Shown here piece by piece: positions 1 to 64,000 of a stretch of 64,000 nucleotides of DNA. The stretch spans positions 314,326 to 378,325 of the forward strand of contig NZ_CP118575.1 of assembly GCF_028898845.1 (NCBI RefSeq), written 5' to 3'. This DNA is from Streptomyces sp. WZ-12. GTDB taxonomy: Bacteria > Actinomycetota > Actinomycetes > Streptomycetales > Streptomycetaceae. The notes under the pieces were generated by a model. That model was not told the origin of the DNA and did not search any database. It saw only the letters and a program-made list of their open reading frames with translations. Both the position numbers and the translations under genes were made by a program. How positions within the stretch are numbered: the first letter of the stretch is position 1; each line of letters opens with the position of its first letter.

Positions 1-165
1 GTTCGAGTCGGTCCCCGGGCCATGACGACGAGGTTGGCCAGGCTACGTTTGATGTGGGCCTATACCCACTCAACGCGGTTCAGGTCGGGTGAGTAAGCGG
101 GCAGTAAGAACATCGTCAGCCAGTCACGCTCGGCGCGCACCCTGCGGGACACGTGGGTGTTCCCT
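1..165 (-). pseudogene. IS630-family transposase, C-terminal fragment
   Basis: Read on the minus strand, this piece matches the C-terminal catalytic part of the IS630 transposase found complete at 12597-13764. It keeps the motif YSPDLN and the following KRSLANL segment. The tryptophan codon after VEWV is TAG here, so the frame is stopped. It runs off the left edge of the window and ends at about 165, where similarity to the complete copy stops. It is a non-functional relic. Confidence 0.75.
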
Positions 166-423
166 CATTGACGTAGACGCCGGGTGTGGTGGGGGCGGCG
201 AGGCATACGAGCCTAACCTTTCGGCGGTGACGAGCAGGACGCCAGCCATTCGGCCAGGTCACGTCAGTATCAGTGCCCACCGGGCCTGACGGCTACCCCT
301 CAGCGGGAACACTTAGCGGCCAGCCCCCTGCCCTCAAGACCGCCCCAAGATGCCGCCTGCCGTCGCATTCCCTGCCGGGGCGAGCCAGTCGGCCGGTCAG
401 GGGGCTGGGCGCCGACCGGGTGA
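166..423. other. no gene recognised between IS630 scrap and IS3-A
   Basis: About 260 bases with no convincing coding frame or conserved motif. The longest frames have unnatural composition and no ribosome-binding site. Confidence 0.5.
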
Positions 424-492
424 TGAGGTTCCCCCGAGATGCGGAGGATGGTGACAGAGGGTCAGATGGTTCTCATGAGAGGAACATCGACC

Positions 493-801
493 ATGGCTGC
501 CCCCAGGAAGTACTCGCTGGAGTTGCGCGAGCGTGCGGTGCGGATGTACCGGACCTCCGACCCGAAGCCCCAGATCAAGCGACTGGCTATCGAGCTCGGC
601 GTGCATCCCGAGGCCCTGCGCGGCTGGATCCGGCAGGCCGAGGCCGATGCCGGCGAGCGGGACGACCGGCTGACCAGCGACGAACGCGTCGAACTCGCCG
701 CGCTTCGCAAGGAGAACGCCCAGCTCAAGCGCGCGAACGAAGTTCTGCGGACGGCCTCGGCTTTTTTCGCGGCGCAACTCGACCCGACCCGGCCCAGGTG
801 A
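493..801 (+). CDS. IS3-A OrfA (HTH protein), copy 1
   Basis: 102 residues when started at ATG 493; an upstream in-frame ATG at 439 is possible. The start MAAPRKYSLELRERAV is the usual IS3 OrfA helix-turn-helix region, and the C-terminal half (NAQLKRANEVLR) is a leucine-zipper-like coiled coil used for dimerisation. The frame ends in [12 protein letters not shown] and a stop that overlaps the OrfB start. A run of six T at 764-769 in the context GGCTTTTTTC is a plausible -1 slippage site for making the OrfAB transposase. Confidence 0.9.
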   Translation: MAAPRKYSLELRERAVRMYRTSDPKPQIKRLAIELGVHPEALRGWIRQAEADAGERDDRLTSDERVELAALRKENAQLKRANEVLRTASAFFAAQLDPTRPR

Positions 802-1715
802 CGGGGCTCCTCGACGAGCACCCTGACCTGGGAGTCGAGTGCGTCCTGCGGGAACTGCACATCGCCTCCTCCACCTACTACCGCTGGCGCCGCGCCGAGA
901 AGCAGCCGTGCGAGCGGCGGCGTCGCGACGTCGAGCTGACCGAGCGGATCAAGGAGATCCACACCGAGTCCGGCGGGATCTACGGCTCTCCGCGCGTGCA
1001 TGCCGTGCTGAAACGCGAGGGCACACGCGTGGGCCGCAAGCGGGTCGAGCGCCTGATGCGCGAGGCCGACCTGGCGGGCATCAGCCCGCGCCGCACAGGC
1101 TTCACGCGCCGGGATCCGAAGGCCACACTCGCCCCGGACCTGGTCAACCGGGACTTCACCGCACCGGCGCCGAACCGGCTGTGGGTCACCGACCTGACGA
1201 TGATCTCGACCGGCGAGGGCCCGCTGTGGCTGTCGGCGATCCGGGACGCGTTCTCCCGCCGGGTGGTGGCCTGGGAGACCTCCGCCCGCGCGGACGCCGA
1301 CCTGGTCCTGACCACGCTGGAGTACGCCCTCGCGTCCCGCGAGGTCGAGCCCGGCAAGCTCATCCACCATGCCGACCACGGCTGTCAGTACACATCCATC
1401 AAGCTCACAACTCGCCTGCTGCGGGCAGGAGTTGACGCGTCCATGGGCTCCGTCGGGGACAGCCACGACAACGCCCTCGCGGAGAACCTGTGGATGCTGA
1501 TCAAGACCGAGTGCGTGCGCGGCCGCGTCTTCGCCACACGTGCCGAGGCGAACCTCGCGCTCTTCGAGTACACAGACGGCTTCTATAACTCCCGCCGCAC
1601 CCAGGAACGACTCGGCTTCCCCAGCCCGATCGAATTCGAGGAGAAGTACTACGCCGAGCAGGCAACGGCCGAACGAGCGAACCTGAAACCCCGTCAACCC
1701 CTCCTGACCAGCTGA
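798..1715 (+). CDS. IS3-A OrfB (DDE transposase), copy 1
   Basis: 305 residues from GTG 798, overlapping the OrfA stop (GTGA). It has the IS3 HTH_21 segment near the N-terminus (SSTYYRWRRAEK, then GIYGSPRVHAVLKREG) and an rve integrase core with the DDE residues in WVTD, HHADHG and DNALAE. The C-terminus carries NSRRTQERLGF and PIEFEEKYY, as expected for IS3. Its frame is -1 relative to OrfA, consistent with programmed frameshifting at the T run. The copy looks intact. Confidence 0.93.
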   Translation: MTGLLDEHPDLGVECVLRELHIASSTYYRWRRAEKQPCERRRRDVELTERIKEIHTESGGIYGSPRVHAVLKREGTRVGRKRVERLMREADLAGISPRRTGFTRRDPKATLAPDLVNRDFTAPAPNRLWVTDLTMISTGEGPLWLSAIRDAFSRRVVAWETSARADADLVLTTLEYALASREVEPGKLIHHADHGCQYTSIKLTTRLLRAGVDASMGSVGDSHDNALAENLWMLIKTECVRGRVFATRAEANLALFEYTDGFYNSRRTQERLGFPSPIEFEEKYYAEQATAERANLKPRQPLLTS

Positions 1716-1746
1716 TCAGCGCCTCCCGAACGACGGGGGAACCTCA

Positions 1747-1960
1747 GAGCGAGAGCCGCGGCCGAAGATGATCGACGCGTTCCTGGAGAAGGTCGAGGAG
1801 TGGGTCGAGCAGTCGAAGGCAACGATCCGCGCCGATGTGGTCCACGAGAAGCTGGTGAAGATGGGCTACCTCGGCAGCGCACGCTCGACGAGGCGGGCGG
1901 TGAACGCGGCGAAAACGGCCTGGAAGGCAGGCAAGCGCCGCACCTACCGGCCGTGGGTCC
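1747..1960 (+). pseudogene. istA: IS21-family IstA, N-terminal-half fragment
   Basis: The frame through ATG 1768 matches the IstA segment at 63660-63850, for example EEWVEQSKATIRAD and KAGKRRTYRPWV. Its 5' end is lost to IS3-A and its 3' side is cut at about 1960 by the recombinase cassette. The same istA resumes at about 5827 with GRWLQFDWGEGP, so the cassette lies between the TYRPW and QFDWG motifs. Confidence 0.85.
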
Positions 1961-1965
1961 CTTCT

Positions 1966-1975
1966 CTGAACTACG
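1966..1975. repeat. terminal inverted repeat of recombinase cassette, left
   Basis: CTGAACTACG, the exact reverse complement of 5809-5818. It sits about five bases inside the cassette end and is a candidate recombinase-binding site. Confidence 0.6.
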
Positions 1976-1988
1976 AAATGGCCCTGTT

Positions 1989-4502
1989 TTATTGAGATTT
2001 AAGATGGTTCTTCGGGCCGGAGCTGGTAGTGATCTGGCGGCCCGCGACGTCGGGGAATGTGGGCATGCCGAGGTTGACGGCTGCGGTGCGGCTGGCAATG
2101 AGGTTGTCGAGCTGTGCGAGTTTGGCGTTCGCCGCGGCCAGGCTGACCTTGAGTCCTTCGGCTTCGCCGGCCCAGCCTTCGCGTTCGGCTTCGGCGATGC
2201 GGGCGAGGAGGTTGTCACGGATGCCCACGAGTCGTGACCGTTGGGCCGGGTCGGCCCGCAGGAGCGGGCATCGGATGCAACTGTGCTCGTGAATGCAGCT
2301 GGTGCCGTAGGCTCGTCCGCAGTCACCGAGTGCGACTTTGCGGCGTTCGAAGTGCCCGAGGAAATCCTCCCATTCCTCCTCGGTGGGGCTGCGGTATTCC
2401 TCGCTCGGACGTAGTTCCCGGCGGCGGGCGATGAACGCCCGGTGCCCGGTAATAGCCTCCTCGGGATAGACGGCCTTGTAGCCCATGGTCGTGTTGATGT
2501 CGCGGTGGCCCAGAACCAGTTGGGCGATGTGCGGTGGCATCCCGTTCATGACGGCGTCCGTGGTGAAGATTCGCCGGAAGTCGTGCGGAGCGAAGTGCAG
2601 CGGTCTCCCGGTCGTGTCGGTGAACCCGGTGGCGGCGAGGGCGTCCTGCAGGAGGGTGCGGATACCATCGATAGGGATGGGCCTGTCCTCCAGTCCGATC
2701 TTGCGCTGGAACAGCAGGGGCAGGGGCGGGTTCCAGACCTTCTCGTGGTGGTCGTAGGCGATCACGAGGGGGACGCTGCCGTCGGCGGTGCGGATGCGGC
2801 AGATGATCGCGGAGAGCACATCGGCGAGTTCCGGGGAGACGACCAGGAGCCGTTCCTCATCGGTCTTGGAAGGCGCGATCTGCAGCAACGGGACGAGTTC
2901 ACCGGTGCTCGGCAGCCGGTATTGGACCAGGCTGTGGTGCGAGATCTCACTCAGCTCCTCGATGCGCACTCCGGTCATCCGCAGAACCTCAACCGCAGCC
3001 CAGCCCCAGAAGGCGTTGCTCTCCTCACGGGCCAGGTTCCGGCGCCGCCCGGTGTCGAGTTCCTCTCCCCACAAGTGCGGCGAGTGTCGCTTGAGAACCG
3101 CGCGTCGGAGCGTCGTGCAGTCGGCGGTGAACACCTCGCCGGGGTGGGTGTGTCCGGCGGCCTCCAAGCGGGCGGCGGCTGCCTTCCGGTTCCGGTCAAC
3201 TGCGTCGATCAGCACCGGGAGGACGGGCAGACGTTCGCGGGTCCGCTGATCCATCCGGGCCTTTTGACGGGACTTCATCTTGCGGTGCTGGACGTCGTCG
3301 GCGCGGATCGGGCAAGGGACCGCCCAAGGCCCCCAGCGGGACGGCTCGTCCAGTGCCCACTGAGCGAGGTCGAGATAGAAGGCCCGCACTGTCATCAAGG
3401 TGTCGGAGGCGGTGGCCCTTTCCACCGTGGTTTCCACGACGTCGCCGTGCTCGTTGGTGGTGCGGACGGTGCGGGTCTGCAGGCGTCTCTTCCAACTGGC
3501 GGCAATGTCGGGAGGAAGCCGGAGCGAGTCGATGCCGGCATGGTGCTTTTCCAGGTCCTTCCAGAACCACAGCGCCAGCGCGGTCGCCAGGCCGGTCAGC
3601 GTGTTGTAGTCGATAGATGGCTGACGTTCCATCAAGTAGTCGACCAGCAGGTCGCGGACGGGACGGCAGGACAGGTCGTAGCGGTCGACGAGCTGTTCGG
3701 CGGTGAGCTGGCCCGGGAAGCGCGTGCTGAACATGCGGACCGAGGTCGGGGCGCCGGCGGGGAAGACGCCGAGGGAGTGCAGCAGCTGGTAGGAGAACGG
3801 GCTGTGCCGGCTGGCCTTGGCCGGTCCGGGGAAGACCTCCCGGCTGGTCTTCAGCAGTTCGAGGCAGTCGCCGGGGGTGACATCGGCGACCGTGCCGCCC
3901 TTGGCCGCCATGATGAGCGCGATCTTCTCGATCGCGGGCAGCACGGTGGAGTCGCCCACCGTGCTCGCCTTCCGCAGGGCCCGAAGAGAAGCGATGGCCT
4001 CGCCGTCGCGGACACGCTCCATTTCGTTCGCGATCCGCAGCGGCGAGGCCGTGGCCATCAGCCAGCCCAGGTCAGGCCGCAGGACGTCACCGCCGATCAG
4101 CTGGACCAGGCCCATGCCGAGGATGCTGAAGATCCGCTCTCCTCGTGGGCCGAGATTGTCGACGCTCTTCAGGTCGCTGATGAGCCGGGTCCGCCAGTCC
4201 ACACGTCCGTCGACGCCGACGCCGCTGGCGTCCCACCGTTCCTGCCAGGTGGTGCCGGGCTGCATCTCCAGCCAGTCGAGCACCTTGAGCAGGGTCAGTT
4301 TCCGGTTGCAGCGGGTCTTGGAGTCGTTCCCGAGGAACGGTGGCTTGAGCATCCGGGACACCACGGCGGCCCGGCTCTGCCGGGTCGCCGGCCAGCTCTT
4401 CGGGTTGGTCCGGGGCGGGAACTTCTTCCAGAGGGCGACGGCCTCCGCGCTGAGCTGCCAGGGGCGGGCGGCCACCGCCTCGGTGATGGCGCTGGTGGTC
4501 AC
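1989..4502 (-). CDS. large tyrosine recombinase, TnpB-like
   Basis: 837 residues when started at GTG 4502, whose codon overlaps the stop of the upstream recombinase; longer in-frame starts have shadow-like composition. The catalytic region is C-terminal: the first arginine in GVRIEELSE, the HxxR box in HDFRRIFTT, the second histidine in LGHRDINTTMGY, whose tyrosine would be the nucleophile. It is followed by a Cys/His cluster (CGRAYGTSCIHEHSCIRC) and a coiled-coil-like tail. A long N-terminal DNA-binding arm plus a zinc cluster is typical of TnpB of Tn554-type transposons. With the upstream gene it would catalyse cassette excision and integration. Confidence 0.87.
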   Translation of the reverse strand: MTTSAITEAVAARPWQLSAEAVALWKKFPPRTNPKSWPATRQSRAAVVSRMLKPPFLGNDSKTRCNRKLTLLKVLDWLEMQPGTTWQERWDASGVGVDGRVDWRTRLISDLKSVDNLGPRGERIFSILGMGLVQLIGGDVLRPDLGWLMATASPLRIANEMERVRDGEAIASLRALRKASTVGDSTVLPAIEKIALIMAAKGGTVADVTPGDCLELLKTSREVFPGPAKASRHSPFSYQLLHSLGVFPAGAPTSVRMFSTRFPGQLTAEQLVDRYDLSCRPVRDLLVDYLMERQPSIDYNTLTGLATALALWFWKDLEKHHAGIDSLRLPPDIAASWKRRLQTRTVRTTNEHGDVVETTVERATASDTLMTVRAFYLDLAQWALDEPSRWGPWAVPCPIRADDVQHRKMKSRQKARMDQRTRERLPVLPVLIDAVDRNRKAAAARLEAAGHTHPGEVFTADCTTLRRAVLKRHSPHLWGEELDTGRRRNLAREESNAFWGWAAVEVLRMTGVRIEELSEISHHSLVQYRLPSTGELVPLLQIAPSKTDEERLLVVSPELADVLSAIICRIRTADGSVPLVIAYDHHEKVWNPPLPLLFQRKIGLEDRPIPIDGIRTLLQDALAATGFTDTTGRPLHFAPHDFRRIFTTDAVMNGMPPHIAQLVLGHRDINTTMGYKAVYPEEAITGHRAFIARRRELRPSEEYRSPTEEEWEDFLGHFERRKVALGDCGRAYGTSCIHEHSCIRCPLLRADPAQRSRLVGIRDNLLARIAEAEREGWAGEAEGLKVSLAAANAKLAQLDNLIASRTAAVNLGMPTFPDVAGRQITTSSGPKNHLKSQ

Positions 4503-5782
4503 GGTCGCCTCCGGCCGAACAGCACGTCCAGGCTCTCGGGCCGGTAGTGCAGAGTCGGCTCCGAGGGCTCCGCCGGTTCCTCGGCCTGGCGACGGTGGTG
4601 AGCCAGGACGCTTTCGATGACGTCCTCGGTGGTGGGCGTGACGTACCGCTGAGTGGTGGATAGACGTGCATGTCCGAGTACCCATTGGACGTCCGTGATC
4701 GGCATCAGCGGGTCACGGGCGAGCCGGTAGGCCGCCGTGTGCCGTAGGTCGTGCAGCGACCAATCCGACCCCAGCGTGCTGTTCGCGCGGACGAACATCG
4801 CTCGCGCGGCATGGTAGTTGAGAGCACGAAACGGCCGTCGCAGCGTCCACCACAGCGGGTCGTCGGGGCCGGTGGGCACCAGTTCGTGCATCTGCTGCTG
4901 GTAGAGCCGCAGCCAGACGAACGCGTCCGGCGAAGCCGGCAGCTGCTGCAGGGCGCGCGAGCCCTTGCGTACCACCGTGACCAACTGGCGCCCCGGGTCC
5001 GTGCCGGAGCACAGCACCCCGAGCAGCTCGGAAGCCCTGGCCCCGGTGGAGATCCAGAAGGCGACCATGGCCCGGTCACGGTCCGAGGACAGCCGGGCGA
5101 ACAGCTCGTTGAACACCGCATCGGGGATCTGACGCGGGATCCGTTGCGGCTGCCGTGGTCGGAACAGTCCTGCCCGTTGCGGGCGCCATGGCTCCATCGG
5201 GTTGTGGTGCGCGTTCACTCGCGGAGTCCTGGCCAGCGGGAACGGGTTGACCAGCGGACCGGTCCCGGCCTCCAGATGGTGGGCGTAGAAGCTGCGGAGC
5301 ACCGTCTCGCTGTGCGCGACCGTCGACGCCGCGTACGTCGTCCCGACCGGCCGCTTCCCGGTGATCGGATTCGTGCCCCGGGCGACCGGCCGAACAGCCG
5401 ACGACGAGGTCGATGCCGAACTCCGGTGCGGCCGAGGAGGCTTGGCCGTGATCTGAATCCACCGGGAGAAGTCGCGGGCCTCGATCCGGGTCGCCTCGTT
5501 CCACGGCACCTCGACCGCCCACAAGAAGCGGAACCAGCGCAGCAGGTCCATGCCGTACGAACGCTGAGTCGTCGCAGGCCGCCCGGCCGCCTGCAGATCC
5601 TTCATGTACGCAGCCGCCGCCCCCACCATCGCCCCGGCAGGATCCACCAGACGATACGGCTCCCACGGGTCACCACTCTCCACGAGCGCACCCACCCGGG
5701 ACACCACCAGTGAACCCAAGTCCCTTGAGACATCCTCACGTTCGAGCATGTCAGGGGACGGTAGCCAGCCCGCCTCCGCCAT
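4499..5782 (-). CDS. tyrosine recombinase, TnpA-like
   Basis: 427 residues. The full tyrosine recombinase catalytic set is visible: R249 in STGARASELLG, H344 and R347 in HDLRHT, H371 in LGHARLST and Y380 in TQRY. The N-terminal 200 residues form the core-binding and arm-binding region. The gene ends in a 4-base overlap with the larger recombinase, so the two are translationally coupled. No third small gene (TnpC-like) is present in this cassette. Confidence 0.9.
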   Translation of the reverse strand: MAEAGWLPSPDMLEREDVSRDLGSLVVSRVGALVESGDPWEPYRLVDPAGAMVGAAAAYMKDLQAAGRPATTQRSYGMDLLRWFRFLWAVEVPWNEATRIEARDFSRWIQITAKPPRPHRSSASTSSSAVRPVARGTNPITGKRPVGTTYAASTVAHSETVLRSFYAHHLEAGTGPLVNPFPLARTPRVNAHHNPMEPWRPQRAGLFRPRQPQRIPRQIPDAVFNELFARLSSDRDRAMVAFWISTGARASELLGVLCSGTDPGRQLVTVVRKGSRALQQLPASPDAFVWLRLYQQQMHELVPTGPDDPLWWTLRRPFRALNYHAARAMFVRANSTLGSDWSLHDLRHTAAYRLARDPLMPITDVQWVLGHARLSTTQRYVTPTTEDVIESVLAHHRRQAEEPAEPSEPTLHYRPESLDVLFGRRRP

Positions 5783-5808
5783 GTCCGAAGAACAAGAAGA
5801 GAACCTCC

Positions 5809-5818
5809 CGTAGTTCAG
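5809..5818. repeat. terminal inverted repeat of recombinase cassette, right
   Basis: CGTAGTTCAG, the exact reverse complement of 1966-1975, just inside the junction with the resumed istA frame. Confidence 0.6.
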
Positions 5819-5826
5819 TCAACACG

Positions 5827-6966
5827 CCAGAGCCGGGCCGATGGCTCCAGTTCGACTGGGGCGAGGGCCCGCGGATCAGGGGCCGGCGGACCTGGTTGTT
5901 CTGCGCGTGGCTGTCCTGGTCGCGGTTCCGGGTCGTGATCCCGGTCTGGGACTGCACGTTGGGCACGCTGGTGGCATGCCTGGACACCACGTTGCGGCGG
6001 ATCGGCGGGGCACCGACCTACGTCCTGACGGACAACGCGAAGACGGTGACCGTCGAGCACATCGCCGGGATCCCGGTGCGGCACCCGCAGATGGTCGCCG
6101 CGGGCCGGCATTACGGCTGCCAGGTGGTCAGTTGCGTTCCCTACGACCCCGAGTCGAAGGGCGGCGCGGAGGCCACGGTCCGCATCGCGAAGGCCGACCT
6201 GGTGCCCACCAGCGCGAACCTGCTGGCCGCCTACGACACCTTCGCCGAGCTCGCCGATGCCTGCCTGACCTGGTGCGATGCAGTGAACTCCCGCCGCCAC
6301 CGGGCGACCGGACAGATACCCGCCGACCGCCTCGATATCGAACGCACCACCCTGCACATACTGCCCATCGAGCCGCTCGCGCTCGCGCTGGGCGAGGAAC
6401 GACTGGTCGGCTCGGACCGCACCATCAGCTTCAACTCGGTGCGTTACTCGACCCCGCCGGGCTATACGGGCGCGAGGGTGTGGTGCCGGGTGGTCGGCGA
6501 GGAACTTTCCATCACCGCCCGCACCAACTCCGGTGACCTGTCGGAGATTTGGCGCCACCAGCTCTCCACTCCGGGTGCTCCACAGATCATCGACGAGCAC
6601 TACCCCGACCATCCCGATGGCCGCAGTGTTCACCAGCCGCGGCTGTAGCCCCGCTCGGAAGCGGAGATCGCGTTCGTGGGCATCGGCTCCGGCGCGGGCC
6701 GCTGGCTCAAGGAAGCCGGACCCGCCGGAGCGGTCCGCATCCGCTCCAAGATGGCCCGCGCGGTCGAGCTGGCCACCGTCCTGGGCAACGACAGAGTCGA
6801 CCAGGCCCTCGGCCTGGCGGCCACGGCCGGACGCTTCGCCGACGGCGACCTCCTCTCGATCCTGGGACACATCGCGGATAGCAAGCCCGCCGGCGAGGTC
6901 GTCCGCGCGGACGAGGCCCACTCCGTCCAGAACGGAACCATCGGCTGGCAGGCACTCGGCCGCTGA
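5827..6966 (+). pseudogene. istA: IS21-family IstA, C-terminal fragment with stop codon
   Basis: This is the continuation of the istA interrupted at 1960. It starts at GRWLQFDWGEGP, carries the rve/DDE core (VLTDNAKTV, then PYDPESKGGAEA with the catalytic glutamate) and the downstream beta-rich region. An in-frame TAG at 6646-6648 splits the C-terminal 106 residues, which continue in the same frame to 6966 (GRWLKEAG, RFADGDLLSIL). The gene therefore carries three lesions: loss of the 5' end to IS3-A, the cassette insertion, and the stop. Confidence 0.87.
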
Positions 6967-7026
6967 CCCAACAGCCCATCTCTCAACACGTTTTGACGAT
7001 TCCTTCCCCAAGAGAACGGCACCTCC

Positions 7027-7800
7027 ATGAGTTTTCCCAGCGCGCCCGCCCTCCCCGAGGAACTCGACAAGCTCATGCGCCGCATGCGGCTGCCCCATAT
7101 GCGCAAGGCGGCCCCCGATGTCCTGGCCACCGCGCGGGCTCAACGCTGGGACCCCGCCGAGGTGTTGCGGCTGCTGATAGCCGAAGAGGTCACCGGCCGC
7201 GACGCGGCCACCCGCCGCCTGCGGCGGTCCTCGGCGAACTTCCCCACCGGCAAGACCCTGGGCTCCTGGCGGGCCGAGGACTCCACCATCCCCGAGCCCA
7301 CCCAGAACTCCCTGATCACCCTGGAATGGATCGGCCGCGCCGAGAACTTGGTGATCGCCGGCCCGAGCGGCACAGGGAAAAGTCACTTCACCGAGGGACT
7401 CGCCCAAGCCGCGATCGAGAAGGACATGAGGGTGTCCTGGTTCACCCTGGAGACCCTCGCTGCCGCGATCGGGAAGTCGAAGGTCGATGGGTCCACGGCA
7501 CGGACCGTCGCCCGGATCTGCCGGGCCGATTTGATCGTCATTGATGACATTGGCCTGCTGCCGGTCGGCGAGGACGCCGCCGAGGCGTTCTACCGGATCA
7601 TCGACGCCGCCTACGAGCGTCGCTCCATCGCGGTGACCAGCAACATCCACCCCTCGGGCTTCGACACGATCATGCCCAAGACCCTCGCAGGGGCGAGCAC
7701 CGACCGTCTCATGCACCACGCTCACCTCGTGACCACCTCCGGCGACTCACATCGCCTCGCCGAGGCCCTCGCCGGGAAGGGAGTGGTCCCCTTGAACTGA
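7027..7800 (+). CDS. istB: IS21-family IstB ATPase
   Basis: 257 residues from ATG 7027. It has an AAA+ P-loop (GPSGTGKSH, about residue 117), a Walker B (LIVIDDIG) and the IstB C-terminal motif TSNIHPSGFD. IstB is the target-selecting helper ATPase of IS21 transposition. It is intact although its partner istA upstream is broken; it could act only with an istA supplied elsewhere. Confidence 0.92.
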   Translation: MSFPSAPALPEELDKLMRRMRLPHMRKAAPDVLATARAQRWDPAEVLRLLIAEEVTGRDAATRRLRRSSANFPTGKTLGSWRAEDSTIPEPTQNSLITLEWIGRAENLVIAGPSGTGKSHFTEGLAQAAIEKDMRVSWFTLETLAAAIGKSKVDGSTARTVARICRADLIVIDDIGLLPVGEDAAEAFYRIIDAAYERRSIAVTSNIHPSGFDTIMPKTLAGASTDRLMHHAHLVTTSGDSHRLAEALAGKGVVPLN

Positions 7801-7822
7801 CCCCCACCCCCAGGAACACCAC

Positions 7823-7883
7823 TGGCCACACGCCTGGATTTCTGATGGCCACCAGCCTGGTCATCCACCGGCCACCTACCTGG
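7823..7883. repeat. three direct repeats at IS21 right end
   Basis: Three 15-bp copies of TGGCCACnnnCCTGG start at 7823, 7846 and 7869 (the first base of the third is C), exactly 23 bp apart. A fourth partial match, TGGCCG, lies at 7893. Repeated transposase-binding sites at the ends are characteristic of IS21 elements, so this is taken as the right end of the element carrying istB. Confidence 0.75.
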
Positions 7884-7905
7884 GCATCTCAATGGCCGTT
7901 GACAA

Positions 7906-8117
7906 TTCAGGCAATTCAGCTTTCGCCCTATCACGCGGGTCCCCCAGAGCACCGTCCCTTACGCCTGGACCCGGTCTCTGATTTCCTGGCATGCTACGGT
8001 CCCCTTCACCTTTCGGATCCAGGTAAGCCATTGGACCCAAGAACCTCCCTCCGAGTTCCTCCCGGTTATGCCGGGGATACGACGGGGCGCCTCGTGGCGC
8101 ACTGAAAACGCTCGATC
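7906..8117. other. no gene recognised downstream of IS21
   Basis: About 210 bases without a supportable coding frame. It separates the IS21 end from the first host-like gene. Confidence 0.45.
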
Positions 8118-8480
8118 TTGCCAGTGGTCGTAGGCGAGCGCGGCTTCGTCAGGCGCTGGGTGATGCCGTTCTCGCGGCAGATCCCGACCGCGCCGAACCC
8201 CAAGGACGGCGAGAAGAGCCTGGACTGGTACTACGGCCTGAACCACTTCCAGTACCGCGTCGTCGGCGAGAAGCGCGGCGACCAAGTCACCTATCACGTC
8301 GACGTGCAAAAGCGATACGACTGGGGTATCCCCAGCGAGCACCGCCGCACCCAGACCGCCTTCGGAGGTCCCTTCAAGATGGAGCTGGAGCAAGCCGACC
8401 TGGCCCACCTCAACACCACAGGTTTGGCGCGGGACTTCGACGTCAAAGGCAGCTCCGGGCAGATGCAGACCACCTTGTGA
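8118..8480 (+). CDS. hypothetical protein, probable C-terminal remnant
   Basis: 120 residues with natural composition, rich in aromatic residues (DWYYGLNHFQYRVVGE, VDVQKRYDWG, LARDFDVKGSS). It resembles the C-termini of large uncharacterised Streptomyces proteins, possibly polymorphic-toxin or secreted types, as a memory-based impression only. The TTG-type start has no good ribosome-binding site, which fits a 5'-truncated gene next to mobile DNA. No catalytic motif was recognised. Confidence 0.45.
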   Translation: MPVVVGERGFVRRWVMPFSRQIPTAPNPKDGEKSLDWYYGLNHFQYRVVGEKRGDQVTYHVDVQKRYDWGIPSEHRRTQTAFGGPFKMELEQADLAHLNTTGLARDFDVKGSSGQMQTTL

Positions 8481-8610
8481 GCCCCCGCTACGTTGGCCGG
8501 CACACCGGTGCGCCGGCACCCGACCCCAACAAACCCCCGGCTGCGCCACGCCCCCGGCGCCAGCCAGGAACGGGAGGCGTCGATCGAGGCAAGGTTAAGA
8601 AGACCGCCCT

Positions 8611-8742
8611 GTGGGGGCCCTCGCCCTGTGTCTTGCGCTGTCCATCGCCGTTCTCGTTGGCCTCGTGCAAGGTTTCTACGAGATGGGCCATCCGCCTGGT
8701 GGCTGGTGTCAGGACAACTCGGTGTCCTGTGTCCACCGTTGA
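8611..8742 (+). CDS. small single-span membrane protein, candidate
   Basis: 43 residues from GTG 8611, too short for routine gene finding. The N-terminal half is a hydrophobic helix (LALCLALSIAVLVGLVQG) followed by a short tail with two cysteines (GWCQDNSVSCVHR). The composition is natural for a small actinobacterial membrane protein, but no strong ribosome-binding site is seen and an upstream in-frame stop fixes it as short. The call is tentative. Confidence 0.33.
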   Translation: MGALALCLALSIAVLVGLVQGFYEMGHPPGGWCQDNSVSCVHR

Positions 8743-8811
8743 GCATCCGCGTCGGGTTCATTCCGGTGCGCTGGGCCAGTCGTTTCTCGGCAGGTGCAGT
8801 GGCCTCCGCGG

Positions 8812-8842
8812 CCGGGAGTGATTACGCCGTAATCACTCCCGG
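8812..8842. promoter_or_regulatory. parS-like palindrome site 1 (31 bp)
   Basis: A perfect 31-bp palindrome with one central base; the core GTGATTACGCCGTAATCAC is at 8818-8836. It lies about 100 bp past the 3' end of parB. The core recurs at 9170, 9218, 11307 and 12366, all within the parAB island, so it is a strong candidate centromere (parS) or ParB/ParA operator. Confidence 0.75.
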
Positions 8843-8934
8843 GGCCGATTCTGACGGCACAAGGCCATACGCATACGTATCAGGCCCCGCTCCCCCACCA
8901 GAGGCAGGGTGCGGGGACTGACAGCCATGTCGAG

Positions 8935-10008
8935 TTAAGCCGGGGATACGGTCTGCAGCTTCTGCGAGAGCTGCTGGATCTGCTCCGTGCCCATGTGGCG
9001 GCAGATCAGGTCCGCCATGGCGTCGACGTCCTGCCACGGCAGGCCCGAAACTGTATCGGCTGTCGCCGGCGTTGACGTCGGCTTCGGTGTTACGGGCGAA
9101 GCCGGGTCCCCGCCACGGTCGCTGCTGGGCGTTGTTGCTCGACGGCCTTGCTGGGGGGCGATCTGCTCGGTGATTACGGCGTTATCACCTGAGGCGCTCT
9201 CGGGCCTGGAGGCTGGAGTGATTACGCCGTAAACACTCGGCACCTGGGGCGGCGGGGCATCGCTGGAGGGCTTGCGCTTGCGTTCCTTGGCGTGGGAAGC
9301 CTCAGCGGCCCGCTTGTCTGCCTCAGCTCGTTGCTGTTGCGGCGGCAGCTTGCCCAGTCCTCGGACGTGTTCGACCTTCCGGTCGCCTGCTTCAAGGTCG
9401 GCCTGGAGGGCCGGGTCAAGGTGGAGGAGGGAGAGCCGCTGGGAGATGAACCCTTGGCTTATACCCAGACGTTGGGCGGCCTTGCGTTGCGAGCCGTAGA
9501 ACGTGACGAGCTTCTCCAGCGCGTTGGCTTCTTCGAGCTCGATCATGTTCTCGCGATGCACGTTGGCCACGAAGGCTGCTTCCAGCAGCTTCTCGTCCGA
9601 CGTGGCGAAGGCGTCATCGACGGTGTACTTGATCTCCGTCAGGCCGGCCTCGCCAGCAGCCGCGAAGCGTCGGTGCCCATCGACGACGACGTACTGCGCC
9701 CCGTCCTTCAGCTTGCCGGCTTGACCGGGCCGTTCGGCGAGGTAGGCGTCCACCGTGACGAGGCTGATCGCATTGACCAGGCCGACCTCAAGAATCGACT
9801 GCGCGAGGTCGGAGACGTCGCCGACCGTCTCACGCGGGTTGTCGGGGTTCTCACTGATCTGAGTCAGGGGGAGCCTCGCGGCCTTGGGTGCCGGCGCGCT
9901 TGTCGGTGCTTCTGTTGCCGCGGCGATGGCGGCACGGCGGGCGCTGACGGCTGGGGCGGCGTGGCTGAAGGAGGCGGAGGCGCCGAGCTTGGCGGCCTTG
10001 CTGCTCAT
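8935..10008 (-). CDS. parB: ParB-family partition protein
   Basis: 357 residues. The order is that of a ParB/Spo0J protein: the ENPDNPRE box at residues 53-60, the nuclease-like CTP-binding region with DGHRR at 110-114, the second arginine motif HRENM at 151-155, a helix-turn-helix at about 174-195 (KAAQRLGISQGFISQRL), then a low-complexity linker and a C-terminal dimerisation segment. It would bind parS and load onto the plasmid. Its start overlaps the stop of parA by four bases, so the pair is an operon transcribed leftward. Two copies of the local 19-bp palindrome lie inside its linker-coding region, so the protein reads VYGVITP and DNAVITE there. Confidence 0.9.
   Translation of the reverse strand: MSSKAAKLGASASFSHAAPAVSARRAAIAAATEAPTSAPAPKAARLPLTQISENPDNPRETVGDVSDLAQSILEVGLVNAISLVTVDAYLAERPGQAGKLKDGAQYVVVDGHRRFAAAGEAGLTEIKYTVDDAFATSDEKLLEAAFVANVHRENMIELEEANALEKLVTFYGSQRKAAQRLGISQGFISQRLSLLHLDPALQADLEAGDRKVEHVRGLGKLPPQQQRAEADKRAAEASHAKERKRKPSSDAPPPQVPSVYGVITPASRPESASGDNAVITEQIAPQQGRRATTPSSDRGGDPASPVTPKPTSTPATADTVSGLPWQDVDAMADLICRHMGTEQIQQLSQKLQTVSPA
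9170..9188. promoter_or_regulatory. parS-like palindrome site 2, inside parB
   Basis: GTGATTACGGCGTTATCAC, one mismatch from a perfect palindrome of the repeated core. It sits within the parB coding region, in the non-conserved linker. Confidence 0.65.
9218..9236. promoter_or_regulatory. parS-like palindrome site 3, inside parB
   Basis: GTGATTACGCCGTAAACAC, one mismatch from the core. It starts 48 bp from the start of site 2, also in the linker-coding part of parB. Confidence 0.65.
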
Positions 10009-11228
10009 GCGATCTCCCGGGCCAGGGCGCGGATGTTGGCGGCTTGTTCGCTGTTGGAAGCGTAGGCGAGGAGGGGTGTCTTGGTGCGGACGGCTTCGCG
10101 TTGTTCGCGTCGGTCGGGGATGACGGCGACGACGCGGGGGTCCCTTATGGCCTTCCAGGATGCGAGGGAGCTGGTGGCGATGTAGCCGCGGCGGGCGTCG
10201 TAAAGGTTGACGATGAGGCCGAGGTAGTCGAGTTCGATGTTCATGTCGGCGCGCATGTCCTCGATTTGGGAGACAAGGAGGCCGTAGGCGTCTGCGCTGC
10301 TGTCTTCGGCTTGGACGACGATGCCGACGCCGGACTGTCCGGGCTGTTCGCCGTCGCGACGGCGTCCGTAGTAGACGGCGGCGTCCATGCTGAGGCCGAG
10401 GCTGGGCGGGCAGTCGACGATGATGACGTCGTAGTCGCCTTCGATGGGGGAGAGGGCTCGTTCGAGGGCGGCTTCGCGGACTCGGACGCTGGAGAGTTTC
10501 ACGTCCAGGAGGAAGGCGTCTTGGCTTGCCGGCAGGAGGTCGAGGCGGTCGCCGAACTGGTCGCCGCTGACTCCGAGGATGAGGTCGCGGATGTCTCCGC
10601 GGTCCTTGTCGGCGGCCATGTGCTTGGAGAGCGTGTCGCCCTTCATGTCGAGGGGCTCGTGGCCGAGTTGCTTGGTGAGGTGGCCTTGCGGGTCGAAGTC
10701 CACCAGGAGCACGCGTATACCGTGGCCCGGCAGTTGTTCAAGGTCCAGTTCCGTGCCGGTCTCGGTCATCTGCTTGGAGGCGCGGACGGGGAAGAGGGCG
10801 TGGGGGTCCTCGGCGTAGGCCTGGGCCATGCCGGCTGCCGTGGCGGTCTTGCCGACGCCGCCCTTCTGGTTGCAGATGATCTTCCGCTTGGGAATGGTCG
10901 GGCGCTCAACGGCCGGAGCGGGGTTGGAGTCCAACCACAGTTGCACGGATTGCGCCAGACCTTGGATTCCGGATACGCCACGTGCGGTGGCGTCGGTGCG
11001 GAAGTCTTCCCACATGCCTTCCGGCAGCCAGGTGGAGAAGGACTCTGCGCCTGCGGTGTCGATGAGGGAGAGGTTGGAGCCGAGGCTGCGCCAGGCGGTG
11101 ATGCCTTCGGTGACCGCGTCTTGGAGGGCGATGCCTCGCTGGGCGACGCGGATTTTGAGGGCTTGCCATAGTGTGGCGGGGAGTTTAGATACGACCTTCT
11201 CGCGGTCGCTTTGCGGACTGCTCGTCAT
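10005..11228 (-). CDS. parA: ParA-family ATPase with N-terminal RHH-like segments
   Basis: 407 residues from ATG 11228; the frame is open 13 codons further upstream. The deviant Walker A KGGVGKTA lies at about residues 122-129, Walker A' at VDFDPQG and Walker B at IIVDCPPS. The first 100 residues contain two tandem strand-helix-helix segments (VVSKLPATLWQALKIRV and FSTWLPEGMWEDFRTDA) that look like ribbon-helix-helix DNA-binding motifs. In most autoregulating ParA proteins the N-terminal module is a helix-turn-helix instead. It would drive plasmid partition with ParB and probably repress its own operon through the upstream palindrome at 11307. Confidence 0.9.
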   Translation of the reverse strand: MTSSPQSDREKVVSKLPATLWQALKIRVAQRGIALQDAVTEGITAWRSLGSNLSLIDTAGAESFSTWLPEGMWEDFRTDATARGVSGIQGLAQSVQLWLDSNPAPAVERPTIPKRKIICNQKGGVGKTATAAGMAQAYAEDPHALFPVRASKQMTETGTELDLEQLPGHGIRVLLVDFDPQGHLTKQLGHEPLDMKGDTLSKHMAADKDRGDIRDLILGVSGDQFGDRLDLLPASQDAFLLDVKLSSVRVREAALERALSPIEGDYDVIIVDCPPSLGLSMDAAVYYGRRRDGEQPGQSGVGIVVQAEDSSADAYGLLVSQIEDMRADMNIELDYLGLIVNLYDARRGYIATSSLASWKAIRDPRVVAVIPDRREQREAVRTKTPLLAYASNSEQAANIRALAREIA

Positions 11229-11240
11229 AGAAGGAACCTT

Positions 11241-11279
11241 ACTAACGCGAGCGATCATTTCCAACACCAGGGCGTTAGT
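11241..11279. promoter_or_regulatory. inverted repeat in parA promoter region
   Basis: ACTAACGC at 11241-11248 and GCGTTAGT at 11272-11279 are exact inverted copies lying 13-51 bp upstream of the parA start. Each could be half of an operator bound by the N-terminal domain of ParA. The promoter hexamers are not clear. Confidence 0.45.
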
Positions 11280-11306
11280 GTCTACTCGAAGTAGCGTAGG
11301 GAATGG

Positions 11307-11325
11307 GTGATTACGCCGTAATCAC
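11307..11325. promoter_or_regulatory. parS-like palindrome site 4, upstream of parA
   Basis: A perfect copy of the core, GTGATTACGCCGTAATCAC, with one further matching base pair on each side. It lies 79 bp upstream of parA, where it could act both as parS and as an operator. Confidence 0.72.
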
Positions 11326-11470
11326 CATCCAACCTCCTGCACTGGGACGCTTCCTGACGCACCATCCGCTGACCCGCCGCAACGAAGATCGAGTGTCCTC
11401 ACCGATTGCCACGGTGTGCGTCAGCCCGTTGCGGTCAAACTCAGGAGTCAAGTGGACGACGAGGTGATGG
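11326..11470. other. short intergenic region, no gene assigned
   Basis: A minus-strand frame covers this stretch but it runs through the palindrome at 11307 and has no ribosome-binding site. No gene is called. Confidence 0.4.
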
Positions 11471-11872
11471 TCACGGTGACGGATCGGCTGTGTAGCCCCT
11501 GGCCAGGTAGGCCACCTCCACGGACGTGCCGACCAGGCCAACTCCCTTAAGGACAATAGCCATCAGCCGCGCCTCATTCAGCGAGAGGTGCTGCATCTCG
11601 CGCAGGGCTCGCAGCACGGGAACGAAGCTCGCGTCTTGGTGCGCAAGCCGAAGCCGAGCGGCCCCGTGCTGCGTCAGCGGAGCCTGCCTGACCTCTTCGG
11701 GAGCCGAGCCGGTAGTCGTCTCGCACCATGCGTTCGGGCAGCCTCGACACTGCCCTTCGACGCGCCAGCGCAACCGACCCTGGTCGACGAACTGACCGAC
11801 GTCGCGGGCAAGTTCACCTCCACAGCTCTCACACTGCGATGTAAGCGTCGCTCCCTGAGCAGCAGTGATCAT
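11471..11872 (-). CDS. hypothetical zinc-ribbon protein
   Basis: 133 residues from ATG 11872, chosen because a strong GGGGAG ribosome-binding site precedes it. The N-terminal half has two CxxC-type pairs (CESCGGE and CRGCPNAWC) that suggest a zinc ribbon. The C-terminal half (LREMQHLSLNEARLMAIVL) resembles the helical segment of ribosomal protein L7/L12-like folds. It lies upstream of parA in the same orientation, inside the partition island. Function unknown. Confidence 0.65.
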   Translation of the reverse strand: MITAAQGATLTSQCESCGGELARDVGQFVDQGRLRWRVEGQCRGCPNAWCETTTGSAPEEVRQAPLTQHGAARLRLAHQDASFVPVLRALREMQHLSLNEARLMAIVLKGVGLVGTSVEVAYLARGYTADPSP

Positions 11873-11967
11873 TAGTCTCCCCTGCGGCGTCGATCCGCCC
11901 GATCCTGCCGCACGCAGCGAGATCCGGCGACAGGGTTGCGCGGCGGCACGGACCCTCATCAGGAGCG

Positions 11968-12070
11968 TCATGCCTCGACTGATGTTGATGGTGCGGGCTC
12001 GTAGCACCGTTGGTCGCGCAGTGGGGCCCAGATGGCGTTCACGCGACGGCGAGTCAGGTCGAGGGCAACC
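11968..12070 (-). pseudogene. possible transposase 3' remnant
   Basis: A minus-strand frame ending in TGA at 11968 reads LDLTRRRVNAIWAPLRD, which looks like the C-terminal tail of an actinobacterial transposase. Upstream the frame degenerates. The family is not assigned and the call is weak. Confidence 0.28.
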
Positions 12071-12348
12071 GGGGTGTGGCGCCTAGGGAAGTCGCCGCCT
12101 CATCGAAAGCAGTCGAGCCTGGCTTCGGACACGGCAGCACGAGATAGGAGGAGCCTCCTTAGCCGGATCTGCCTCGGCCCCCGGCGTATTGCTCACAGAA
12201 CTCCACCGGCTCCTCGAAGTTGGTTGCTGTCAACGCCTGTGCTCATCGAGACAGCAGGGCCGATGCTGTAGCGATGACGCGTGTTCTCGTCCAGCCGCTC
12301 AGCCGACTCCATCAAGTCGAACGTCGTGGACAGGGCCGCAACACGGAA
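12071..12348. other. no gene recognised before the 53-bp palindrome
   Basis: About 280 bases with only short frames of unnatural composition. Confidence 0.4.
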
Positions 12349-12401
12349 CCTCTGCGGGGTCCGGGGTGATTACGGCGTAATCACCCCGGACCCCGCAGAG
12401 G
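12349..12401. promoter_or_regulatory. 53-bp perfect palindrome with parS-like core (site 5)
   Basis: Two 26-base arms, exactly complementary, around one central G at 12375. The centre is the repeated core GTGATTACGGCGTAATCAC (12366-12384). It would extrude as a cruciform or fold as a very stable hairpin, and could be the main parS site or a replication/termination structure. It lies 35 bp from the end of IS3-A copy 2. Confidence 0.75.
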
Positions 12402-12596
12402 CAGGTTCCACATCCTCTTCAGAGGGCGGTCGGGTTGAGGTTCCCCCGTCGTTCGGGAGGCGCTGATCAGCTGGTCAGGAGGGGTTGACGGGGTTTCAGG
12501 TTCGCTCGTTCGGCCGTTGCCTGCTCGGCGTAGTACTTCTCCTCGAATTCGATCGGGCTGGGGAAGCCGAGTCGTTCCTGGGTGCGGCGGGAGTTA

Positions 12597-13764
12597 CTGA
12601 CCTCGGCTCGTCAGGGTGATGTTGGGTCATCGAGGGTGAGGCCGGTTCCGGCGATGAAGCCGTCGAGGGTGTCGGGCCGGTACTGGAGGCGCTTGAGCCG
12701 GTTGCGGACGAGTGCCTCGAGGCGGTCCAGGGCCACGACGGCGAGGTTGGCCAGGCTGCGTTTGACGTGTGCCCACACCCACTCGACCGGGTTCAGATCG
12801 GGTGAGTAGGCCGGCAGCAGGAATACCGTCAGCCATTCCCGTTCGTCGATCAACTTCCGCATCCTGCGGGAGACATGCGTGTTCAGCCGGTCCCACACCA
12901 GGACGATCGGTGCCTTGACGAGCTGATGGGCGCCGTCGATCAGCGCGATGAAGTCGCGCTCGCTCATGCTGCGGCGCTTACCCTTGCCCGCCGGGTGGGC
13001 GATCAGCCGGTGGCACAGGCGGGTCCGCGAGCCGGGCCGCATGGCGACCAGCCCGGCCACCGACAGGCGTCCCGATCGTCGTCCGCTGACCGTCACAACC
13101 GGCGTCACACCGCGCCGGCCCCAGGTGCGTCCCCTGGGCGGCTTGCGGGTGAACCCGGCTTCGTCCTCGAAGCAGAGGTAGCCCCCGCAGGCCGCCCGGG
13201 CTCTTTTACCTCCGCCCAGGTCGCCTCCTTCCACACCTTCACGGCCTGCTCGTCGCGCTCGGCCACCCGCCGCGCGGGAACCTGCGGGGAGAAGCCGAGC
13301 CGGTGCATCAACCGGGTGGCACCCGAGACGCTGTAGGAGACGTGGAACTTCCTGCCGATCAGCGTGACCACTCGCGCCGCGGTCCACACCTGGTCCTCCA
13401 CCCACCCGTGCGCGGCCGGACCCTGGTCGAGATACACGGCGAGTTTCGCCAGGCAGCGTGGCGACAGCCGGCACCGGCCGCCACCGGGCCCTCGTGAACC
13501 AAGCGCATCGGCGCCGCCCTGACGCCACAGCTGCTGCCACTGATAGGCCGACTTCACGCTCACCCGCAGCCGCCGTGCGACCTCCGGCGGCTTGATCTTC
13601 TGCTCGAACAGCTCGACCGCCTGCATCCGTACAGCCTCGCGACGCTGACGTCCCGCAGCGGTAAGCCCGCCCCCATCTGCATATCTCACACACCACGAGA
13701 TACAGACAACGCGCCCGCCTCACCAGCGACTTCGCCAAAGATCACCCTGACGAGCCGAAGTCAG
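12597..13764 (-). mobile_element. IS630-family element, complete
   Basis: 1168 bp, flanked by a TA duplication (12595-12596 and 13765-13766), the hallmark of IS630/Tc1 insertion. The terminal inverted repeats are 24 bp with one mismatch; the left end begins CTGACCTCGGCTCGTCAGGG and the right end inverted begins CTGACTTCGGCTCGTCAGGG. It carries one transposase in two frames. Confidence 0.93.
12611..13689 (-). CDS. IS630-family transposase (two frames, -1 shift)
   Basis: The upstream frame begins at 13689 and supplies the N-terminal helix-turn-helix region (EVARRLRVSVKSAYQWQQ) and the segment up to WAEVKE. The downstream frame, -1 relative to it, supplies the DDE domain: FEDEAGF, WDRLNTH and YSPDLNPVEW. 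The frames meet at about 13210 over GGTAAAAGAG, a plausible A4G slippage site. Programmed frameshifting is known in IS630 elements, so this may be functional rather than broken. Confidence 0.85.
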
Positions 13765-14550
13765 TATAGAAGCCGTCTGTGTACTCGAAGAGCGCGAGGT
13801 TCGCCTCGGCACGTGTGGCGAAGACGCGGCCGCGCACGCACTCGGTCTTGATCAGCATCCACAGGTTCTCCGCGAGGGCGTTGTCGTGGCTGTCCCCGAC
13901 GGAGCCCATGGACGCGTCAACTCCTGCCCGCAGCAGGCGAGTTGTGAGCTTGATGGATGTGTACTGACAGCCGTGGTCGGCATGGTGGATGAGCTTGCCG
14001 GGCTCGACCTCGCGGGACGCGAGGGCGTACTCCAGCGTGGTCAGGACCAGGTCGGCGTCCGCGCGGGCGGAGGTCTCCCAGGCCACCACCCGGCGGGAGA
14101 ACGCGTCCCGGATCGCCGACAGCCACAGCGGGCCCTCGCCGGTCGAGATCATCGTCAGGTCGGTGACCCACAGCCGGTTCGGCGCCGGTGCGGTGAAGTC
14201 CCGGTTGACCAGGTCCGGGGCGAGTGTGGCCTTCGGATCCCGGCGCGTGAAGCCTGTGCGGCGCGGGCTGATGCCCGCCAGGTCGGCCTCGCGCATCAGG
14301 CGCTCGACCCGCTTGCGGCCCACGCGTGTGCCCTCGCGTTTCAGCACGGCATGCACGCGCGGAGAGCCGTAGATCCCGCCGGACTCGGTGTGGATCTCCT
14401 TGATCCGCTCGGTCAGCTCGACGTCGCGACGCCGCCGCTCGCACGGCTGCTTCTCGGCGCGGCGCCAGCGGTAGTAGGTGGAGGAGGCGATGTGCAGTTC
14501 CCGCAGGACGCACTCGACTCCCAGGTCAGGGTGCTCGTCGAGGAGCCCCG

Positions 14551-14859
14551 TCACCTGGGCCGGGTCGGGTCGAGTTGCGCCGCGAAAAAAGCCGGGGCCG
14601 TCCGCAGAACTTCGTTCGCGCGCTTGAGCTGGGCGTTCTCCTTGCGAAGCGCGGCGAGTTCGACGCGTTCGTCGCTGGTCAGCCGGTCGTCCCGCTCGCC
14701 GGCATCGGCCTCGGCCTGCCGGATCCAGCCGCGCAGGGCCTCGGGATGCACGCCGAGCTCGATGGCCAGTCGCTTGATCTGGGGCTTCGGGTCGGAGGTC
14801 CGGTACATCCGCACCGCACGCTCGCGCAACTCCAGCGAGTACTTCCTGGGGGCAGCCAT
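14551..14859 (-). CDS. IS3-A OrfA, copy 2
   Basis: 102 residues, the same as the other copies except for a Ser-to-Pro change (RTAPAFFAAQ), caused by G-rich variation just before the T-run slippage site. It keeps the N-terminal helix-turn-helix and the zipper. Confidence 0.9.
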   Translation of the reverse strand: MAAPRKYSLELRERAVRMYRTSDPKPQIKRLAIELGVHPEALRGWIRQAEADAGERDDRLTSDERVELAALRKENAQLKRANEVLRTAPAFFAAQLDPTRPR

Positions 14860-15089
14860 GGTCGATGTTCCTCTCATGAGAACCATCTGACCCTCTGTCA
14901 CCATCTTCCGCATCTCGGGGGAACCTCAATGGGGCAGGTCGGCTGCTCGGACTTGGGCGATCCAGCGCAGGTTGCGTCCGGTGTCAATGGCCACGAATTG
15001 GCCCCCGGTGGCGGTCAGCAGAACCCGTGCACTGGCGGACACAAGAATTCGCGGTCGCTGACCTGCACCGCTGACCTTCGACAATGAAG

Positions 15090-15509
15090 TTAGTCGACTG
15101 CGGGTTCGTGGCCTGGGCGGACTTTGTTGGTTGGCAAGGAAGCCCCGCAGTGTGGGCATCGAGGCGCCCGGTTCTGGACGTAGAGCCTGATAGTGCCGTA
15201 TGAGATCGAGGTCTCGTGCTCATCCATGAGCTTCACCCAGATGTCTCTGGGGCGGCTGTGACCGGATTCGATCATGGAGTCGATGAGGTGTTGGACGGGA
15301 TCGATGACGGTCGGTCGACGGGGCTGAGGTTTGCGGGGACGGGGTTCGAGGCCGTCAAGGGCGGCCCGGACGGTTCGCCAAGTGACGTTGTGCCGTCTGA
15401 CAGTGAGGATGTAGATGGCATCGCCCGGAGGTCTGACTCTCCGTCTGACTGACGCTTCGGCTGTCCTTTGCTGGAACCGTCGGGCCCGCCGGGCGATGCT
15501 GCTGCGCAC
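15090..15509 (-). CDS. IstA-like N-terminal domain plus zinc ribbon, copy 1
   Basis: 139 residues, identical to the frame at 30806-31225. The segment HNVTWRTVRAALDGLEPRPRK and IDPVQHLIDSMIE resembles the N-terminus of IS21 IstA (compare NVAWRTVRKALD at 58790). It ends with a CPHCGA zinc-ribbon half and a stop instead of the IstA catalytic core. It could be a stand-alone DNA-binding protein derived from a transposase, or simply a remnant. Confidence 0.5.
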   Translation of the reverse strand: MRSSIARRARRFQQRTAEASVRRRVRPPGDAIYILTVRRHNVTWRTVRAALDGLEPRPRKPQPRRPTVIDPVQHLIDSMIESGHSRPRDIWVKLMDEHETSISYGTIRLYVQNRAPRCPHCGASLPTNKVRPGHEPAVD

Positions 15510-15564
15510 GTGGCCGGTCGGGCGTCTGTGACTTCATAGGAGCCCGGCCAAAGGTCCCATCACT

Positions 15565-16277
15565 GAGCGTTTTCCATCCTCACTCTGGGCTGGTCAATTG
15601 GAGGGTGAGGACGGTCTGGACGAGTTTGGTGATCCGAGTGGTCGAGCACCGCAGTTTGCGAAGAAGGCGCCAGGTCTTGAGGGTTGCGATGGCCTGCTCG
15701 ACGAGCGCTCGGATCTTCGCGTGGGACCGGTTCACCGCCTTCTGGCCTGCGGAAAGGGTCTCCCATCGGCCCCAGTACGGGATGCGGATGGTGCCGCCGG
15801 CACCCCGGTAGCCTTTGTCTGCCAAGCACTTGATCCCGACCTCGGCCAAGGCGTCGACGATGCCGTGTTCACGGGCTGCGCGGACATCGTGGACAGCGCC
15901 AGGCAGCGCGGGTGAGGCCCACAGCAGCCGACCGAAGGGGTCAGCGAGGACCTGCACGTTCATCCCGTGTTTCTTGTGCTTGCCGGAGTAGAACGGGCGG
16001 TCCGCGGCAATGCGGTCGATCGGCAGGAGCGTGCCGTCCAGGATCAGATATGCCTTCACCGACGCGGTGCGCACCGCGTCGGTGAAGGCTGGGGGCGAGG
16101 ATGGTCAGGAGCTCGACAGTCTCGGTGACGTAGCGCGGTAGGCCGTCGTGGTTCCGACGCCGAACCCTGCCGCGAGCTGGGCATACGTGTGGCCCACTTT
16201 CAGGTGGGCGAGAGTGAGCAGGGCCTGGCGGCCAGCGCTCAGGCGCCGCCAACGCGAGCCGATTTCGTGGCGATGCC
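15565..16277 (-). mobile_element. IS5-B copy 3, truncated
   Basis: 713 bp of the 892-bp IS5-B element. The right end (GAGCGTTTTCC in outward reading) is intact at 15565. The left part is missing beyond 16277, where the ISAs1-like element begins. Confidence 0.88.
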
Positions 16278-17578
16278 AGGGTCTCGGCAAAGTCGTTCAG
16301 ATGAGGCCGAGCATGGTCAACGGGCGGGTGTGGTCGCGGGCGTTGGCGCGTAGGGTCCGGGCGATGTTGGCGGCTCCGGCCAGGCGGCAGGTGCTGGTGG
16401 CGAGGTTGCGGAGGGTGGCCATGGCGCGGGGGCCGTTGCCGGTGCGGATCTGTGAGCGGTCCTCGTCGAAGGTGACGTCCCGGACCCAGTGGAGGCGGTT
16501 CTCGATGCCCCAGTGCCCGCGGGCGTAGGCGCCGAGGTGGGCGGGGCCGGCCCGGTGCGCTTCCAGGCTGGTGATGCCGTAAACCGTTTCGGTGTGTTTC
16601 GGCTGTCCGTCGAGACGGCGGACGGTGCGCCGGATCCGGAACGCCTGGGCAGCGTAGGGGAAGTGGAGGCCTGCCGGGACGGTGAGGGCGAGGACGGCGC
16701 GGTGTTCGCGGCGGCCGTGGCCCCGGTTCAGCCGGGGACATCCGCCCAGGGCAGCGCGCTGAGCTGGGCGAACAGCCTCGGCTGGTTCTGCTTCACCGTC
16801 AGGACGTAGTCGGCGTTCTTGTCCTCGACGAGGTAGCGGGCGTGTTCGCGCTGGGTGTGCAGGGCGTCGGCGGTGATGACCTTCCCGGCCAGGCCAAGTG
16901 GGTCGAGCAGGGGTTGGAACCGGGTGATTTCGTTCGTCTTCCCGTCGACGTCGACCTGGGCGAGAACGATGCCGCTGTCGTGGTCGAGGGCGGCCATCAG
17001 GTGGGGCTGTCCGTCCCCGGTCTGCGCTCCGCGCAGGGTCTTGCCGTCCACCGCGACGGCCTGCCGCGTTGCCGCCCTGGGTGAAGCAGGGGTGTTCCGT
17101 TCGGCGAGCCATCCGCATACGGCCTGGTCAAACGCCTGCCCGTCCACCGCTTGCAGGGTCCGGCGGATGGTCGACTCGCTCGGCGCGATCCGCAGCCCGC
17201 CCGCCGGGCGGCAGCGCGCGTCCAAGGTCTCAAGAATGTGCTGGGGCAGGTCGGCTGCCCACTCGCCGATCGCGGACAGGGACCTCGCGCCGGCCAGGAC
17301 CGCGCACGCCGCGATCACCAGCACCACCACGAGCGCATGCCGCACCCCGCGCGAGGCGCGGGGATCCGGTATCCCTTCGAACCACTCCCGCAGCCCCGCC
17401 CCCGACGACGAACACCCCGCCCGGTGCAGCCTCTCCAGAGCGGGATGCAACGATGTCGTACAAGCGGGCATGGACGTCCCCTTCGATCACGTGAGCCTCA
17501 ACAACCCACATGATCACCGACCTTCATGCCAGCCCACCTGCACAAACACCCCTCAACCACAACTTTGCCGAAGCCCTG
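16277..17578 (-). mobile_element. ISAs1-like element
   Basis: 1302 bp between imperfect inverted repeats: CAGGGTCTCGGCAAAGTCG at 16277 and, inverted, CAGGGCTTCGGCAAAGTTG ending at 17578. It carries one transposase gene in two frames. No target duplication is seen, and IS5-B is truncated at its left edge, so an adjacent deletion probably accompanied or followed insertion. Confidence 0.75.
16297..17471 (-). pseudogene. ISAs1-family transposase, frameshifted
   Basis: The first frame, from ATG 17471, contains FEGIPDPRASRGVRH, the ISAs1 motif VAVDGKTLRG and the segment VITADALHTQ. The second frame, ending at 16297, holds the C-terminal ISAs1 motif GHWGIENRLHWVRDVTFDED and TLRNLA. They join at about 16735, after LPWADVP, where an indel has changed the frame. 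Otherwise the protein is full length. Confidence 0.85.
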
Positions 17579-17928
17579 ACCCACAAGTATTGACAATTCC
17601 TCCCGCGCCACCCTCCGGGCTTAGTCCGGATGGTGGGCGCGCGGCGCTTCGGAGATATGGCGGGTGGCTGTCCGACGTCTTGCCTACGTGGAGTGGAGTG
17701 GTTGCCGACAACGTATTCGTTGTCGGGCTCCGCGGTAGTCCGGGTACGCCGACGGTAGTAGACGCACCGGACCCGCACGCGTTCACCCGTTTGGGTCATC
17801 GGGATCGCCTGTATGGGCACGCAGGGGTTGCATGGAGCCACGGCTAGGCCGCAAGGCCCTCGAACAGGGCCCGCCACGTCTCAGCGCACCACCGGAGACG
17901 GAGCGGGCAGCACGGGAAGGCAGCCGCC
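17579..17928. other. intergenic region with one hairpin
   Basis: No supportable gene. The only structure noted is the hairpin at 17705-17726. Confidence 0.45.
17705..17726. terminator. hairpin, perfect 9-bp stem
   Basis: CCGACAACG and CGTTGTCGG around the loop TATT. There is no T-run after it, so termination is only one possibility. Confidence 0.4.
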
Positions 17929-18162
17929 GTGTACGAAATGTGTTGCGCCCCCGCATTCCCCGGCAGCCCAGACGTTCTATGGCACATCATCTCCCACAGC
18001 GCCCCCACCACCCTGTGCGGATACGCCCTGAGCCTCATACCCCCCAGCCCTACCGCAGCAACCACGCTCACCGAAGCGCACTGCGCCCCCTGCATGGCCG
18101 TCTTCTCCACCCTCGTACACCCTCAGCCAGCAGTAACGCGGCAGTCACCGGAACCCCTTTAG
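17929..18162 (+). CDS. small Cys/His-rich hypothetical protein
   Basis: 77 residues from GTG 17929, with a GGGAAGG ribosome-binding site eight bases upstream. It contains spaced His and Cys residues (WHIISH, APTTLCG, EAHCAPCMAVF), the arrangement of small putative zinc-binding proteins often annotated in Streptomyces plasmids. No partner gene is adjacent. Confidence 0.6.
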   Translation: MYEMCCAPAFPGSPDVLWHIISHSAPTTLCGYALSLIPPSPTAATTLTEAHCAPCMAVFSTLVHPQPAVTRQSPEPL

Positions 18163-18707
18163 CAGGTGCAGCCTCTCGGCGGATCGGGTAGCTCGATTGA
18201 CCTAAACCGCTGTGACGCCTTCCTGGTGCACTCGTTGGAGAGAGCACCGCTTCTCACAGTGCGGTCGGCCCCGACGCCTCGGCCGGCGGTCGGGGCCGTA
18301 AAACCCCAAGACTCTCCCCCGCCAGTATCACGGCGCGGCACTAACAGTGACGCATGTTCAGGTGCCAGACTCAGCCAGGGCGCCGCCGGCTGTTCAGAGC
18401 CTCCCCTGGCCGTCACCATGGCTGGCGGCGTCCGCAACGAGCAAGCTCACACCAGCGGCCCGTTGCCGCGTTGTGGGCCGTTAGCCTGTCGGTTTGGCAG
18501 AGCGTGTCATACCCGGTCGCACGGACGGCCTGATCACCCTGGGTGTCGCGGACGCTCTGTGGGTCGATGAGATGTCTGAACAGGTTTCGGGCCCTTCCCC
18601 GCAGCCTTTCCCGACAGTGCGAGACCGTGAGTATCTATACGGCGCATCGCACTGACGCTGGGTGTTTTGGACCGTTCCGTTCCGCCTGGTGGCTCGTTAT
18701 CCGAGCC
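18163..18707. other. no gene recognised
   Basis: About 545 bases with several overlapping frames but none with a ribosome-binding site or recognisable motif. GC-rich composition makes long spurious frames common here. Confidence 0.4.
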
Positions 18708-18902
18708 ATGGATGACTCTTCTCGTGATTTCGTGCAGTACGCGGCCCAGCTGGACTCGTACTGGTTCGATACCACCACGGCGGCACCGCGCGCTCGGAGA
18801 TACCCCACCCTGCTCCGGGTGAGGGCAACCTGGCGGATGGCGGCAGTCGCGCTTTCCGCCGTGACGGTGGCTGTGGCCCTGCTAGTCACGGTATTTAACT
18901 GA
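18708..18902 (+). CDS. small C-tail-anchored membrane protein
   Basis: 64 residues from ATG 18708. The N-terminal half is soluble and acidic (MDDSSRDFVQYAAQLDSYWF), and the C-terminus is one hydrophobic helix (MAAVALSAVTVAVALLVTVF). Hypothetical; the start is chosen because the upstream extension has unnatural composition. Confidence 0.5.
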   Translation: MDDSSRDFVQYAAQLDSYWFDTTTAAPRARRYPTLLRVRATWRMAAVALSAVTVAVALLVTVFN

Positions 18903-18973
18903 GGCAGACCGTTCCGCCGGAGCAGTCCTCCAACTCCTGCCCATGAGACCCAGGCGTACCTCCTTCGAGGGCC

Positions 18974-19244
18974 GTGAGTACTCACTTCAGGCTAAGCACC
19001 CAGGAAGTGCTAGAGCTGGATGCGACCGGGGCGTTGACGACGGCGCATGTGTGTGCGGGCGCTCGGGTCGGCGGGGTGAATGTGCGCACGGTGTGGCGCT
19101 GGCTGGAGGCGGCGCGGACGGAGGGCCGTGTGGAGCGCAGGCCCCGGGCGCGGCTGGAGTTGTCCGACCAGGCGTGGGAGGTGCTGGCGCAGGCGGGCGG
19201 GAACGTGGCGGCGTTGCACCGGCATCTGAAGGCCGACTCGCGGG
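18974..19244 (+). pseudogene. TniA/TnsB-like transposase, N-terminal fragment
   Basis: From GTG 18974 the frame reads a helix-turn-helix region (VGGVNVRTVWRWLEAARTE, then VERRPRARLELSDQAWEVL) of the kind found at the N-terminus of large DDE transposases paired with a TniB-like ATPase. It is cut by IS3-A copy 3 at 19245. The C-terminal end of a similar protein lies at 61236-61702 next to tniB. Confidence 0.6.
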
Positions 19245-19313
19245 TGAGGTTCCCCCGAGATGCGGAGGATGGTGACAGAGGGTCAGATGGTTCTCATGAG
19301 AGGAACATCGACC

Positions 19314-19622
19314 ATGGCTGCCCCCAGGAAGTACTCGCTGGAGTTGCGCGAGCGTGCGGTGCGGATGTACCGGACCTCCGACCCGAAGCCCCAGATCAAG
19401 CGACTGGCTATCGAGCTCGGCGTGCATCCCGAGGCCCTGCGCGGCTGGATCCGGCAGGCCGAGGCCGATGCCGGCGAGCGGGACGACCGGCTGACCAGCG
19501 ACGAACGCGTCGAACTCGCCGCGCTTCGCAAGGAGAACGCCCAGCTCAAGCGCGCGAACGAAGTTCTGCGGACGGCCTCGGCTTTTTTCGCGGCGCAACT
19601 CGACCCGACCCGGCCCAGGTGA
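19314..19622 (+). CDS. IS3-A OrfA, copy 3
   Basis: Intact 102-residue OrfA with helix-turn-helix and zipper, including the T6 slippage site. Its OrfB partner in this copy is truncated. Confidence 0.88.
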   Translation: MAAPRKYSLELRERAVRMYRTSDPKPQIKRLAIELGVHPEALRGWIRQAEADAGERDDRLTSDERVELAALRKENAQLKRANEVLRTASAFFAAQLDPTRPR

Positions 19623-20244
19623 CGGGGCTCCTCGACGAGCACCCTGACCTGGGAGTCGAGTGCGTCCTGCGGGAACTGCACATCGCCTCCTCCACCTACT
19701 ACCGCTGGCGCCGCGCCGAGAAGCAGCCGTGCGAGCGGCGGCGTCGCGACGTCGAGCTGACCGAGCGGATCAAGGAGATCCACACCGAGTCCGGCGGGAT
19801 CTACGGCTCTCCGCGCGTGCATGCCGTGCTGAAACGCGAGGGCACACGCGTGGGCCGCAAGCGGGTCGAGCGCCTGATGCGCGAGGCCGACCTGGCGGGC
19901 ATCAGCCCGCGCCGCACAGGCTTCACGCGCCGGGATCCGAAGGCCACACTCGCCCCGGACCTGGTCAACCGGGACTTCACCGCACCGGCGCCGAACCGGC
20001 TGTGGGTCACCGACCTGACGATGATCTCGACCGGCGAGGGCCCGCTGTGGCTGTCGGCGATCCGGGACGCGTTCTCCCGCCGGGTGGTGGCCTGGGAGAC
20101 CTCCGCCCGCGCGGACGCCGACCTGGTCCTGACCACGCTGGAGTACGCCCTCGCGTCCCGCGAGGTCGAGCCCGGCAAGCTCATCCACCATGCCGACCAC
20201 GGCTGTCAGTACACATCCATCAAGCTCACAACTCGCCTGCTGCG
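19619..20244 (+). pseudogene. IS3-A OrfB, copy 3, truncated
   Basis: OrfB from GTG 19619. It retains the first two catalytic aspartates (WVTD, HHADHG) but is cut before DNALAE, so the third catalytic residue is missing. Fusion to IS3-C sequence adds a short unrelated tail. Confidence 0.88.
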
Positions 20245-20295
20245 TGACCTTCCCCTCGTAGTGTGGAGGCGTGGCTGAAGGGGAAGTTGAGGATC

Positions 20296-20613
20296 ATGGG
20301 TGGGAAGCGACGGTCGTATGACGCGCCGTTTCGTGAGGGTGCGGTGCGGATCGTGCTGGAGACCGGGAAGCCGGCCGCAGAGGTTGCGCGGGACCTGGGC
20401 GTGCACGAGGGCACGCTGCAGACCTGGGTCCACCGGGCCAAGGTCCGCGCGGCCGCGGAAGCATCGGGCGGTCTGAACGAGTCCGAACGCGGGGAACTGC
20501 GCCGGCTGCGTGAGGAGAACCGGCAGTTGCGCAAGGAGAACAGCGAGATCGGGATGGAGCGTGATGTCCTCAAGCGTTCCGTGGTCCTCTGGGTGAAGGA
20601 GGCGACGAAGTGA
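20296..20613 (+). CDS. IS3-C OrfA
   Basis: 105 residues from ATG 20296. IS3 OrfA with the start [19 protein letters not shown], a helix-turn-helix (AAEVARDLGVHEGTLQTWV) and a C-terminal zipper ending [17 protein letters not shown]. It overlaps OrfB by four bases (GTGA). Confidence 0.88.
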   Translation: MGGKRRSYDAPFREGAVRIVLETGKPAAEVARDLGVHEGTLQTWVHRAKVRAAAEASGGLNESERGELRRLREENRQLRKENSEIGMERDVLKRSVVLWVKEATK

Positions 20614-21524
20614 CGGTTGCGGGCTTCATCGCCGGCCAGCGGACCGAGCACCACGTCCCGCACGCCGTGTCTTGCCGAGCGCTCGGGGTGTCCGAGTCCT
20701 GGTTCTACAAGTGGTGCCGCCGTCCGTCGGAACCGACGAAACGCGAGGTCAGACGCGCGGCTTTGGCCGAGAGGGTCACCCACTTCTTCAACGCGTCGGG
20801 GAATACGTACGGTTCGCCGAGGATCACGCTGGACCTGTGGGCCGAGGGCTGGCAGGTCTCGGTGAACACTGTCGCCCAGGTGCTGGCCGAGCTCGGGCTC
20901 CAGGGCCGCAAACCCCCGCGCCGACGGAAGAACCTGACCCGTCAGGGCAAGCGGAAAGCAGCCCGTGACCTGGTGCTTCGTCGCTTCGACGCGATCGCCC
21001 CGGACGTGTTGTGGTGGGGCGATATGACGGAGATCGAAACGGGCGAGGGCAAGCTCTACCTCTCCTCCGTCCATGACGCGTTCTCGCGCCGGGTGCTCGG
21101 CTACGCGATGGGTGAGCGGCACGATGCAGCCCTGGTCAGCGTGTCGCTGCAGATGGCCGCCGCGACACGGGGTGGCGCCGTGGACGGCGTGATCTTCCAC
21201 TCGGACCGCGGGTCGGAATACACCAGCGAGACGTACAACAGCCTGTGTGACCGGCTGGGTGTGGTGCAGTCCATGGGGCGCGTGGGCTCGGCCCTGGACA
21301 ACGCGGCCGCCGAATCCTTCCACTCCTCGATCAAGGTCGAATACATCCACCGGCACCGCTTCGCCACCCGTGCCGGGGCCCGACTGAAGATCGCCACATG
21401 GATCACGGACTTCTTCAACACCCGCCGCAGGCACAGCGCCGCCGGCGGACTGCCCCCGGTGGAGTTCGAACGGACGATCACCGAAGCCCGGATGCGGGCG
21501 CACCAGGAAGACCGAGCAGCATAA
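20610..21524 (+). CDS. IS3-C OrfB (DDE transposase)
   Basis: 304 residues from GTG 20610. HTH_21 region ([11 protein letters not shown], then NTYGSPRITLDLW) and rve core with catalytic [15 protein letters not shown] and DNAAAESFHS. The C-terminus FFNTRRRHSAAGGLPPVEFE is complete. It appears functional. Confidence 0.9.
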   Translation: MTVAGFIAGQRTEHHVPHAVSCRALGVSESWFYKWCRRPSEPTKREVRRAALAERVTHFFNASGNTYGSPRITLDLWAEGWQVSVNTVAQVLAELGLQGRKPPRRRKNLTRQGKRKAARDLVLRRFDAIAPDVLWWGDMTEIETGEGKLYLSSVHDAFSRRVLGYAMGERHDAALVSVSLQMAAATRGGAVDGVIFHSDRGSEYTSETYNSLCDRLGVVQSMGRVGSALDNAAAESFHSSIKVEYIHRHRFATRAGARLKIATWITDFFNTRRRHSAAGGLPPVEFERTITEARMRAHQEDRAA

Positions 21525-21555
21525 GGAAGTCCTCCACGTTTCCAGGGGATTGACA

Positions 21556-22664
21556 CCAGCCAAGGGGACGAATGTTGACGCACAGCGATACGCAGGCGAT
21601 TACCGATAGCAGATCAACCCCAACGAACCTTCAACAAGCATGGATCAAACCTCTACAGAGCCTCTGACCTGCACTTATATCCATAACAATGCCGATGATT
21701 GAACCCTCACGCATACCGATGTATATTGCTTTTGCGATCTCTTAATATATCGCCATTCAGCTATCTATTAACATCCCCTTATAAATATCCTTAGCTGCAA
21801 CTTGACCTATATCTATGGCTGCATCCTTATACCTATCCTCATGACTACCTTCATTCGCTCCTTGAATACTGCCTTCATCGCTTTCCTCATTGCTTACTTG
21901 AGTGCCACTCACCCATCGATCGAACTAGCCAACCTCGCCCACTCCGACTGAACTTCTTAAACTCCCAGCTACCTCCTGCCGGAGCTACACACCATCGATC
22001 CTTACTTGACTCCCGTCTTCCTTTCCTCCTGAAGAACCAACCTTCTAGTTATCGACATACGTTCCGTACGTTCGACCATCCGCACACGCCACCTCCAGCC
22101 ATTACCTCCAAACTTGATGCCTACCGATAGGTCTCCCTAAGCAGGTCCCGATCCATCTATGCAACCGCCTTTATCTGCACTGACCGACATGCCGAACGCA
22201 CTACTCAACGTCTTCCCGACATAGCGATCGACATTTTTCCCCCACAACTATCGTCCTCGACAAGGATCGGAGCACCCACCTCCCCACCTGCCGGTCTGCC
22301 GGTCTGCCGGTCTGCCGGTCTGCCGGTCTGCCGGTCTGCCGGTCTGCCTGAAGGCACTACGACCAACCGCCTTCCGTGTCCAAATGACCCGTCGAGTCTG
22401 CCCTCGACCGCCAACCAGCAGGTTCTTCGCACCGTCGCTCCGCCCCAACTCGTCACCGGTGTTCCACCGTTAATGCCTCTGCCTGTTCAGAGCGCCTTCG
22501 CCTCCGACAGATGCACCGTTTGGTCGATCAGCCCACCGCGGCTTCGATCCAGCCACGTCTTCGCCCTGCGCCTGCGCCAGGAGACTGATTTCGGATTTGT
22601 CAACCCAATGCCGCGTCGGAACCCCTCAAGCCACACTGAGGCTGTTAAAGTCACACCAGACATA
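21556..22664. other. AT-rich, pyrimidine-biased non-coding island
   Basis: About 1.1 kb without a credible gene. The part at 21600-22200 is only about 40-45 % GC (35 % at 21721-21780), far below its surroundings, and the plus strand is rich in pyrimidines (about 72 % at 21841-21900). It ends in a tandem repeat at 22288-22348 and sits directly before parA2. A low-GC stretch next to partition and replication genes is a candidate plasmid origin or centromere. Confidence 0.6.
22288..22348. repeat. 8-bp tandem repeat, seven full units
   Basis: CTGCCGGT is repeated seven times without spacing, followed by a partial unit (CTGCC). It lies between the AT-rich island and parA2. It could be a protein-binding array or a slippage-prone microsatellite. 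Confidence 0.85.
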
Positions 22665-22677
22665 CCCCTGACAGGGG
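22665..22677. promoter_or_regulatory. palindrome CCCCTGACAGGGG upstream of parA2
   Basis: A 13-bp palindrome with one central base. The same 13 bases occur at 24966-24978, upstream of the small gene at 25040. Their shared position before two genes of one locus suggests a common operator. Confidence 0.6.
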
Positions 22678-22782
22678 CATAGTTTGCCCCCCGTCGCCGA
22701 GGTGCAAGTAGCGTCCTTTCGCCCATACCGAGCGATGTCACGCGCTGACCAACCATGAGGTTGGCCGCTGGTAGGAAGAGAG

Positions 22783-23718
22783 TTGTCCGTGGAGAAGATC
22801 GCCGTTGCAAGCCAGAAGGGTGGCCCAGGCAAGACCACGACGACGGTCAACCTCGCTGCGGGGCTTGCTCTCGCGGGGTTCCGCGTCCTGGTGGCCGACA
22901 TCGAGCCGCAGGCCCAAGCTGGCGTAGCCCTTGGAGTGCGGCTCAAGGGCGGGGACATCGCGAAGTCACTGGCCCTGCCTCTGCAGCAGCTCGCTCAAGG
23001 TGTCCCCTCGACTCTGCGCAGCATCATCATCGACCGCTCCGACCTTCTCCAGGCCCGCAAGGCGAAGGGCACCCTTCACCTTCTGGCGTCCGAGCAGGCC
23101 ACGATGACTAACGCGCAGCACATTCTGCATGCGGCTGGTGTTGAGAAGGTGCACGTTCTCCGCGAGCTGCTGCAGGAGTTCGAGGACGAATACGATTTCG
23201 CCGTATTTGACACTCCGCCAGCCGTTCAATCTCTAAATGGCGTTGCTCTGGCTGCGAGCGACTACGCCCTCACTCTGTGCATGCCGAAGGGCGCCACCGT
23301 TGAGGGCGCTGTCACCATGCGTTCGACCATCAGGCACGTCAAGGACCGCACTCGTGGCCTTGCTGATCCCAAGTACCTCGGTGCAGTCCTCAACATGGCG
23401 AAGCCGATGGGAGATTGGAGCACGGAGGAGATCAATGTTCGTAACCAGATGGTCGACGCAAACCTCCTGCCTTTCGTAACCGAGATCCGCGAGGACTCCC
23501 GGATTTCCGGCAGCTACTCCAAGGGGTTGCCTGCGGTGCTGGGGTTCGCCCGGGCGGCTCCGGGAAAGCGCTACGCACAGTTTCTGCAGGAGGTGTTGGA
23601 CAGGATGGACGCCCCTGAGGAGGGCTGGGAGATCGCTCAGAGCGCCGACGAGATGCTGGACGCTGCCGAAGCTGCCTCCGTGCCCGCGCAGCAAACCAAG
23701 GAGGCATCCAGTGTCTGA
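22783..23718 (+). CDS. ParA-family ATPase, second partition locus
   Basis: 311 residues from TTG 22783; GTG 22789 is an alternative. GGAAGAG lies just upstream. The deviant Walker A KGGPGKTTT is at residues 12-20, Walker A' is VADIEPQAQ and Walker B is AVFDTPPAV. It has no N-terminal DNA-binding domain, unlike parA at 10005. It overlaps the next gene by eight bases, forming a two-gene partition-like operon. The Pro in KGGPGK is a minor variation of the usual KGGVGK. Confidence 0.88.
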   Translation: MSVEKIAVASQKGGPGKTTTTVNLAAGLALAGFRVLVADIEPQAQAGVALGVRLKGGDIAKSLALPLQQLAQGVPSTLRSIIIDRSDLLQARKAKGTLHLLASEQATMTNAQHILHAAGVEKVHVLRELLQEFEDEYDFAVFDTPPAVQSLNGVALAASDYALTLCMPKGATVEGAVTMRSTIRHVKDRTRGLADPKYLGAVLNMAKPMGDWSTEEINVRNQMVDANLLPFVTEIREDSRISGSYSKGLPAVLGFARAAPGKRYAQFLQEVLDRMDAPEEGWEIAQSADEMLDAAEAASVPAQQTKEASSV

Positions 23719-24553
23719 GGCAACCAGCCGGCGGGACACCGACCTCACCGGCGACTTCGCCTCACTTAGGCCCCGAAGGCCGAGAAGGCGGGGGAGTGCT
23801 GACCGTGCGGCAGCAGCCGCCGAGTTGCTGTCCAATGCCGATGAGGTCGCTGCCAGCTCGTTTCTCGGTCAAGGCGCTGGGACTCAATCCGGAGCATCCG
23901 TCGAGGTTCAAGCTGTTCCGGCCACACCCGCCGCCCCCACAGCGCCCTCCCCGCTCGCCGAGCCCAAGTTCGAGCCGGAGCCCGAACCGGCGACGGCAAC
24001 ACCCCCTAAGAAAAGGGGCGCTGCCAGGGAAGGAGCGGGAAGGAAGGTCGGCACTTCGCCTTCCAAGCGATCGACGCAGGCCCCGCCAGCACCGGAATAC
24101 GGCCGCGTGCAGCGGGAAGTCTGGAAGAGCTTCATCAACTCAAGGGTTCACTCCCGCACGTGGGATAGCCATGGTGTGAACCTGATTCCAGACTTGTGGC
24201 GACTCCTAAAGTCGCGCGTCCAGGCGGATCGGAAGGCCACTGGACGTTCCGAACTTACGCTCGGCCACTACCTGGACGCTGCCCTGCGTACTGCGCCACT
24301 GGACCAGGACAAGCTCGTCAAGATGGCCGACGGGCTGCAGGTTGAGTTGGAGGGGCTTCCGAAGGGCAAGAAGAGCACGCTGAGTCTCAGCCCCGAGGCG
24401 ATCAGCAACTTCGGCGAGATCCTGGAGTTGCTGGATGCGGCGGACTACAACCGTAAGGGCAAGGATGCGATCTGCGCCCTCGTCCTCCAATTGCTTCGCG
24501 ACTTGAAGGACGAGGGTCCGATGCCCAAGCCACCCGCTAAGCCGCTCATGTAA
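23711..24553 (+). CDS. hypothetical partner of ParA2 (ParB/CBP-like role)
   Basis: 280 residues from GTG 23711, inside the end of parA2. The first 130 residues are low-complexity, rich in Ala, Pro and charged residues (PRRPRRRGSADRAAAAAE, EPKFEPEPEPATATPPKK). The rest is globular and helical. No ParB motif was recognised. The position directly after a ParA suggests the DNA-binding adaptor of a divergent partition system. The terminator at 24570 follows. Confidence 0.7.
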   Translation: MSEATSRRDTDLTGDFASLRPRRPRRRGSADRAAAAAELLSNADEVAASSFLGQGAGTQSGASVEVQAVPATPAAPTAPSPLAEPKFEPEPEPATATPPKKRGAAREGAGRKVGTSPSKRSTQAPPAPEYGRVQREVWKSFINSRVHSRTWDSHGVNLIPDLWRLLKSRVQADRKATGRSELTLGHYLDAALRTAPLDQDKLVKMADGLQVELEGLPKGKKSTLSLSPEAISNFGEILELLDAADYNRKGKDAICALVLQLLRDLKDEGPMPKPPAKPLM

Positions 24554-24569
24554 GAGCGTTCTGCACACC

Positions 24570-24600
24570 GAGAGGGCGACCCAGCGAAGGTCGCCCTCTC
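24570..24600 (+). terminator. transcription terminator after parA2 operon
   Basis: A perfect 12-bp stem, GAGAGGGCGACC and GGTCGCCCTCTC, around a 7-base loop, 16 bases after the stop codon. No T-run follows, which is common in high-GC actinobacteria. Confidence 0.75.
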
Positions 24601-25039
24601 GCGCACTCGCGACATGCCGGGGAAGAAGCGCGCCAGAAGCCATCATTCGGCACTTTTTTGGGCTTAGCGACACCTAATGGCTGCTGCCAACGGGCCATTC
24701 ACCACGAGGTCGGTCCGCGCCCCAACCTCAATTCACGCGTGCACGCCTCGCCTCGAACGCAGTCCCGCGAGGCAGGGGGCATCTGCCGTCACACCCATTG
24801 TGAGCTGCGGATATGCCGATCTGTATGCCCTCTAGCGCTTCCTTATTGCTACCGATGTCTGCACCCTCAGCCATGCCTGTATTGCGATCGACACACCCAC
24901 CTACAGCCTCTACCGTCCCCCTACTGTCGCATCCCTCACCGCGCAGACCTCGCTACGCATCTATGCCCCTGACAGGGGAATAAATCCACGAATTCAGGTA
25001 TGCTGGCGCCGCCAGGTTGATCTTCTTTCGGGAGCATCG
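24601..25039. other. intergenic region with second pyrimidine-rich stretch
   Basis: No gene recognised. The part at 24820-24960 resembles the AT-rich island at 21600-22200 in its pyrimidine bias and in short CTAC/CTGC-type words. A candidate -10 TATGCT lies at 24999-25004, about 36 bp before the gene at 25040. Confidence 0.5.
24966..24978. promoter_or_regulatory. palindrome CCCCTGACAGGGG upstream of gene 25040
   Basis: Identical to 22665-22677. It lies 20 bp upstream of the candidate -10 TATGCT, overlapping or next to the -35 region, a repressor-type position. Confidence 0.6.
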
Positions 25040-25555
25040 ATGTCGTCAGGGCGCCTTAGCGCGAACGCTGTTGCCGTCGCCGCCGGCGTGGACAGCAATT
25101 GGGTCTACCGAGCGGTACAGAACGGCGTATTGCCGGAGCAGCACTTTGAGGCTGATGTGATCGTCATCAAGGTCTACCGACTCATCTCGCAGTTCGTGTG
25201 GCCCGACCGACCGCGCCAGCGCTCCAGGAAGCACGAGATCGACACCTGGCAGCTCTCCGCCTTGCACGCAGCCCGAGACGCCGTCACAGATCCCAAGACC
25301 ACCCCTGAAACGACCCTTTGGATCATGCAGGACTCCGTGCGGGTTGCACACAGACGCACGGAACGAGCTGCTCTTGAGTCTGTTGCTGCTGATGGGCACG
25401 AACCGTCTTTGCTCGACGCTCAAGTCGCTCTACGCCTCCCAATCGGGCGCTGGATCGACGAGTTGCCATCGCTCCTCGCACGCATCCCAAAGCGCGAACC
25501 GCGCCGGAAGACGGCAGCCCGCACCAGCCGGACCCAGCCCCGTTCTGCGGCCTGA
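25040..25555 (+). CDS. hypothetical plasmid protein with HTH-like N-terminus
   Basis: 171 residues from ATG 25040 with a GGGAG ribosome-binding site. The N-terminus (ANAVAVAAGVDSNWVYRAVQNGVLP) looks like a helix-turn-helix of the MerR/excisionase type. The C-terminus is strongly basic (KREPRRKTAARTSRTQPRS). It sits between parA2 and the replication-like gene and could be a regulator of either. No further family was recognised. Confidence 0.6.
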   Translation: MSSGRLSANAVAVAAGVDSNWVYRAVQNGVLPEQHFEADVIVIKVYRLISQFVWPDRPRQRSRKHEIDTWQLSALHAARDAVTDPKTTPETTLWIMQDSVRVAHRRTERAALESVAADGHEPSLLDAQVALRLPIGRWIDELPSLLARIPKREPRRKTAARTSRTQPRSAA

Positions 25556-25591
25556 CATCTGCTTCGGCAACTGCAGCAGGTAGACGCACTT

Positions 25592-25617
25592 GGCCCGGGA
25601 CACAGCAATCCCGGGCC
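25592..25617 (+). terminator. terminator after gene 25040
   Basis: A perfect 9-bp stem, GGCCCGGGA and TCCCGGGCC, around an 8-base loop, followed by TGTTCTGT. It is 36 bases after the stop codon. Confidence 0.75.
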
Positions 25618-25621
25618 TGTT

Positions 25622-25742
25622 CTGTCGAGGAGGTGAACGCCACCCGCATCTGTAACTGAATGACGTCGCGCGACCGGCTTCCCTACCTCCCCAGGCGGTG
25701 TGCCGGTTGGCGATGGGTGTTGCCCTCGTACCTCCTCGACAG
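25622..25742. promoter_or_regulatory. long-range inverted repeat upstream of rep-like gene
   Basis: CTGTCGAGGAGGT at 25622-25634 and ACCTCCTCGACAG at 25730-25742 are exact inverted 13-mers. They enclose 95 bases and sit 40 bp before the ATG at 25782. Similarity continues weakly inward (CACCCGCATC against GATGGGTG). They could be two binding sites for one protein, or a structured leader that sequesters the ribosome-binding site. Confidence 0.55.
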
Positions 25743-25781
25743 GAGCACATCATAGCTACCCGTCAGAGGGCTGGCTCAGTC

Positions 25782-28358
25782 ATGCCTGATGGTGGTCTGA
25801 ATCGTCAGCCGGCCCAGCAGACCCCAACGCGTCTCGGCTCGACGCATTCCGACGCGTTCGGCCGGGCCCGAGAGTTCTCGGTGGGGGAGTCCCTACAACT
25901 GACCCGTTCGATGCGCAGTGCGCTCTCCGCCGCCGTGCACGCACTTCTCAATGACCCGCGACTTGTTGGTGCCCTTGATGCGGTGCGCCTGGCCTCGGTG
26001 GTGCTGTTGGCCAAGGCGCCGGCGACTTCGTCTCGCGTACGCATCACGTACCAGGACCTGGCCGGCTGGCTGGGGTACTCCGTCTCCCACGTGGGGCACA
26101 CGGTCATCCCCGCGTTGAAGAAGGCTGGTGCGGTCACCAGCAAGAAGGTCCGCGACCTGGTGACCCGGCACACCAAGGCCATCGAGCTCGACCTGCTTCC
26201 GCTGCGGGAAGCCCGCGCGGCGGGCACACCACACCCGATGGCTCTGCTCACCCAGCGCGATCTGGCGACGCTGCTGAGGATGTGCGAGGCGGTGACGTGT
26301 CCGGGCTGGGAGCCGGTGGACAAGCCGGCAACGCCCGCGGGGTTCATGGCTGTACGGCGGGGGTCCGATGCTGCAACGGACCGGCTGGCCATGGTCCTTC
26401 TCGTCCTCAACGCTCGCCCTGACGGGCGGGTCCGCATGGCGCCTGGACGCGTCGCGGAGGGCTTCGATCGAGCTGACGCGACGGTGGCGCGGCTGCTGGA
26501 CTGTCCGATGAGTGCCGCGGTAGCGGTAGTTGACCGTCTGGCGGCGCTTGGTGTGGTCGAGTTCGGGTCAGTTGGTCGGGATCGGCTGCGCATTCCTGCT
26601 GTCGCCGCGTCGTACGCGCGAACCCGCACGATGTCGCCGGAGAAGCACGACGATGCGCCACCTGTCGAACCTCCTGTTGAACAGCAGGGCGGATGCCCGC
26701 GGTGCGCGCAGGATGGGGGCGCTGACAACGACGTGGAGCTGGTGCTGGCCGGTGAGGGGTGGGCCCAGGAGAGTTTCGATGAAGTCCTGGCTAGCGAACC
26801 GGAGAGTGCATTCAGGGATCAGGAACCTGTCGAGCCGTCATCTCCGCAGGGCAGGGCGGGTTTTGAGGGCGCGGGGACCGGTTCTCGTCCTGCCGAGCTC
26901 CACGCCCACCACGCACCGGTAGCTAATCTCTGTGGGTCTGGTGCGGGTGGTCATGATGGTTTTTCCGGCTCCGCCGTTTTGGGTTGCGACGACCAGCGGG
27001 GACGCGCGGGCGCGGGCGAGGTTCAACTCCAGGACTCCGCCTCCGGTGAAGGTGCTTGCGAAGCTGGGGGGCGCCCGCTGCGCGGGGAACAACCCAACAG
27101 TGATCCCTACGGCGGTAGGCAGCCCGCTTCACGTGAGGTGTTGGCGAGCTGGCTGCACGCGTCGGGTGGCCCTCCGAAGGTGTGGGCAACGGTGCCGCGA
27201 GAGCTGGAGCAGGTCCTTAGGCCCGCGGAGGCCGTCTGGGGCCGGTTGGATCGCCGTGGCGCCCGGCGGCGTGTTCTTCGCGCGATCCGCGTGGAACTCG
27301 CCCGGTTGAGCGGTACGTTCGGGCCCGAGCCAGCTGCGCAGCTCCTTGCGGAGCGGCTGCGCCGGCGGCTTCGCGAGCAGAGCACGACTCCGATCACTGA
27401 CCCGGTGGGTTGGTTCGTCGGGCGGGGCCTTCCTCGCCGGTCAGAATGCTGCGACCAGCGGTGTGACGACGGACGGCGCATGGACACCCGAGCCCACTGT
27501 GATGCCTGCCGACTGCTCCACGCCGATCGCGTGGCGCTGCGGCACACCGTTGCCGCCGAACTGGCCAGCGAACCTCACCTACCGCCCCTGCGGTGGCAGC
27601 GCAAGGAACTCTTCGACGACCGGCTCCGCCAGGCGCACACCGCCCACGTCGAGCGTCGGATGGCCGAACTCGCCCACCAGGCCGCACAACGGGCTGCTCG
27701 GGAAGCCCGCGCAGCTGAAGAGTGGGCCCGAACCGAGGCGGCCGTGGCCGAACGGCGTGCACGGCCCTGCGCTGTGTGCGGGCGGACGGCATCAGACGGC
27801 CTGTGCCAACCCTGCGCGAACCTCCAGGCCGCCGACCGCGCAGTGGCCACCGCGGTGGACGTCGTCACGGCATGGACGGCTCCCGACGACCCCTCCGAAT
27901 GGCCGGAGATCGCCACCTGGGTGGAGAGCGACATCCGCGCCGAGGTCGACCAGGCCGCGGCGGTGCAACAGCAGGCGCACGGCGCTACCGATGAAACGGT
28001 AACGCTGGCACAGAAGTTGACCGCTGAAGTGGCGGCAGTCGAGTACCGGAGCTCCGCCATCTCCGGGCTGTCCCGTAGCGCGGAGGCCGAAGCCGAAGCC
28101 AAGTCCGCCTTCGCGGCTCAGATGCGGCGCCGTCACCTGTGCGCCTCCGACGAGGACGCCCGAGCCAACGCCCACGCGGCTGCCCGAGCTGCACGACGGC
28201 GGACCGCCGAACACATGCTGGCGACCCGCCTGGCAGCGGTGCGCGATCAGCGTCGGGTTCCTTCCAGCCCGGAGGAGTCGGACCCGTACGTCTTGGCCAC
28301 AGCCCGGCTCCGATCCCTGATCCAACCGACCTGCACTCTCGCTACGAGCGGCCGTTGA
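25782..28358 (+). CDS. candidate linear-plasmid replication initiator
   Basis: 858 residues from ATG 25782; starts at 25698 or 25713 would add up to 28 residues. The N-terminal third has two winged-helix-like regions (YQDLAGWLGYSVSHVGHTVIPAL and FDRADATVARLLDCPMSAAVAVV). The middle carries low-complexity sequence. A zinc-finger-like CAVCGRTASDGLCQPC lies near residue 700, between long charged coiled-coil-like helices. The size, the N-terminal DNA-binding pattern and the position beside partition genes and an AT-rich island suggest a Rep protein of an actinomycete plasmid. That role is inferred from context, not from a recognised Rep motif. It overlaps the next gene by ATGA. Confidence 0.6.
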   Translation: MPDGGLNRQPAQQTPTRLGSTHSDAFGRAREFSVGESLQLTRSMRSALSAAVHALLNDPRLVGALDAVRLASVVLLAKAPATSSRVRITYQDLAGWLGYSVSHVGHTVIPALKKAGAVTSKKVRDLVTRHTKAIELDLLPLREARAAGTPHPMALLTQRDLATLLRMCEAVTCPGWEPVDKPATPAGFMAVRRGSDAATDRLAMVLLVLNARPDGRVRMAPGRVAEGFDRADATVARLLDCPMSAAVAVVDRLAALGVVEFGSVGRDRLRIPAVAASYARTRTMSPEKHDDAPPVEPPVEQQGGCPRCAQDGGADNDVELVLAGEGWAQESFDEVLASEPESAFRDQEPVEPSSPQGRAGFEGAGTGSRPAELHAHHAPVANLCGSGAGGHDGFSGSAVLGCDDQRGRAGAGEVQLQDSASGEGACEAGGRPLRGEQPNSDPYGGRQPASREVLASWLHASGGPPKVWATVPRELEQVLRPAEAVWGRLDRRGARRRVLRAIRVELARLSGTFGPEPAAQLLAERLRRRLREQSTTPITDPVGWFVGRGLPRRSECCDQRCDDGRRMDTRAHCDACRLLHADRVALRHTVAAELASEPHLPPLRWQRKELFDDRLRQAHTAHVERRMAELAHQAAQRAAREARAAEEWARTEAAVAERRARPCAVCGRTASDGLCQPCANLQAADRAVATAVDVVTAWTAPDDPSEWPEIATWVESDIRAEVDQAAAVQQQAHGATDETVTLAQKLTAEVAAVEYRSSAISGLSRSAEAEAEAKSAFAAQMRRRHLCASDEDARANAHAAARAARRRTAEHMLATRLAAVRDQRRVPSSPEESDPYVLATARLRSLIQPTCTLATSGR

Positions 28359-28530
28359 TGAGCAGTGACCGACCAGATGGAGAACGCCGTGCCCCTCCTG
28401 GGCCGCTCCGGCCCCTCGTGGACCTTGAGGACGTACTCACCGCCTACCAGGACGTCCTGCACGTGATCGCGGGGCCGGCCACGTTTGCCTCGACGTGCGC
28501 GGCCGCCGGCATCGGCCCGGCTCCGCGGTC
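28358..28530 (+). CDS. small gene coupled to rep-like gene, 3' end unclear
   Basis: ATG 28358 overlaps the stop of the rep-like gene. The first 57 codons look natural (LVDLEDVLTAYQDVLHVIAG, TCAAAGIGP). After about 28530 the composition becomes that of a shadow frame although it stays open to 28816. The gene is probably truncated or frameshifted. No function assigned. Confidence 0.4.
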
Positions 28531-28647
28531 ATCATCTTGGCGTGCACCTTCCCCGCCACCCCGCGGTTCCACCTCGGCGGCTCGTCCTCCTCGATGTCGA
28601 CAATCGGAGCCGGCTCGACCGTTGACGCCAGCCCCGGTCCTTCGGCG

Positions 28648-29145
28648 TCACCGGCTCGTACGGCGTAGGTTGTCCGCGTCGACCACGGCCTCGCGATCCA
28701 TCTCCCGGCCGACCGACCACCTGGGAACCTTGATGTCCACGGTCCCCGGCGGTGAGCACGAATACGCCGCACCGCGGCCGTACAGCTCGCGCTGCGTGTC
28801 GCAGTCGCGTTTGTAGTCGATCCAGCCCCGGGCACCGATGTCCCGCAGCTCCGTGAGGATCCGGCGCAGGTCGTCGAGATCGCGGTAGTCGCGTGTGTAG
28901 ACGCAGGCCCTGCTGTGGTCCTTCAGCACCTTGGCCCCGATGCCGAGGTCCCCCTCAATCGTGGCGCTGCGGATTCGCTCCCACAGCTCCGGCGTGAGCT
29001 CCTTGGGCATCCACTTCCCGGTGACCTCGTTGCCGAACTCGTCGAAGTCCTCGTTGGCGTCGTCGGGCGCGCGGACGCGGTCGATCCATCCCAAGCTGTT
29101 CAGCTCCTCCAAGCCGGCTCGGACGGCGGGCGGGTCAGCGGTCAC
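28648..29145 (-). CDS. Bles03/putative phosphothreonine lyase-like protein
   Basis: 165 residues from GTG 29145. The block GKWMPKELTPELWERI followed by AKVLKDHSRACVYTRDYRD and LRELRDIG-type sequence, with WIDYKRDCDTQRELYG near the end, matches my memory of the DUF1917/Bles03 family that includes predicted phosphothreonine lyases. It faces the rep-like gene. The 3' boundary with mobile or degenerate sequence at 28530-28647 is unclear. Confidence 0.5.
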   Translation of the reverse strand: MTADPPAVRAGLEELNSLGWIDRVRAPDDANEDFDEFGNEVTGKWMPKELTPELWERIRSATIEGDLGIGAKVLKDHSRACVYTRDYRDLDDLRRILTELRDIGARGWIDYKRDCDTQRELYGRGAAYSCSPPGTVDIKVPRWSVGREMDREAVVDADNLRRTSR

Positions 29146-29208
29146 GGTGCCTCATTGAGCTTCTTCAGCCCGGCCACTGATCGGGTGACGAAGCGAAACC
29201 CGTAACAG

Positions 29209-29270
29209 GCGAGGCCCTCGGACTGTTGAGCGAGATGTCTCACGTCTCAACTCGTCAGTCAGAGGGCCTC
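29209..29270. repeat. long hairpin, probable IS left end
   Basis: CGAGGCCCTCGGACTG at 29209-29224 pairs with CAGTCAGAGGGCCTCG at 29255-29270 with one mismatch. It lies directly before the transposase at 29272 and is probably the subterminal structure of that IS. Confidence 0.5.
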
Positions 29271-29271
29271 G

Positions 29272-29858
29272 TTGGTTACCTATCCTTGCGTACTGGACCT
29301 ACTGCACGCACTCGTGGAGTGGGTCACCATGCTCATCGTCACCCAGGAGGGTGACCGCCACTGCAAGCTTCGTCCGTCAGGACGAGCCCTGGTAGCGCTG
29401 GTCTACCTGCGCGAGCACACCACCCTCGCCAAGATCGCCGCAGGCTTCCAGATCAGCGAAGCCACCGCCCACGCCTACGTACACAGTGTGACGGAGCTCC
29501 TCGCCACCAAGGCTCCGTCCCTGACCCGAGCGCTTCGCAAAGCCAAGCCCGAGTACGTCCTGGTGGACGGCACGATCGCCGAATGCAACCGCGTCGGAGA
29601 TAGCCGAGCAGACTACTCCGGCAAGGCCAGACGCCACGGAGTGAACATCCAAGCCGTCACCGATCCAACCGGCGAGGTGCTCTGGTACTCGCCCGCACTG
29701 CCCGGCCGAACAGTGGACATCACCGCGGCGCGGACCCACCACATCATCACAGTGTGTCAGCGATTGAAGATCCCGACCTTGGCGGACAAGGCATACGTAG
29801 GAGCCGGCGGAACCGTATACACACCGTTCAAACAGCACAGCGGCCGCGAGTTGACAGT
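29272..29858 (+). pseudogene. IS5/ISL2-like transposase, 3' truncated
   Basis: The frame begins with [17 protein letters not shown] and continues with a DDE_Tnp_4-type core ([38 protein letters not shown]). The C-terminal glutamate region is missing because IS5-B is inserted at 29859. It is related to IS5-B but clearly a different element. Confidence 0.8.
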
Positions 29859-29967
29859 GAGCCCTTTCCAACCTGACGTTCCGGTCCGGCAGTTGGGCTG
29901 ACAACATGGTGAGGCCCCTGGTAGATGGGTTTTCGACCAAGAGAACCGGCTCCGCCAGAGGCTTCAC

Positions 29968-30735
29968 GTGCTTGTTTACCCGTCGGGCGTCGACGTGTCC
30001 AGCTCTGCCCTGCGCTTCCTCACCCAGCAGTTGCGACGGCATCGCCACGAAATCGGCTCGCGTTGGCGGCGCCTGAGCGCTGGCCGCCAGGCCCTGCTCA
30101 CTCTCGCCCACCTGAAAGTGGGCCACACGTATGCCCAGCTCGCGGCAGGGTTCGGCGTCGGAACCACGACGGCCTACCGCGCTACGTCACCGAGACTGTC
30201 GAGCTCCTGACCATCCTCGCCCCCAGCCTTCACCGACGCGGTGCGCACCGCGTCGGTGAAGGCATATCTGATCCTGGACGGCACGCTCCTGCCGATCGAC
30301 CGCATTGCCGCGGACCGCCCGTTCTACTCCGGCAAGCACAAGAAACACGGGATGAACGTGCAGGTCCTCGCTGACCCCTTCGGTCGGCTGCTGTGGGCCT
30401 CACCCGCGCTGCCTGGCGCTGTCCACGATGTCCGCGCAGCCCGTGAACACGGCATCGTCGACGCCTTGGCCGAGGTCGGGATCAAGTGCTTGGCAGACAA
30501 AGGCTACCGGGGTGCCGGCGGCACCATCCGCATCCCGTACTGGGGCCGATGGGAGACCCTTTCCGCAGGCCAGAAGGCGGTGAACCGGTCCCACGCGAAG
30601 ATCCGAGCGCTCGTCGAGCAGGCCATCGCAACCCTCAAGACCTGGCGCCTTCTTCGCAAACTGCGGTGCTCGACCACTCGGATCACCAAACTCGTCCAGA
30701 CCGTCCTCACCCTCCAATTGACCAGCCCAGAGTGA
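29968..30735 (+). pseudogene. IS5-B transposase with two compensating frameshifts
   Basis: The N-terminal frame (from about 29968) holds an HTH (YAQLAAGFGVGTTTAYR). Two extra bases then shift the frame, which reads YVTETVELLTILAPSL up to about 30229. One more extra base restores the first frame, which reads VKAYLILDGTLLPIDR, the DDE_Tnp_4 core and AIATLKTWRLLRKL to 30735. All three copies share these shifts, so they are ancestral to the copies. The second shift falls inside the 38-bp palindrome at 30226-30263. Confidence 0.8.
30226..30263. repeat. 38-bp perfect palindrome inside IS5-B
   Basis: Two fully complementary 19-base arms with no loop, beginning GCCTTCACCGACGCGGTGC. It is present in every IS5-B copy and coincides with the second frame change in the transposase. 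Confidence 0.9.
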
Positions 30736-30805
30736 GGATGGAAAACGCTCAGTGATGGGACCTTTGGCCGGGCTCCTATGAAGTCACAGACGCCCGACCG
30801 GCCAC

Positions 30806-31225
30806 GTGCGCAGCAGCATCGCCCGGCGGGCCCGACGGTTCCAGCAAAGGACAGCCGAAGCGTCAGTCAGACGGAGAGTCAGACCTCCGGGCGATGCCAT
30901 CTACATCCTCACTGTCAGACGGCACAACGTCACTTGGCGAACCGTCCGGGCCGCCCTTGACGGCCTCGAACCCCGTCCCCGCAAACCTCAGCCCCGTCGA
31001 CCGACCGTCATCGATCCCGTCCAACACCTCATCGACTCCATGATCGAATCCGGTCACAGCCGCCCCAGAGACATCTGGGTGAAGCTCATGGATGAGCACG
31101 AGACCTCGATCTCATACGGCACTATCAGGCTCTACGTCCAGAACCGGGCGCCTCGATGCCCACACTGCGGGGCTTCCTTGCCAACCAACAAAGTCCGCCC
31201 AGGCCACGAACCCGCAGTCGACTAA
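30806..31225 (+). CDS. IstA-like N-terminal domain plus zinc ribbon, copy 2
   Basis: Same 139-residue frame as 15090-15509. Being retained intact in both arms of the duplication is weak evidence only, since the arms are recent. Confidence 0.48.
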   Translation: MRSSIARRARRFQQRTAEASVRRRVRPPGDAIYILTVRRHNVTWRTVRAALDGLEPRPRKPQPRRPTVIDPVQHLIDSMIESGHSRPRDIWVKLMDEHETSISYGTIRLYVQNRAPRCPHCGASLPTNKVRPGHEPAVD

Positions 31226-31455
31226 CTTCATTGTCGAAGGTCAGCGGTGCAGGTCAGCGACCGCGAATTCTTGTGTCCGCCAGTGCACGGGTTCTGCTGA
31301 CCGCCACCGGGGGCCAATTCGTGGCCATTGACACCGGACGCAACCTGCGCTGGATCGCCCAAGTCCGAGCAGCCGACCTGCCCCATTGAGGTTCCCCCGA
31401 GATGCGGAAGATGGTGACAGAGGGTCAGATGGTTCTCATGAGAGGAACATCGACC

Positions 31456-31764
31456 ATGGCTGCCCCCAGGAAGTACTCGCTGGAGTTGCGCGAGCGTGCG
31501 GTGCGGATGTACCGGACCTCCGACCCGAAGCCCCAGATCAAGCGACTGGCTATCGAGCTCGGCGTGCATCCCGAGGCCCTGCGCGGCTGGATCCGGCAGG
31601 CCGAGGCCGATGCCGGCGAGCGGGACGACCGGCTGACCAGCGACGAACGCGTCGAACTCGCCGCGCTTCGCAAGGAGAACGCCCAGCTCAAGCGCGCGAA
31701 CGAAGTTCTGCGGACGGCCTCGGCTTTTTTCGCGGCGCAACTCGACCCGACCCGGCCCAGGTGA
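31456..31764 (+). CDS. IS3-A OrfA, copy 4
   Basis: Intact 102-residue OrfA, identical to copy 1 from ATG 31456. It has the T6 slippage site before its stop. Confidence 0.9.
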   Translation: MAAPRKYSLELRERAVRMYRTSDPKPQIKRLAIELGVHPEALRGWIRQAEADAGERDDRLTSDERVELAALRKENAQLKRANEVLRTASAFFAAQLDPTRPR

Positions 31765-32678
31765 CGGGGCTCCTCGACGAGCACCCTGACCTGGGAGTCG
31801 AGTGCGTCCTGCGGGAACTGCACATCGCCTCCTCCACCTACTACCGCTGGCGCCGCGCCGAGAAGCAGCCGTGCGAGCGGCGGCGTCGCGACGTCGAGCT
31901 GACCGAGCGGATCAAGGAGATCCACACCGAGTCCGGCGGGATCTACGGCTCTCCGCGCGTGCATGCCGTGCTGAAACGCGAGGGCACACGCGTGGGCCGC
32001 AAGCGGGTCGAGCGCCTGATGCGCGAGGCCGACCTGGCGGGCATCAGCCCGCGCCGCACAGGCTTCACGCGCCGGGATCCGAAGGCCACACTCGCCCCGG
32101 ACCTGGTCAACCGGGACTTCACCGCACCGGCGCCGAACCGGCTGTGGGTCACCGACCTGACGATGATCTCGACCGGCGAGGGCCCGCTGTGGCTGTCGGC
32201 GATCCGGGACGCGTTCTCCCGCCGGGTGGTGGCCTGGGAGACCTCCGCCCGCGCGGACGCCGACCTGGTCCTGACCACGCTGGAGTACGCCCTCGCGTCC
32301 CGCGAGGTCGAGCCCGGCAAGCTCATCCACCATGCCGACCACGGCTGTCAGTACACATCCATCAAGCTCACAACTCGCCTGCTGCGGGCAGGAGTTGACG
32401 CGTCCATGGGCTCCGTCGGGGACAGCCACGACAACGCCCTCGCGGAGAACCTGTGGATGCTGATCAAGACCGAGTGCGTGCGCGGCCGCGTCTTCGCCAC
32501 ACGTGCCGAGGCGAACCTCGCGCTCTTCGAGTACACAGACGGCTTCTATAACTCCCGCCGCACCCAGGAACGACTCGGCTTCCTCAGCCCGATCGAATTC
32601 GAGGAGAAGTACTACGCCGAGCAGGCAACGGCCGAACGAGCGAACCTGAAACCCCGTCAACCCCTCCTGACCAGCTGA
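31761..32678 (+). CDS. IS3-A OrfB, copy 4
   Basis: 305 residues with a complete DDE triad. It differs from copy 1 by a Pro-to-Leu change near the C-terminus (RLGFLSPIEF), which copy 6 shares. Confidence 0.92.
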   Translation: MTGLLDEHPDLGVECVLRELHIASSTYYRWRRAEKQPCERRRRDVELTERIKEIHTESGGIYGSPRVHAVLKREGTRVGRKRVERLMREADLAGISPRRTGFTRRDPKATLAPDLVNRDFTAPAPNRLWVTDLTMISTGEGPLWLSAIRDAFSRRVVAWETSARADADLVLTTLEYALASREVEPGKLIHHADHGCQYTSIKLTTRLLRAGVDASMGSVGDSHDNALAENLWMLIKTECVRGRVFATRAEANLALFEYTDGFYNSRRTQERLGFLSPIEFEEKYYAEQATAERANLKPRQPLLTS

Positions 32679-32709
32679 TCAGCGCCTCCCGAACGACGGG
32701 GGAACCTCA

Positions 32710-34430
32710 GTACTAGGAGTCCGGGAAAGCCGGTCACATGGGGAAGGGCGACAGCGTGATGGCAGCAGGACTGCTGTCGGGGAGGAACGTTGTTGAATAA
32801 CGACGCGCCGTCGACAACTTGGCCGGGGAGTATGACGGCCGAGCGGCGGGTACTCGATCACCAGATCAAGCTGCACCGATGGGCAAGGAATGAACCGGAC
32901 CGCCGGTTCGATGATGTATTCAACTTGATCTGCGACCGGGCCACTTTGGTAGTGGCCTGGGAGCGGGTGGCTGGCAACCGGGGTGCCAGGACAGCAGGCG
33001 TGGACGCGGTCACCCGCTACCACGTCGAAGAACGCCAGGGAGTTATTCCGTTCCTGGAGGAGCTTCGCTCCTCACTAAAGGACGGCTCCTTCACCGCATT
33101 GCCGGTCAAGCAGGCAGTGATTCCCAAGAAGAACGGCAAAGTCCGTTACCTGGGTATCCCGACCCTGCGTGATCGTGTCGCGCAGATGGCGCTCAAGCTG
33201 ATTCTGGAGCCGATCTTCGAGGTCGATTTCTACCCGTCCAGTTACGGGTATCGGCCTGGTCGTCGAGCTCAGGATGCCATCGCCGAGATTCACCACTTCA
33301 CCTGCAAGCCGTCGACCTACGAGTGGGTCATCGAGGGCGACATCAAGGCTTGCTTCGACAACGTCGACCATCACGCCCTGATGGACCTGGTGGCCGAGCG
33401 CGTCAAGGACCGCAAGGTCCTGCGGCTGGTCAGCGCATTTCTGCGGGCTGGGGTTGTCGAGATGCACGGCGGATTCGCGGAGACCCTCACGGGCACTCCG
33501 CAAGGAGGAGTCGCCTCCCCGCTGCTGGCCAACATCTATCTCTCGGTCCTGGACCGGCATTTCTCGCGGATCTGGGACACGGAGATGACCCCGCCCTGGC
33601 GTCGGCAATACTGGCGCCGGATGGGGCGGCCGAACTTCCGGCTCGTGCGTTACGCCGACGACTTCATCGTGCTCGTGCACGGGACGAGGTCAGAGGCCGA
33701 AGCGCTTAAAGCGGAGATCGGCGAGCTGCTGGCCAGAAGGCTGAAGATGACTCTCTCGGTCGAGAAGACCCACATCACCCACATCGGCGACGGATTCGTT
33801 TTCCTCGGATTCCACATCCAGCGGAGAGCCTGGGGTGACGGTCGTCGTGTCGTGCTCACCATTCCGTCCAAGCAAGCCTTGGCGTCGGTGATGCACAAGA
33901 TCAAGAAACTGACGGGGCGGAGCACGACATCGCTCTCGTTGGAGGAGGTGTTGCGGACGGTCAACCCGGTCCTTCGGGGATGGGCTGCCTATTTCCGCTA
34001 CGGCGCATCCAAGAAGACGTTCTCATACCTCGGCTGGTACGCGTGGTGGAGACTGATCCATTGGATTCGCTACAAGCATCCCCATGTGACCTGGAAACAG
34101 TTGCGCCGCCGCTACTACGGGGCGGACCGCATCGCTGAGGGCGGGCTCGTCCTCTACAACCCGGCGAAGATGCGGGTCGAGCGTTACCGCTTCCGCGGAG
34201 CGAAGATCAGCACGCGCCACAACATCGACGAGGTCAATCCGGACGGGGCGCGTTCCGCCGGACCAGCCACGACGATGTGGCCTTCGTCGGCCAGGTCAGC
34301 GAATACCTCGCCTGACTCATCGGATCACGTGGAGAGCCGGATGCTCGGCCAACGGGCACGTCCGGTTCGGCGGGCGGGGATGGGAAAACCGACACCGGGA
34401 ACGGTGCACGGCGTCCCGTCCCCGACCCAA
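32710..34430 (+). mobile_element. group II intron, 5' end missing
   Basis: It contains a reverse transcriptase/maturase frame and a recognisable domain V and VI, but only 80 bases separate the IS3-A end from the protein start. The 5' splice site and most of domain I of the ribozyme (normally several hundred bases) are absent, apparently lost when IS3-A arrived. It cannot self-splice as it stands. It lies just downstream of the IS66 transposase remnant, a typical intergenic location for bacterial introns. Confidence 0.8.
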
Positions 34431-34454
34431 CACATCCCCTTCGAATCGGAGTAA
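32790..34454 (+). CDS. ltrA: group II intron reverse transcriptase/maturase
   Basis: Starts at TTG 32790 with GGAGGA just upstream; ATG 32832 is an alternative. Reverse transcriptase blocks are clear: YGYRPGRRAQDAI, GDIKACFDNVDH, GTPQGGVASPLLAN and the catalytic VRYADDFIVL. The GIIM maturase domain follows (NPVLRGWAAYFRYGASKKTF). No endonuclease domain is recognisable. The frame reads past domain V, which is odd. Another frame gives DDVAFVGQVSEYLA and a stop at 34313-34315, just before domain V. A frameshift at about 34248 therefore probably separates the true C-terminus from the rest. Confidence 0.88.
   Translation: MLNNDAPSTTWPGSMTAERRVLDHQIKLHRWARNEPDRRFDDVFNLICDRATLVVAWERVAGNRGARTAGVDAVTRYHVEERQGVIPFLEELRSSLKDGSFTALPVKQAVIPKKNGKVRYLGIPTLRDRVAQMALKLILEPIFEVDFYPSSYGYRPGRRAQDAIAEIHHFTCKPSTYEWVIEGDIKACFDNVDHHALMDLVAERVKDRKVLRLVSAFLRAGVVEMHGGFAETLTGTPQGGVASPLLANIYLSVLDRHFSRIWDTEMTPPWRRQYWRRMGRPNFRLVRYADDFIVLVHGTRSEAEALKAEIGELLARRLKMTLSVEKTHITHIGDGFVFLGFHIQRRAWGDGRRVVLTIPSKQALASVMHKIKKLTGRSTTSLSLEEVLRTVNPVLRGWAAYFRYGASKKTFSYLGWYAWWRLIHWIRYKHPHVTWKQLRRRYYGADRIAEGGLVLYNPAKMRVERYRFRGAKISTRHNIDEVNPDGARSAGPATTMWPSSARSANTSPDSSDHVESRMLGQRARPVRRAGMGKPTPGTVHGVPSPTQHIPFESE
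34334..34428 (+). ncRNA. group II intron domains V and VI
   Basis: Domain V is at 34334-34368: GAGCCGGATGC pairs with GCACGTCCGGTTC, the standard catalytic hairpin. Domain VI follows at about 34369-34428 with a long stem (GGGCGGGGATGGGA against TCCCGTCCCCGACCC). The 3' splice site would be just after it, near 34430. Confidence 0.8.
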
Positions 34455-34489
34455 CTGGATAGGTCCTGGGCGTCGTTGATCTCCGGGTG

Positions 34490-34873
34490 GCTTGCGGGTC
34501 CGGGCGTCAGGGTGTGGCGGGTGTCCAGGGGCTGCCGCGCATGGCGGTGATGAGGACGTCGAGGGTTCTCTGGCCGTGGCGGTGGGCGGTGGCGAGGTAG
34601 GTTCGGATCGTCGCGAAGTCGCGGGCTCCTCGCAGGGTGCGGAGGCAACCGGAGACCTTGATCCTGAGTTCCGCCATGTGGATGGTCTGTTCGGCGGGGT
34701 TGTTGTCGAAGGGCAGGGCCGGGTCGTGTGTCCAGCGCAGGTAGTCGTCCCAGCGGCGGTGCAGGCGCTTGAAGAGGGCGTGGTGCTTGGCCTCGGCCTT
34801 CGAAGCGCCGCGCCACCGCCAACTCCGCCCGCAGCTCTACCACCAGGGCGGCGAGCTCCTCATACGACAGCAA
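34490..34873 (-). pseudogene. IS66-family transposase, internally deleted
   Basis: The N-terminal 20 codons (MLSYEELAALVVELRAELA, from 34873) are followed in another frame by the C-terminal region KHHALFKRLHRRW, PFDNNPAEQTIHM and LRIKVSGCLRTLRGA. Most of the protein between them is missing. It is a deletion derivative. Confidence 0.8.
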
Positions 34874-35106
34874 GCGGTCATCGACAGGTACAACCCCCAG
34901 ACAACATCAAACCCGGCATCAAGATCAAACCGAGCACCGACGACCCATCCAGTTACCTGCTCCATTCTGGTTACATGTCTCACTATCCAAGTAGCAACTG
35001 AGGGAATTTCTCCTCTTATCGGATGATTCAACCTGCAATTTCACCTAAGACTGGGCAAGCTGACCGTCGTAGAGCAGACCAAAAACTGTCACATGGGAGA
35101 CGATCC
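34874..35106. other. leader region of secreted peptide gene
   Basis: No gene. It is less GC-rich than its neighbours and probably holds the promoter of the gene at 35107, but no clear hexamers were identified. Confidence 0.4.
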
Positions 35107-35508
35107 ATGCGTTCATTGATCAGTGCTGTTATTTTGGGTGTTTGTGTTCTGACTTCCGGGGCTATTGCTGTGCCAGCTGTCGCGGCGCCCCACGCGAGCG
35201 AGCTCACCAGCGCCATCAGGTCCATGACCATGGGATGCCGTCCCAATGCGTGCGACCGTGACTTCGGGCACGGGCGAGACAACGACCATGACTACGGGAG
35301 CGTCCCGGACAACGACCGTGACTACGGGAGCGTCCCGGACAACGACCGTGACTACGGGAGCGTCCCGGACAACGACCGTGACTTCGGGCACGGGCGAGAC
35401 AACGTGCACGCGAAGAACGGACATGGCGGCATGGGATTTAATCAAAAACAGACGGTCGTAGTAGTGAAGAACCGCGACCACAAGCCCTGTAAGTGCGTCC
35501 TTCGGTAG
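35107..35508 (+). CDS. small secreted Asp-rich repeat protein
   Basis: 133 residues from ATG 35107 with GGGAGA upstream. The N-terminal 27 residues form a Sec signal peptide (VILGVCVLTSGAIAVPAVAA, cleavage after AVAA). The mature part has CRPNAC, then repeats of DYGSVPDNDR (three adjacent 30-base DNA repeats) flanked by two DFGHGRDN units, and ends with a basic tail and CKC. It would be exported. The Asp/Asn repeats suggest metal binding or surface display; no family was recognised. Confidence 0.7.
   Translation: MRSLISAVILGVCVLTSGAIAVPAVAAPHASELTSAIRSMTMGCRPNACDRDFGHGRDNDHDYGSVPDNDRDYGSVPDNDRDYGSVPDNDRDFGHGRDNVHAKNGHGGMGFNQKQTVVVVKNRDHKPCKCVLR
35286..35383 (+). repeat. 30-bp direct repeats in secreted peptide gene
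   Basis: Three tandem 30-base units, each starting GACTACGGGAGCGTCCCGGA, encode DYGSVPDNDR. They are bounded on each side by a related GACTTCGGGCACGGGCGAGA unit. Confidence 0.85.
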
Positions 35509-35521
35509 GTGATGCGATGGT

Positions 35522-35582
35522 GCGGGCATGGCTCCCGATCACGGAGGCGTTGATGCTTCGTGATCGTCGGGGCTGTGCCCGC
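35522..35582 (+). terminator. large stem-loop after secreted peptide gene
   Basis: GCGGGCA pairs with TGCCCGC and an inner stem forms CGATCACG with CGTGATCG, about 24 pairs with small bulges. It begins 13 bases after the stop codon. Confidence 0.65.
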
Positions 35583-35803
35583 AAGCGCCATTGACTGAAC
35601 CTCTTTCTGGAGTTGCCCCGGTCTGGCAGACACAAGGGGCGCGGGGTGCGAACGGGCGGATGGTCTTGCTCGGCGGCGTCAGGCCGCTGCGACCTGGAGC
35701 GCAGCGACGTAGGGCCAGACGCGGTCGGTCTCGCTCTGGCCGACGATGATGCTGCCGCTCTCGATCCACGCGTGTGCGCCCTGCGAGGCGCCAATTCGGC
35801 ACT
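35583..35803. other. no gene recognised
   Basis: About 220 bases with minus-strand frames of uncertain origin. One reads GNSRKRFSQ and may be a scrap of a transposase, but it is not assignable. Confidence 0.35.
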
Positions 35804-35832
35804 TTGACATGATGATGCAGTCATGGTGTTGT
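35804..35832 (+). promoter_or_regulatory. putative promoter of Fic gene 1, leaderless
   Basis: TTGACA at 35804-35809 and TGTTGT at 35827-35832 with a 17-base spacer. The ATG at 35839 would be at or next to the transcription start, giving a leaderless mRNA; there is no ribosome-binding site. A CATGA/TCATG inverted pair overlaps the spacer. Confidence 0.5.
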
Positions 35833-35838
35833 TGAGTC

Positions 35839-36984
35839 ATGTTGTACGAGACTCCGGCGCTGGACGCCGACGACCACCGCGTCCTGACGGAGATCGAGGA
35901 GATGCGGCACACGCTGCGGCATCAGCTGCGTACGCAGCCGCGGTGGTCGGGGCAACTGCGGCGAAACCTGACGGCGCGGGCGATCGCGGGATCGAACACG
36001 ATCGAGGGCTACGCCGCGACCGTGGACGACGTCGAGGCGCTGATGGCCGGCGAGGAGCCACTGGAAACCGCTGACCGCACCCGGGTGGAGCTGGAGGGCT
36101 ACCAGCGGGCGATGACCTTCATCCAGACTCTGGCCGATGCCGGGCCGGACTTCCGGTATGACGCGGGCCTGCTGGGCGGCCTGCACTTCATGCTCCAGGG
36201 ACACCACCTGGACAAGCGCCCGGGCCGCTGGCGGGATGGACCGGTCTATGTCACCAGCCCCGACGACCCGCTCGTGCCCGCCTACACCGCCCCCGACTCC
36301 GAACACGTTCCGGGGTTGATGGCGGAGCTGATCGACTGGCTCAACGACGGCGACCTGAACGCGCCCGTGCATATGCGGGCGTCGATGGCGCACCTGAACC
36401 TGGTCAACGTCCACCCGTGGAAGGAGGGGAACGGGCGCATGTCCCGCGCCGTGTCCACGCTGGTCTTCGCCCGTGAGGCCGAGCAGATGCTGCCGCCGGA
36501 ATTCTCCAGCATCGAGGAGTGGCTGGGCCGCGGGCAGAACACCTACGCCTACTACCAAGTCCTCCAGCAGGTCGGCGGCCCGCGCTGGAGTCCCGAGCGC
36601 GACACGCATCCGTGGATCCGGTTCTGCCTCGGCGCCCACCACCGCCAAGCCCAGCAGGCCCAGCGCCGCACCGACCTGCTCGCCCGCGCCTGGATCCACC
36701 TGGGCGAGACCGCCACCGCCGACGGCTTGGACGAACGCGTCGTCTACGCCCTGCTGCCTGCCTTCTGGGGCTCGAAGGTCCGCCGCACCGTCTACCAGCA
36801 GGACGCCGACCTCTCCGACCAGCAGGCCATCCGCGACATCCGCGACCTGGTCCGCATCGGCTGGCTGACCCCGCACGGCCAGGCCCGCGCCCGCCACTAC
36901 GGCCCCGGCCCGCGCCTGGAAGCAGCCCAGCAGGCGGTCCGCCAGTCCCTGGAGCCGTTCGCCGACCCCTACCAGCGCAACTGA
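35839..36984 (+). CDS. Fic-family protein 1 (predicted AMP transferase)
   Basis: 381 residues from ATG 35839. The inhibitory-helix motif SNTIEG is at 52-57, which places it among Fic proteins with an N-terminal inhibitory helix. The active-site loop HPWKEGNGRMSR is at 192-203. It has Glu where the canonical HxFx(D/E)GNGRxxR loop often has Asp, which is allowed. The C-terminal 100 residues are winged-helix-like (SDQQAIRDIRDLVRIGWLT). Fic enzymes usually transfer AMP to target hydroxyls. It is a paralogue of the protein at 50571 (shared MLY start and layout). IS3-A copy 5 begins immediately after its stop codon. Confidence 0.9.
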   Translation: MLYETPALDADDHRVLTEIEEMRHTLRHQLRTQPRWSGQLRRNLTARAIAGSNTIEGYAATVDDVEALMAGEEPLETADRTRVELEGYQRAMTFIQTLADAGPDFRYDAGLLGGLHFMLQGHHLDKRPGRWRDGPVYVTSPDDPLVPAYTAPDSEHVPGLMAELIDWLNDGDLNAPVHMRASMAHLNLVNVHPWKEGNGRMSRAVSTLVFAREAEQMLPPEFSSIEEWLGRGQNTYAYYQVLQQVGGPRWSPERDTHPWIRFCLGAHHRQAQQAQRRTDLLARAWIHLGETATADGLDERVVYALLPAFWGSKVRRTVYQQDADLSDQQAIRDIRDLVRIGWLTPHGQARARHYGPGPRLEAAQQAVRQSLEPFADPYQRN

Positions 36985-37054
36985 CTGAGGTTCCCCCGAG
37001 ATGCGGAGGATGGTGACAGAGGGTCAGATGGTTCTCATGAGAGGAACATCGACC

Positions 37055-37363
37055 ATGGCTGCCCCCAGGAAGTACTCGCTGGAGTTGCGCGAGCGTGCGG
37101 TGCGGATGTACCGGACCTCCGACCCGAAGCCCCAGATCAAGCGACTGGCTATCGAGCTCGGCGTGCATCCCGAGGCCCTGCGCGGCTGGATCCGGCAGGC
37201 CGAGGCCGATGCCGGCGAGCGGGACGACCGGCTGACCAGCGACGAACGCGTCGAACTCGCCGCGCTTCGCAAGGAGAACGCCCAGCTCAAGCGCGCGAAC
37301 GAAGTTCTGCGGACGGCCTCGGCTTTTTTCGCGGCGCAACTCGACCCGACCCGGCCCAGGTGA
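37055..37363 (+). CDS. IS3-A OrfA, copy 5
   Basis: Intact 102-residue OrfA from ATG 37055, as copy 1. Confidence 0.9.
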   Translation: MAAPRKYSLELRERAVRMYRTSDPKPQIKRLAIELGVHPEALRGWIRQAEADAGERDDRLTSDERVELAALRKENAQLKRANEVLRTASAFFAAQLDPTRPR

Positions 37364-38277
37364 CGGGGCTCCTCGACGAGCACCCTGACCTGGGAGTCGA
37401 GTGCGTCCTGCGGGAACTGCACATCGCCTCCTCCACCTACTACCGCTGGCGCCGCGCCGAGAAGCAGCCGTGCGAGCGGCGGCGTCGCGACGTCGAGCTG
37501 ACCGAGCGGATCAAGGAGATCCACACCGAGTCCGGCGGGATCTACGGCTCTCCGCGCGTGCATGCCGTGCTGAAACGCGAGGGCACACGCGTGGGCCGCA
37601 AGCGGGTCGAGCGCCTGATGCGCGAGGCCGACCTGGCGGGCATCAGCCCGCGCCGCACAGGCTTCACGCGCCGGGATCCGAAGGCCACACTCGCCCCGGA
37701 CCTGGTCAACCGGGACTTCACCGCACCGGCGCCGAACCGGCTGTGGGTCACCGACCTGACGATGATCTCGACCGGCGAGGGCCCGCTGTGGCTGTCGGCG
37801 ATCCGGGACGCGTTCTCCCGCCGGGTGGTGGCCTGGGAGACCTCCGCCCGCGCGGACGCCGACCTGGTCCTGACCACGCTGGAGTACGCCCTCGCGTCCC
37901 GCGAGGTCGAGCCCGGCAAGCTCATCCACCATGCCGACCACGGCTGTCAGTACACATCCATCAAGCTCACAACTCGCCTGCTGCGGGCAGGAGTTGACGC
38001 GTCCATGGGCTCCGTCGGGGACAGCCACGACAACGCCCTCGCGGAGAACCTGTGGATGCTGATCAAGACCGAGTGCGTGCGCGGCCGCGTCTTCGCCACA
38101 CGTGCCGAGGCGAACCTCGCGCTCTTCGAGTACACAGACGGCTTCTATAACTCCCGCCGCACCCAGGAACGACTCGGCTTCCCCAGCCCGATCGAATTCG
38201 AGGAGAAGTACTACGCCGAGCAGGCAACGGCCGAACGAGCGAACCTGAAACCCCGTCAACCCCTCCTGACCAGCTGA
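37360..38277 (+). CDS. IS3-A OrfB, copy 5
   Basis: 305 residues with complete catalytic motifs, matching copy 1 including RLGFPSPIEF. It starts at GTG 37360 overlapping OrfA. Confidence 0.92.
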   Translation: MTGLLDEHPDLGVECVLRELHIASSTYYRWRRAEKQPCERRRRDVELTERIKEIHTESGGIYGSPRVHAVLKREGTRVGRKRVERLMREADLAGISPRRTGFTRRDPKATLAPDLVNRDFTAPAPNRLWVTDLTMISTGEGPLWLSAIRDAFSRRVVAWETSARADADLVLTTLEYALASREVEPGKLIHHADHGCQYTSIKLTTRLLRAGVDASMGSVGDSHDNALAENLWMLIKTECVRGRVFATRAEANLALFEYTDGFYNSRRTQERLGFPSPIEFEEKYYAEQATAERANLKPRQPLLTS

Positions 38278-38308
38278 TCAGCGCCTCCCGAACGACGGGG
38301 GAACCTCA

Positions 38309-38644
38309 GTACTAGGAGCCGGGTGAGGGCGGTGTGGCGGCCTGGGCCGGTGGGCCAGGTGTAGTGCAGGTCCAGGCGACGGTGCCGGACGGACAGCTCT
38401 ACGTGTTCGACGGTGGGGGTGGCGGCCGCGGGCAGGTGCAGTGACAGGGTGCGGGTGTAGACGTCCGGCTGGTAGGTGGGGACGAGCCAGCCGCCGAGTG
38501 CGAGCAGGTACCACAGGAAGTTGGCGATCTCACCGGCCAGGATGTTTCGCCCGGCATGCTCGAAGTCGAGCCAACACGCGCCTGCGGCGCTGTCGGCGAT
38601 GTTGGGCTCAGTCGGGTCGCCCTGGGTGAGGGCGGAGACCCACT
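38309..38644 (-). pseudogene. phosphotransferase-like fragment
   Basis: A minus-strand frame reads TQGDPTEPNIADSA, CWLDFEHAGRN and GEIANFLWYLLALGGWLVP. The GDPTEPN and LDFEHAG motifs fit the catalytic and metal-binding loops of an aminoglycoside/choline-kinase-type phosphotransferase. Its 5' part is lost to IS5-B (38645) and its 3' part to IS3-A (38308). Confidence 0.6.
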
Positions 38645-39536
38645 GAGCGTTTTCCATCCTCACTCTGGGCTGGTCAATTGGAGGGTGAGGACGGTCTGGA
38701 CGAGTTTGGTGATCCGAGTGGTCGAGCACCGCAGTTTGCGAAGAAGGCGCCAGGTCTTGAGGGTTGCGATGGCCTGCTCGACGAGCGCTCGGATCTTCGC
38801 GTGGGACCGGTTCACCGCCTTCTGGCCTGCGGAAAGGGTCTCCCATCGGCCCCAGTACGGGATGCGGATGGTGCCGCCGGCACCCCGGTAGCCTTTGTCT
38901 GCCAAGCACTTGATCCCGACCTCGGCCAAGGCGTCGACGATGCCGTGTTCACGGGCTGCGCGGACATCGTGGACAGCGCCAGGCAGCGCGGGTGAGGCCC
39001 ACAGCAGCCGACCGAAGGGGTCAGCGAGGACCTGCACGTTCATCCCGTGTTTCTTGTGCTTGCCGGAGTAGAACGGGCGGTCCGCGGCAATGCGGTCGAT
39101 CGGCAGGAGCGTGCCGTCCAGGATCAGATATGCCTTCACCGACGCGGTGCGCACCGCGTCGGTGAAGGCTGGGGGCGAGGATGGTCAGGAGCTCGACAGT
39201 CTCGGTGACGTAGCGCGGTAGGCCGTCGTGGTTCCGACGCCGAACCCTGCCGCGAGCTGGGCATACGTGTGGCCCACTTTCAGGTGGGCGAGAGTGAGCA
39301 GGGCCTGGCGGCCAGCGCTCAGGCGCCGCCAACGCGAGCCGATTTCGTGGCGATGCCGTCGCAACTGCTGGGTGAGGAAGCGCAGGGCAGAGCTGGACAC
39401 GTCGACGCCCGACGGGTAAACAAGCACGTGAAGCCTCTGGCGGAGCCGGTTCTCTTGGTCGAAAACCCATCTACCAGGGGCCTCACCATGTTGTCAGCCC
39501 AACTGCCGGACCGGAACGTCAGGTTGGAAAGGGCTT
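38645..39536 (-). mobile_element. IS5-B, copy 2
   Basis: 892 bp, the same length as copy 1, in reverse. The flanking trinucleotides are ACT and AGT, not a direct duplication, so one end may have recombined. Its transposase region (38660-39427) carries the same frame changes and the same 38-bp palindrome (39132-39169) as copy 1. Confidence 0.87.
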
Positions 39537-39736
39537 AGTGCACCGAAACCCTCAACACCCGGACCAGGAAGGCCATTTGGCTCGAAGAATCGCCGCCTGA
39601 CCGCCCGGCATGACGTGGGCAGAGTCCTCGCCACCGGCGAGGCGTTCAGCCGCCCCGCCCACCACAAAGTCGGTACGAAACCGCGTCGAACTGGATAAAC
39701 GACAAGCTCAGGTGAAGCGGTTCAGGATGCAGTCGT
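39537..39736. other. intergenic, no gene
   Basis: About 200 bases between IS5-B and the PBP stop codon with no recognised gene or terminator. Confidence 0.4.
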
Positions 39737-41212
39737 CTACTGCTGGTCCAGAACGGCCTTCATGACCGCCTTGGCGATCGGCGCACCCAGCCGCCCGCCC
39801 GCGATGTCCGAGCGGGAGATGTTTATGTCCTTGGGGTCGACGAGAACGGCGACGGCAACCGGGGAGGACCCGTCCTTGAGCTTGGCGTAGGAGACGAACC
39901 AGGCGTAGGGAAGCTCGTCGCGGACGTCGGCACCGTGCTGGGCGGTGCCCGGCTTGCCGCCGACCGTGACGCCGTCGATGCGCACCTTGTCCCCGGTGCC
40001 GTCGGTCACCGTGTACTCCATCATCTCCTGCACCTTCTTCGCGGTGTTCTCGGAGACGGCCTGGTTCAGCACCTCGGGCTCGGTCTTCTCGATGGTGGAC
40101 AGGTCGGCGCCGCGCAGTTCCTCGACCATGTACGGCTTCATTACCTTGCCGTTGTTGGCCAGTCCTGCGGTGACCATGGCCATCTGGAGCGGTGTACTGG
40201 CCAGGCTGCCCTGTCCCATGCCGGTCAGCGCGGTCTGCGACTTGTCCAGCTTGTCGGGGTAGGCACCGGCGACGGCGCGCACGGGCGTAAACTGCTCCTT
40301 GTTGAAGCCGAACTTCTCGGCCGTCTCCCGCATCTTGTCCCTGCCTGTCTTGAGCGCTGCGTCGAGGAAGACGTTGTTGCACGACCACTGCATGCCGATT
40401 TTCATCGAGACGCGGTCACACTGGGCGTCGGGGACAACGCTGCCAACCTTCGTCGTGCTGAGCGGAAGCTGGTAGGGGGACGGTGCTCCGGAGGAGGCGT
40501 TGATGTCGGTGACGGCACCGCTCTCGAGCGCGGCTGCCGCTGTGAGGATCTTGAAGGTGGATCCGGGCGGGTAGGTCTCGCGGATGGCGCGGTTGCTCAG
40601 CGGCTTGTTCTTGTCCTTGTCCAGCTTCTGGAACCTCTCTCCTTCCTTGGCGGAGATGCCAGCGAAGGCGGAAGGGTCGTAGGATGGCGTGCTCGCCATG
40701 GCGAGGATCCTGCCGGTGCGCGGGTCCAGGGCGACCACGGCGCCCTGGGCGTTCAGATCCGTCAGCCCCTTGTAGGCGGCCTTCTGCGCCGCCGGGTCGA
40801 TCGTGGTGACGACGTCGCCGCCCCGGGGCTTCCTACCGGTCAGCGCGTCCAGCGGCCCGGTGTACAGTCGGTCGTCCTTGCCGCTCAACAGGTCACTGTA
40901 AACGCCTTCCAGGAAGGTCGCGCCTTGCGCCTGGGAGAAGTAGCCCGTGATCGGCGCGTACACCGGGCCGTCCTTGAAGACCCGCTTGTACAGGAAGTCC
41001 GAGCCGGGCGTCGCCTCAGAACCGGTGATGGCCTCCCCTCCGACAATGATGTCGCCGCGAGGCTGGGAGAACGCCTCGATCTGCACCCGCCGGTTGTGCG
41101 GATCGTCGGCCAGGGTGCCGCCTTTGACGAACTGCACCCAAGTGGCCCGGAGGAAGAGTGCCATCACCATGACCCCGCAGAAGACGGCTACGTGTTTGAT
41201 CGGTCTGTTCAT
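39737..41212 (-). CDS. class B penicillin-binding protein with KPG box
   Basis: 491 residues from ATG 41212. One N-terminal membrane helix (VAVFCGVMVMALFLRATW) precedes a dimerisation domain and a transpeptidase domain. The active serine is in STFK (218-221) and SCN is at 277-279. The third motif, normally KTG, is KPG at 420-422 in GGKPGTAQ; one A-to-C change would convert ACG to CCG. This would cross-link peptidoglycan at the membrane outer face if still active, but the Thr-to-Pro change may impair it or lower beta-lactam binding. The length and order match Streptomyces PbpA-type proteins. A second PBP remnant lies directly upstream. Confidence 0.88.
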   Translation of the reverse strand: MNRPIKHVAVFCGVMVMALFLRATWVQFVKGGTLADDPHNRRVQIEAFSQPRGDIIVGGEAITGSEATPGSDFLYKRVFKDGPVYAPITGYFSQAQGATFLEGVYSDLLSGKDDRLYTGPLDALTGRKPRGGDVVTTIDPAAQKAAYKGLTDLNAQGAVVALDPRTGRILAMASTPSYDPSAFAGISAKEGERFQKLDKDKNKPLSNRAIRETYPPGSTFKILTAAAALESGAVTDINASSGAPSPYQLPLSTTKVGSVVPDAQCDRVSMKIGMQWSCNNVFLDAALKTGRDKMRETAEKFGFNKEQFTPVRAVAGAYPDKLDKSQTALTGMGQGSLASTPLQMAMVTAGLANNGKVMKPYMVEELRGADLSTIEKTEPEVLNQAVSENTAKKVQEMMEYTVTDGTGDKVRIDGVTVGGKPGTAQHGADVRDELPYAWFVSYAKLKDGSSPVAVAVLVDPKDINISRSDIAGGRLGAPIAKAVMKAVLDQQ

Positions 41213-41238
41213 CGTTGTCCCGTCGAGGTCGTGCGGTG

Positions 41239-41725
41239 GGTACGGTCGAGGTGGGCCCGCGCGGTACGGGACAAGTGTCGGGGTGCCATGACGGATCGGC
41301 GGGCACGTCGGAGAGGCTGCGGACGATGGGCCCTGCCGTAGCGCCACCGGTCTTCCCTTGCTCGACGACGCACGCGATGGCGACGTTGTCGCGACGAGCC
41401 ACGATCCAGCTGTTGTTGGGAGCGTCCTCGGTGACCTCAGCGGTGCCGGTCTTTGCTCCGAAGCCACCGGGCAGGCCGTCCGGGACCTTCGCCCGTGCCG
41501 TCGGTGACCGTGGCGCGCATCATCTCCTTCAGCCGGTCGACCGCGTTCTGCGGGAGCTTGGACGTCGGCGTGTCCTTGTTCCCGCGCGTGATCGTGGGCT
41601 GGCGGAACGTGCCCTAGGCCCTAGGCCGCAGTGGCCGTGGCGGATGCAATGATCAGTGAGTTGGTCAGCACCCGGCCCTGCCCGATCATCGAGGCCGCCT
41701 TCTCCATCTCGTCGCGCGGTGCTGA
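41239..41725 (-). pseudogene. penicillin-binding protein, C-terminal remnant
   Basis: Minus-strand pieces in different frames spell out a second PBP: SMIGQGRVLTNS, then TVTDGTG, then FGAKTGTAEVTED with an intact KTG, and IVARRDNVA. Stop codons (at CTAGG repeats near 41617) and at least one frameshift break it. It is upstream of and in the same direction as the intact PBP, so a tandem PBP pair once existed. Confidence 0.75.
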
Positions 41726-42007
41726 AACGGTGGCAACCCTCTGGTTGCCTTCACGTTTTTTCAAGGGATTGCCACCTTCGGTTGAGTACGACACGAACTG
41801 GCCAGGTTGGTCAGTAAAATCTCCGGAAAGCGGATGTTCTCTGACTGAGACTGGACTACATGACCAGCTCGCCGACAGTATGAAAGTGAAGCATTGACGT
41901 CACGCAGCAGCTATAGGCTTAGGTTGACTGTTAAATTCAGGAGTCGACAGGGTACTGATCTTTGACGGCGCGTTTGATGATCTGGCCTTGTTCGGCATAC
42001 CGTGTGT
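41726..42007. other. no gene recognised
   Basis: About 280 bases. Contains an imperfect inverted repeat (GGTGGCAACCCT at about 41730 and AGGGATTGCCACC at about 41766), which may be an insertion end. Confidence 0.4.
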
Positions 42008-42352
42008 ATGGGGATTCTAACTCGCAGGCGGTTGGGGGCAGTTGAGGTCGAGCGGCGGCGTATGCGGGCAGCTGATTTATTCGAACAAGGGATACGGCAG
42101 AGCGGGGTCGCGGGCATGCTCGGGGTGACGCCGCAGGCGGTCAGCCTGTGGCGTCGGGTCTGGGCCGAGGGCGGTCGGGAGGCTCTGCTGTCGAAGGGTC
42201 GGGCGGCAGCTCGTACTTGAGCGCCGGGCAGGAAGCGGAGCTGGAGGACTTGCTGCGGGCTGGTCCGATGGCGCACGGCTGGGAGGACCAGCGGTGGACG
42301 CTGGCGCGGATCGGCCGGCTGATCGAGGAGCGGTTCCACGTCACGTATGAGT
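42008..42352 (+). pseudogene. IS630-like transposase, N-terminal fragment
   Basis: From ATG 42008 a helix-turn-helix region (GIRQSGVAGMLGVTPQAVSLW) is followed after a frameshift at about 42215 by AHGWEDQRWTLARIGRLIEE and FHVTYE, the segment preceding the DDE domain. The rest is replaced by the second recombinase cassette. Confidence 0.75.
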
Positions 42353-42461
42353 TCCCTGTCAAGTCAGCGTGTTGAGATCTTGGAGGCCCCGGAGGGGCCG
42401 GATGCTGGGTTGGGCGGGGGCGCCGGAGGCGCTCCCGCCCGGAGATCTCTGAGTCGCGCTG

Positions 42462-45002
42462 TCACTCGTCCGGGTGGGGTCGTCGCCTGCCGCGGAGCGG
42501 GACGACATTCGGGTCTGGCTGGGCGAGTGCTTCTCTCAGTTGCTGGTTCTCCAAGGTGACCTGGTTGAGGGCCCGGATGAGGGCAGGGACGTCTGCTCGG
42601 AGCTGATCGAGTTCCTTGTTCTTGTTAGCGATCGTCGTTTTGAGCTTCACGATGTTCCGCCGGAGACGGACTTCGACGTCCAGAGCCGCCCCTCGTTCTT
42701 TGAGCCGTTCGTAGAATTCCTTCTTCAGGTCGAGATGCCGCTGGGTCAGGGCATTTCTTGGAACACCGGCTTCCTGGGCCAGCGCAACGATCGTGAGGGC
42801 GCCGTTCGAGGACTCCGGGGTGCCGTTCAAGATCCGGTCCATCGCCTTGCGGATGCGCTCGCGCTCGTCGAGGGCGGGGGCCATGCAGCAGTCTCCTGGA
42901 GTGTGATCCGGGTGCGGTCGGTGGTGATCGGCGATGGCGCGGAGGATGTTGGCGTTGGTCCGCAGCCTGTCCCCGACCGGTTGCGGGGTAACGGGGGCAC
43001 GTTTGTCGATGATGTCCGCGCGCTGGCGAAGCCGGGCCGCGTGCTGGTCGGTGCGGACGACGTTGCCGCAGCCGGGAACGCAGTGGTCCAGGCTCGGGGT
43101 GTCCTTGACCTCGTCGCGGTGGCAGAGGGCCTGTTCGCGCCGGTAGTGGCATAGCACGAGGGCCTGGGGATTGTCGTAGATCATCGCGTCCTCGTTCGCC
43201 AGGAGGCGGCGGGCGGTGGTCGCGGTGATGGCGGTTCCGGTGAACAGGGCGGCACTGGTGGCGGTGGTGATGGCGCGTCGGGCGGCGGGCCCGGAGACGC
43301 CTTCGCCCGCTTCGAGGCTTTCATGGAGCTCGGAGACGGTGTCGGCAACGGCGAGGACGGTCTCCATGTCGATGAGTTCGTGGATGCCGTCGCGGCTGCG
43401 GGAGGCGTACCCCTCGGAGACGAAGGTCGTCCGCAAGTGCCCGTACTGGATGGCGAGAGCGACGAGATCGTTAGGCCGCCGGGCGATATGCCAGGCCAAT
43501 GACCTGCGAAATCGCTCAGTTCCGACGTTGCCGTGAGGGTCGGGAGGGATGATCTCTCCGGTGATTCCCTGGGCCTCGGCCTCGGTGTTCGACCATGCGA
43601 TGAAGTCCTCGATCCGGGTCCGGATGGCACTGTTCTTGAGGGAGCCCGTGTCGGTTCGCTGGCATTGGTCGTGTGCGTCGTGGTCAAGCAGGAGGTGTCC
43701 GGCGGGGACCATCCGTTCCAGAACACGTATGGAGCGGACGACGGGAGTGATGGCCACCCAGGGGACGTCGCGTTCAGCGCCAGAGGCCGCGTAGTTGCCG
43801 TCCTCGTCGGTCGCGGTCTTGTATTCATGACCGCGGATAAGGTGCCGGCCGACGGTCCCGTCCGGGCCCGGGACGGGGTCCGGGCAGCAGCCGGAGCGGA
43901 GGCCGAGAATTTCATCGGGGCGCATTCCGGTCAAAAAGGCCAAAACGATGAACGCGGCTGTTCCGAGATGCCGGCGGAGGCTCGCGACTTCGTTGAAGTC
44001 GATCTTCTCGCGCCATGGCTGCCCATCGACCAGACCGGTCACCGAAACATCCAGGGGGCAGGGGCCTGGCCGCAGGCCGACTGTGGCGACCAGGTCGTGC
44101 CGCTGGACGGCCCATTCGAGATCGCGCCGGGAGGCTCCGGTGACGCCGCTGATGTACTGCCGGGCCAGACTCGGCTTCCCCTGGTTCATCGAGCTCGGCA
44201 AGGGAGAGTGATCGTTCAGGAGCGGGGTCAGGTGGGCCATGAGGGCGTCCCGTCCGGCCGGGGTGGTCGGGTTGGTGCGGGCGGCTTCGACGAGTCGTTG
44301 GCTCTCGTCCCAGGCTCCGAGGATGTCGTCGGCGAAGTCGTCGATCATGCGGATCGCCCGGACGAGCAGAGGCCCCATGGTCTGTTCGGCCAGGGGCTCG
44401 TTGTCGTTCTCCCCGCCGGTGGTGGAGGTCGCGGACGGCAGGTAGTCGTCCGCCCCGAGCTCGTCCCAAGGTGGCCGGGCGATGCCGGTGGGCCGGGCGG
44501 AGAGCTGGTCGAAGGCCCACAACCGCGTCAGGGCTGCGAGCCACTTCTTCACGTACTCACGGCCGGTGTACTTGTCGCGCAGGTGCATGCCGTACTCGTG
44601 CAAGACCGCGACGTCGCAGTCCGCGAGGGTGGTGATGCCTTGCTTGGTCAGCCATGTCGCGAAGTGCGACCACCATCTCACCGTGTCGACGGTGCCGACC
44701 GGGCTGAGTCGGGACCGCAGGCGGTTGCCGCGGGCCTTGAGATGAGTGGGCCGCAGCTGCCCGTTGATCATGTTCCAGGCGATCAGCCGCACTTCGTCCT
44801 GGAAGACGACCGGGCAGTTCCGCCAGTGGACTGCGAGTTTGCTCGCGCTGGGCTTGTCGGTGAGCGGAGCCATCAGCCAGACCGGGTCCGCGTAAGCGCT
44901 GTTGAGGTGTGCGTGGGCGACGACGAGAGCCGTCGGGATGACGGGCGAGGTCGGAAGGGGCAGCGGCAGGAGGTAGGGATCGAGTTCGGGGGCGGTGGTC
45001 AC
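42462..45002 (-). CDS. divergent tyrosine recombinase fused to TnpC-like tail
   Basis: 846 residues from GTG 45002, overlapping the preceding stop. The catalytic arginine appears in LTGMRPDEILG and the tyrosine region in YGHLRTTFVSEGY; the usual HxxR box is divergent (ERFRRSLAW). A Cys/His cluster follows (CHYRREQALCH, DHCVPGC). The last 130 residues look like Tn554 TnpC/DUF6262: RIRKAMDRILNGTPESSNGA, an HTH-like segment and a coiled coil (KTTIANKNKELDQLRAD). TnpC is normally a separate protein, so this is an apparent fusion. Confidence 0.72.
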   Translation of the reverse strand: MTTAPELDPYLLPLPLPTSPVIPTALVVAHAHLNSAYADPVWLMAPLTDKPSASKLAVHWRNCPVVFQDEVRLIAWNMINGQLRPTHLKARGNRLRSRLSPVGTVDTVRWWSHFATWLTKQGITTLADCDVAVLHEYGMHLRDKYTGREYVKKWLAALTRLWAFDQLSARPTGIARPPWDELGADDYLPSATSTTGGENDNEPLAEQTMGPLLVRAIRMIDDFADDILGAWDESQRLVEAARTNPTTPAGRDALMAHLTPLLNDHSPLPSSMNQGKPSLARQYISGVTGASRRDLEWAVQRHDLVATVGLRPGPCPLDVSVTGLVDGQPWREKIDFNEVASLRRHLGTAAFIVLAFLTGMRPDEILGLRSGCCPDPVPGPDGTVGRHLIRGHEYKTATDEDGNYAASGAERDVPWVAITPVVRSIRVLERMVPAGHLLLDHDAHDQCQRTDTGSLKNSAIRTRIEDFIAWSNTEAEAQGITGEIIPPDPHGNVGTERFRRSLAWHIARRPNDLVALAIQYGHLRTTFVSEGYASRSRDGIHELIDMETVLAVADTVSELHESLEAGEGVSGPAARRAITTATSAALFTGTAITATTARRLLANEDAMIYDNPQALVLCHYRREQALCHRDEVKDTPSLDHCVPGCGNVVRTDQHAARLRQRADIIDKRAPVTPQPVGDRLRTNANILRAIADHHRPHPDHTPGDCCMAPALDERERIRKAMDRILNGTPESSNGALTIVALAQEAGVPRNALTQRHLDLKKEFYERLKERGAALDVEVRLRRNIVKLKTTIANKNKELDQLRADVPALIRALNQVTLENQQLREALAQPDPNVVPLRGRRRPHPDE

Positions 45003-45878
45003 GTATCGAGGCTTCCGGTCAGCAGGAGATCGATCAGTTCGCGGTCGGCGTCTGTGACCCTGGCCAGCCCCTGAGCCCAAGGGCCGTCGCCGAGCTTGCG
45101 CTTGAGGTCTTCGAGACGGGCATGGGGATCGCCCCAGTCCTCTTGCCATGTGGGCGGGGGCAGCACGGAGCGCAGGTTGGTCAGCGCCTCATGAAGGTGG
45201 ACGAGGCGCGGGTGGTGCCCTGGGTGGACGCTGGCGTTTTCGCAGCCCAGACACATCAGGAACGAGGCACCGCAGCCGCCGTCCGGCGCCGGGTAGGGCC
45301 CGTTGTCGAAGTCGGAGCAGTCCGCTGTCGCGGTCTCGACGTCGCCGGGTGCCGGCTCGTCGCGCAGTTGCGCCACCAGCACCGCGGCGCGAGCCCGGCG
45401 CTCGGCGTCCTCGGCGCCGGCCGCGATCACCTCGACCACCCCGCCCTGGACGCGTTTGTCGACCAGCGCGTACTTGCGGTCGTGGGTGTCCTGGCTGTGC
45501 TGGGTCGGTTCGCGCCGGTCCACCGTGACCACGGTCCGCCGGCCCCGCTGGAACGGGGAGCCGGGAAACCCCTGGGCCTGGGCCCATTCCTTGGCGGCGT
45601 CGGTGTGAACACCGAACTCGAAGAACCCGACCGACGGCTGCCGGTCCTGGTCCTTGCGGAGGTGTGAACGATCGGGGCGGTTCGAGCGCCAGACGACCAT
45701 CAGGTCGGTGCCCGGAGCGAGTCCCTCGACGAGAGTGCGGGCAAAGCGGGTGGCCTCCAGGGCCTGGGTGATCAGCCGCCCCCGCGAGTCGGCCCCGTGG
45801 TCGGTGACGTTCCGCGTCTCGTAGTAGCGGCCGGCACCGCGCTTTCGCTTCTCCACCGGGACGCGGTAGGTGGGATTC
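44999..45878 (-). pseudogene. recombinase-cassette protein, N-terminally truncated
   Basis: The frame from GTG 45856 to the stop at 44999 is open further upstream to the IS3-like junction at 45878, so the true start is lost. It has a zinc-like cluster (GGCGASFLMCLGCENASVHPGHH) and a C-terminal helical tail. It lies first in the cassette and is coupled to the large recombinase. Catalytic tyrosine-recombinase motifs are not seen in the surviving 290 codons. Confidence 0.55.
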
Positions 45879-45909
45879 TGAGCTTCCCCCGCTGTGCGGG
45901 AGGTGCTGA

Positions 45910-46828
45910 TCAGCAGGTCGGGATGGGTTGATGGGTGTTCAGGTTCGTTCGTTCGGTCGTTGCCTGCTCGGCGTAGTACTTTTCCTCGTACTCGATCGGG
46001 CTGAGGTATCCGAGCCGTTTTTGGATGCGGCGGGGGTTGTTAGAAGCCGTCGATGTACTCGAAGAGTGCGAGGTTGGCTTCGGCCCTGGTGGTGAAGGTG
46101 CGGCCGCGGATGCCCTCGGTTTTGATCGTGGACCACAGGTTCTTGGCGAGGGCGTTGTCGAAGCTGTCGCCGATCGATCCCATAGATGCCTCAATGCCCG
46201 CTCTGAGCGGGCGTGTTGTGAGTTTGATGGACGTGTATTGACAGCCGTGATCGGCGTGGTGAATGAGTGTGCCGGGCTCGACCTCGCGGGATGCGAGCGC
46301 GTACTCCAGCACGGTGAGCACCAGGTCCGCGTCGGCGTGGGCGGAGGTCTCCCAGGCGACCACCCGGCGGGAGAAGGCGTCGCGGATCGCGGAGAGCCAC
46401 AGGGGCCCCTCGCCGGTGGGGATCATGGTCAGGTCGGTGACCCACAACCGGTTCGGTGCCGGCGCGGTGAAGTCCCTGCCCACCAGGTCCGGGGCCAAGG
46501 TAGCCTTCGGATCCCGGCGCGTGAACCCCTTGCGCCGAGGGCTCACGCCCGCCAGACCGTCCTCGCGCATCAGGCGCTCGACCCGCTTGCGGCCGACGTG
46601 GACGCCCTTGCGTTTGAGGACGGCGTGTACACGGGGAGAGCCGTAGATCCCACCGGAGTCCGTGTGAATCTTGCGGATCTGCTCGGTCAGCTCGACGTCG
46701 CGACGTTTGCGCTCGCACGGTTCCCTCTCGGCTCGACGCCAGCGGTAGTAGGTGGCGGAAAGGACGGAGATCTCCCGGAGTACGGGCTCGACCCCCAGAT
46801 GCGGATGCTCATCGATGAGCTCCATCAC
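45910..46828 (-). pseudogene. IS3-A-like OrfB with frameshift and E-to-K change
   Basis: From about 46828 the frame reads an IS3 OrfB close to IS3-A. The third catalytic residue is changed: DNALAK instead of DNALAE. After IDGF one extra base makes a stop, and the remainder (RRIQKRLGY, PIEYEEKYY) continues in another frame to 45910. Both changes would inactivate it. Confidence 0.85.
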
Positions 46829-46988
46829 CTGGGCCGGGTCGGGTCGAGCTGGCCGGCGAAAAAAGCGCTGGCGGTCCGCAGGATCTCATTCGCGCGGCGC
46901 AGTTCCTTCACCTCCCGCCGCAACTGCGCAAGCTCTTCCTTCTCCTCGGTGGTCAGCGGGTCCTCCCGCTCACCACGGTCAGCCTCGG
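46825..46988 (-). pseudogene. IS3-A-like OrfA, C-terminal piece
   Basis: Only the zipper end of OrfA survives ([20 protein letters not shown], ending [12 protein letters not shown]). The helix-turn-helix half is replaced by IS3-D. Confidence 0.8.
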
Positions 46989-47040
46989 TGTCCCTCCCCT
47001 CGTAGCGTGGAGTCCGTGATTGCAGGGGAAGTTGGGGTTC

Positions 47041-47370
47041 ATGGGGTCCAAGCAACGGACGTACACGCCTGAGTTTCGTGAGGGTGCTGTACGCATTGTG
47101 ATCGAGACGGGCAGGTCGATCCCGGAGGTCGCCGAGGAGCTCGGCGTCCACTCCGGCACGCTGCACAGCTGGGTGTCGCGGTGGCGGCGCAACGGGTCGG
47201 CGTCGTCCGACCGGCCGGCCGAGCCCGCGCCGGGTGGACGGATGCGCGAGGCCGAGCGCGCCGAGCTGGAGCGGCTGCGGCGGGAGATGTCGGAGAAGAA
47301 CAAGCGGATACGCGAGCTGGAGATGGAGCGTGATGTCCTCAAGCGATGCATGGTCCTCTGGGTGAAGTGA
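47041..47370 (+). CDS. IS3-D OrfA, copy 1
   Basis: 109 residues from ATG 47041. IS3 OrfA with HTH ([20 protein letters not shown]) and zipper ([20 protein letters not shown]), overlapping OrfB by GTGA. Confidence 0.9.
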
Positions 47371-48278
47371 CCGAGACGGACCCGGCCACTCTGGCCGCGT
47401 TCATCGGTAACCAGAGGACCGAGCACCGCGTCCCGCACCGTCTGGCCTGCCAGGTTCTGGGGGTGTCGGAGTCCTGGTTCTACAAGTGGCGCGTCAGACC
47501 CACCACCGCGCGTGAGGTCCGGCGCGGACAGTTGGCCGACGCGATCACGGGGATCTTCGAGGGCTCCGGCGGCACCTACGGTTCCCCGAAGGTCTGGCTC
47601 GTCCTGGTCCGCGCGGGCTGGCGGGTCTCGGTGAACACCATCGCCCGTCTGATGGCCCAACTCGGCCTGGCCGGACGGAAGGTCCGCAGCCGGCGCGGGC
47701 TGACCCGGCCCGGCAAACGGCCGGCGGCCCCGGACTTCGTGCGCCGGGACTTCACCGCGGACGCTCCGGACCAGGTGTGGTGCGGTGACATGACCGAGAT
47801 CACCACCGGTGAGGGCAAGCTCTACCTGGCCACCGTCATCGACCTGTTCTCACGTCGACTGCTCGGCTACGCGATGAGTGCCCGCCATGACGCCGAACTG
47901 GTCGTGGCCTCCTTGAACATGGCCGCGGCCACCCGCGGCGGTGATGTGAAGGGCGTGATCTTTCACAGCGACCGCGGCAGCGAATACGTCTCCTGGCGCT
48001 TTCGCCGGGCCTGTCGCCGCCTGGGCGTGACCCAGTCCATGGGCCGCGTCGGGTCGTGTTTCGACAACGCCGTCAGCGAGGCGTTCAACAGCGTGCTCAA
48101 GGTCGAGTATGTCCACCGGCACACGTTCGCCACCCGCACCGAGGCTCGGCTGCGGATCGCGACCTGGATCACCGGCTTCTACAACACGCACCGACTACAC
48201 AGCGTGTGTGGGTATCAGAGTCCGATCGACTACGAGCACGACCATCGCACCAACTCCACCTTGGAGCTGGTCGCTTAG
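47367..48278 (+). CDS. IS3-D OrfB (DDE transposase), copy 1
   Basis: 303 residues from GTG 47367. The rve core has [21 protein letters not shown] and [13 protein letters not shown]. The C-terminus [18 protein letters not shown] is complete. It differs from copy 2 by an Ile-to-Thr change in WITGFY. Confidence 0.92.
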
Positions 48279-48307
48279 AAGATCTCCACAGTTCGAGGGG
48301 ATTGACA

Positions 48308-48650
48308 CCGCCCCGAGTTCATCCAGGACCGCGCGGTGCAGCCGACGCCACAGGCCGGCCTCGGTCCACGCGGCGAATCGGCGGTGCGCGGTGGCGGGTG
48401 AGACGCCGAACGTCTCAGGTAGGTGCCGCCAAGCACAACCACTGGTCAGGACATACACGACCGCCGTGAACACAGCCCGCTCATCGCGCGGAGCGGTCCC
48501 GCCACCCTGCGGACGGGCTTTGAACGACGGCAACAACGGGACAGCCAGTTCCCACAGACCGTCAGGAACCAGCCGCTGCGACAGATCGACACCCACAACC
48601 GACAATGATGCCGCAGATCAGCCCATCACCACGTGAGACATCCTCTTAGT
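48308..48650 (-). pseudogene. IS5-family transposase, N-terminal part and IS end
   Basis: The transposase starts at about 48605 (VPDGLWELAVPLLPSFKARP, then GCAWRHLPETFGVSPATAHR) and is cut at 48308 by IS3-D. Its terminal sequence CTAAGAGGATGTCTCACGTG, read inward from 48650, matches the end at 49285. Confidence 0.82.
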
Positions 48651-48774
48651 CAAATGTATGCAAAATTCCGTCCTGGGTAACCTCAGCCTCGCAGTGCCCT
48701 CACTCGTTCTCCGGCGTGACGGCATTTACCATTCCGGCGTTCAATCAACCGTCGGCATTGGAGGCGAGTAGAGT

Positions 48775-49206
48775 ATGACTGCTTTCGACCCCGAGGCAGA
48801 GCTCGAAAAGCTTGGCATCTCCATCCAATATCTTCAACTCCAAGATATCCTCGCTGCCTGGGACGCCGAGCGAAGCGCGGTCTACTGCAGCGTCGACTTG
48901 CGCCCTGTGCACAAGCGCGGCGCTCTTTGTCACGAGCTGGCTCACATTACCCTGGGGCACCAGCGCTGTGCGCACTTCGACGACAGTGTCACTGCCTTGG
49001 AGACCGTCACGCAAGAACGAGCCGCCGAAATGTGGGCCGCACGGCAGCTCATCAGTACCGTCGAGCTTGCTATCGCTCAAGAGTCCGGCCTCTCGTGCAC
49101 CACAATCGCTAGAGAGTTTGGGGTAACGGAGCGTATGTACCGAGCACGACTGCTCGCACATACAGAAGACGAGCGGCGCTGGCTCGGGGGCACGGTGTCG
49201 ACGTAA
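48775..49206 (+). CDS. ImmA/IrrE-family metallopeptidase
   Basis: 143 residues from ATG 48775 with GGAGGCGAG upstream. The zinc-protease motif HELAH is at 53-57 in CHELAHITLGH. The family cleaves phage or ICE repressors or stress regulators (ImmA, IrrE). The C-terminus ends in an HTH-like segment (IAREFGVTERMYRARL). No XRE-type repressor lies beside it, unlike in many such systems. It lies between two IS5-like ends, forming what looks like a relic composite transposon. Confidence 0.85.
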   Translation: MTAFDPEAELEKLGISIQYLQLQDILAAWDAERSAVYCSVDLRPVHKRGALCHELAHITLGHQRCAHFDDSVTALETVTQERAAEMWAARQLISTVELAIAQESGLSCTTIAREFGVTERMYRARLLAHTEDERRWLGGTVST

Positions 49207-49284
49207 GGGGGGAACGCGCGGGGCATCTCCGTGGTTGGGCAGGACACCACAACGAGCCTGACCAGCGGAGAGGCCCCAGGTGTT

Positions 49285-49423
49285 CGCCTAAGAGGACGTC
49301 TCACGTGGTGACTTTTGCGAGTCTCTTGTAGTAGGTCAGGGTGGCCGCCAGGCCGAGGAAGGCGAGGAAATGGGAGCCCTTCCGCTCGTATCGGACGGTG
49401 AGGCGGCGGTAGCCGAACAGCCA
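49285..49423 (-). pseudogene. IS5-family transposase, C-terminal part and IS end
   Basis: The minus-strand frame reads RRLTVRYERKGSHFLAFLGL and TYYKRLAKVT, the C-terminus of an IS5-type transposase. The end CTAAGAGGACGTCTCACGTG at 49285 mirrors the end at 48650 with one difference. Truncated by IS3-A copy 6 at 49424. It is probably a second copy of the element at 48308-48650. Confidence 0.8.
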
Positions 49424-50124
49424 GCGAGGGCACACGCGTGGGCCGCAAGCGGGTCGAGCGCCTGATGCGCGAGGCCGACCTGGCGGGCATCAGCCCGCGC
49501 CGCACAGGCTTCACGCGCCGGGATCCGAAGGCCACACTCGCCCCGGACCTGGTCAACCGGGACTTCACCGCACCGGCGCCGAACCGGCTGTGGGTCACCG
49601 ACCTGACGATGATCTCGACCGGCGAGGGCCCGCTGTGGCTGTCGGCGATCCGGGACGCGTTCTCCCGCCGGGTGGTGGCCTGGGAGACCTCCGCCCGCGC
49701 GGACGCCGACCTGGTCCTGACCACGCTGGAGTACGCCCTCGCGTCCCGCGAGGTCGAGCCCGGCAAGCTCATCCACCATGCCGACCACGGCTGTCAGTAC
49801 ACATCCATCAAGCTCACAACTCGCCTGCTGCGGGCAGGAGTTGACGCGTCCATGGGCTCCGTCGGGGACAGCTACGACAACGCCCTCGCGGAGAACCTGT
49901 GGATGCTGATCAAGACCGAGTGCGTGCGCGGCCGCGTCTTCGCCACACGTGCCGAGGCGAACCTCGCGCTCTTCGAGTACACAGACGGCTTCTATAACTC
50001 CCGCCGCACCCAGGAACGACTCGGCTTCCTCAGCCCGATCGAATTCGAGGAGAAGTACTACGCCGAGCAGGCAACGGCCGAACGAGCGAACCTGAAACCC
50101 CGTCAACCCCTCCTGACCAGCTGA
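49424..50124 (+). pseudogene. IS3-A OrfB, copy 6, N-terminally truncated
   Basis: It retains the full DDE core but lacks OrfA and the first 90 or so OrfB codons. It reads DSYDNALAE where other copies read DSHDNALAE, the more typical IS3 form, and shares RLGFLSPIEF with copy 4. Confidence 0.88.
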
Positions 50125-50155
50125 TCAGCGCCTCCCGAACGACGGGGGAACCTCA
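49424..50155 (+). mobile_element. IS3-A copy 6, 5' truncated
   Basis: 732 bp of the 3' part with an intact right end. It joins the IS5-like remnant at 49424, inside the codons for the segment REGTRVGRK. Confidence 0.9.
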
Positions 50156-50442
50156 ACGTCGTTGGCTTGGTTCTCCATGTGTGGGTGTTGTCGCCATAGC
50201 GCCTGAAGTCCGCCGGGCCCAGGGACGACTGAAAAGGCCACTCCGCACCGGTCCTCGAAGGCGTCAGCGTGCAGGTCCGAGATCGGCAACCCCGCCTTCA
50301 TCAAGGTGATCACCATCTCGATCGCCAAATGGCGACGACCCTCTGGCACTCCGGAGTCGGTGACCACCGCCCGGTCCAGAGCATTCAGGGCTTTCGCCTG
50401 CCACAGGTCATCGGTCGGGCTGTTGGTGGACGGCTCGGTCAT
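50125..50442 (-). CDS. hypothetical protein, C-terminus replaced by IS end
   Basis: 105 residues from ATG 50442 with AGGAGC upstream. Natural composition (LWQAKALNALDRAVVTDSGV, AIEMVITLMKAGLPISDL). The last nine residues (EVPPSFGRR) come from the IS3-A inverted repeat, so the original C-terminus is lost. It is divergent to the Fic gene and could be a regulator or immunity partner, but nothing in the sequence shows this. Confidence 0.6.
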   Translation of the reverse strand: MTEPSTNSPTDDLWQAKALNALDRAVVTDSGVPEGRRHLAIEMVITLMKAGLPISDLHADAFEDRCGVAFSVVPGPGGLQALWRQHPHMENQANDVEVPPSFGRR

Positions 50443-50542
50443 GGTGGTGCTCCTGCGCGTGGGATTGCCTACCTCAGGGTCAGCCTGCCCACGTTCTCCC
50501 GCCAACATCGTCCAGTAGCCCCTTTCGGGCACACCTCGCCAT

Positions 50543-50565
50543 AATGATAGTTACCAAGTATCATT
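50543..50565. promoter_or_regulatory. inverted repeat just upstream of Fic gene 2
   Basis: AATGATA and TATCATT flank a 9-base centre, ending 5 bases before the ATG at 50571. It overlaps the likely -10 (ATAATG). A repressor bound here would block transcription or translation. Confidence 0.55.
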
Positions 50566-50570
50566 CGCTC

Positions 50571-51713
50571 ATGCTGTATCGGATGCCCCGCCTCGCCGCC
50601 GTCGACCGTCGGGTTCTGAACCAGATCGATTCCCTCCGGGAGGAGCTGCGCCATGCGGTGCAGCAGGTGCCGACGAAGTGGACGGCCGATCTGCGCAAGG
50701 CGCTAACAGCCAGTGCGATCGCCGCGTCCAACACCATCGAGGGCTACCGGGTCGACGCCAAGGACGTCGCCGATCTGATGGACGGCGAACGCGACGCGGT
50801 GGACGCCAGCGAGGAGGACAAGGCCGAGACGCTGGCCTACCAGCAGGCCATGACCTACATCCAGTCCCTGCACGACGCGACCGACTTCCGCTACAGCAAG
50901 GAACTCCTCAACGCGCTGCACTGGATGCTGCAGGGCCACCACCACCCGCTGCGCACAGCCGGCCAGTGGCGGCGCACCGCGATCCGCATCACCGCCCCCG
51001 GGGACGAGCTGGCCACCGACTACGAGGGCCCAGACATTGAACTGCTGCCGGCCCTGACAGAGGAGCTGGTGGACTGGCTCAACGACGGGGACCTCGACGC
51101 CCACGTGCTGGTGCGGGCAGCGATGGCACACCTGAACCTGGTGAAGATCCACCCCTGGTCGGACGGGAACGGCCGGATGTCCCGCTCCCTGCAGACCCTG
51201 GTGATCGCCCGCGGCGGCGTGCTGGCACCGGAGTTCTCCAGCATCGAGGAGTGGCTGGGCATGCCGGGCAACACCTGGGAGTACTACAAAACGCTGCGCG
51301 AGGTCGGCGGCCCCGTCTACTCGCCCGAGCGCGACACCGGACCATGGCTTCGGTTCAACCTGCTCGCCTACCACCAGCAGACCCAGCGGGTACAGCGCCG
51401 TGTCGAGCGGTCCAACGAGTGCTGGCTGCAGCTGATGGAGGCCGCCGACGGCCTCGGGATCACCGAACGGCAGATCACCGCGCTGCACGAGGTGGCAATG
51501 GTGGGCCGGGTGCGTCGCTCGCGCTATGAGAAGGCCGAGGCCCTCAACACCCAGCAGGCCACAAGGGACTTGCAGGCGCTGACGAAGGCAGGGCTGCTGA
51601 CCGCTGTGGGCCAGACCAAGGCTCGCCACTACATCGCCGGCCCCCGCTTCCCAGCAAACGTCCTGGCTACCGCGCAGCGCACGCACACCATCGCCGACCC
51701 CTACGACTCCTAA
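50571..51713 (+). CDS. Fic-family protein 2 (predicted AMP transferase)
   Basis: 380 residues from ATG 50571. This start is chosen over ATG 50544 because it aligns with the MLY start of Fic 1 and the longer version would read through the inverted repeat. SNTIEG inhibitory motif at 53-58; canonical loop HPWSDGNGRMSR at 194-205. The C-terminus is winged-helix-like (NTQQATRDLQALTKAGLLT). It precedes a zeta-toxin gene in the same direction. Confidence 0.9.
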   Translation: MLYRMPRLAAVDRRVLNQIDSLREELRHAVQQVPTKWTADLRKALTASAIAASNTIEGYRVDAKDVADLMDGERDAVDASEEDKAETLAYQQAMTYIQSLHDATDFRYSKELLNALHWMLQGHHHPLRTAGQWRRTAIRITAPGDELATDYEGPDIELLPALTEELVDWLNDGDLDAHVLVRAAMAHLNLVKIHPWSDGNGRMSRSLQTLVIARGGVLAPEFSSIEEWLGMPGNTWEYYKTLREVGGPVYSPERDTGPWLRFNLLAYHQQTQRVQRRVERSNECWLQLMEAADGLGITERQITALHEVAMVGRVRRSRYEKAEALNTQQATRDLQALTKAGLLTAVGQTKARHYIAGPRFPANVLATAQRTHTIADPYDS

Positions 51714-51779
51714 CAGCCCTGACGTACGGGGCCCGTGCCAGCCTGCCGTGATCCACCCTGACCTGTTCGTGGAGGAACA

Positions 51780-52119
51780 GTGCGTTCGCCATCCCTTCCC
51801 TCGTCGCCGTTACCGGATCCGGCCGACGACTGGCCCCACTGGGTCCTGGCCACCCACGTACTCCCCGCCGCCGTGCGCGGCGCGGTGCCCCAGCAGCGCC
51901 CCGTGGTGGTGTTCGTCGCCGGGCAGCCGGGCAGCGGCAAGACGTTGGTGGCCGACCTGGTGCAGGCGGCGTTGAACCGGCGGGGCGGCGCGGTGCGGGT
52001 GGATCACGATGAGTACAAGGCCATGCACCCCCACTACCAGGACTATCTCAGCGAGGATGTCCGCACTGCAGGGTCCGGGTGCGGCCCGAGACGTACCGGT
52101 GGCAGGCGGACGTCGAGGC
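51780..52119 (+). pseudogene. zeta-toxin-like kinase, truncated
   Basis: From GTG 51780 with GGAGGA just upstream. The P-loop GQPGSGKT and the downstream DHDEYKAMHPHYQDY match zeta toxins (UDP-GlcNAc kinases) and related Streptomyces proteins. A missing base at about 52068 shifts the frame (the correct continuation VRPETYRWQADVEA is readable in the next frame), and IS3-D copy 2 removes everything after 52119. Confidence 0.82.
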
Positions 52120-52148
52120 TGTCAATCCCCTCGAACTGTGGAGATCTT

Positions 52149-53060
52149 CTAAGCGACCAGCTCCAAGGTGGAGTTGGTGCGATGGTCGTGCTCGTAGTCG
52201 ATCGGACTCTGATACCCACACACGCTGTGTAGTCGGTGCGTGTTGTAGAAGCCGGTGGTCCAGGTCGCGATCCGCAGCCGAGCCTCGGTGCGGGTGGCGA
52301 ACGTGTGCCGGTGGACATACTCGACCTTGAGCACGCTGTTGAACGCCTCGCTGACGGCGTTGTCGAAACACGACCCGACGCGGCCCATGGACTGGGTCAC
52401 GCCCAGGCGGCGACAGGCCCGGCGAAAGCGCCAGGAGACGTATTCGCTGCCGCGGTCGCTGTGAAAGATCACGCCCTTCACATCACCGCCGCGGGTGGCC
52501 GCGGCCATGTTCAAGGAGGCCACGACCAGTTCGGCGTCATGGCGGGCACTCATCGCGTAGCCGAGCAGTCGACGTGAGAACAGGTCGATGACGGTGGCCA
52601 GGTAGAGCTTGCCCTCACCGGTGGTGATCTCGGTCATGTCACCGCACCACACCTGGTCCGGAGCGTCCGCGGTGAAGTCCCGGCGCACGAAGTCCGGGGC
52701 CGCCGGCCGTTTGCCGGGCCGGGTCAGCCCGCGCCGGCTGCGGACCTTCCGTCCGGCCAGGCCGAGTTGGGCCATCAGACGGGCGATGGTGTTCACCGAG
52801 ACCCGCCAGCCCGCGCGGACCAGGACGAGCCAGACCTTCGGGGAACCGTAGGTGCCGCCGGAGCCCTCGAAGATCCCCGTGATCGCGTCGGCCAACTGTC
52901 CGCGCCGGACCTCACGCGCGGTGGTGGGTCTGACGCGCCACTTGTAGAACCAGGACTCCGACACCCCCAGAACCTGGCAGGCCAGACGGTGCGGGACGCG
53001 GTGCTCGGTCCTCTGGTTACCGATGAACGCGGCCAGAGTGGCCGGGTCCGTCTCGGTCAC
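52149..53060 (-). CDS. IS3-D OrfB, copy 2
   Basis: 303 residues with the full DDE set. It has WTTGFY in place of WITGFY of copy 1. Confidence 0.92.
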   Translation of the reverse strand: MTETDPATLAAFIGNQRTEHRVPHRLACQVLGVSESWFYKWRVRPTTAREVRRGQLADAITGIFEGSGGTYGSPKVWLVLVRAGWRVSVNTIARLMAQLGLAGRKVRSRRGLTRPGKRPAAPDFVRRDFTADAPDQVWCGDMTEITTGEGKLYLATVIDLFSRRLLGYAMSARHDAELVVASLNMAAATRGGDVKGVIFHSDRGSEYVSWRFRRACRRLGVTQSMGRVGSCFDNAVSEAFNSVLKVEYVHRHTFATRTEARLRIATWTTGFYNTHRLHSVCGYQSPIDYEHDHRTNSTLELVA

Positions 53061-53386
53061 TTCACCCAGAGGACCATGCATCGCTTGAGGACATCACGCT
53101 CCATCTCCAGCTCGCGTATCCGCTTGTTCTTCTCCGACATCTCCCGCCGCAGCCGCTCCAGCTCGGCGCGCTCGGCCTCGCGCATCCGTCCACCCGGCGC
53201 GGGCTCGGCCGGCCGGTCGGACGACGCCGACCCGTTGCGCCGCCACCGCGACACCCAGCTGTGCAGCGTGCCGGAGTGGACGCCGAGCTCCTCGGCGACC
53301 TCCGGGATCGACCTGCCCGTCTCGATCACAATGCGTACAGCACCCTCACGAAACTCAGGCGTGTACGTCCGTTGCTTGGACCCCAT
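53057..53386 (-). CDS. IS3-D OrfA, copy 2
   Basis: 109 residues, same as copy 1, from ATG 53386. Confidence 0.9.
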   Translation of the reverse strand: MGSKQRTYTPEFREGAVRIVIETGRSIPEVAEELGVHSGTLHSWVSRWRRNGSASSDRPAEPAPGGRMREAERAELERLRREMSEKNKRIRELEMERDVLKRCMVLWVK

Positions 53387-53438
53387 GAACCCCAACTTCC
53401 CCTGCAATCACGGACTCCACGCTACGAGGGGAGGGACA

Positions 53439-53754
53439 CACCCGAACAGCAATAGCCGACAACGTCGTAAAGCGTTCCCTTTGAGGCGGGGTAGGTGCCT
53501 GGAGAGGTACCCGCTGGAACCTTCCTGTCCGGGCGGGCCTGTGACGACACTGTGGTGTGGTCCGGTCGTGTGCTGCGGCCGGACCACACCACGAGCACGG
53601 GCGGCTTCAACTCCTCCGAAGCTGCGGGGACGATCCGCTCAGGCTGCCGGTTACAGAAGTCTCGCAGTCACTTTCACCCACAACTCTCCCAACGCAGCCG
53701 ACCGGACAGACATCTCCCTCGGTTGTCCAGCACCGCTAAGGAGGCGAGGAAACA
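53439..53754. other. leader region of RCC1-like gene
   Basis: No gene. It holds the inverted repeat at 53552-53592. AAGGAGG at 53739-53745 is the ribosome-binding site for the gene at 53755. Confidence 0.5.
53552..53592. promoter_or_regulatory. 14-bp inverted repeat upstream of RCC1-like gene
   Basis: GTGGTGTGGTCCGG and CCGGACCACACCAC, exact, around a 13-base loop. It could be a terminator for upstream transcription or an operator for the gene 160 bases downstream. Confidence 0.55.
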
Positions 53755-56073
53755 ATGGCAGCCAGCCTCGAATCAAACGGCCTGTCCATCAGGGTTACCG
53801 TCGATAAGGTCCCTCCCGATGACTCCGACGCCGGAATCTCCGTCAATTTCGACGACGAAAGAGGCCCGGAGGGTGACCATGTAGTCCACGCCGAGGTAAC
53901 CGAATTCGACGGGATCTACAAGGCCTACGCCCAGTACACCTACCCCGCCTCCGGCACGTACTCCATCGTCGCCACGGGCCTGGAAACCGGCACCCAAGCC
54001 ACCGCCGAATGCATCGTGGTTGCTACACCTGCCGCCCCGACGATCACTGAGCCGCCCGCAGGCAACACCGGGCGCAGGCCTCAGATCACGGGAACCTGTG
54101 TGGCCGGTGCGACCGTGACCGTGGCAACGACCACCGGAACGATCACCCCCGCCACCGTCACTCCCGGCGGCACCGCCACCACCTGGACACTCCAGCCCAC
54201 CACAGACCTGGCAGTCGGCGCGCACAGCCTGACCGCCACCCAGACCGTCCCCGGCAGCGACCCCTCCCCAGCCTCCACCCCGCGTGCGATCACCGTGGTT
54301 GCTACACCTGCCGCCCCGACGATCACTGAGCCGCCCGCAGGCAACACCGGGCGCAGGCCTCAGATCACGGGAACCTGTGTGGCCGGTGCGACCGTGACCG
54401 TGGCAACGACCAACGGAACGATCACCCCCGCCACCGTCACTCCCGGCGGCACCGCCACCACCTGGACACTCCAGCCCACCACAGACCTGGCAGTCGGCGC
54501 GCACAGCCTGACCGCCACCCAGACCGTCCCCGGCAGCGACCCCTCCCCAGCCTCCACCCCGCGTGCGATCACCGTGGTTGCTACACCTGCCGCCCCGACG
54601 ATCACTGAGCCGCCCGCAGGCAACACCGGGCGCAGGCCTCAGATCACGGGAACCTGTGTGGCCGGTGCGACCGTGACCGTGGCAACGACCAACGGAACGA
54701 TCACCCCCGCCACCGTCACTCCCGGCGGCACCGCCACCACCTGGACACTCCAGCCCACCACAGACCTGGCAGTCGGCGCGCACAGCCTGACCGCCACCCA
54801 GACCGTCCCCGGCAGCGACCCCTCCCCAGCCTCCACCCCGCGTGCGATCACCGTGGTTGCTACACCTGCCGCCCCGACGATCACTGAGCCGCCCGCAGGC
54901 AACACCGGGCGCAGGCCTCAGATCACGGGAACCTGTGTGGCCGGTGCGACCGTGACCGTGGCAACGACCAACGGAACGATCACCCCCGCCACCGTCACTC
55001 CCGGCGGCACCGCCACCACCTGGACACTCCAGCCCACCACAGACCTGGCAGTCGGCGCGCACAGCCTGACCGCCACCCAGACCGTCCCCGGCAGCGACCC
55101 CTCCCCAGCCTCCACCCCCCTCACCATCACCGTCCCTCCTGCCCGCCTCGTCGTCTGGGGACGGGGCGCGGACCAGCTCACCCCGGCCCCTACAGAGGAG
55201 GGCTTCACCCAGGTCGCCTGCACAGGCACCGGCTACAGATTCTACGATCATCAGGTGGCGGTGGCGATTGACAAGGACGGCAAACTGCACGTCTGGGGAC
55301 AGGGCGCGGACCAGCTCGCTGAGGCCCCTACAGAGGGGGGCTTCACTCAGGTCACCTGCAACTACAGCGGCGGCGGCACCTATCCTCGGGTGGCGGTGGC
55401 GATTGACAAGGACGGCAAACTGCACGTCTGGGGACGGGGCGCGGGCGAGCTCACCCCGGCCCCTTCAGAGGGGGGCTTCACCCAGGTCGCCTGCACAGGC
55501 ACCGGCGTCGGCACCGGCACCCATCCTAAAGTGGCGGTGGCGATTGACAAGGACGGCAAACTGCGCGTCTGGGGACAGGGCGCGGACCAGCTCACCCCGG
55601 CCCCTACAGAGGGGGGCTTCACCCAGGTCGCCTGCGCAGGCTACGGCGGCGACGACTATCCTCAGGTGGCGGTGGCGATTGACAAGGACGGCAAACTGCG
55701 CGTCTGGGGACGGGGCGCGGACCAGCTCACCCCGGCCCCTTCAGAGGGGGGCTTCACCCAGGTCGCCTGCGCAGGCACCGGCGGCACCTCTCTTCAGGTG
55801 GCGGTGGCGATTGACAAGGACGGCAAACTGCACGTCTGGGGACGGGGCGCGGACCAGCTCACCCCGGCCCCTACAGAGGGGGGCTTCACCCAGGTCACCT
55901 GCAGCGCCACCGGCCTTAACGTGGCGGTGGCGATTGACAAGGACGGCAAACTGCGCGTCTGGGGACAGGGCGCGGACCAGCTCACCCCGGCCCCTACAGA
56001 GGGGGGCTTCACCCAGGTCGCCTGCACAGGCCACGCCGGCGACACCTATCCTCAGGTGGCGGTGGCCCTTTAG
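53755..56073 (+). CDS. Ig-like repeat plus seven-bladed RCC1-like propeller protein
   Basis: 772 residues from ATG 53755. Residues 1-87 form a unique beta-rich domain. Residues 88-459 are four tandem 93-residue Ig-like units (each with PTITEPPAGNTGRRP and AGATVTVATT), almost identical. Residues 463-772 are seven RCC1-like repeats, each with VAVAIDKDGKL then VWG, GADQLTPAP and GGFTQV, enough for one closed seven-bladed propeller. No signal peptide or membrane helix is seen. The modules suggest a binding scaffold; the partner is unknown. Near-perfect DNA repeats imply recent amplification or gene conversion. Confidence 0.85.
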   Translation: MAASLESNGLSIRVTVDKVPPDDSDAGISVNFDDERGPEGDHVVHAEVTEFDGIYKAYAQYTYPASGTYSIVATGLETGTQATAECIVVATPAAPTITEPPAGNTGRRPQITGTCVAGATVTVATTTGTITPATVTPGGTATTWTLQPTTDLAVGAHSLTATQTVPGSDPSPASTPRAITVVATPAAPTITEPPAGNTGRRPQITGTCVAGATVTVATTNGTITPATVTPGGTATTWTLQPTTDLAVGAHSLTATQTVPGSDPSPASTPRAITVVATPAAPTITEPPAGNTGRRPQITGTCVAGATVTVATTNGTITPATVTPGGTATTWTLQPTTDLAVGAHSLTATQTVPGSDPSPASTPRAITVVATPAAPTITEPPAGNTGRRPQITGTCVAGATVTVATTNGTITPATVTPGGTATTWTLQPTTDLAVGAHSLTATQTVPGSDPSPASTPLTITVPPARLVVWGRGADQLTPAPTEEGFTQVACTGTGYRFYDHQVAVAIDKDGKLHVWGQGADQLAEAPTEGGFTQVTCNYSGGGTYPRVAVAIDKDGKLHVWGRGAGELTPAPSEGGFTQVACTGTGVGTGTHPKVAVAIDKDGKLRVWGQGADQLTPAPTEGGFTQVACAGYGGDDYPQVAVAIDKDGKLRVWGRGADQLTPAPSEGGFTQVACAGTGGTSLQVAVAIDKDGKLHVWGRGADQLTPAPTEGGFTQVTCSATGLNVAVAIDKDGKLRVWGQGADQLTPAPTEGGFTQVACTGHAGDTYPQVAVAL
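54016..55131 (+). repeat. four 279-bp tandem repeats
   Basis: Units start at 54016, 54295, 54574 and 54853, each encoding 93 residues. They differ at only a few positions (for example ACCACCGG in unit 1 against ACCAACGG in the others); the last unit changes its end from GCGTGCGATC to CTCACCATC. Confidence 0.93.
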
Positions 56074-56188
56074 AAGCCGTTGTCTTTCCGGATGTGAGCG
56101 TTGAGTTTCCGCTGTTCAGGCATGGTTTCGGTGTCGCTGCGGGAGAGTTCGGGCGATCAGTCAGTTCTCGGTGATGTGGAGATGTCCG

Positions 56189-56530
56189 ATGCCGTCGGTG
56201 ATGGGGTTGCTGGAGGAGCGGGAGGCGGTTGCCCGGGTGCGGGCGGAGGAGCTTCGCGTCGAGCTGGAGCGGATCGCTGCTGAACTCGCGGATGCAGAGG
56301 CGGTGTTGGAACGGCGGGTGATCGCCCGGACGGAACTCGCCGAGGCCCTGGCTGGTGAGGGCGAGGAGGCGCAGGCGCCTGATGCCGGTGTGTGCGAGGC
56401 GCCTTCCGTGAGCGAGAAGGCCCCAGCTCCGGTGGTGGGTCCGTCGTGCCACGCTGGCACGAGGCGGCGGCGGTGGACGCGCTCGCGGTGGACTACCGGC
56501 GGTCGTCGGAGGGTGTACACCAGAGTGTGT
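56189..56530 (+). pseudogene. coiled-coil/HTH protein often paired with transposases, frameshifted
   Basis: From ATG 56189 the frame reads a coiled coil (ERIAAELADAEAVLERRVIA). The expected continuation WHEAAAVDALAVDYRRSSE is in the next frame after about 56450, so a frameshift broke the gene. Similar small genes are common beside IS256-type transposases in Streptomyces. Confidence 0.5.
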
Positions 56531-56595
56531 GAGTGGGGGATGATTGCTCCTATTTGGTTCCGGTTCCTGCCCTGAACGGAAAGTGACGCATAGTG

Positions 56596-57430
56596 ATATC
56601 GAGGCAGGAATCTGAGGCGGTCCGCAGCGAGGCCGCGGAGCGGGCGACGCGGGCGTTGTCGCCGAGGCGATCGACGCGCTGATCGCGGACGCGAAGGACT
56701 CCGGGATTGCGCTGGACGGGCGGGACGGTCTGCTGCAGCAGATGATGAAGCAGGTCATCGAGCGGGCCCTGCAGGCCGAGCTGAGCGATCACCTCGGCTA
56801 CGAGGCAGGCGATCCGGCCGGGCGTGGCAGCGGGAACAACCGCAACGGCTCGTATCCGAAGACGGTGACCACCACGGCCGGTCCGGTGGAGATCGAGGTG
56901 CCGCGGGACCGCCGGGGCGAGTACGAGCCGAAGGTCGTGCCCAAGGGCACGCAGCGGCTGGGGCAGGTCGACGAGATGATCCTGTCGCTGTACGCGCGCG
57001 GGATGACCACCCGCGACATCACCGCCCACCTGTATGAGGTCTACGGAGCCGAGGTGTCCCCGGCACTCGTCTCGAAGGTGACCGACGTGATCACCGACGA
57101 GGTCACCGGCTGGCAGAACCGTCCGCTCGACGAGTGCTACCCGATCCTCTACATCGACGCGATCGCATCAAGGTCCGTGACAACGGACACGTCGTCAACA
57201 AGGCCGCCCACCTGGTCATCGGCGTCGACACCGACGGCATCAAGAACGTCCTGGGCATCTGGCTCCAGGACGGTGAGGGCGCGAAGTTCTGGCTCCACGT
57301 CCTGACCCAGCTCAAGCACCGCGGCCTCACGGACGCGCTCATCCTCTGTTGCGACGGCTTGAGGGGGCTGCCCGAGGCGATCGAGGCCGTCTAGCCCCAG
57401 GCCATCACCCAGACCTGTGTCGTTCACTGA
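56596..57430 (+). pseudogene. IS256-family transposase, frameshifted and truncated
   Basis: Pieces in successive frames give VAEAIDALIADAKDSG, then MMKQVIERALQAELSDHLGY, the IS256 motif GNNRNGSYPKTV, YARGMTTRDI and YPILYIDAI. After a shift at about 57168, [18 protein letters not shown] and [15 protein letters not shown] follow. The C-terminal third with the last catalytic residue is absent. Confidence 0.85.
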
Positions 57431-57482
57431 AGCCGTCAAGAAACAACGCGTTGCTTCGCGGAAACGATCTCGTTGATGTGGT

Positions 57483-58068
57483 ATGCGCATATCCGACGAG
57501 GTCCGCGGCCAGTTGGCGCGACGGTTCGACGTTCTGCTCCCGCATCTGAACGAGCGTCAGCGGCGTCTGGCGCTGGCGGCCGAGGCCCGGCTGCTCGGGC
57601 ATGGAGGCGTCGGTGTGGTTGCGCGGATAGCCGAGGTCAGCGAGACGACTGTCCGCAAGGGCGTGTTCGAACTCGAAGCCGGAGTCGACCCGCTGCCTGA
57701 GGGACGTGTCCGGCGTCCTGGCGGCGGGCGGATGCGGGCCGAGGCCGTCGACCCTCGGCTGGTTCCGGCGCTGATGGCGCTGGTCGAGCCGGACGAGCGC
57801 GGTGATCCGATGTCGCCGTTGCGCTGGACGGCGAAGTCGCTGCGGCACCTGGCCACCGAGTTGTCCCGGCAAGGGCATCGGGTGACCGCGCCCACGGTGG
57901 GCCGGATGCTCAAAGAGCAGGGATTCAGCCTGCAGGGCACCGCCAAGACCCTGGAAGGCGACCAACACCCGGACCGGGACGCGCAGTTCCGCTATATCAA
58001 CGAGCAGGTCAAACAGCACCAGGCCGCGGGCGAGCCGGTGATCAGCGTGGACGCGAAGAAGAAGGAAG
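57483..58068 (+). pseudogene. ISAzo13-family transposase, N-terminal part
   Basis: The frame starts MRISDEVRGQLARRFDVLLP and runs through the ISAzo13 HTH region (SETTVRKGVFELEAG) and SPLRWTAKSLRHLATEL to VISVDAKKKE, the first catalytic block, where similarity ends at about 58068. The DDE domain is missing. Confidence 0.78.
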
Positions 58069-58343
58069 TGCGACACGATGCTGCACGAGACGAGTGAATG
58101 CGCTGGTCAGTCCTTCTGGCCCTGGTGGGGACGCCTTGCCGGCGTGAAAAGTGATCTTGGCGCCCGCTCGCCGACTCCGGTGTCTCGTTGGGACTTCAAG
58201 CCCGCAGGTCAGTCTGGTGCAGGGGCCGTCGCGGGGCCTTGCCTTGTTGCCGTAGAGCACGCCGGTCAGATTTCGCTTCCCCGTGGCCCCTTTGGGGCGG
58301 GCGCCGTCTTGGACGACGGCACTATGGAAAGGGGCGAGTGGGC

Positions 58344-58430
58344 ATGACAGAGACGGCTGTGGAGGAGAGCGAGCAGGGCCCGGAGATGGTGGAGAGGGTC
58401 GCGGCGATCGACATCGCGAAGGCGTCGGGG
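58344..58430 (+). pseudogene. IS110-family transposase, first codons
   Basis: From ATG 58344 the frame reads VERVAAIDIAKASG, the start of the DEDD domain of IS110 transposases, then is cut by an IS3-A end at 58431. The 250 bases upstream (58090-58343) have no gene and probably hold the IS110 left end. Confidence 0.65.
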
Positions 58431-58556
58431 TGAGGTTCCCCCGTCGTTCGGGAGGCGCTGATCAGCTGGTCAGGAGGGGTTGACGGGGTTTCAGGTTCGC
58501 TCGTTCGGCCGTTGCCTGCTCGGCGTAGTACTTCTCCTCGAATTCGATCGGGCTGG
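58431..58556 (-). mobile_element. IS3-A, right-end fragment (copy 7)
   Basis: 126 bp of the IS3-A right end, including the OrfB C-terminal codons, cut at 58556 by the IS21 element. Confidence 0.88.
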
Positions 58557-58701
58557 TGGCTTTATTCACGAGCCGTGACGGCGGTTGTACACGGGTTTGG
58601 GAGGCGCCCGTTTCCACGGTCGGGTGATGTTCACGAGTTTTGAAGGCAGTGGGGGGCTTGCCAGGACAGCATCGAGGTGTTCCCGGTGAAAGGCCCTGGT
58701 C

Positions 58702-60348
58702 ATGCCGCAGATGTCGAAGGTCGAGCTGTACGCGGCGATTCGTCGGGACCACCGAGCCGGCGTGACGATGCGGGAGCTGGAGCGCAAGTACAACGTCGCC
58801 TGGCGGACGGTGCGCAAGGCCCTGGACTCGGCTTGGCCGGAGCCGCGCAAGCAGCTTCCGCCGCGGCCGTCGGCGCTTGATCCGTACAAGACGCTGATCG
58901 ACGGGATCCTGCGGGCGGACCTGGGCGCGCCGCGCAAGCAGCGGCACACGGTCACCCGGATCTTCCATCGGCTGCTCGATGAGCATGGTGCGAACGTGTC
59001 CTATCCGATGGTCAGGCGCTATGTCGCCGACCGGAAGCCGCAGATCGCGGTGGAGGCGGGGAAGGCGCCCATCGAAGCGTTCGTCCCGCAGACCCACCCA
59101 CCCGGCATGGAGGCGGAGGTCGACTTCGGCGACGTGGCCGTGCGGCTCGGAGGGGAGCTGGTGACCTGCTACCTGTTCTCCTTCCGCCTGTCGTATTCGG
59201 GCAAGGCCGTCCACCGGGTGTTCGCTTCCGCCGGCCAGGAAGCCTTCTTCGAGGGCCACGTGCACGCGCTGCGGACGCTGGGTGGAGTCCCGCGGGGCCG
59301 CGTCCGCTACGACAACCTCAAGGCCGCCGTCGCCCAGGTGCTGGGGCTGAGCCGGGCGAGGGTGGAAACCGACCGGTGGATCGCGTTCAGATCGCACTTC
59401 GGCATCGAGAGCTTCTACTGCCGCCCGGGCATCGACGGCGCCCACGAGAAAGGCGGTGTCGAGGGACAGATCGGCTACTTCCGCCGAAACCACTTCACCC
59501 CGGTGCCGGAAGTCTCCTCGCTGGCGGAGCTGAACGAGATGGTCGAGCAGTGGGACCTGCACGACGGCCGACGCCGGATCGGCTCTCGTTCGCAGACCAT
59601 CGACGACTACTTCACCGTCGAACAGCCGCTGCTGCTGCCACTGCCGCAGGAACCTTTCGAGACCGGGCGGGTGTTCACCCCCAGGGTCGACCGCTACAGC
59701 CAGATCACCGTCCGCACCAACCGCTACTCAGTGCCGGTCCGCCTGATCGGCAAACGGGTCCGCGTCGTCCTGCACGCCTCCCACCTGGTGGTTTACGACC
59801 AGAACGTGGAAGTGGCCCGGCACGAGCGGCTGATCGCCAAGGCCAGCTGCCGCCTGGATCTGGACCACTACTTGGAGGCCCTGATCCGCAAGCCGGGCGC
59901 TTTCCCCGGCGCCACCGCCCTCGAACAAGCCCGCTCTGCAGGCAAGTTCACCCCGGTCCATGACGCCTGGTGGGATCAGGCCCGCAAAGTCCACGGCGAG
60001 CGGGACGGCACCCGAGCCCTGATCGAGGTGCTGCTGCTGGGCCGACACATCCCTCACGAGTACCTGGTCGCCGGGCTGGCCACGGCCCTGCGGGCCGGGG
60101 CTCTGACCGCGGACGCGGTCGCCCTGGAGGCCCGCAAGGCCGCCCAGGCCGAGGACGAGCCAGCTGCCCCCGGCTCGTCGGGCACCGAAGCGGGACAGCC
60201 GTCGGGGACCGTGACGTTTCTGCACGAGTGGAAGCTCGCCCACCTTCCGCCGGACACCAGGCCGCTGCCCTCGGTGACCCCCTATGACCAGTTGCTCCGA
60301 CGTCGTCGCGCCAGCGGCGGCGCCCACCGAGAGGAAGAAGCCCAGTGA
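58702..60348 (+). CDS. istA: IS21-family IstA transposase
   Basis: 548 residues from ATG 58702. N-terminal HTH (MRELERKYNVAWRTVRKAL), rve core with AEVDFGDVAV, VRYDNLKAAV and the glutamate in GAHEKGGVEGQIGYFRR, then the beta-barrel region with ITVRTNRYSVPV. It overlaps istB by four bases. IstA cuts and joins the IS ends with help from IstB. Confidence 0.93.
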   Translation: MPQMSKVELYAAIRRDHRAGVTMRELERKYNVAWRTVRKALDSAWPEPRKQLPPRPSALDPYKTLIDGILRADLGAPRKQRHTVTRIFHRLLDEHGANVSYPMVRRYVADRKPQIAVEAGKAPIEAFVPQTHPPGMEAEVDFGDVAVRLGGELVTCYLFSFRLSYSGKAVHRVFASAGQEAFFEGHVHALRTLGGVPRGRVRYDNLKAAVAQVLGLSRARVETDRWIAFRSHFGIESFYCRPGIDGAHEKGGVEGQIGYFRRNHFTPVPEVSSLAELNEMVEQWDLHDGRRRIGSRSQTIDDYFTVEQPLLLPLPQEPFETGRVFTPRVDRYSQITVRTNRYSVPVRLIGKRVRVVLHASHLVVYDQNVEVARHERLIAKASCRLDLDHYLEALIRKPGAFPGATALEQARSAGKFTPVHDAWWDQARKVHGERDGTRALIEVLLLGRHIPHEYLVAGLATALRAGALTADAVALEARKAAQAEDEPAAPGSSGTEAGQPSGTVTFLHEWKLAHLPPDTRPLPSVTPYDQLLRRRRASGGAHREEEAQ

Positions 60349-61142
60349 CCCTGCCCCGCCAGCGAGGCTTGACCGAGCAGGCCGCCACCACCGCCATCGA
60401 CACCGCCTGCCGCATGCTGCGGCTGCCGTCGATCCGCAAGGAGTTCGCCGACATCGCCGACCGGGCGGTGAAGGACCAGCTGACCTATCGCGGCTTCCTT
60501 GCCGAGATGCTGATGGCCGAGTGCGACGACCGGTCCCGCCGCCGCTCGGAACGCAGGATCAAGGCCGCCGGCTTCCCGAGAGAAAAGTCGCTGCGGACCT
60601 TCGACTTCGACGCCAACCCCAACATCGACGCGGCCACCATCAACACGCTCGCCAGCTGCGAGTGGATCAAGAAGGGGCAGCCGCTCTGCCTGATCGGTGA
60701 CTCCGGCACCGGCAAATCGCACATGCTGATCGCCCTGGGCACCGAGGCGGCGATGAAGGGCTACCGGGTCCGCTACACGCTCGCCACGAAACTGGTGAAC
60801 GAGCTGGTCGAAGCCGCCGACGAGAAGCAGCTCACCAAGACCATCGCCCGCTACGGCCGCGTCGATCTTTTGTGCATCGACGAACTCGGATACATGGAAC
60901 TGGACCGGCACGGAGCCGAGTTGCTGTTCCAGGTCCTGACCGAACGCGAGGAGAAGAACAGCGTCGCCATCGCCTCCAACGAGTCGTTCGGCGGGTGGAC
61001 AAAGACCTTCACCGATCCCCGTCTCTGCGCGGCCATCGTCGACCGCCTGACCTTCAACGGCGCAATCATCGAGACCGGCACCGACTCCTACCGGCTCGCT
61101 TCCACCCGGGCCCGGGTGGAAGAACCGGCCAAGGCCGGCTGA
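60345..61142 (+). CDS. istB: IS21-family IstB ATPase
   Basis: 265 residues from GTG 60345. P-loop GDSGTGKSH, Walker B LLCIDELGYM, and the C-terminal SNESFGGWTKTF and IVDRLTFNG typical of IstB. It is a different subgroup from the IstB at 7027. Confidence 0.93.
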   Translation: MTLPRQRGLTEQAATTAIDTACRMLRLPSIRKEFADIADRAVKDQLTYRGFLAEMLMAECDDRSRRRSERRIKAAGFPREKSLRTFDFDANPNIDAATINTLASCEWIKKGQPLCLIGDSGTGKSHMLIALGTEAAMKGYRVRYTLATKLVNELVEAADEKQLTKTIARYGRVDLLCIDELGYMELDRHGAELLFQVLTEREEKNSVAIASNESFGGWTKTFTDPRLCAAIVDRLTFNGAIIETGTDSYRLASTRARVEEPAKAG

Positions 61143-61235
61143 CACCTGCAGGCCCCATCTCGACGGCCCGCCGCCCTCACGGGCGGCGGGCCGTCCCACG
61201 AAGTGACGTCATTTCTCGTGAACATCCACGGCCCC

Positions 61236-61702
61236 GCTGGCCGCTCATCGCCACCCAAACCGATGGACAAACGCTGCTGCTTGAAGTGAACGAAGCCAGG
61301 CCCGCGCACCTCGCGGACGCGGCTACCCCCGAACAACTCAAAGCCCTGCGCACAGCCCGTGCGGAGCGTGCCCGACGTCTGCGCGCCGAGGTGAAAGCCG
61401 CCGAGACGCTGCGCCGACAGCGCTTCGCCCCGGCCACCACGGCCGGGCCGGCCCAACGGCTGGGAGCCCTCACCGCCGCTCAAGCCGGGGACGAACTGGC
61501 CGCCGTCGAGCACACCGACGCCTCGAAGCTGGCGCTGCCGGACCTCATCCCGCCCGCCGCGCCCCCGGCCGACTGGCGCACACCGCCCTCCCTCGCCACC
61601 CGGACCACGCCGGACCGCCCTGTTCCGCTCCAGCCCGAACCCGTTCCCGACGGTTCGCCCAGACGAGCCGCAGACCCTGCTGAAGACGGAGACGCCTCGT
61701 GA
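61236..61702 (+). pseudogene. TniA/TnsB-like transposase, C-terminal remnant
   Basis: An open frame ending at 61702 gives a helical, charged tail (ATPEQLKALRTARAERARRL, AAETLRRQRFAP) that overlaps the tniB start by GTGA. It has no catalytic core; the IS21 element has replaced the upstream part. The N-terminal piece of a similar protein is at 18974-19244. Confidence 0.55.
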
Positions 61703-62442
61703 CCGTAGCCACCTACCAGTACGTCGACCTGCCCGATGCGTCCGTGGTCACCACTCGCGCTCTGCTCACCGCTCGGGAGAACATCGCCGACACGGTCGCC
61801 GCGCGGGCCATGATGTGTATCCACGGTGGCGCAGGCTTCGGCAAGACCCTCGCCGTCAACACCTGCCTGCGCGCACTCGAACCCGGCGAAGACGTCCGTA
61901 AAATCACCTTCCGGGCCCGGCCCACCGCCCGCGCGGTGCGCTACGAGTTGTTCACCGCTCTCGACCTGGCTGGTGAACCACCGCGCCACCCCAGCGAGTT
62001 CGACCGCCTGTTGAAGACCGCCCTGGCTGAACGTCCCCGCACCTTCCTGGTGGACGAGGCCCAGTGGCTCAACGGGGAGGCGTTCGAATACTTCCGCTAC
62101 CTGTGGGATGAACCCTCAACCCAGCTCGCGGTCATCTTCGTCGGAGGCGAGGCCTGCCACACCGTGCTGCGCCGCGAGCCGATGCTCTCCTCCCGCATCT
62201 TCATCTGGCAGCACTTCTCCCGCCTCGCTCCCAGCGAAGTCCTCGAGGCCATCCCGCTGTTCCACCCGATCTGGGCCGACGCCGACCCTGACGACATCAC
62301 CTTCGCCGACAGCCACGCCGCACACGGCAACTTCCGCGCCTGGGCCCAACTGACCGCCCACACCCGCACCGCCCTGGCCCGCACCGGACGCCCCCGCGTC
62401 GACCAGGAACTGCTGCGCTGGGCCTTCAGCCGCCTCGCCTGA
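61699..62442 (+). CDS. TniB/TnsC-like AAA ATPase
   Basis: 247 residues from GTG 61699. P-loop GGAGFGKT at about residues 42-49, Walker B RTFLVDEAQWL, and sensor-like IFVGGEA. It is of the ATPase family that selects targets for TniA/TnsB-type DDE transposases. Its transposase partner is truncated upstream, so it is now an orphan. Confidence 0.8.
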   Translation: MTVATYQYVDLPDASVVTTRALLTARENIADTVAARAMMCIHGGAGFGKTLAVNTCLRALEPGEDVRKITFRARPTARAVRYELFTALDLAGEPPRHPSEFDRLLKTALAERPRTFLVDEAQWLNGEAFEYFRYLWDEPSTQLAVIFVGGEACHTVLRREPMLSSRIFIWQHFSRLAPSEVLEAIPLFHPIWADADPDDITFADSHAAHGNFRAWAQLTAHTRTALARTGRPRVDQELLRWAFSRLA

Positions 62443-62573
62443 CCACCACACCGTCATGCCCCTCGTCGCGCCTCCGCCCATACCGCCCTGGCTGCCCACC
62501 ATCCGGCGTCCGGTCGGATCACCTTGCACCCCGGCCCGGGCACCACCAGCGAAACCGGCCTCGGAGACCTGAA

Positions 62574-62891
62574 GTGACCCTTCGACTGCGCCTCGTCCGC
62601 GACGCTGTCCGGCACGGACATGAGCTGAACGACCCGTATGCGGACAACGCCACCGCCTTCGTCGTCACCGGCGAAGGGATGAGCCGACACCCGAGCCGGT
62701 ATCCTGCCCGCGGGGCTGACGCCCTGGGCTGCGCCGACGCCCACACCACACCCGGGACACCCACACTGCCTGGAACACTGGTGGAAGGTCTTCCGGGATC
62801 AACGGACCGCTTGACGAACAACTTGACGATCCATCGAGCCGGGGTTGCCGTGTGGGGGCGAGAACCCGGTGCCGAGAGGACCCGTCCATGA
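62574..62891 (+). CDS. hypothetical protein downstream of tniB
   Basis: 105 residues from GTG 62574. The start (LRLVRDAVRHGHELNDPYAD) looks natural; the C-terminal half less so. Its stop overlaps the ATG of the next gene (ATGA), which supports both as real and coupled. A 38-codon frame from ATG 62456 ends just before it and might be a small leader gene. No TniQ motif seen. Confidence 0.45.
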   Translation: MTLRLRLVRDAVRHGHELNDPYADNATAFVVTGEGMSRHPSRYPARGADALGCADAHTTPGTPTLPGTLVEGLPGSTDRLTNNLTIHRAGVAVWGREPGAERTRP

Positions 62892-63310
62892 CCAAACGCA
62901 CGACCGAGCAGCAGCGCGCCCGCGAACTCCAGCGCACCGCACGCGAGCAGGGCACACACTTCAGCTACCACGAAGCCCTCAACTGGGTACGCGCCACCGC
63001 CGAGGCGCAGGCCGAGAATCCGGGCCTGATCGCTGTTGCAGTGCCGCACGATCACTGCGTCATGCTCTTTCCCGCGGATGAGGACCCTGAGAGCATCCGC
63101 AGGGCGGTCACGCCGACTCCCGCAGCCGAAGTCGAGCTCGCCAACGAGCTCCTTCAGCGTAGGAACGCTCTGATGGACAACCACTCCAAGACGGAGATCA
63201 TGACCCTGATCCTCAGGAGGTGGCGCGTTTCGCGCGCGGATCTCGCACGCTGCACCAAGCAGGAGCTCGCCAACGATCTGGTGCAGAGCGAGGACGGCCG
63301 CGAGCGTTGA
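62888..63310 (+). CDS. hypothetical protein
   Basis: 140 residues from ATG 62888 with GAGAGG upstream. The start (ARELQRTAREQGTHFSYHEALNW) resembles N-termini of small actinobacterial plasmid proteins. No domain recognised. It is the third gene of the tniB operon. Confidence 0.55.
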   Translation: MTKRTTEQQRARELQRTAREQGTHFSYHEALNWVRATAEAQAENPGLIAVAVPHDHCVMLFPADEDPESIRRAVTPTPAAEVELANELLQRRNALMDNHSKTEIMTLILRRWRVSRADLARCTKQELANDLVQSEDGRER

Positions 63311-63490
63311 CAGCGGACAGCGCAAGATCCAGGTAGACGGTCATTCCGGGTCTTGGCTGGCGGACAGCTCATCTCCCTGGTGATTGGGCTATTCGAGGCA
63401 GTCCGAACATCCATTCCGAACAGATGAATCCCTCCGGGGGTTTGCTCGTGATTGCCCGATCACATATGAGCGACTCCTCCCGGAGGGATC
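63311..63490. other. probable left end of a further IS21 element
   Basis: No gene. GGAGG at 63482-63486 is the ribosome-binding site of the istA that follows. Repeats were not clear enough to place the IS end. Confidence 0.4.
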
Positions 63491-64000
63491 GTGAAGAAGA
63501 ATGCCAGGGAAGTGATGGAGATCTTCGAGGCGTTGGATGCCACCGAGTGCGTGTACTCGGCGGCTCAGCTGGCGGGGGTTGATCCCAAGACCGTGCGCCG
63601 GTACGCACGGATGAGGGACAGGGGGATGCCCGTCGACGGACCGATCGTCCGCCCGAAGCTGATCGACCCGTTCATGCCGAAGATCGAGGAGTGGGTCGAA
63701 CGTTCGCAGGGCAAGGTCCGTGCCGACAAGCTCCACGAACGCCTGCAACTACTGGGTTTCACCGGTGATGAGCGCACGACCCGCCGGGCGGTGGCGAAGG
63801 CGAAGGAACGGTGGAAGGCCGGCCACCGCAGAACGTATCGCCCATGGATCGCTGAACCTGCGCTCTGGTGCCAATTCGACTGGGGTTGGGGACCGAAAGT
63901 GCCTGGCCCAGGCGGTGGCGAGCCCCGCCAAACGCTGTTGTTCTGCGCGTGGTTGGCGTGGTCCCGTTACCGGGTGGTGGTCCCGGCCTGGGACCGGTCG
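63491..64000 (+). CDS. istA: IS21-family IstA, N-terminal part (runs off window)
   Basis: From GTG 63491: the HTH region CVYSAAQLAGVDPKTVRRYA, then EEWVERSQGKVRADK, HRRTYRPWI and CQFDWGWGP leading into the rve core. This is the homologue that shows the istA at 1747-6966 to be one split gene. It is open at the right edge. Confidence 0.88.
   Translation, partial: MKKNAREVMEIFEALDATECVYSAAQLAGVDPKTVRRYARMRDRGMPVDGPIVRPKLIDPFMPKIEEWVERSQGKVRADKLHERLQLLGFTGDERTTRRAVAKAKERWKAGHRRTYRPWIAEPALWCQFDWGWGPKVPGPGGGEPRQTLLFCAWLAWSRYRVVVPAWDRS

Follow-up and report, generated by a model that had tools for sequence, protein, structure and literature searches.

What are the five copies of a 19-bp palindrome that surround a parA-parB gene pair on a Streptomyces contig, and which protein would read them? 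The locus lies in a 64,000-nucleotide stretch of Streptomyces sp. WZ-12 DNA (the window; C2:314326-378325 of its own genome, which has 2 contigs). A sequence-only reading of this stretch had counted five copies, three perfect and two with one mismatch, all restricted to the parAB locus. Searching the window for GTGATTACGSCGTAATCAC with up to 3 mismatches reproduced the count exactly, giving matches at 8818, 9170, 9218, 11307 and 12366 (0, 1, 1, 0 and 0 mismatches, respectively), and shuffling the window gave a mean of 0.00 matches (100 shuffles, up to 3 mismatches). The same reading had proposed a motif search over the whole replicon as a check. This search was run on the full genome (9,547,725 bases, 2 contigs) with up to 3 mismatches, and it returned only the window's five sites, with 0 matches for the reversed-pattern control. 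The sites and their confinement to the locus were therefore observed directly, and a chance origin was rejected on the basis of the shuffles and of the absence of other copies in the genome. The features of the locus are as follows, in window positions.

8812..8842, no strand assigned: predicted parS site 1; perfect core at 8818-8836 within a 31-bp perfect palindrome; 98 bp beyond the stop codon of parB.
8935..10008, minus strand: parB, encoding a 357-aa HTH-type ParB with ParB_N and HTH_ParB.
9170..9188, no strand assigned: predicted parS site 2, in the part of parB that joins the HTH to the C-terminus; encodes DNAVITE; 1 mismatch.
9218..9236, no strand assigned: predicted parS site 3, in parB; encodes VYGVITP; 1 mismatch; 48 bp from site 2.
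10005..11267, minus strand: parA, encoding a ParA-type ATPase; overlaps parB by 4 bp.
10422..10436, no strand assigned: parA codons for DYDVI; differ at 2 positions from the 15-bp core GATTACGNCGTAATC.
11307..11325, no strand assigned: predicted parS site 4; no mismatch; lies upstream of parA, with 39 bp to the GTG and 78 bp to the ATG start.
12349..12401, no strand assigned: predicted parS site 5; perfect core at 12366-12384 within a 53-bp perfect palindrome.

Sites 2 and 3 lie in the parB frame, C-terminal of the HTH domain, and encode the two peptides that had been assigned to them. We note that two of the five sites in the window are imperfect, which we counted against the parS reading. 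A literal literature search for GTGATTACG gave only unrelated titles among the matches listed.

The domains of a ParABS system were likewise observed directly. In the window ParB, both ParB_N and HTH_ParB score above the Pfam cut-off, with HTH_ParB spanning residues 154-235, and TIGR00180 is also above its cut-off; in ParA, the AAA_31 and CbiA domains are above cut-off, and KGGVGKT is visible by eye. The true parA start is probably the ATG at 11228, where it was placed by the annotated start of the relative on pSGZL (L006). The locus thus combines a ParA-type ATPase adjoining parB, a ParB with ParB_N and HTH_ParB, and repeated palindromes near parAB, as expected of a type I, HTH-ParB ParABS system. 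We conclude that the five palindromes are very probably the centromere (parS) of such a system on contig C2 (378 kb, possibly partial), itself probably a Streptomyces plasmid, and that they would be read by the adjacent ParB; the strongest evidence comes from the comparison with related plasmid loci described below. The earlier suggestion that the replicon has its own centromere, recognised by the ParB it encodes, is supported as the best explanation, since the class of the palindrome follows ParB residues, all sites fall in a single parAB locus on one contig, and their layout inside parB is the usual one.

In the proposed mechanism, a ParB dimer would read the 15-bp core GATTACG-N-CGTAATC, each half-site taking one HTH. 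By analogy with characterised relatives, ParB would, with CTP, close around the DNA and then slide, building a partition complex for the ParA ATPase to act on. The ParB_N boxes can be aligned in the window ParB, yet they are altered, with GHRR replacing GERR, and the CTP pockets of Streptomyces plasmid ParBs are reportedly less conserved (PMC13245405). The steps that we infer are binding by ParB, sliding driven by CTP, partition itself, and autoregulation, for which site 4, upstream of parA, may double as the operator.

The chromosomal parS consensus is GTTTCACGTGAAAC. With up to 1 mismatch, it has 54 matches in the genome, all on C1 among the matches listed. The window palindrome had been described as unlike this consensus, and indeed it is another sequence with another half-site; membership in the chromosomal parS family was rejected, as the window sites do not match GTTTCACGTGAAAC. 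Both systems have an HTH-type ParB and a palindromic parS, and by eye the inner letters of the chromosomal site, TTTCAC, are similar to the TTTCACG class seen in some of the plasmid relatives, whereas the plasmid form has about three additional central bases (GNC) between its half-sites.

At E 1e-5, 811 plasmid records match the window ParB; the comparison of ParB helix residues with half-site letters used 30 Streptomyces plasmid parAB loci, chosen by ParB similarity with the motif disregarded. At least one copy of a palindrome of the same build was present in 29 of the 30, and the leading half-site was counted at least three times in 27, with fewer copies in L181 and L190 and none in L192, where a palindrome of the expected build was not found. 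Base 4 of the half-site goes with the residue that follows SQ: G pairs with T (10/10), P or A with A (13/14) and S with C (5/5), a rule first seen in the initial 22 loci, which are themselves part of its count. A version in which this residue alone sets the class was rejected, because in four SQGW loci (L187, L189, L191 and L192) no GATTACG site was present even with 1 mismatch allowed. Inspection of the palindromes of these four loci led to the finding that base 1 tracks the residue after GSQ: R or H goes with G (17/17) and T or N with a base other than G (11/11, two of them ties), a rule spotted only after loci L185-L192 had been obtained, which are also counted. The exceptions are L044 (P but T) and L172 (A but C), and the ties are L190 (T, C and G) and L191 (C and T). 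The helix region of the window ParB, GSQRKAAQRLGISQGFISQR, carries R after GSQ and G186 after SQ, at the two positions whose residues track parS letters among the relatives; the code therefore predicts a GATTACG half-site, in agreement with the actual sites.

This match between helix residues and half-site bases is a direct observation across the relatives, and it suggests that two ParB residues predict the site letters in related plasmids. Fisher tests, which ignore phylogeny, gave about 5e-8 for each rule. A tree-based test contained 4 supported independent pairs, of which 3 agree, 0 are opposite and 1 has no difference (sign test p 0.25); once phylogeny is corrected for, the two-residue code is not established. 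A near-matched natural pair is available, in that the window or L031 (G) and L006 (A) have recognition helices that are otherwise nearly identical. For ParB and Noc, a few HTH-region residues decide between recognition of parS and of NBS; in Caulobacter ParB these are 173, 179, 184 and 201 (PMC7383237). By our reading of the alignment, the window residue that tracks base 4 corresponds to Caulobacter S174, and the main text of that article makes no mention of '174'. Passages of PMC8743542 deal with chromosomal parS. Among the titles listed by literature searches, none describes a ParB/parS covariation code or a parS inside parA.

The palindromes could instead be operators or terminators of another regulator with no role in partition, given that one site lies upstream of parA and that the two long palindromes have GC-rich outer arms, potential terminators. 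We consider this very unlikely, because the palindrome class tracks the ParB helix over 29 loci, the parB-internal sites share the class of their own locus, and by eye only ParA and ParB recur in all annotated neighbourhoods listed (L179 is without annotation). A role as recombination sites or transposon ends is barely credible, even with integrase and transposase genes close by: the sites lie within parB and ahead of parA, gene positions at which other plasmids have class-matched sites too.

Returning to the centromere reading, 20 of 22 loci have a class-matched site within parB, and 14 of the 22 have one in the 600 bp upstream of parA. Internal parB sites are thus the norm for Streptomyces plasmid ParBs of the window type, and both parB genes of SCP1 from Streptomyces coelicolor A3(2) are described as containing an internal parS (PMC13245405). 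SCP1 ParB2 binds a 19-bp inverted repeat, of which a 15-bp core is sufficient (PMC13245405). By length and position, the window shares with SCP1 ParABS2 the 19-bp inverted repeat and a copy inside parB; more broadly, ParABS2 and ParABS1 resemble it in having an HTH-type ParB on a Streptomyces plasmid, several sites around parAB and a second ParB on the replicon. For SCP1, three sites are described, one in parB, against five in the window, two in parB. SCP2 ParATS also has an inverted-repeat parS within the coding sequence of its ParB-like gene, but ParT is CTP-independent and has an 18-bp repeat (PMC12260392), whereas the window palindrome is odd and 19 bp long, and ParB_N boxes can be aligned in the window ParB.

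In many relatives, a perfect GATTACGNCGTAATC core lies over the ParA DYDVI codons, and the window is without it. This parA-internal site was found in 24 of 32 unique motif-selected loci having other perfect sites, a figure that is probably inflated because the motif search could recover loci via the parA site itself; among the motif-independent SQGW loci it was perfect in 4 of 10, with one further locus at 1 mismatch. A codon-invariance test restricted to loci carrying the site was circular and was discarded. Site 2 is a hybrid of one GATTACG half and one GATAACG half, and the sequences give the appearance that the window lineage re-evolved its GATTACG code, the hybrid remaining in parB. Taken jointly, these observations could be read as a two-residue centromere code in Streptomyces plasmid ParBs, with centromere copies kept within the reader's gene, which would let site and specificity move as a unit, a rare-codon site over the conserved ParA DYDVI in many GATTACG-class relatives, and a window lineage that re-evolved GATTACG from GATAACG via hybrids, the parB-internal sites lagging because one half could not change silently. 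We regard this combined reading as evenly balanced between right and wrong.

The window contributes another probable plasmid centromere with copies in parB, a layout already known from SCP1; the two-residue code, the apparent re-evolution with its hybrid parB site and the relatives' site over the DYDVI codons are less expected, and the comparison across relatives outweighs the window itself in importance. If the code is true, the parS of Streptomyces plasmid ParBs would be predictable from protein sequence, and partition incompatibility could be forecast. With the near-matched pair, the way in which centromere specificity evolves could be put to a direct test.

The parS sites may be real and the locus still a relic, that is, an IS-flanked par island dispensable on a replicon with another ParB. 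The island is flanked by IS21-type and DDE_3 transposase genes, C2 also carries a second ParB with palindromes of its own, two of the five sites have a mismatch, and parA lacks the internal site. We judge this unlikely, as both par genes are uninterrupted open frames, three sites are perfect, and no relative of the window ParA was found in the 20-kb stretch searched around the second ParB, a difference from SCP1. Within the genus, the motif occurs at up to 1 mismatch in 31 of 392 genomes, this one included, with 0 matches for the reversed control among those listed.

The sequence-only reading had described five copies of the 19-bp palindrome GTGATTACGSCGTAATCAC, at 8818, 9170, 9218, 11307 and 12366 with 0, 1, 1, 0 and 0 mismatches, and both places and counts were right; the mean over 100 shuffles was 0.00. 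Its proposed search of the whole replicon was run genome-wide (9.55 Mb, contigs C1 and C2). At up to three mismatches GTGATTACGSCGTAATCAC occurred only at the five window sites, with no sixth copy, C1 included, and the reversed-pattern control gave 0 matches in the same 9.55 Mb. Contig C2 is 378,325 bp long and the window is its right-hand end; the sites are arranged across a parAB island:

5710-7800: IS21-type genes, flanking the par island
8812-8842: perfect 31-bp palindrome around one of the five sites
8935-10008, minus strand: parB, with ParB_N and HTH_ParB domains
10005-11267, minus strand: parA, with a ParA-type ATPase domain
12349-12401: perfect 53-bp palindrome around one of the five sites
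12611-13738: DDE_3 transposase gene, flanking the par island

The two par genes overlap by 4 bp, and the best-scoring solved relatives of this ParB, by sequence, are Spo0J (1vz0) and ParB (6t1f). The suggestion that the palindromes form a centromere was the correct interpretation, the sites being predicted parS of the adjoining ParB. The interval that separates the probable parA ATG from the parS upstream of it holds an inverted repeat seen by eye (ACTAACGC/GCGTTAGT, 11241-11279), a possible operator.

HTH_ParB matches in the genome number three: a presumed chromosomal ParB on C1, the window's ParB and a second on C2. The chromosomal parS consensus, GTTTCACGTGAAAC, gave 54 matches at up to one mismatch, all on C1 among the matches listed. 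C2 is likely a plasmid; no telomere was identified at its ends. Its second ParB lies outside the window (G000:C2:24665-26380; L163:4665-6380) in a stop-to-stop frame of 572 aa, and no relative of the window's ParA was found in the 20-kb stretch around it. Five perfect CGTTTCCANTGGAAACG palindromes lie near this gene, four of them within its frame, and two further copies are on C1; a scan of 101 genomes from the genus found the pattern in 4, this genome included.

We then compared 30 relatives' loci, hand-chosen from similarity match lists without regard to motifs, the window not among them: 22 by similarity to the window's ParB (L006-L008, L166-L184) and eight by similarity to the ParB of locus L049 (L185-L192). 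When the first 22 loci were scanned openly for any odd palindrome, 20 showed a leading family (L007 and L181 did not), with inner letters ending in ACG in 19 loci and ACT in L175, alongside a few other short palindromes. With one asymmetric base allowed, at least one palindrome of the same build was present in 29 of the 30 loci, including a single one in L181 and three singles in L190; the scan gave nothing in L192. Half-site classes include GATTACG, GATAACG, TATTACG, TATCACG, TTTCACG, GCTAACG and GTTAACG. Own-class palindromes (at most one mismatch) lie within 600 bp upstream of parA in 14 of the first 22 loci. Inside parB they occur in 20 of the 22 (44 sites, two at the stop codon, in L170 and L174; none in L008 and L184), so the window's parB-internal sites are the ordinary layout for these ParB relatives.

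The half-site class matches two residues in the HTH region of ParB. R or H follows GSQ in 17 of 29 loci, and base 1 is G in 17/17. T or N stands there in 11 of 29, where base 1 was never counted as G: it is T in all nine clear loci, with ties in L191 (C/T) and L190 (T/C/G). One locus, L183, has G after GSQ and G at base 1. At the residue after SQ, G goes with T at base 4 (10/10), P with A (10/10), S with C (5/5) and A with A (3/4, L172 having C). The window's ParB carries R and G, which predicts GATTACG at bases 1 and 4, as found. Fisher tests gave p ~5e-8 for each rule, relatedness ignored. The base-4 rule was first noticed on earlier loci, and L185-L191, fetched afterwards, fit 7/7 but are close kin sharing SQGW; the base-1 rule was noticed once all loci were in hand, and hence on the data it is counted on. 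A tree built from 50 labelled ParB rows, with helix columns excluded and 16 unlabelled rows (including L141 and L181) omitted, yielded only four supported independent pairs, three in the expected direction and one without difference (p 0.25), so this relatedness-corrected test is underpowered. In this wider, partly motif-selected set, 31/31 labelled G proteins go with T, a count that is circular wherever a row was picked by its motif; the exception, L044, pairs P with T. By our reading of the alignment, the residue after SQ corresponds to Caulobacter S174, which adjoins the published specificity residue R173.

In a quick tree, the window's ParB falls in a supported 19-row group (11 A, 5 C, 3 T), and a separate 27-row group also reads GATTACG. 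Since the window's ParB is placed in the mostly A-class group, apart from those 27 rows, the simplest reading of the sequences is that GATTACG arose a second time in its lineage. Hybrid sites, with one GATTACG and one GATAACG half, make up 12 of 26 sites over the window, L031 and L054 (one contig), L006, L007 and L141; L008 (TATTACG class) offered no site that could be counted and is left out of these figures. Eight GATAACG-class loci hold 3 hybrids in 31 sites. The SQGW-type group has 0 in 152 sites over 35 loci; some of these loci duplicate one another, coming from the same contigs, and the 35 also take in L044 (SQPW) and a few loci assigned by sites or parA, the helix falling outside their stretch. 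The window's imperfect site at 9170 is a hybrid; that at 9218 is not. Eight hybrids are parB-internal (window 1, L031 2, L007 1, L167 1, L169 2, L141 1), and in seven the T half occupies the side whose codon change is synonymous (GTT to GTA), L141 having it on the other. This small count suggests that parB-internal sites may lag under protein constraint. The window's lineage was apparently caught mid-change of specificity.

A perfect 15-bp core, GATTACGACGTAATC, is often written over the DYDVI codons of relatives' parA, within the conserved ParA motif DYDVIIVDC. Of 32 unique loci having other perfect sites, a set partly recovered by the motif itself, 24 carry it without mismatch; the other eight have one mismatch (four loci) or two (four, the window among them, at 10422, and so lacking a perfect parA-internal core). 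Among loci without other perfect sites it is perfect in 1 of 12, and the frequency expected from the codon usage of these genes is 0.5%. Of ten SQGW loci chosen independently of the motif, four have it perfect (3/5 GATTACG-class, 1/5 others) and one has it with a single mismatch.

Beyond the observed sequence relations, we infer binding, sliding and partition from the family. Most likely, a ParB dimer would read a palindrome by placing one HTH on each half; it would then load and spread like other ParB CTPases, and ParA would move the ParB-DNA complex. Given the site upstream of parA, ParB may also control its own operon. SCP1 of S. coelicolor has two ParABS systems with three sites each (PMC13245405); one of the ParBs binds a 13-bp inverted repeat and the other a 19-bp one, a 15-bp core being sufficient for ParB2. 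Each SCP1 parB holds an internal parS, recoded by the authors for complementation, and the two parS differ at one nucleotide position (PMC13245405), which fits, without proving, the same palindrome family as the window's sites. For SCP2 ParT, parS was mapped to the parT coding sequence (PMC12260392). By these precedents the window's system belongs to an already described kind. The comparison raises its interest through a simple residue-to-base match and centromeres kept in their reader's own gene, in a lineage apparently in the course of changing specificity.

Several further loci carry related palindromes. L131 has two ParB genes (172-1377 and 4025-5458) about 3 kb apart and two palindrome classes, GATTGCG-type around one gene and GATTACG-type in the other. 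In genome G301 the same motif is clustered on a 9.27-Mb contig (C1:7332820-7337025) and on a second contig (C2:136562-136715), a layout that could bring about partition incompatibility or point to a plasmid that has integrated. The sole viral-collection contig with the exact motif, in at least three places, is a 103,804-bp IMG/VR contig (L160 and L161), possibly a phage-plasmid, whose ParB carries SQGW in the helix. Outside Streptomyces, on a Saccharomonospora piscinae contig (L100), a ParB bearing SQGY has three GATTACG palindromes close by.
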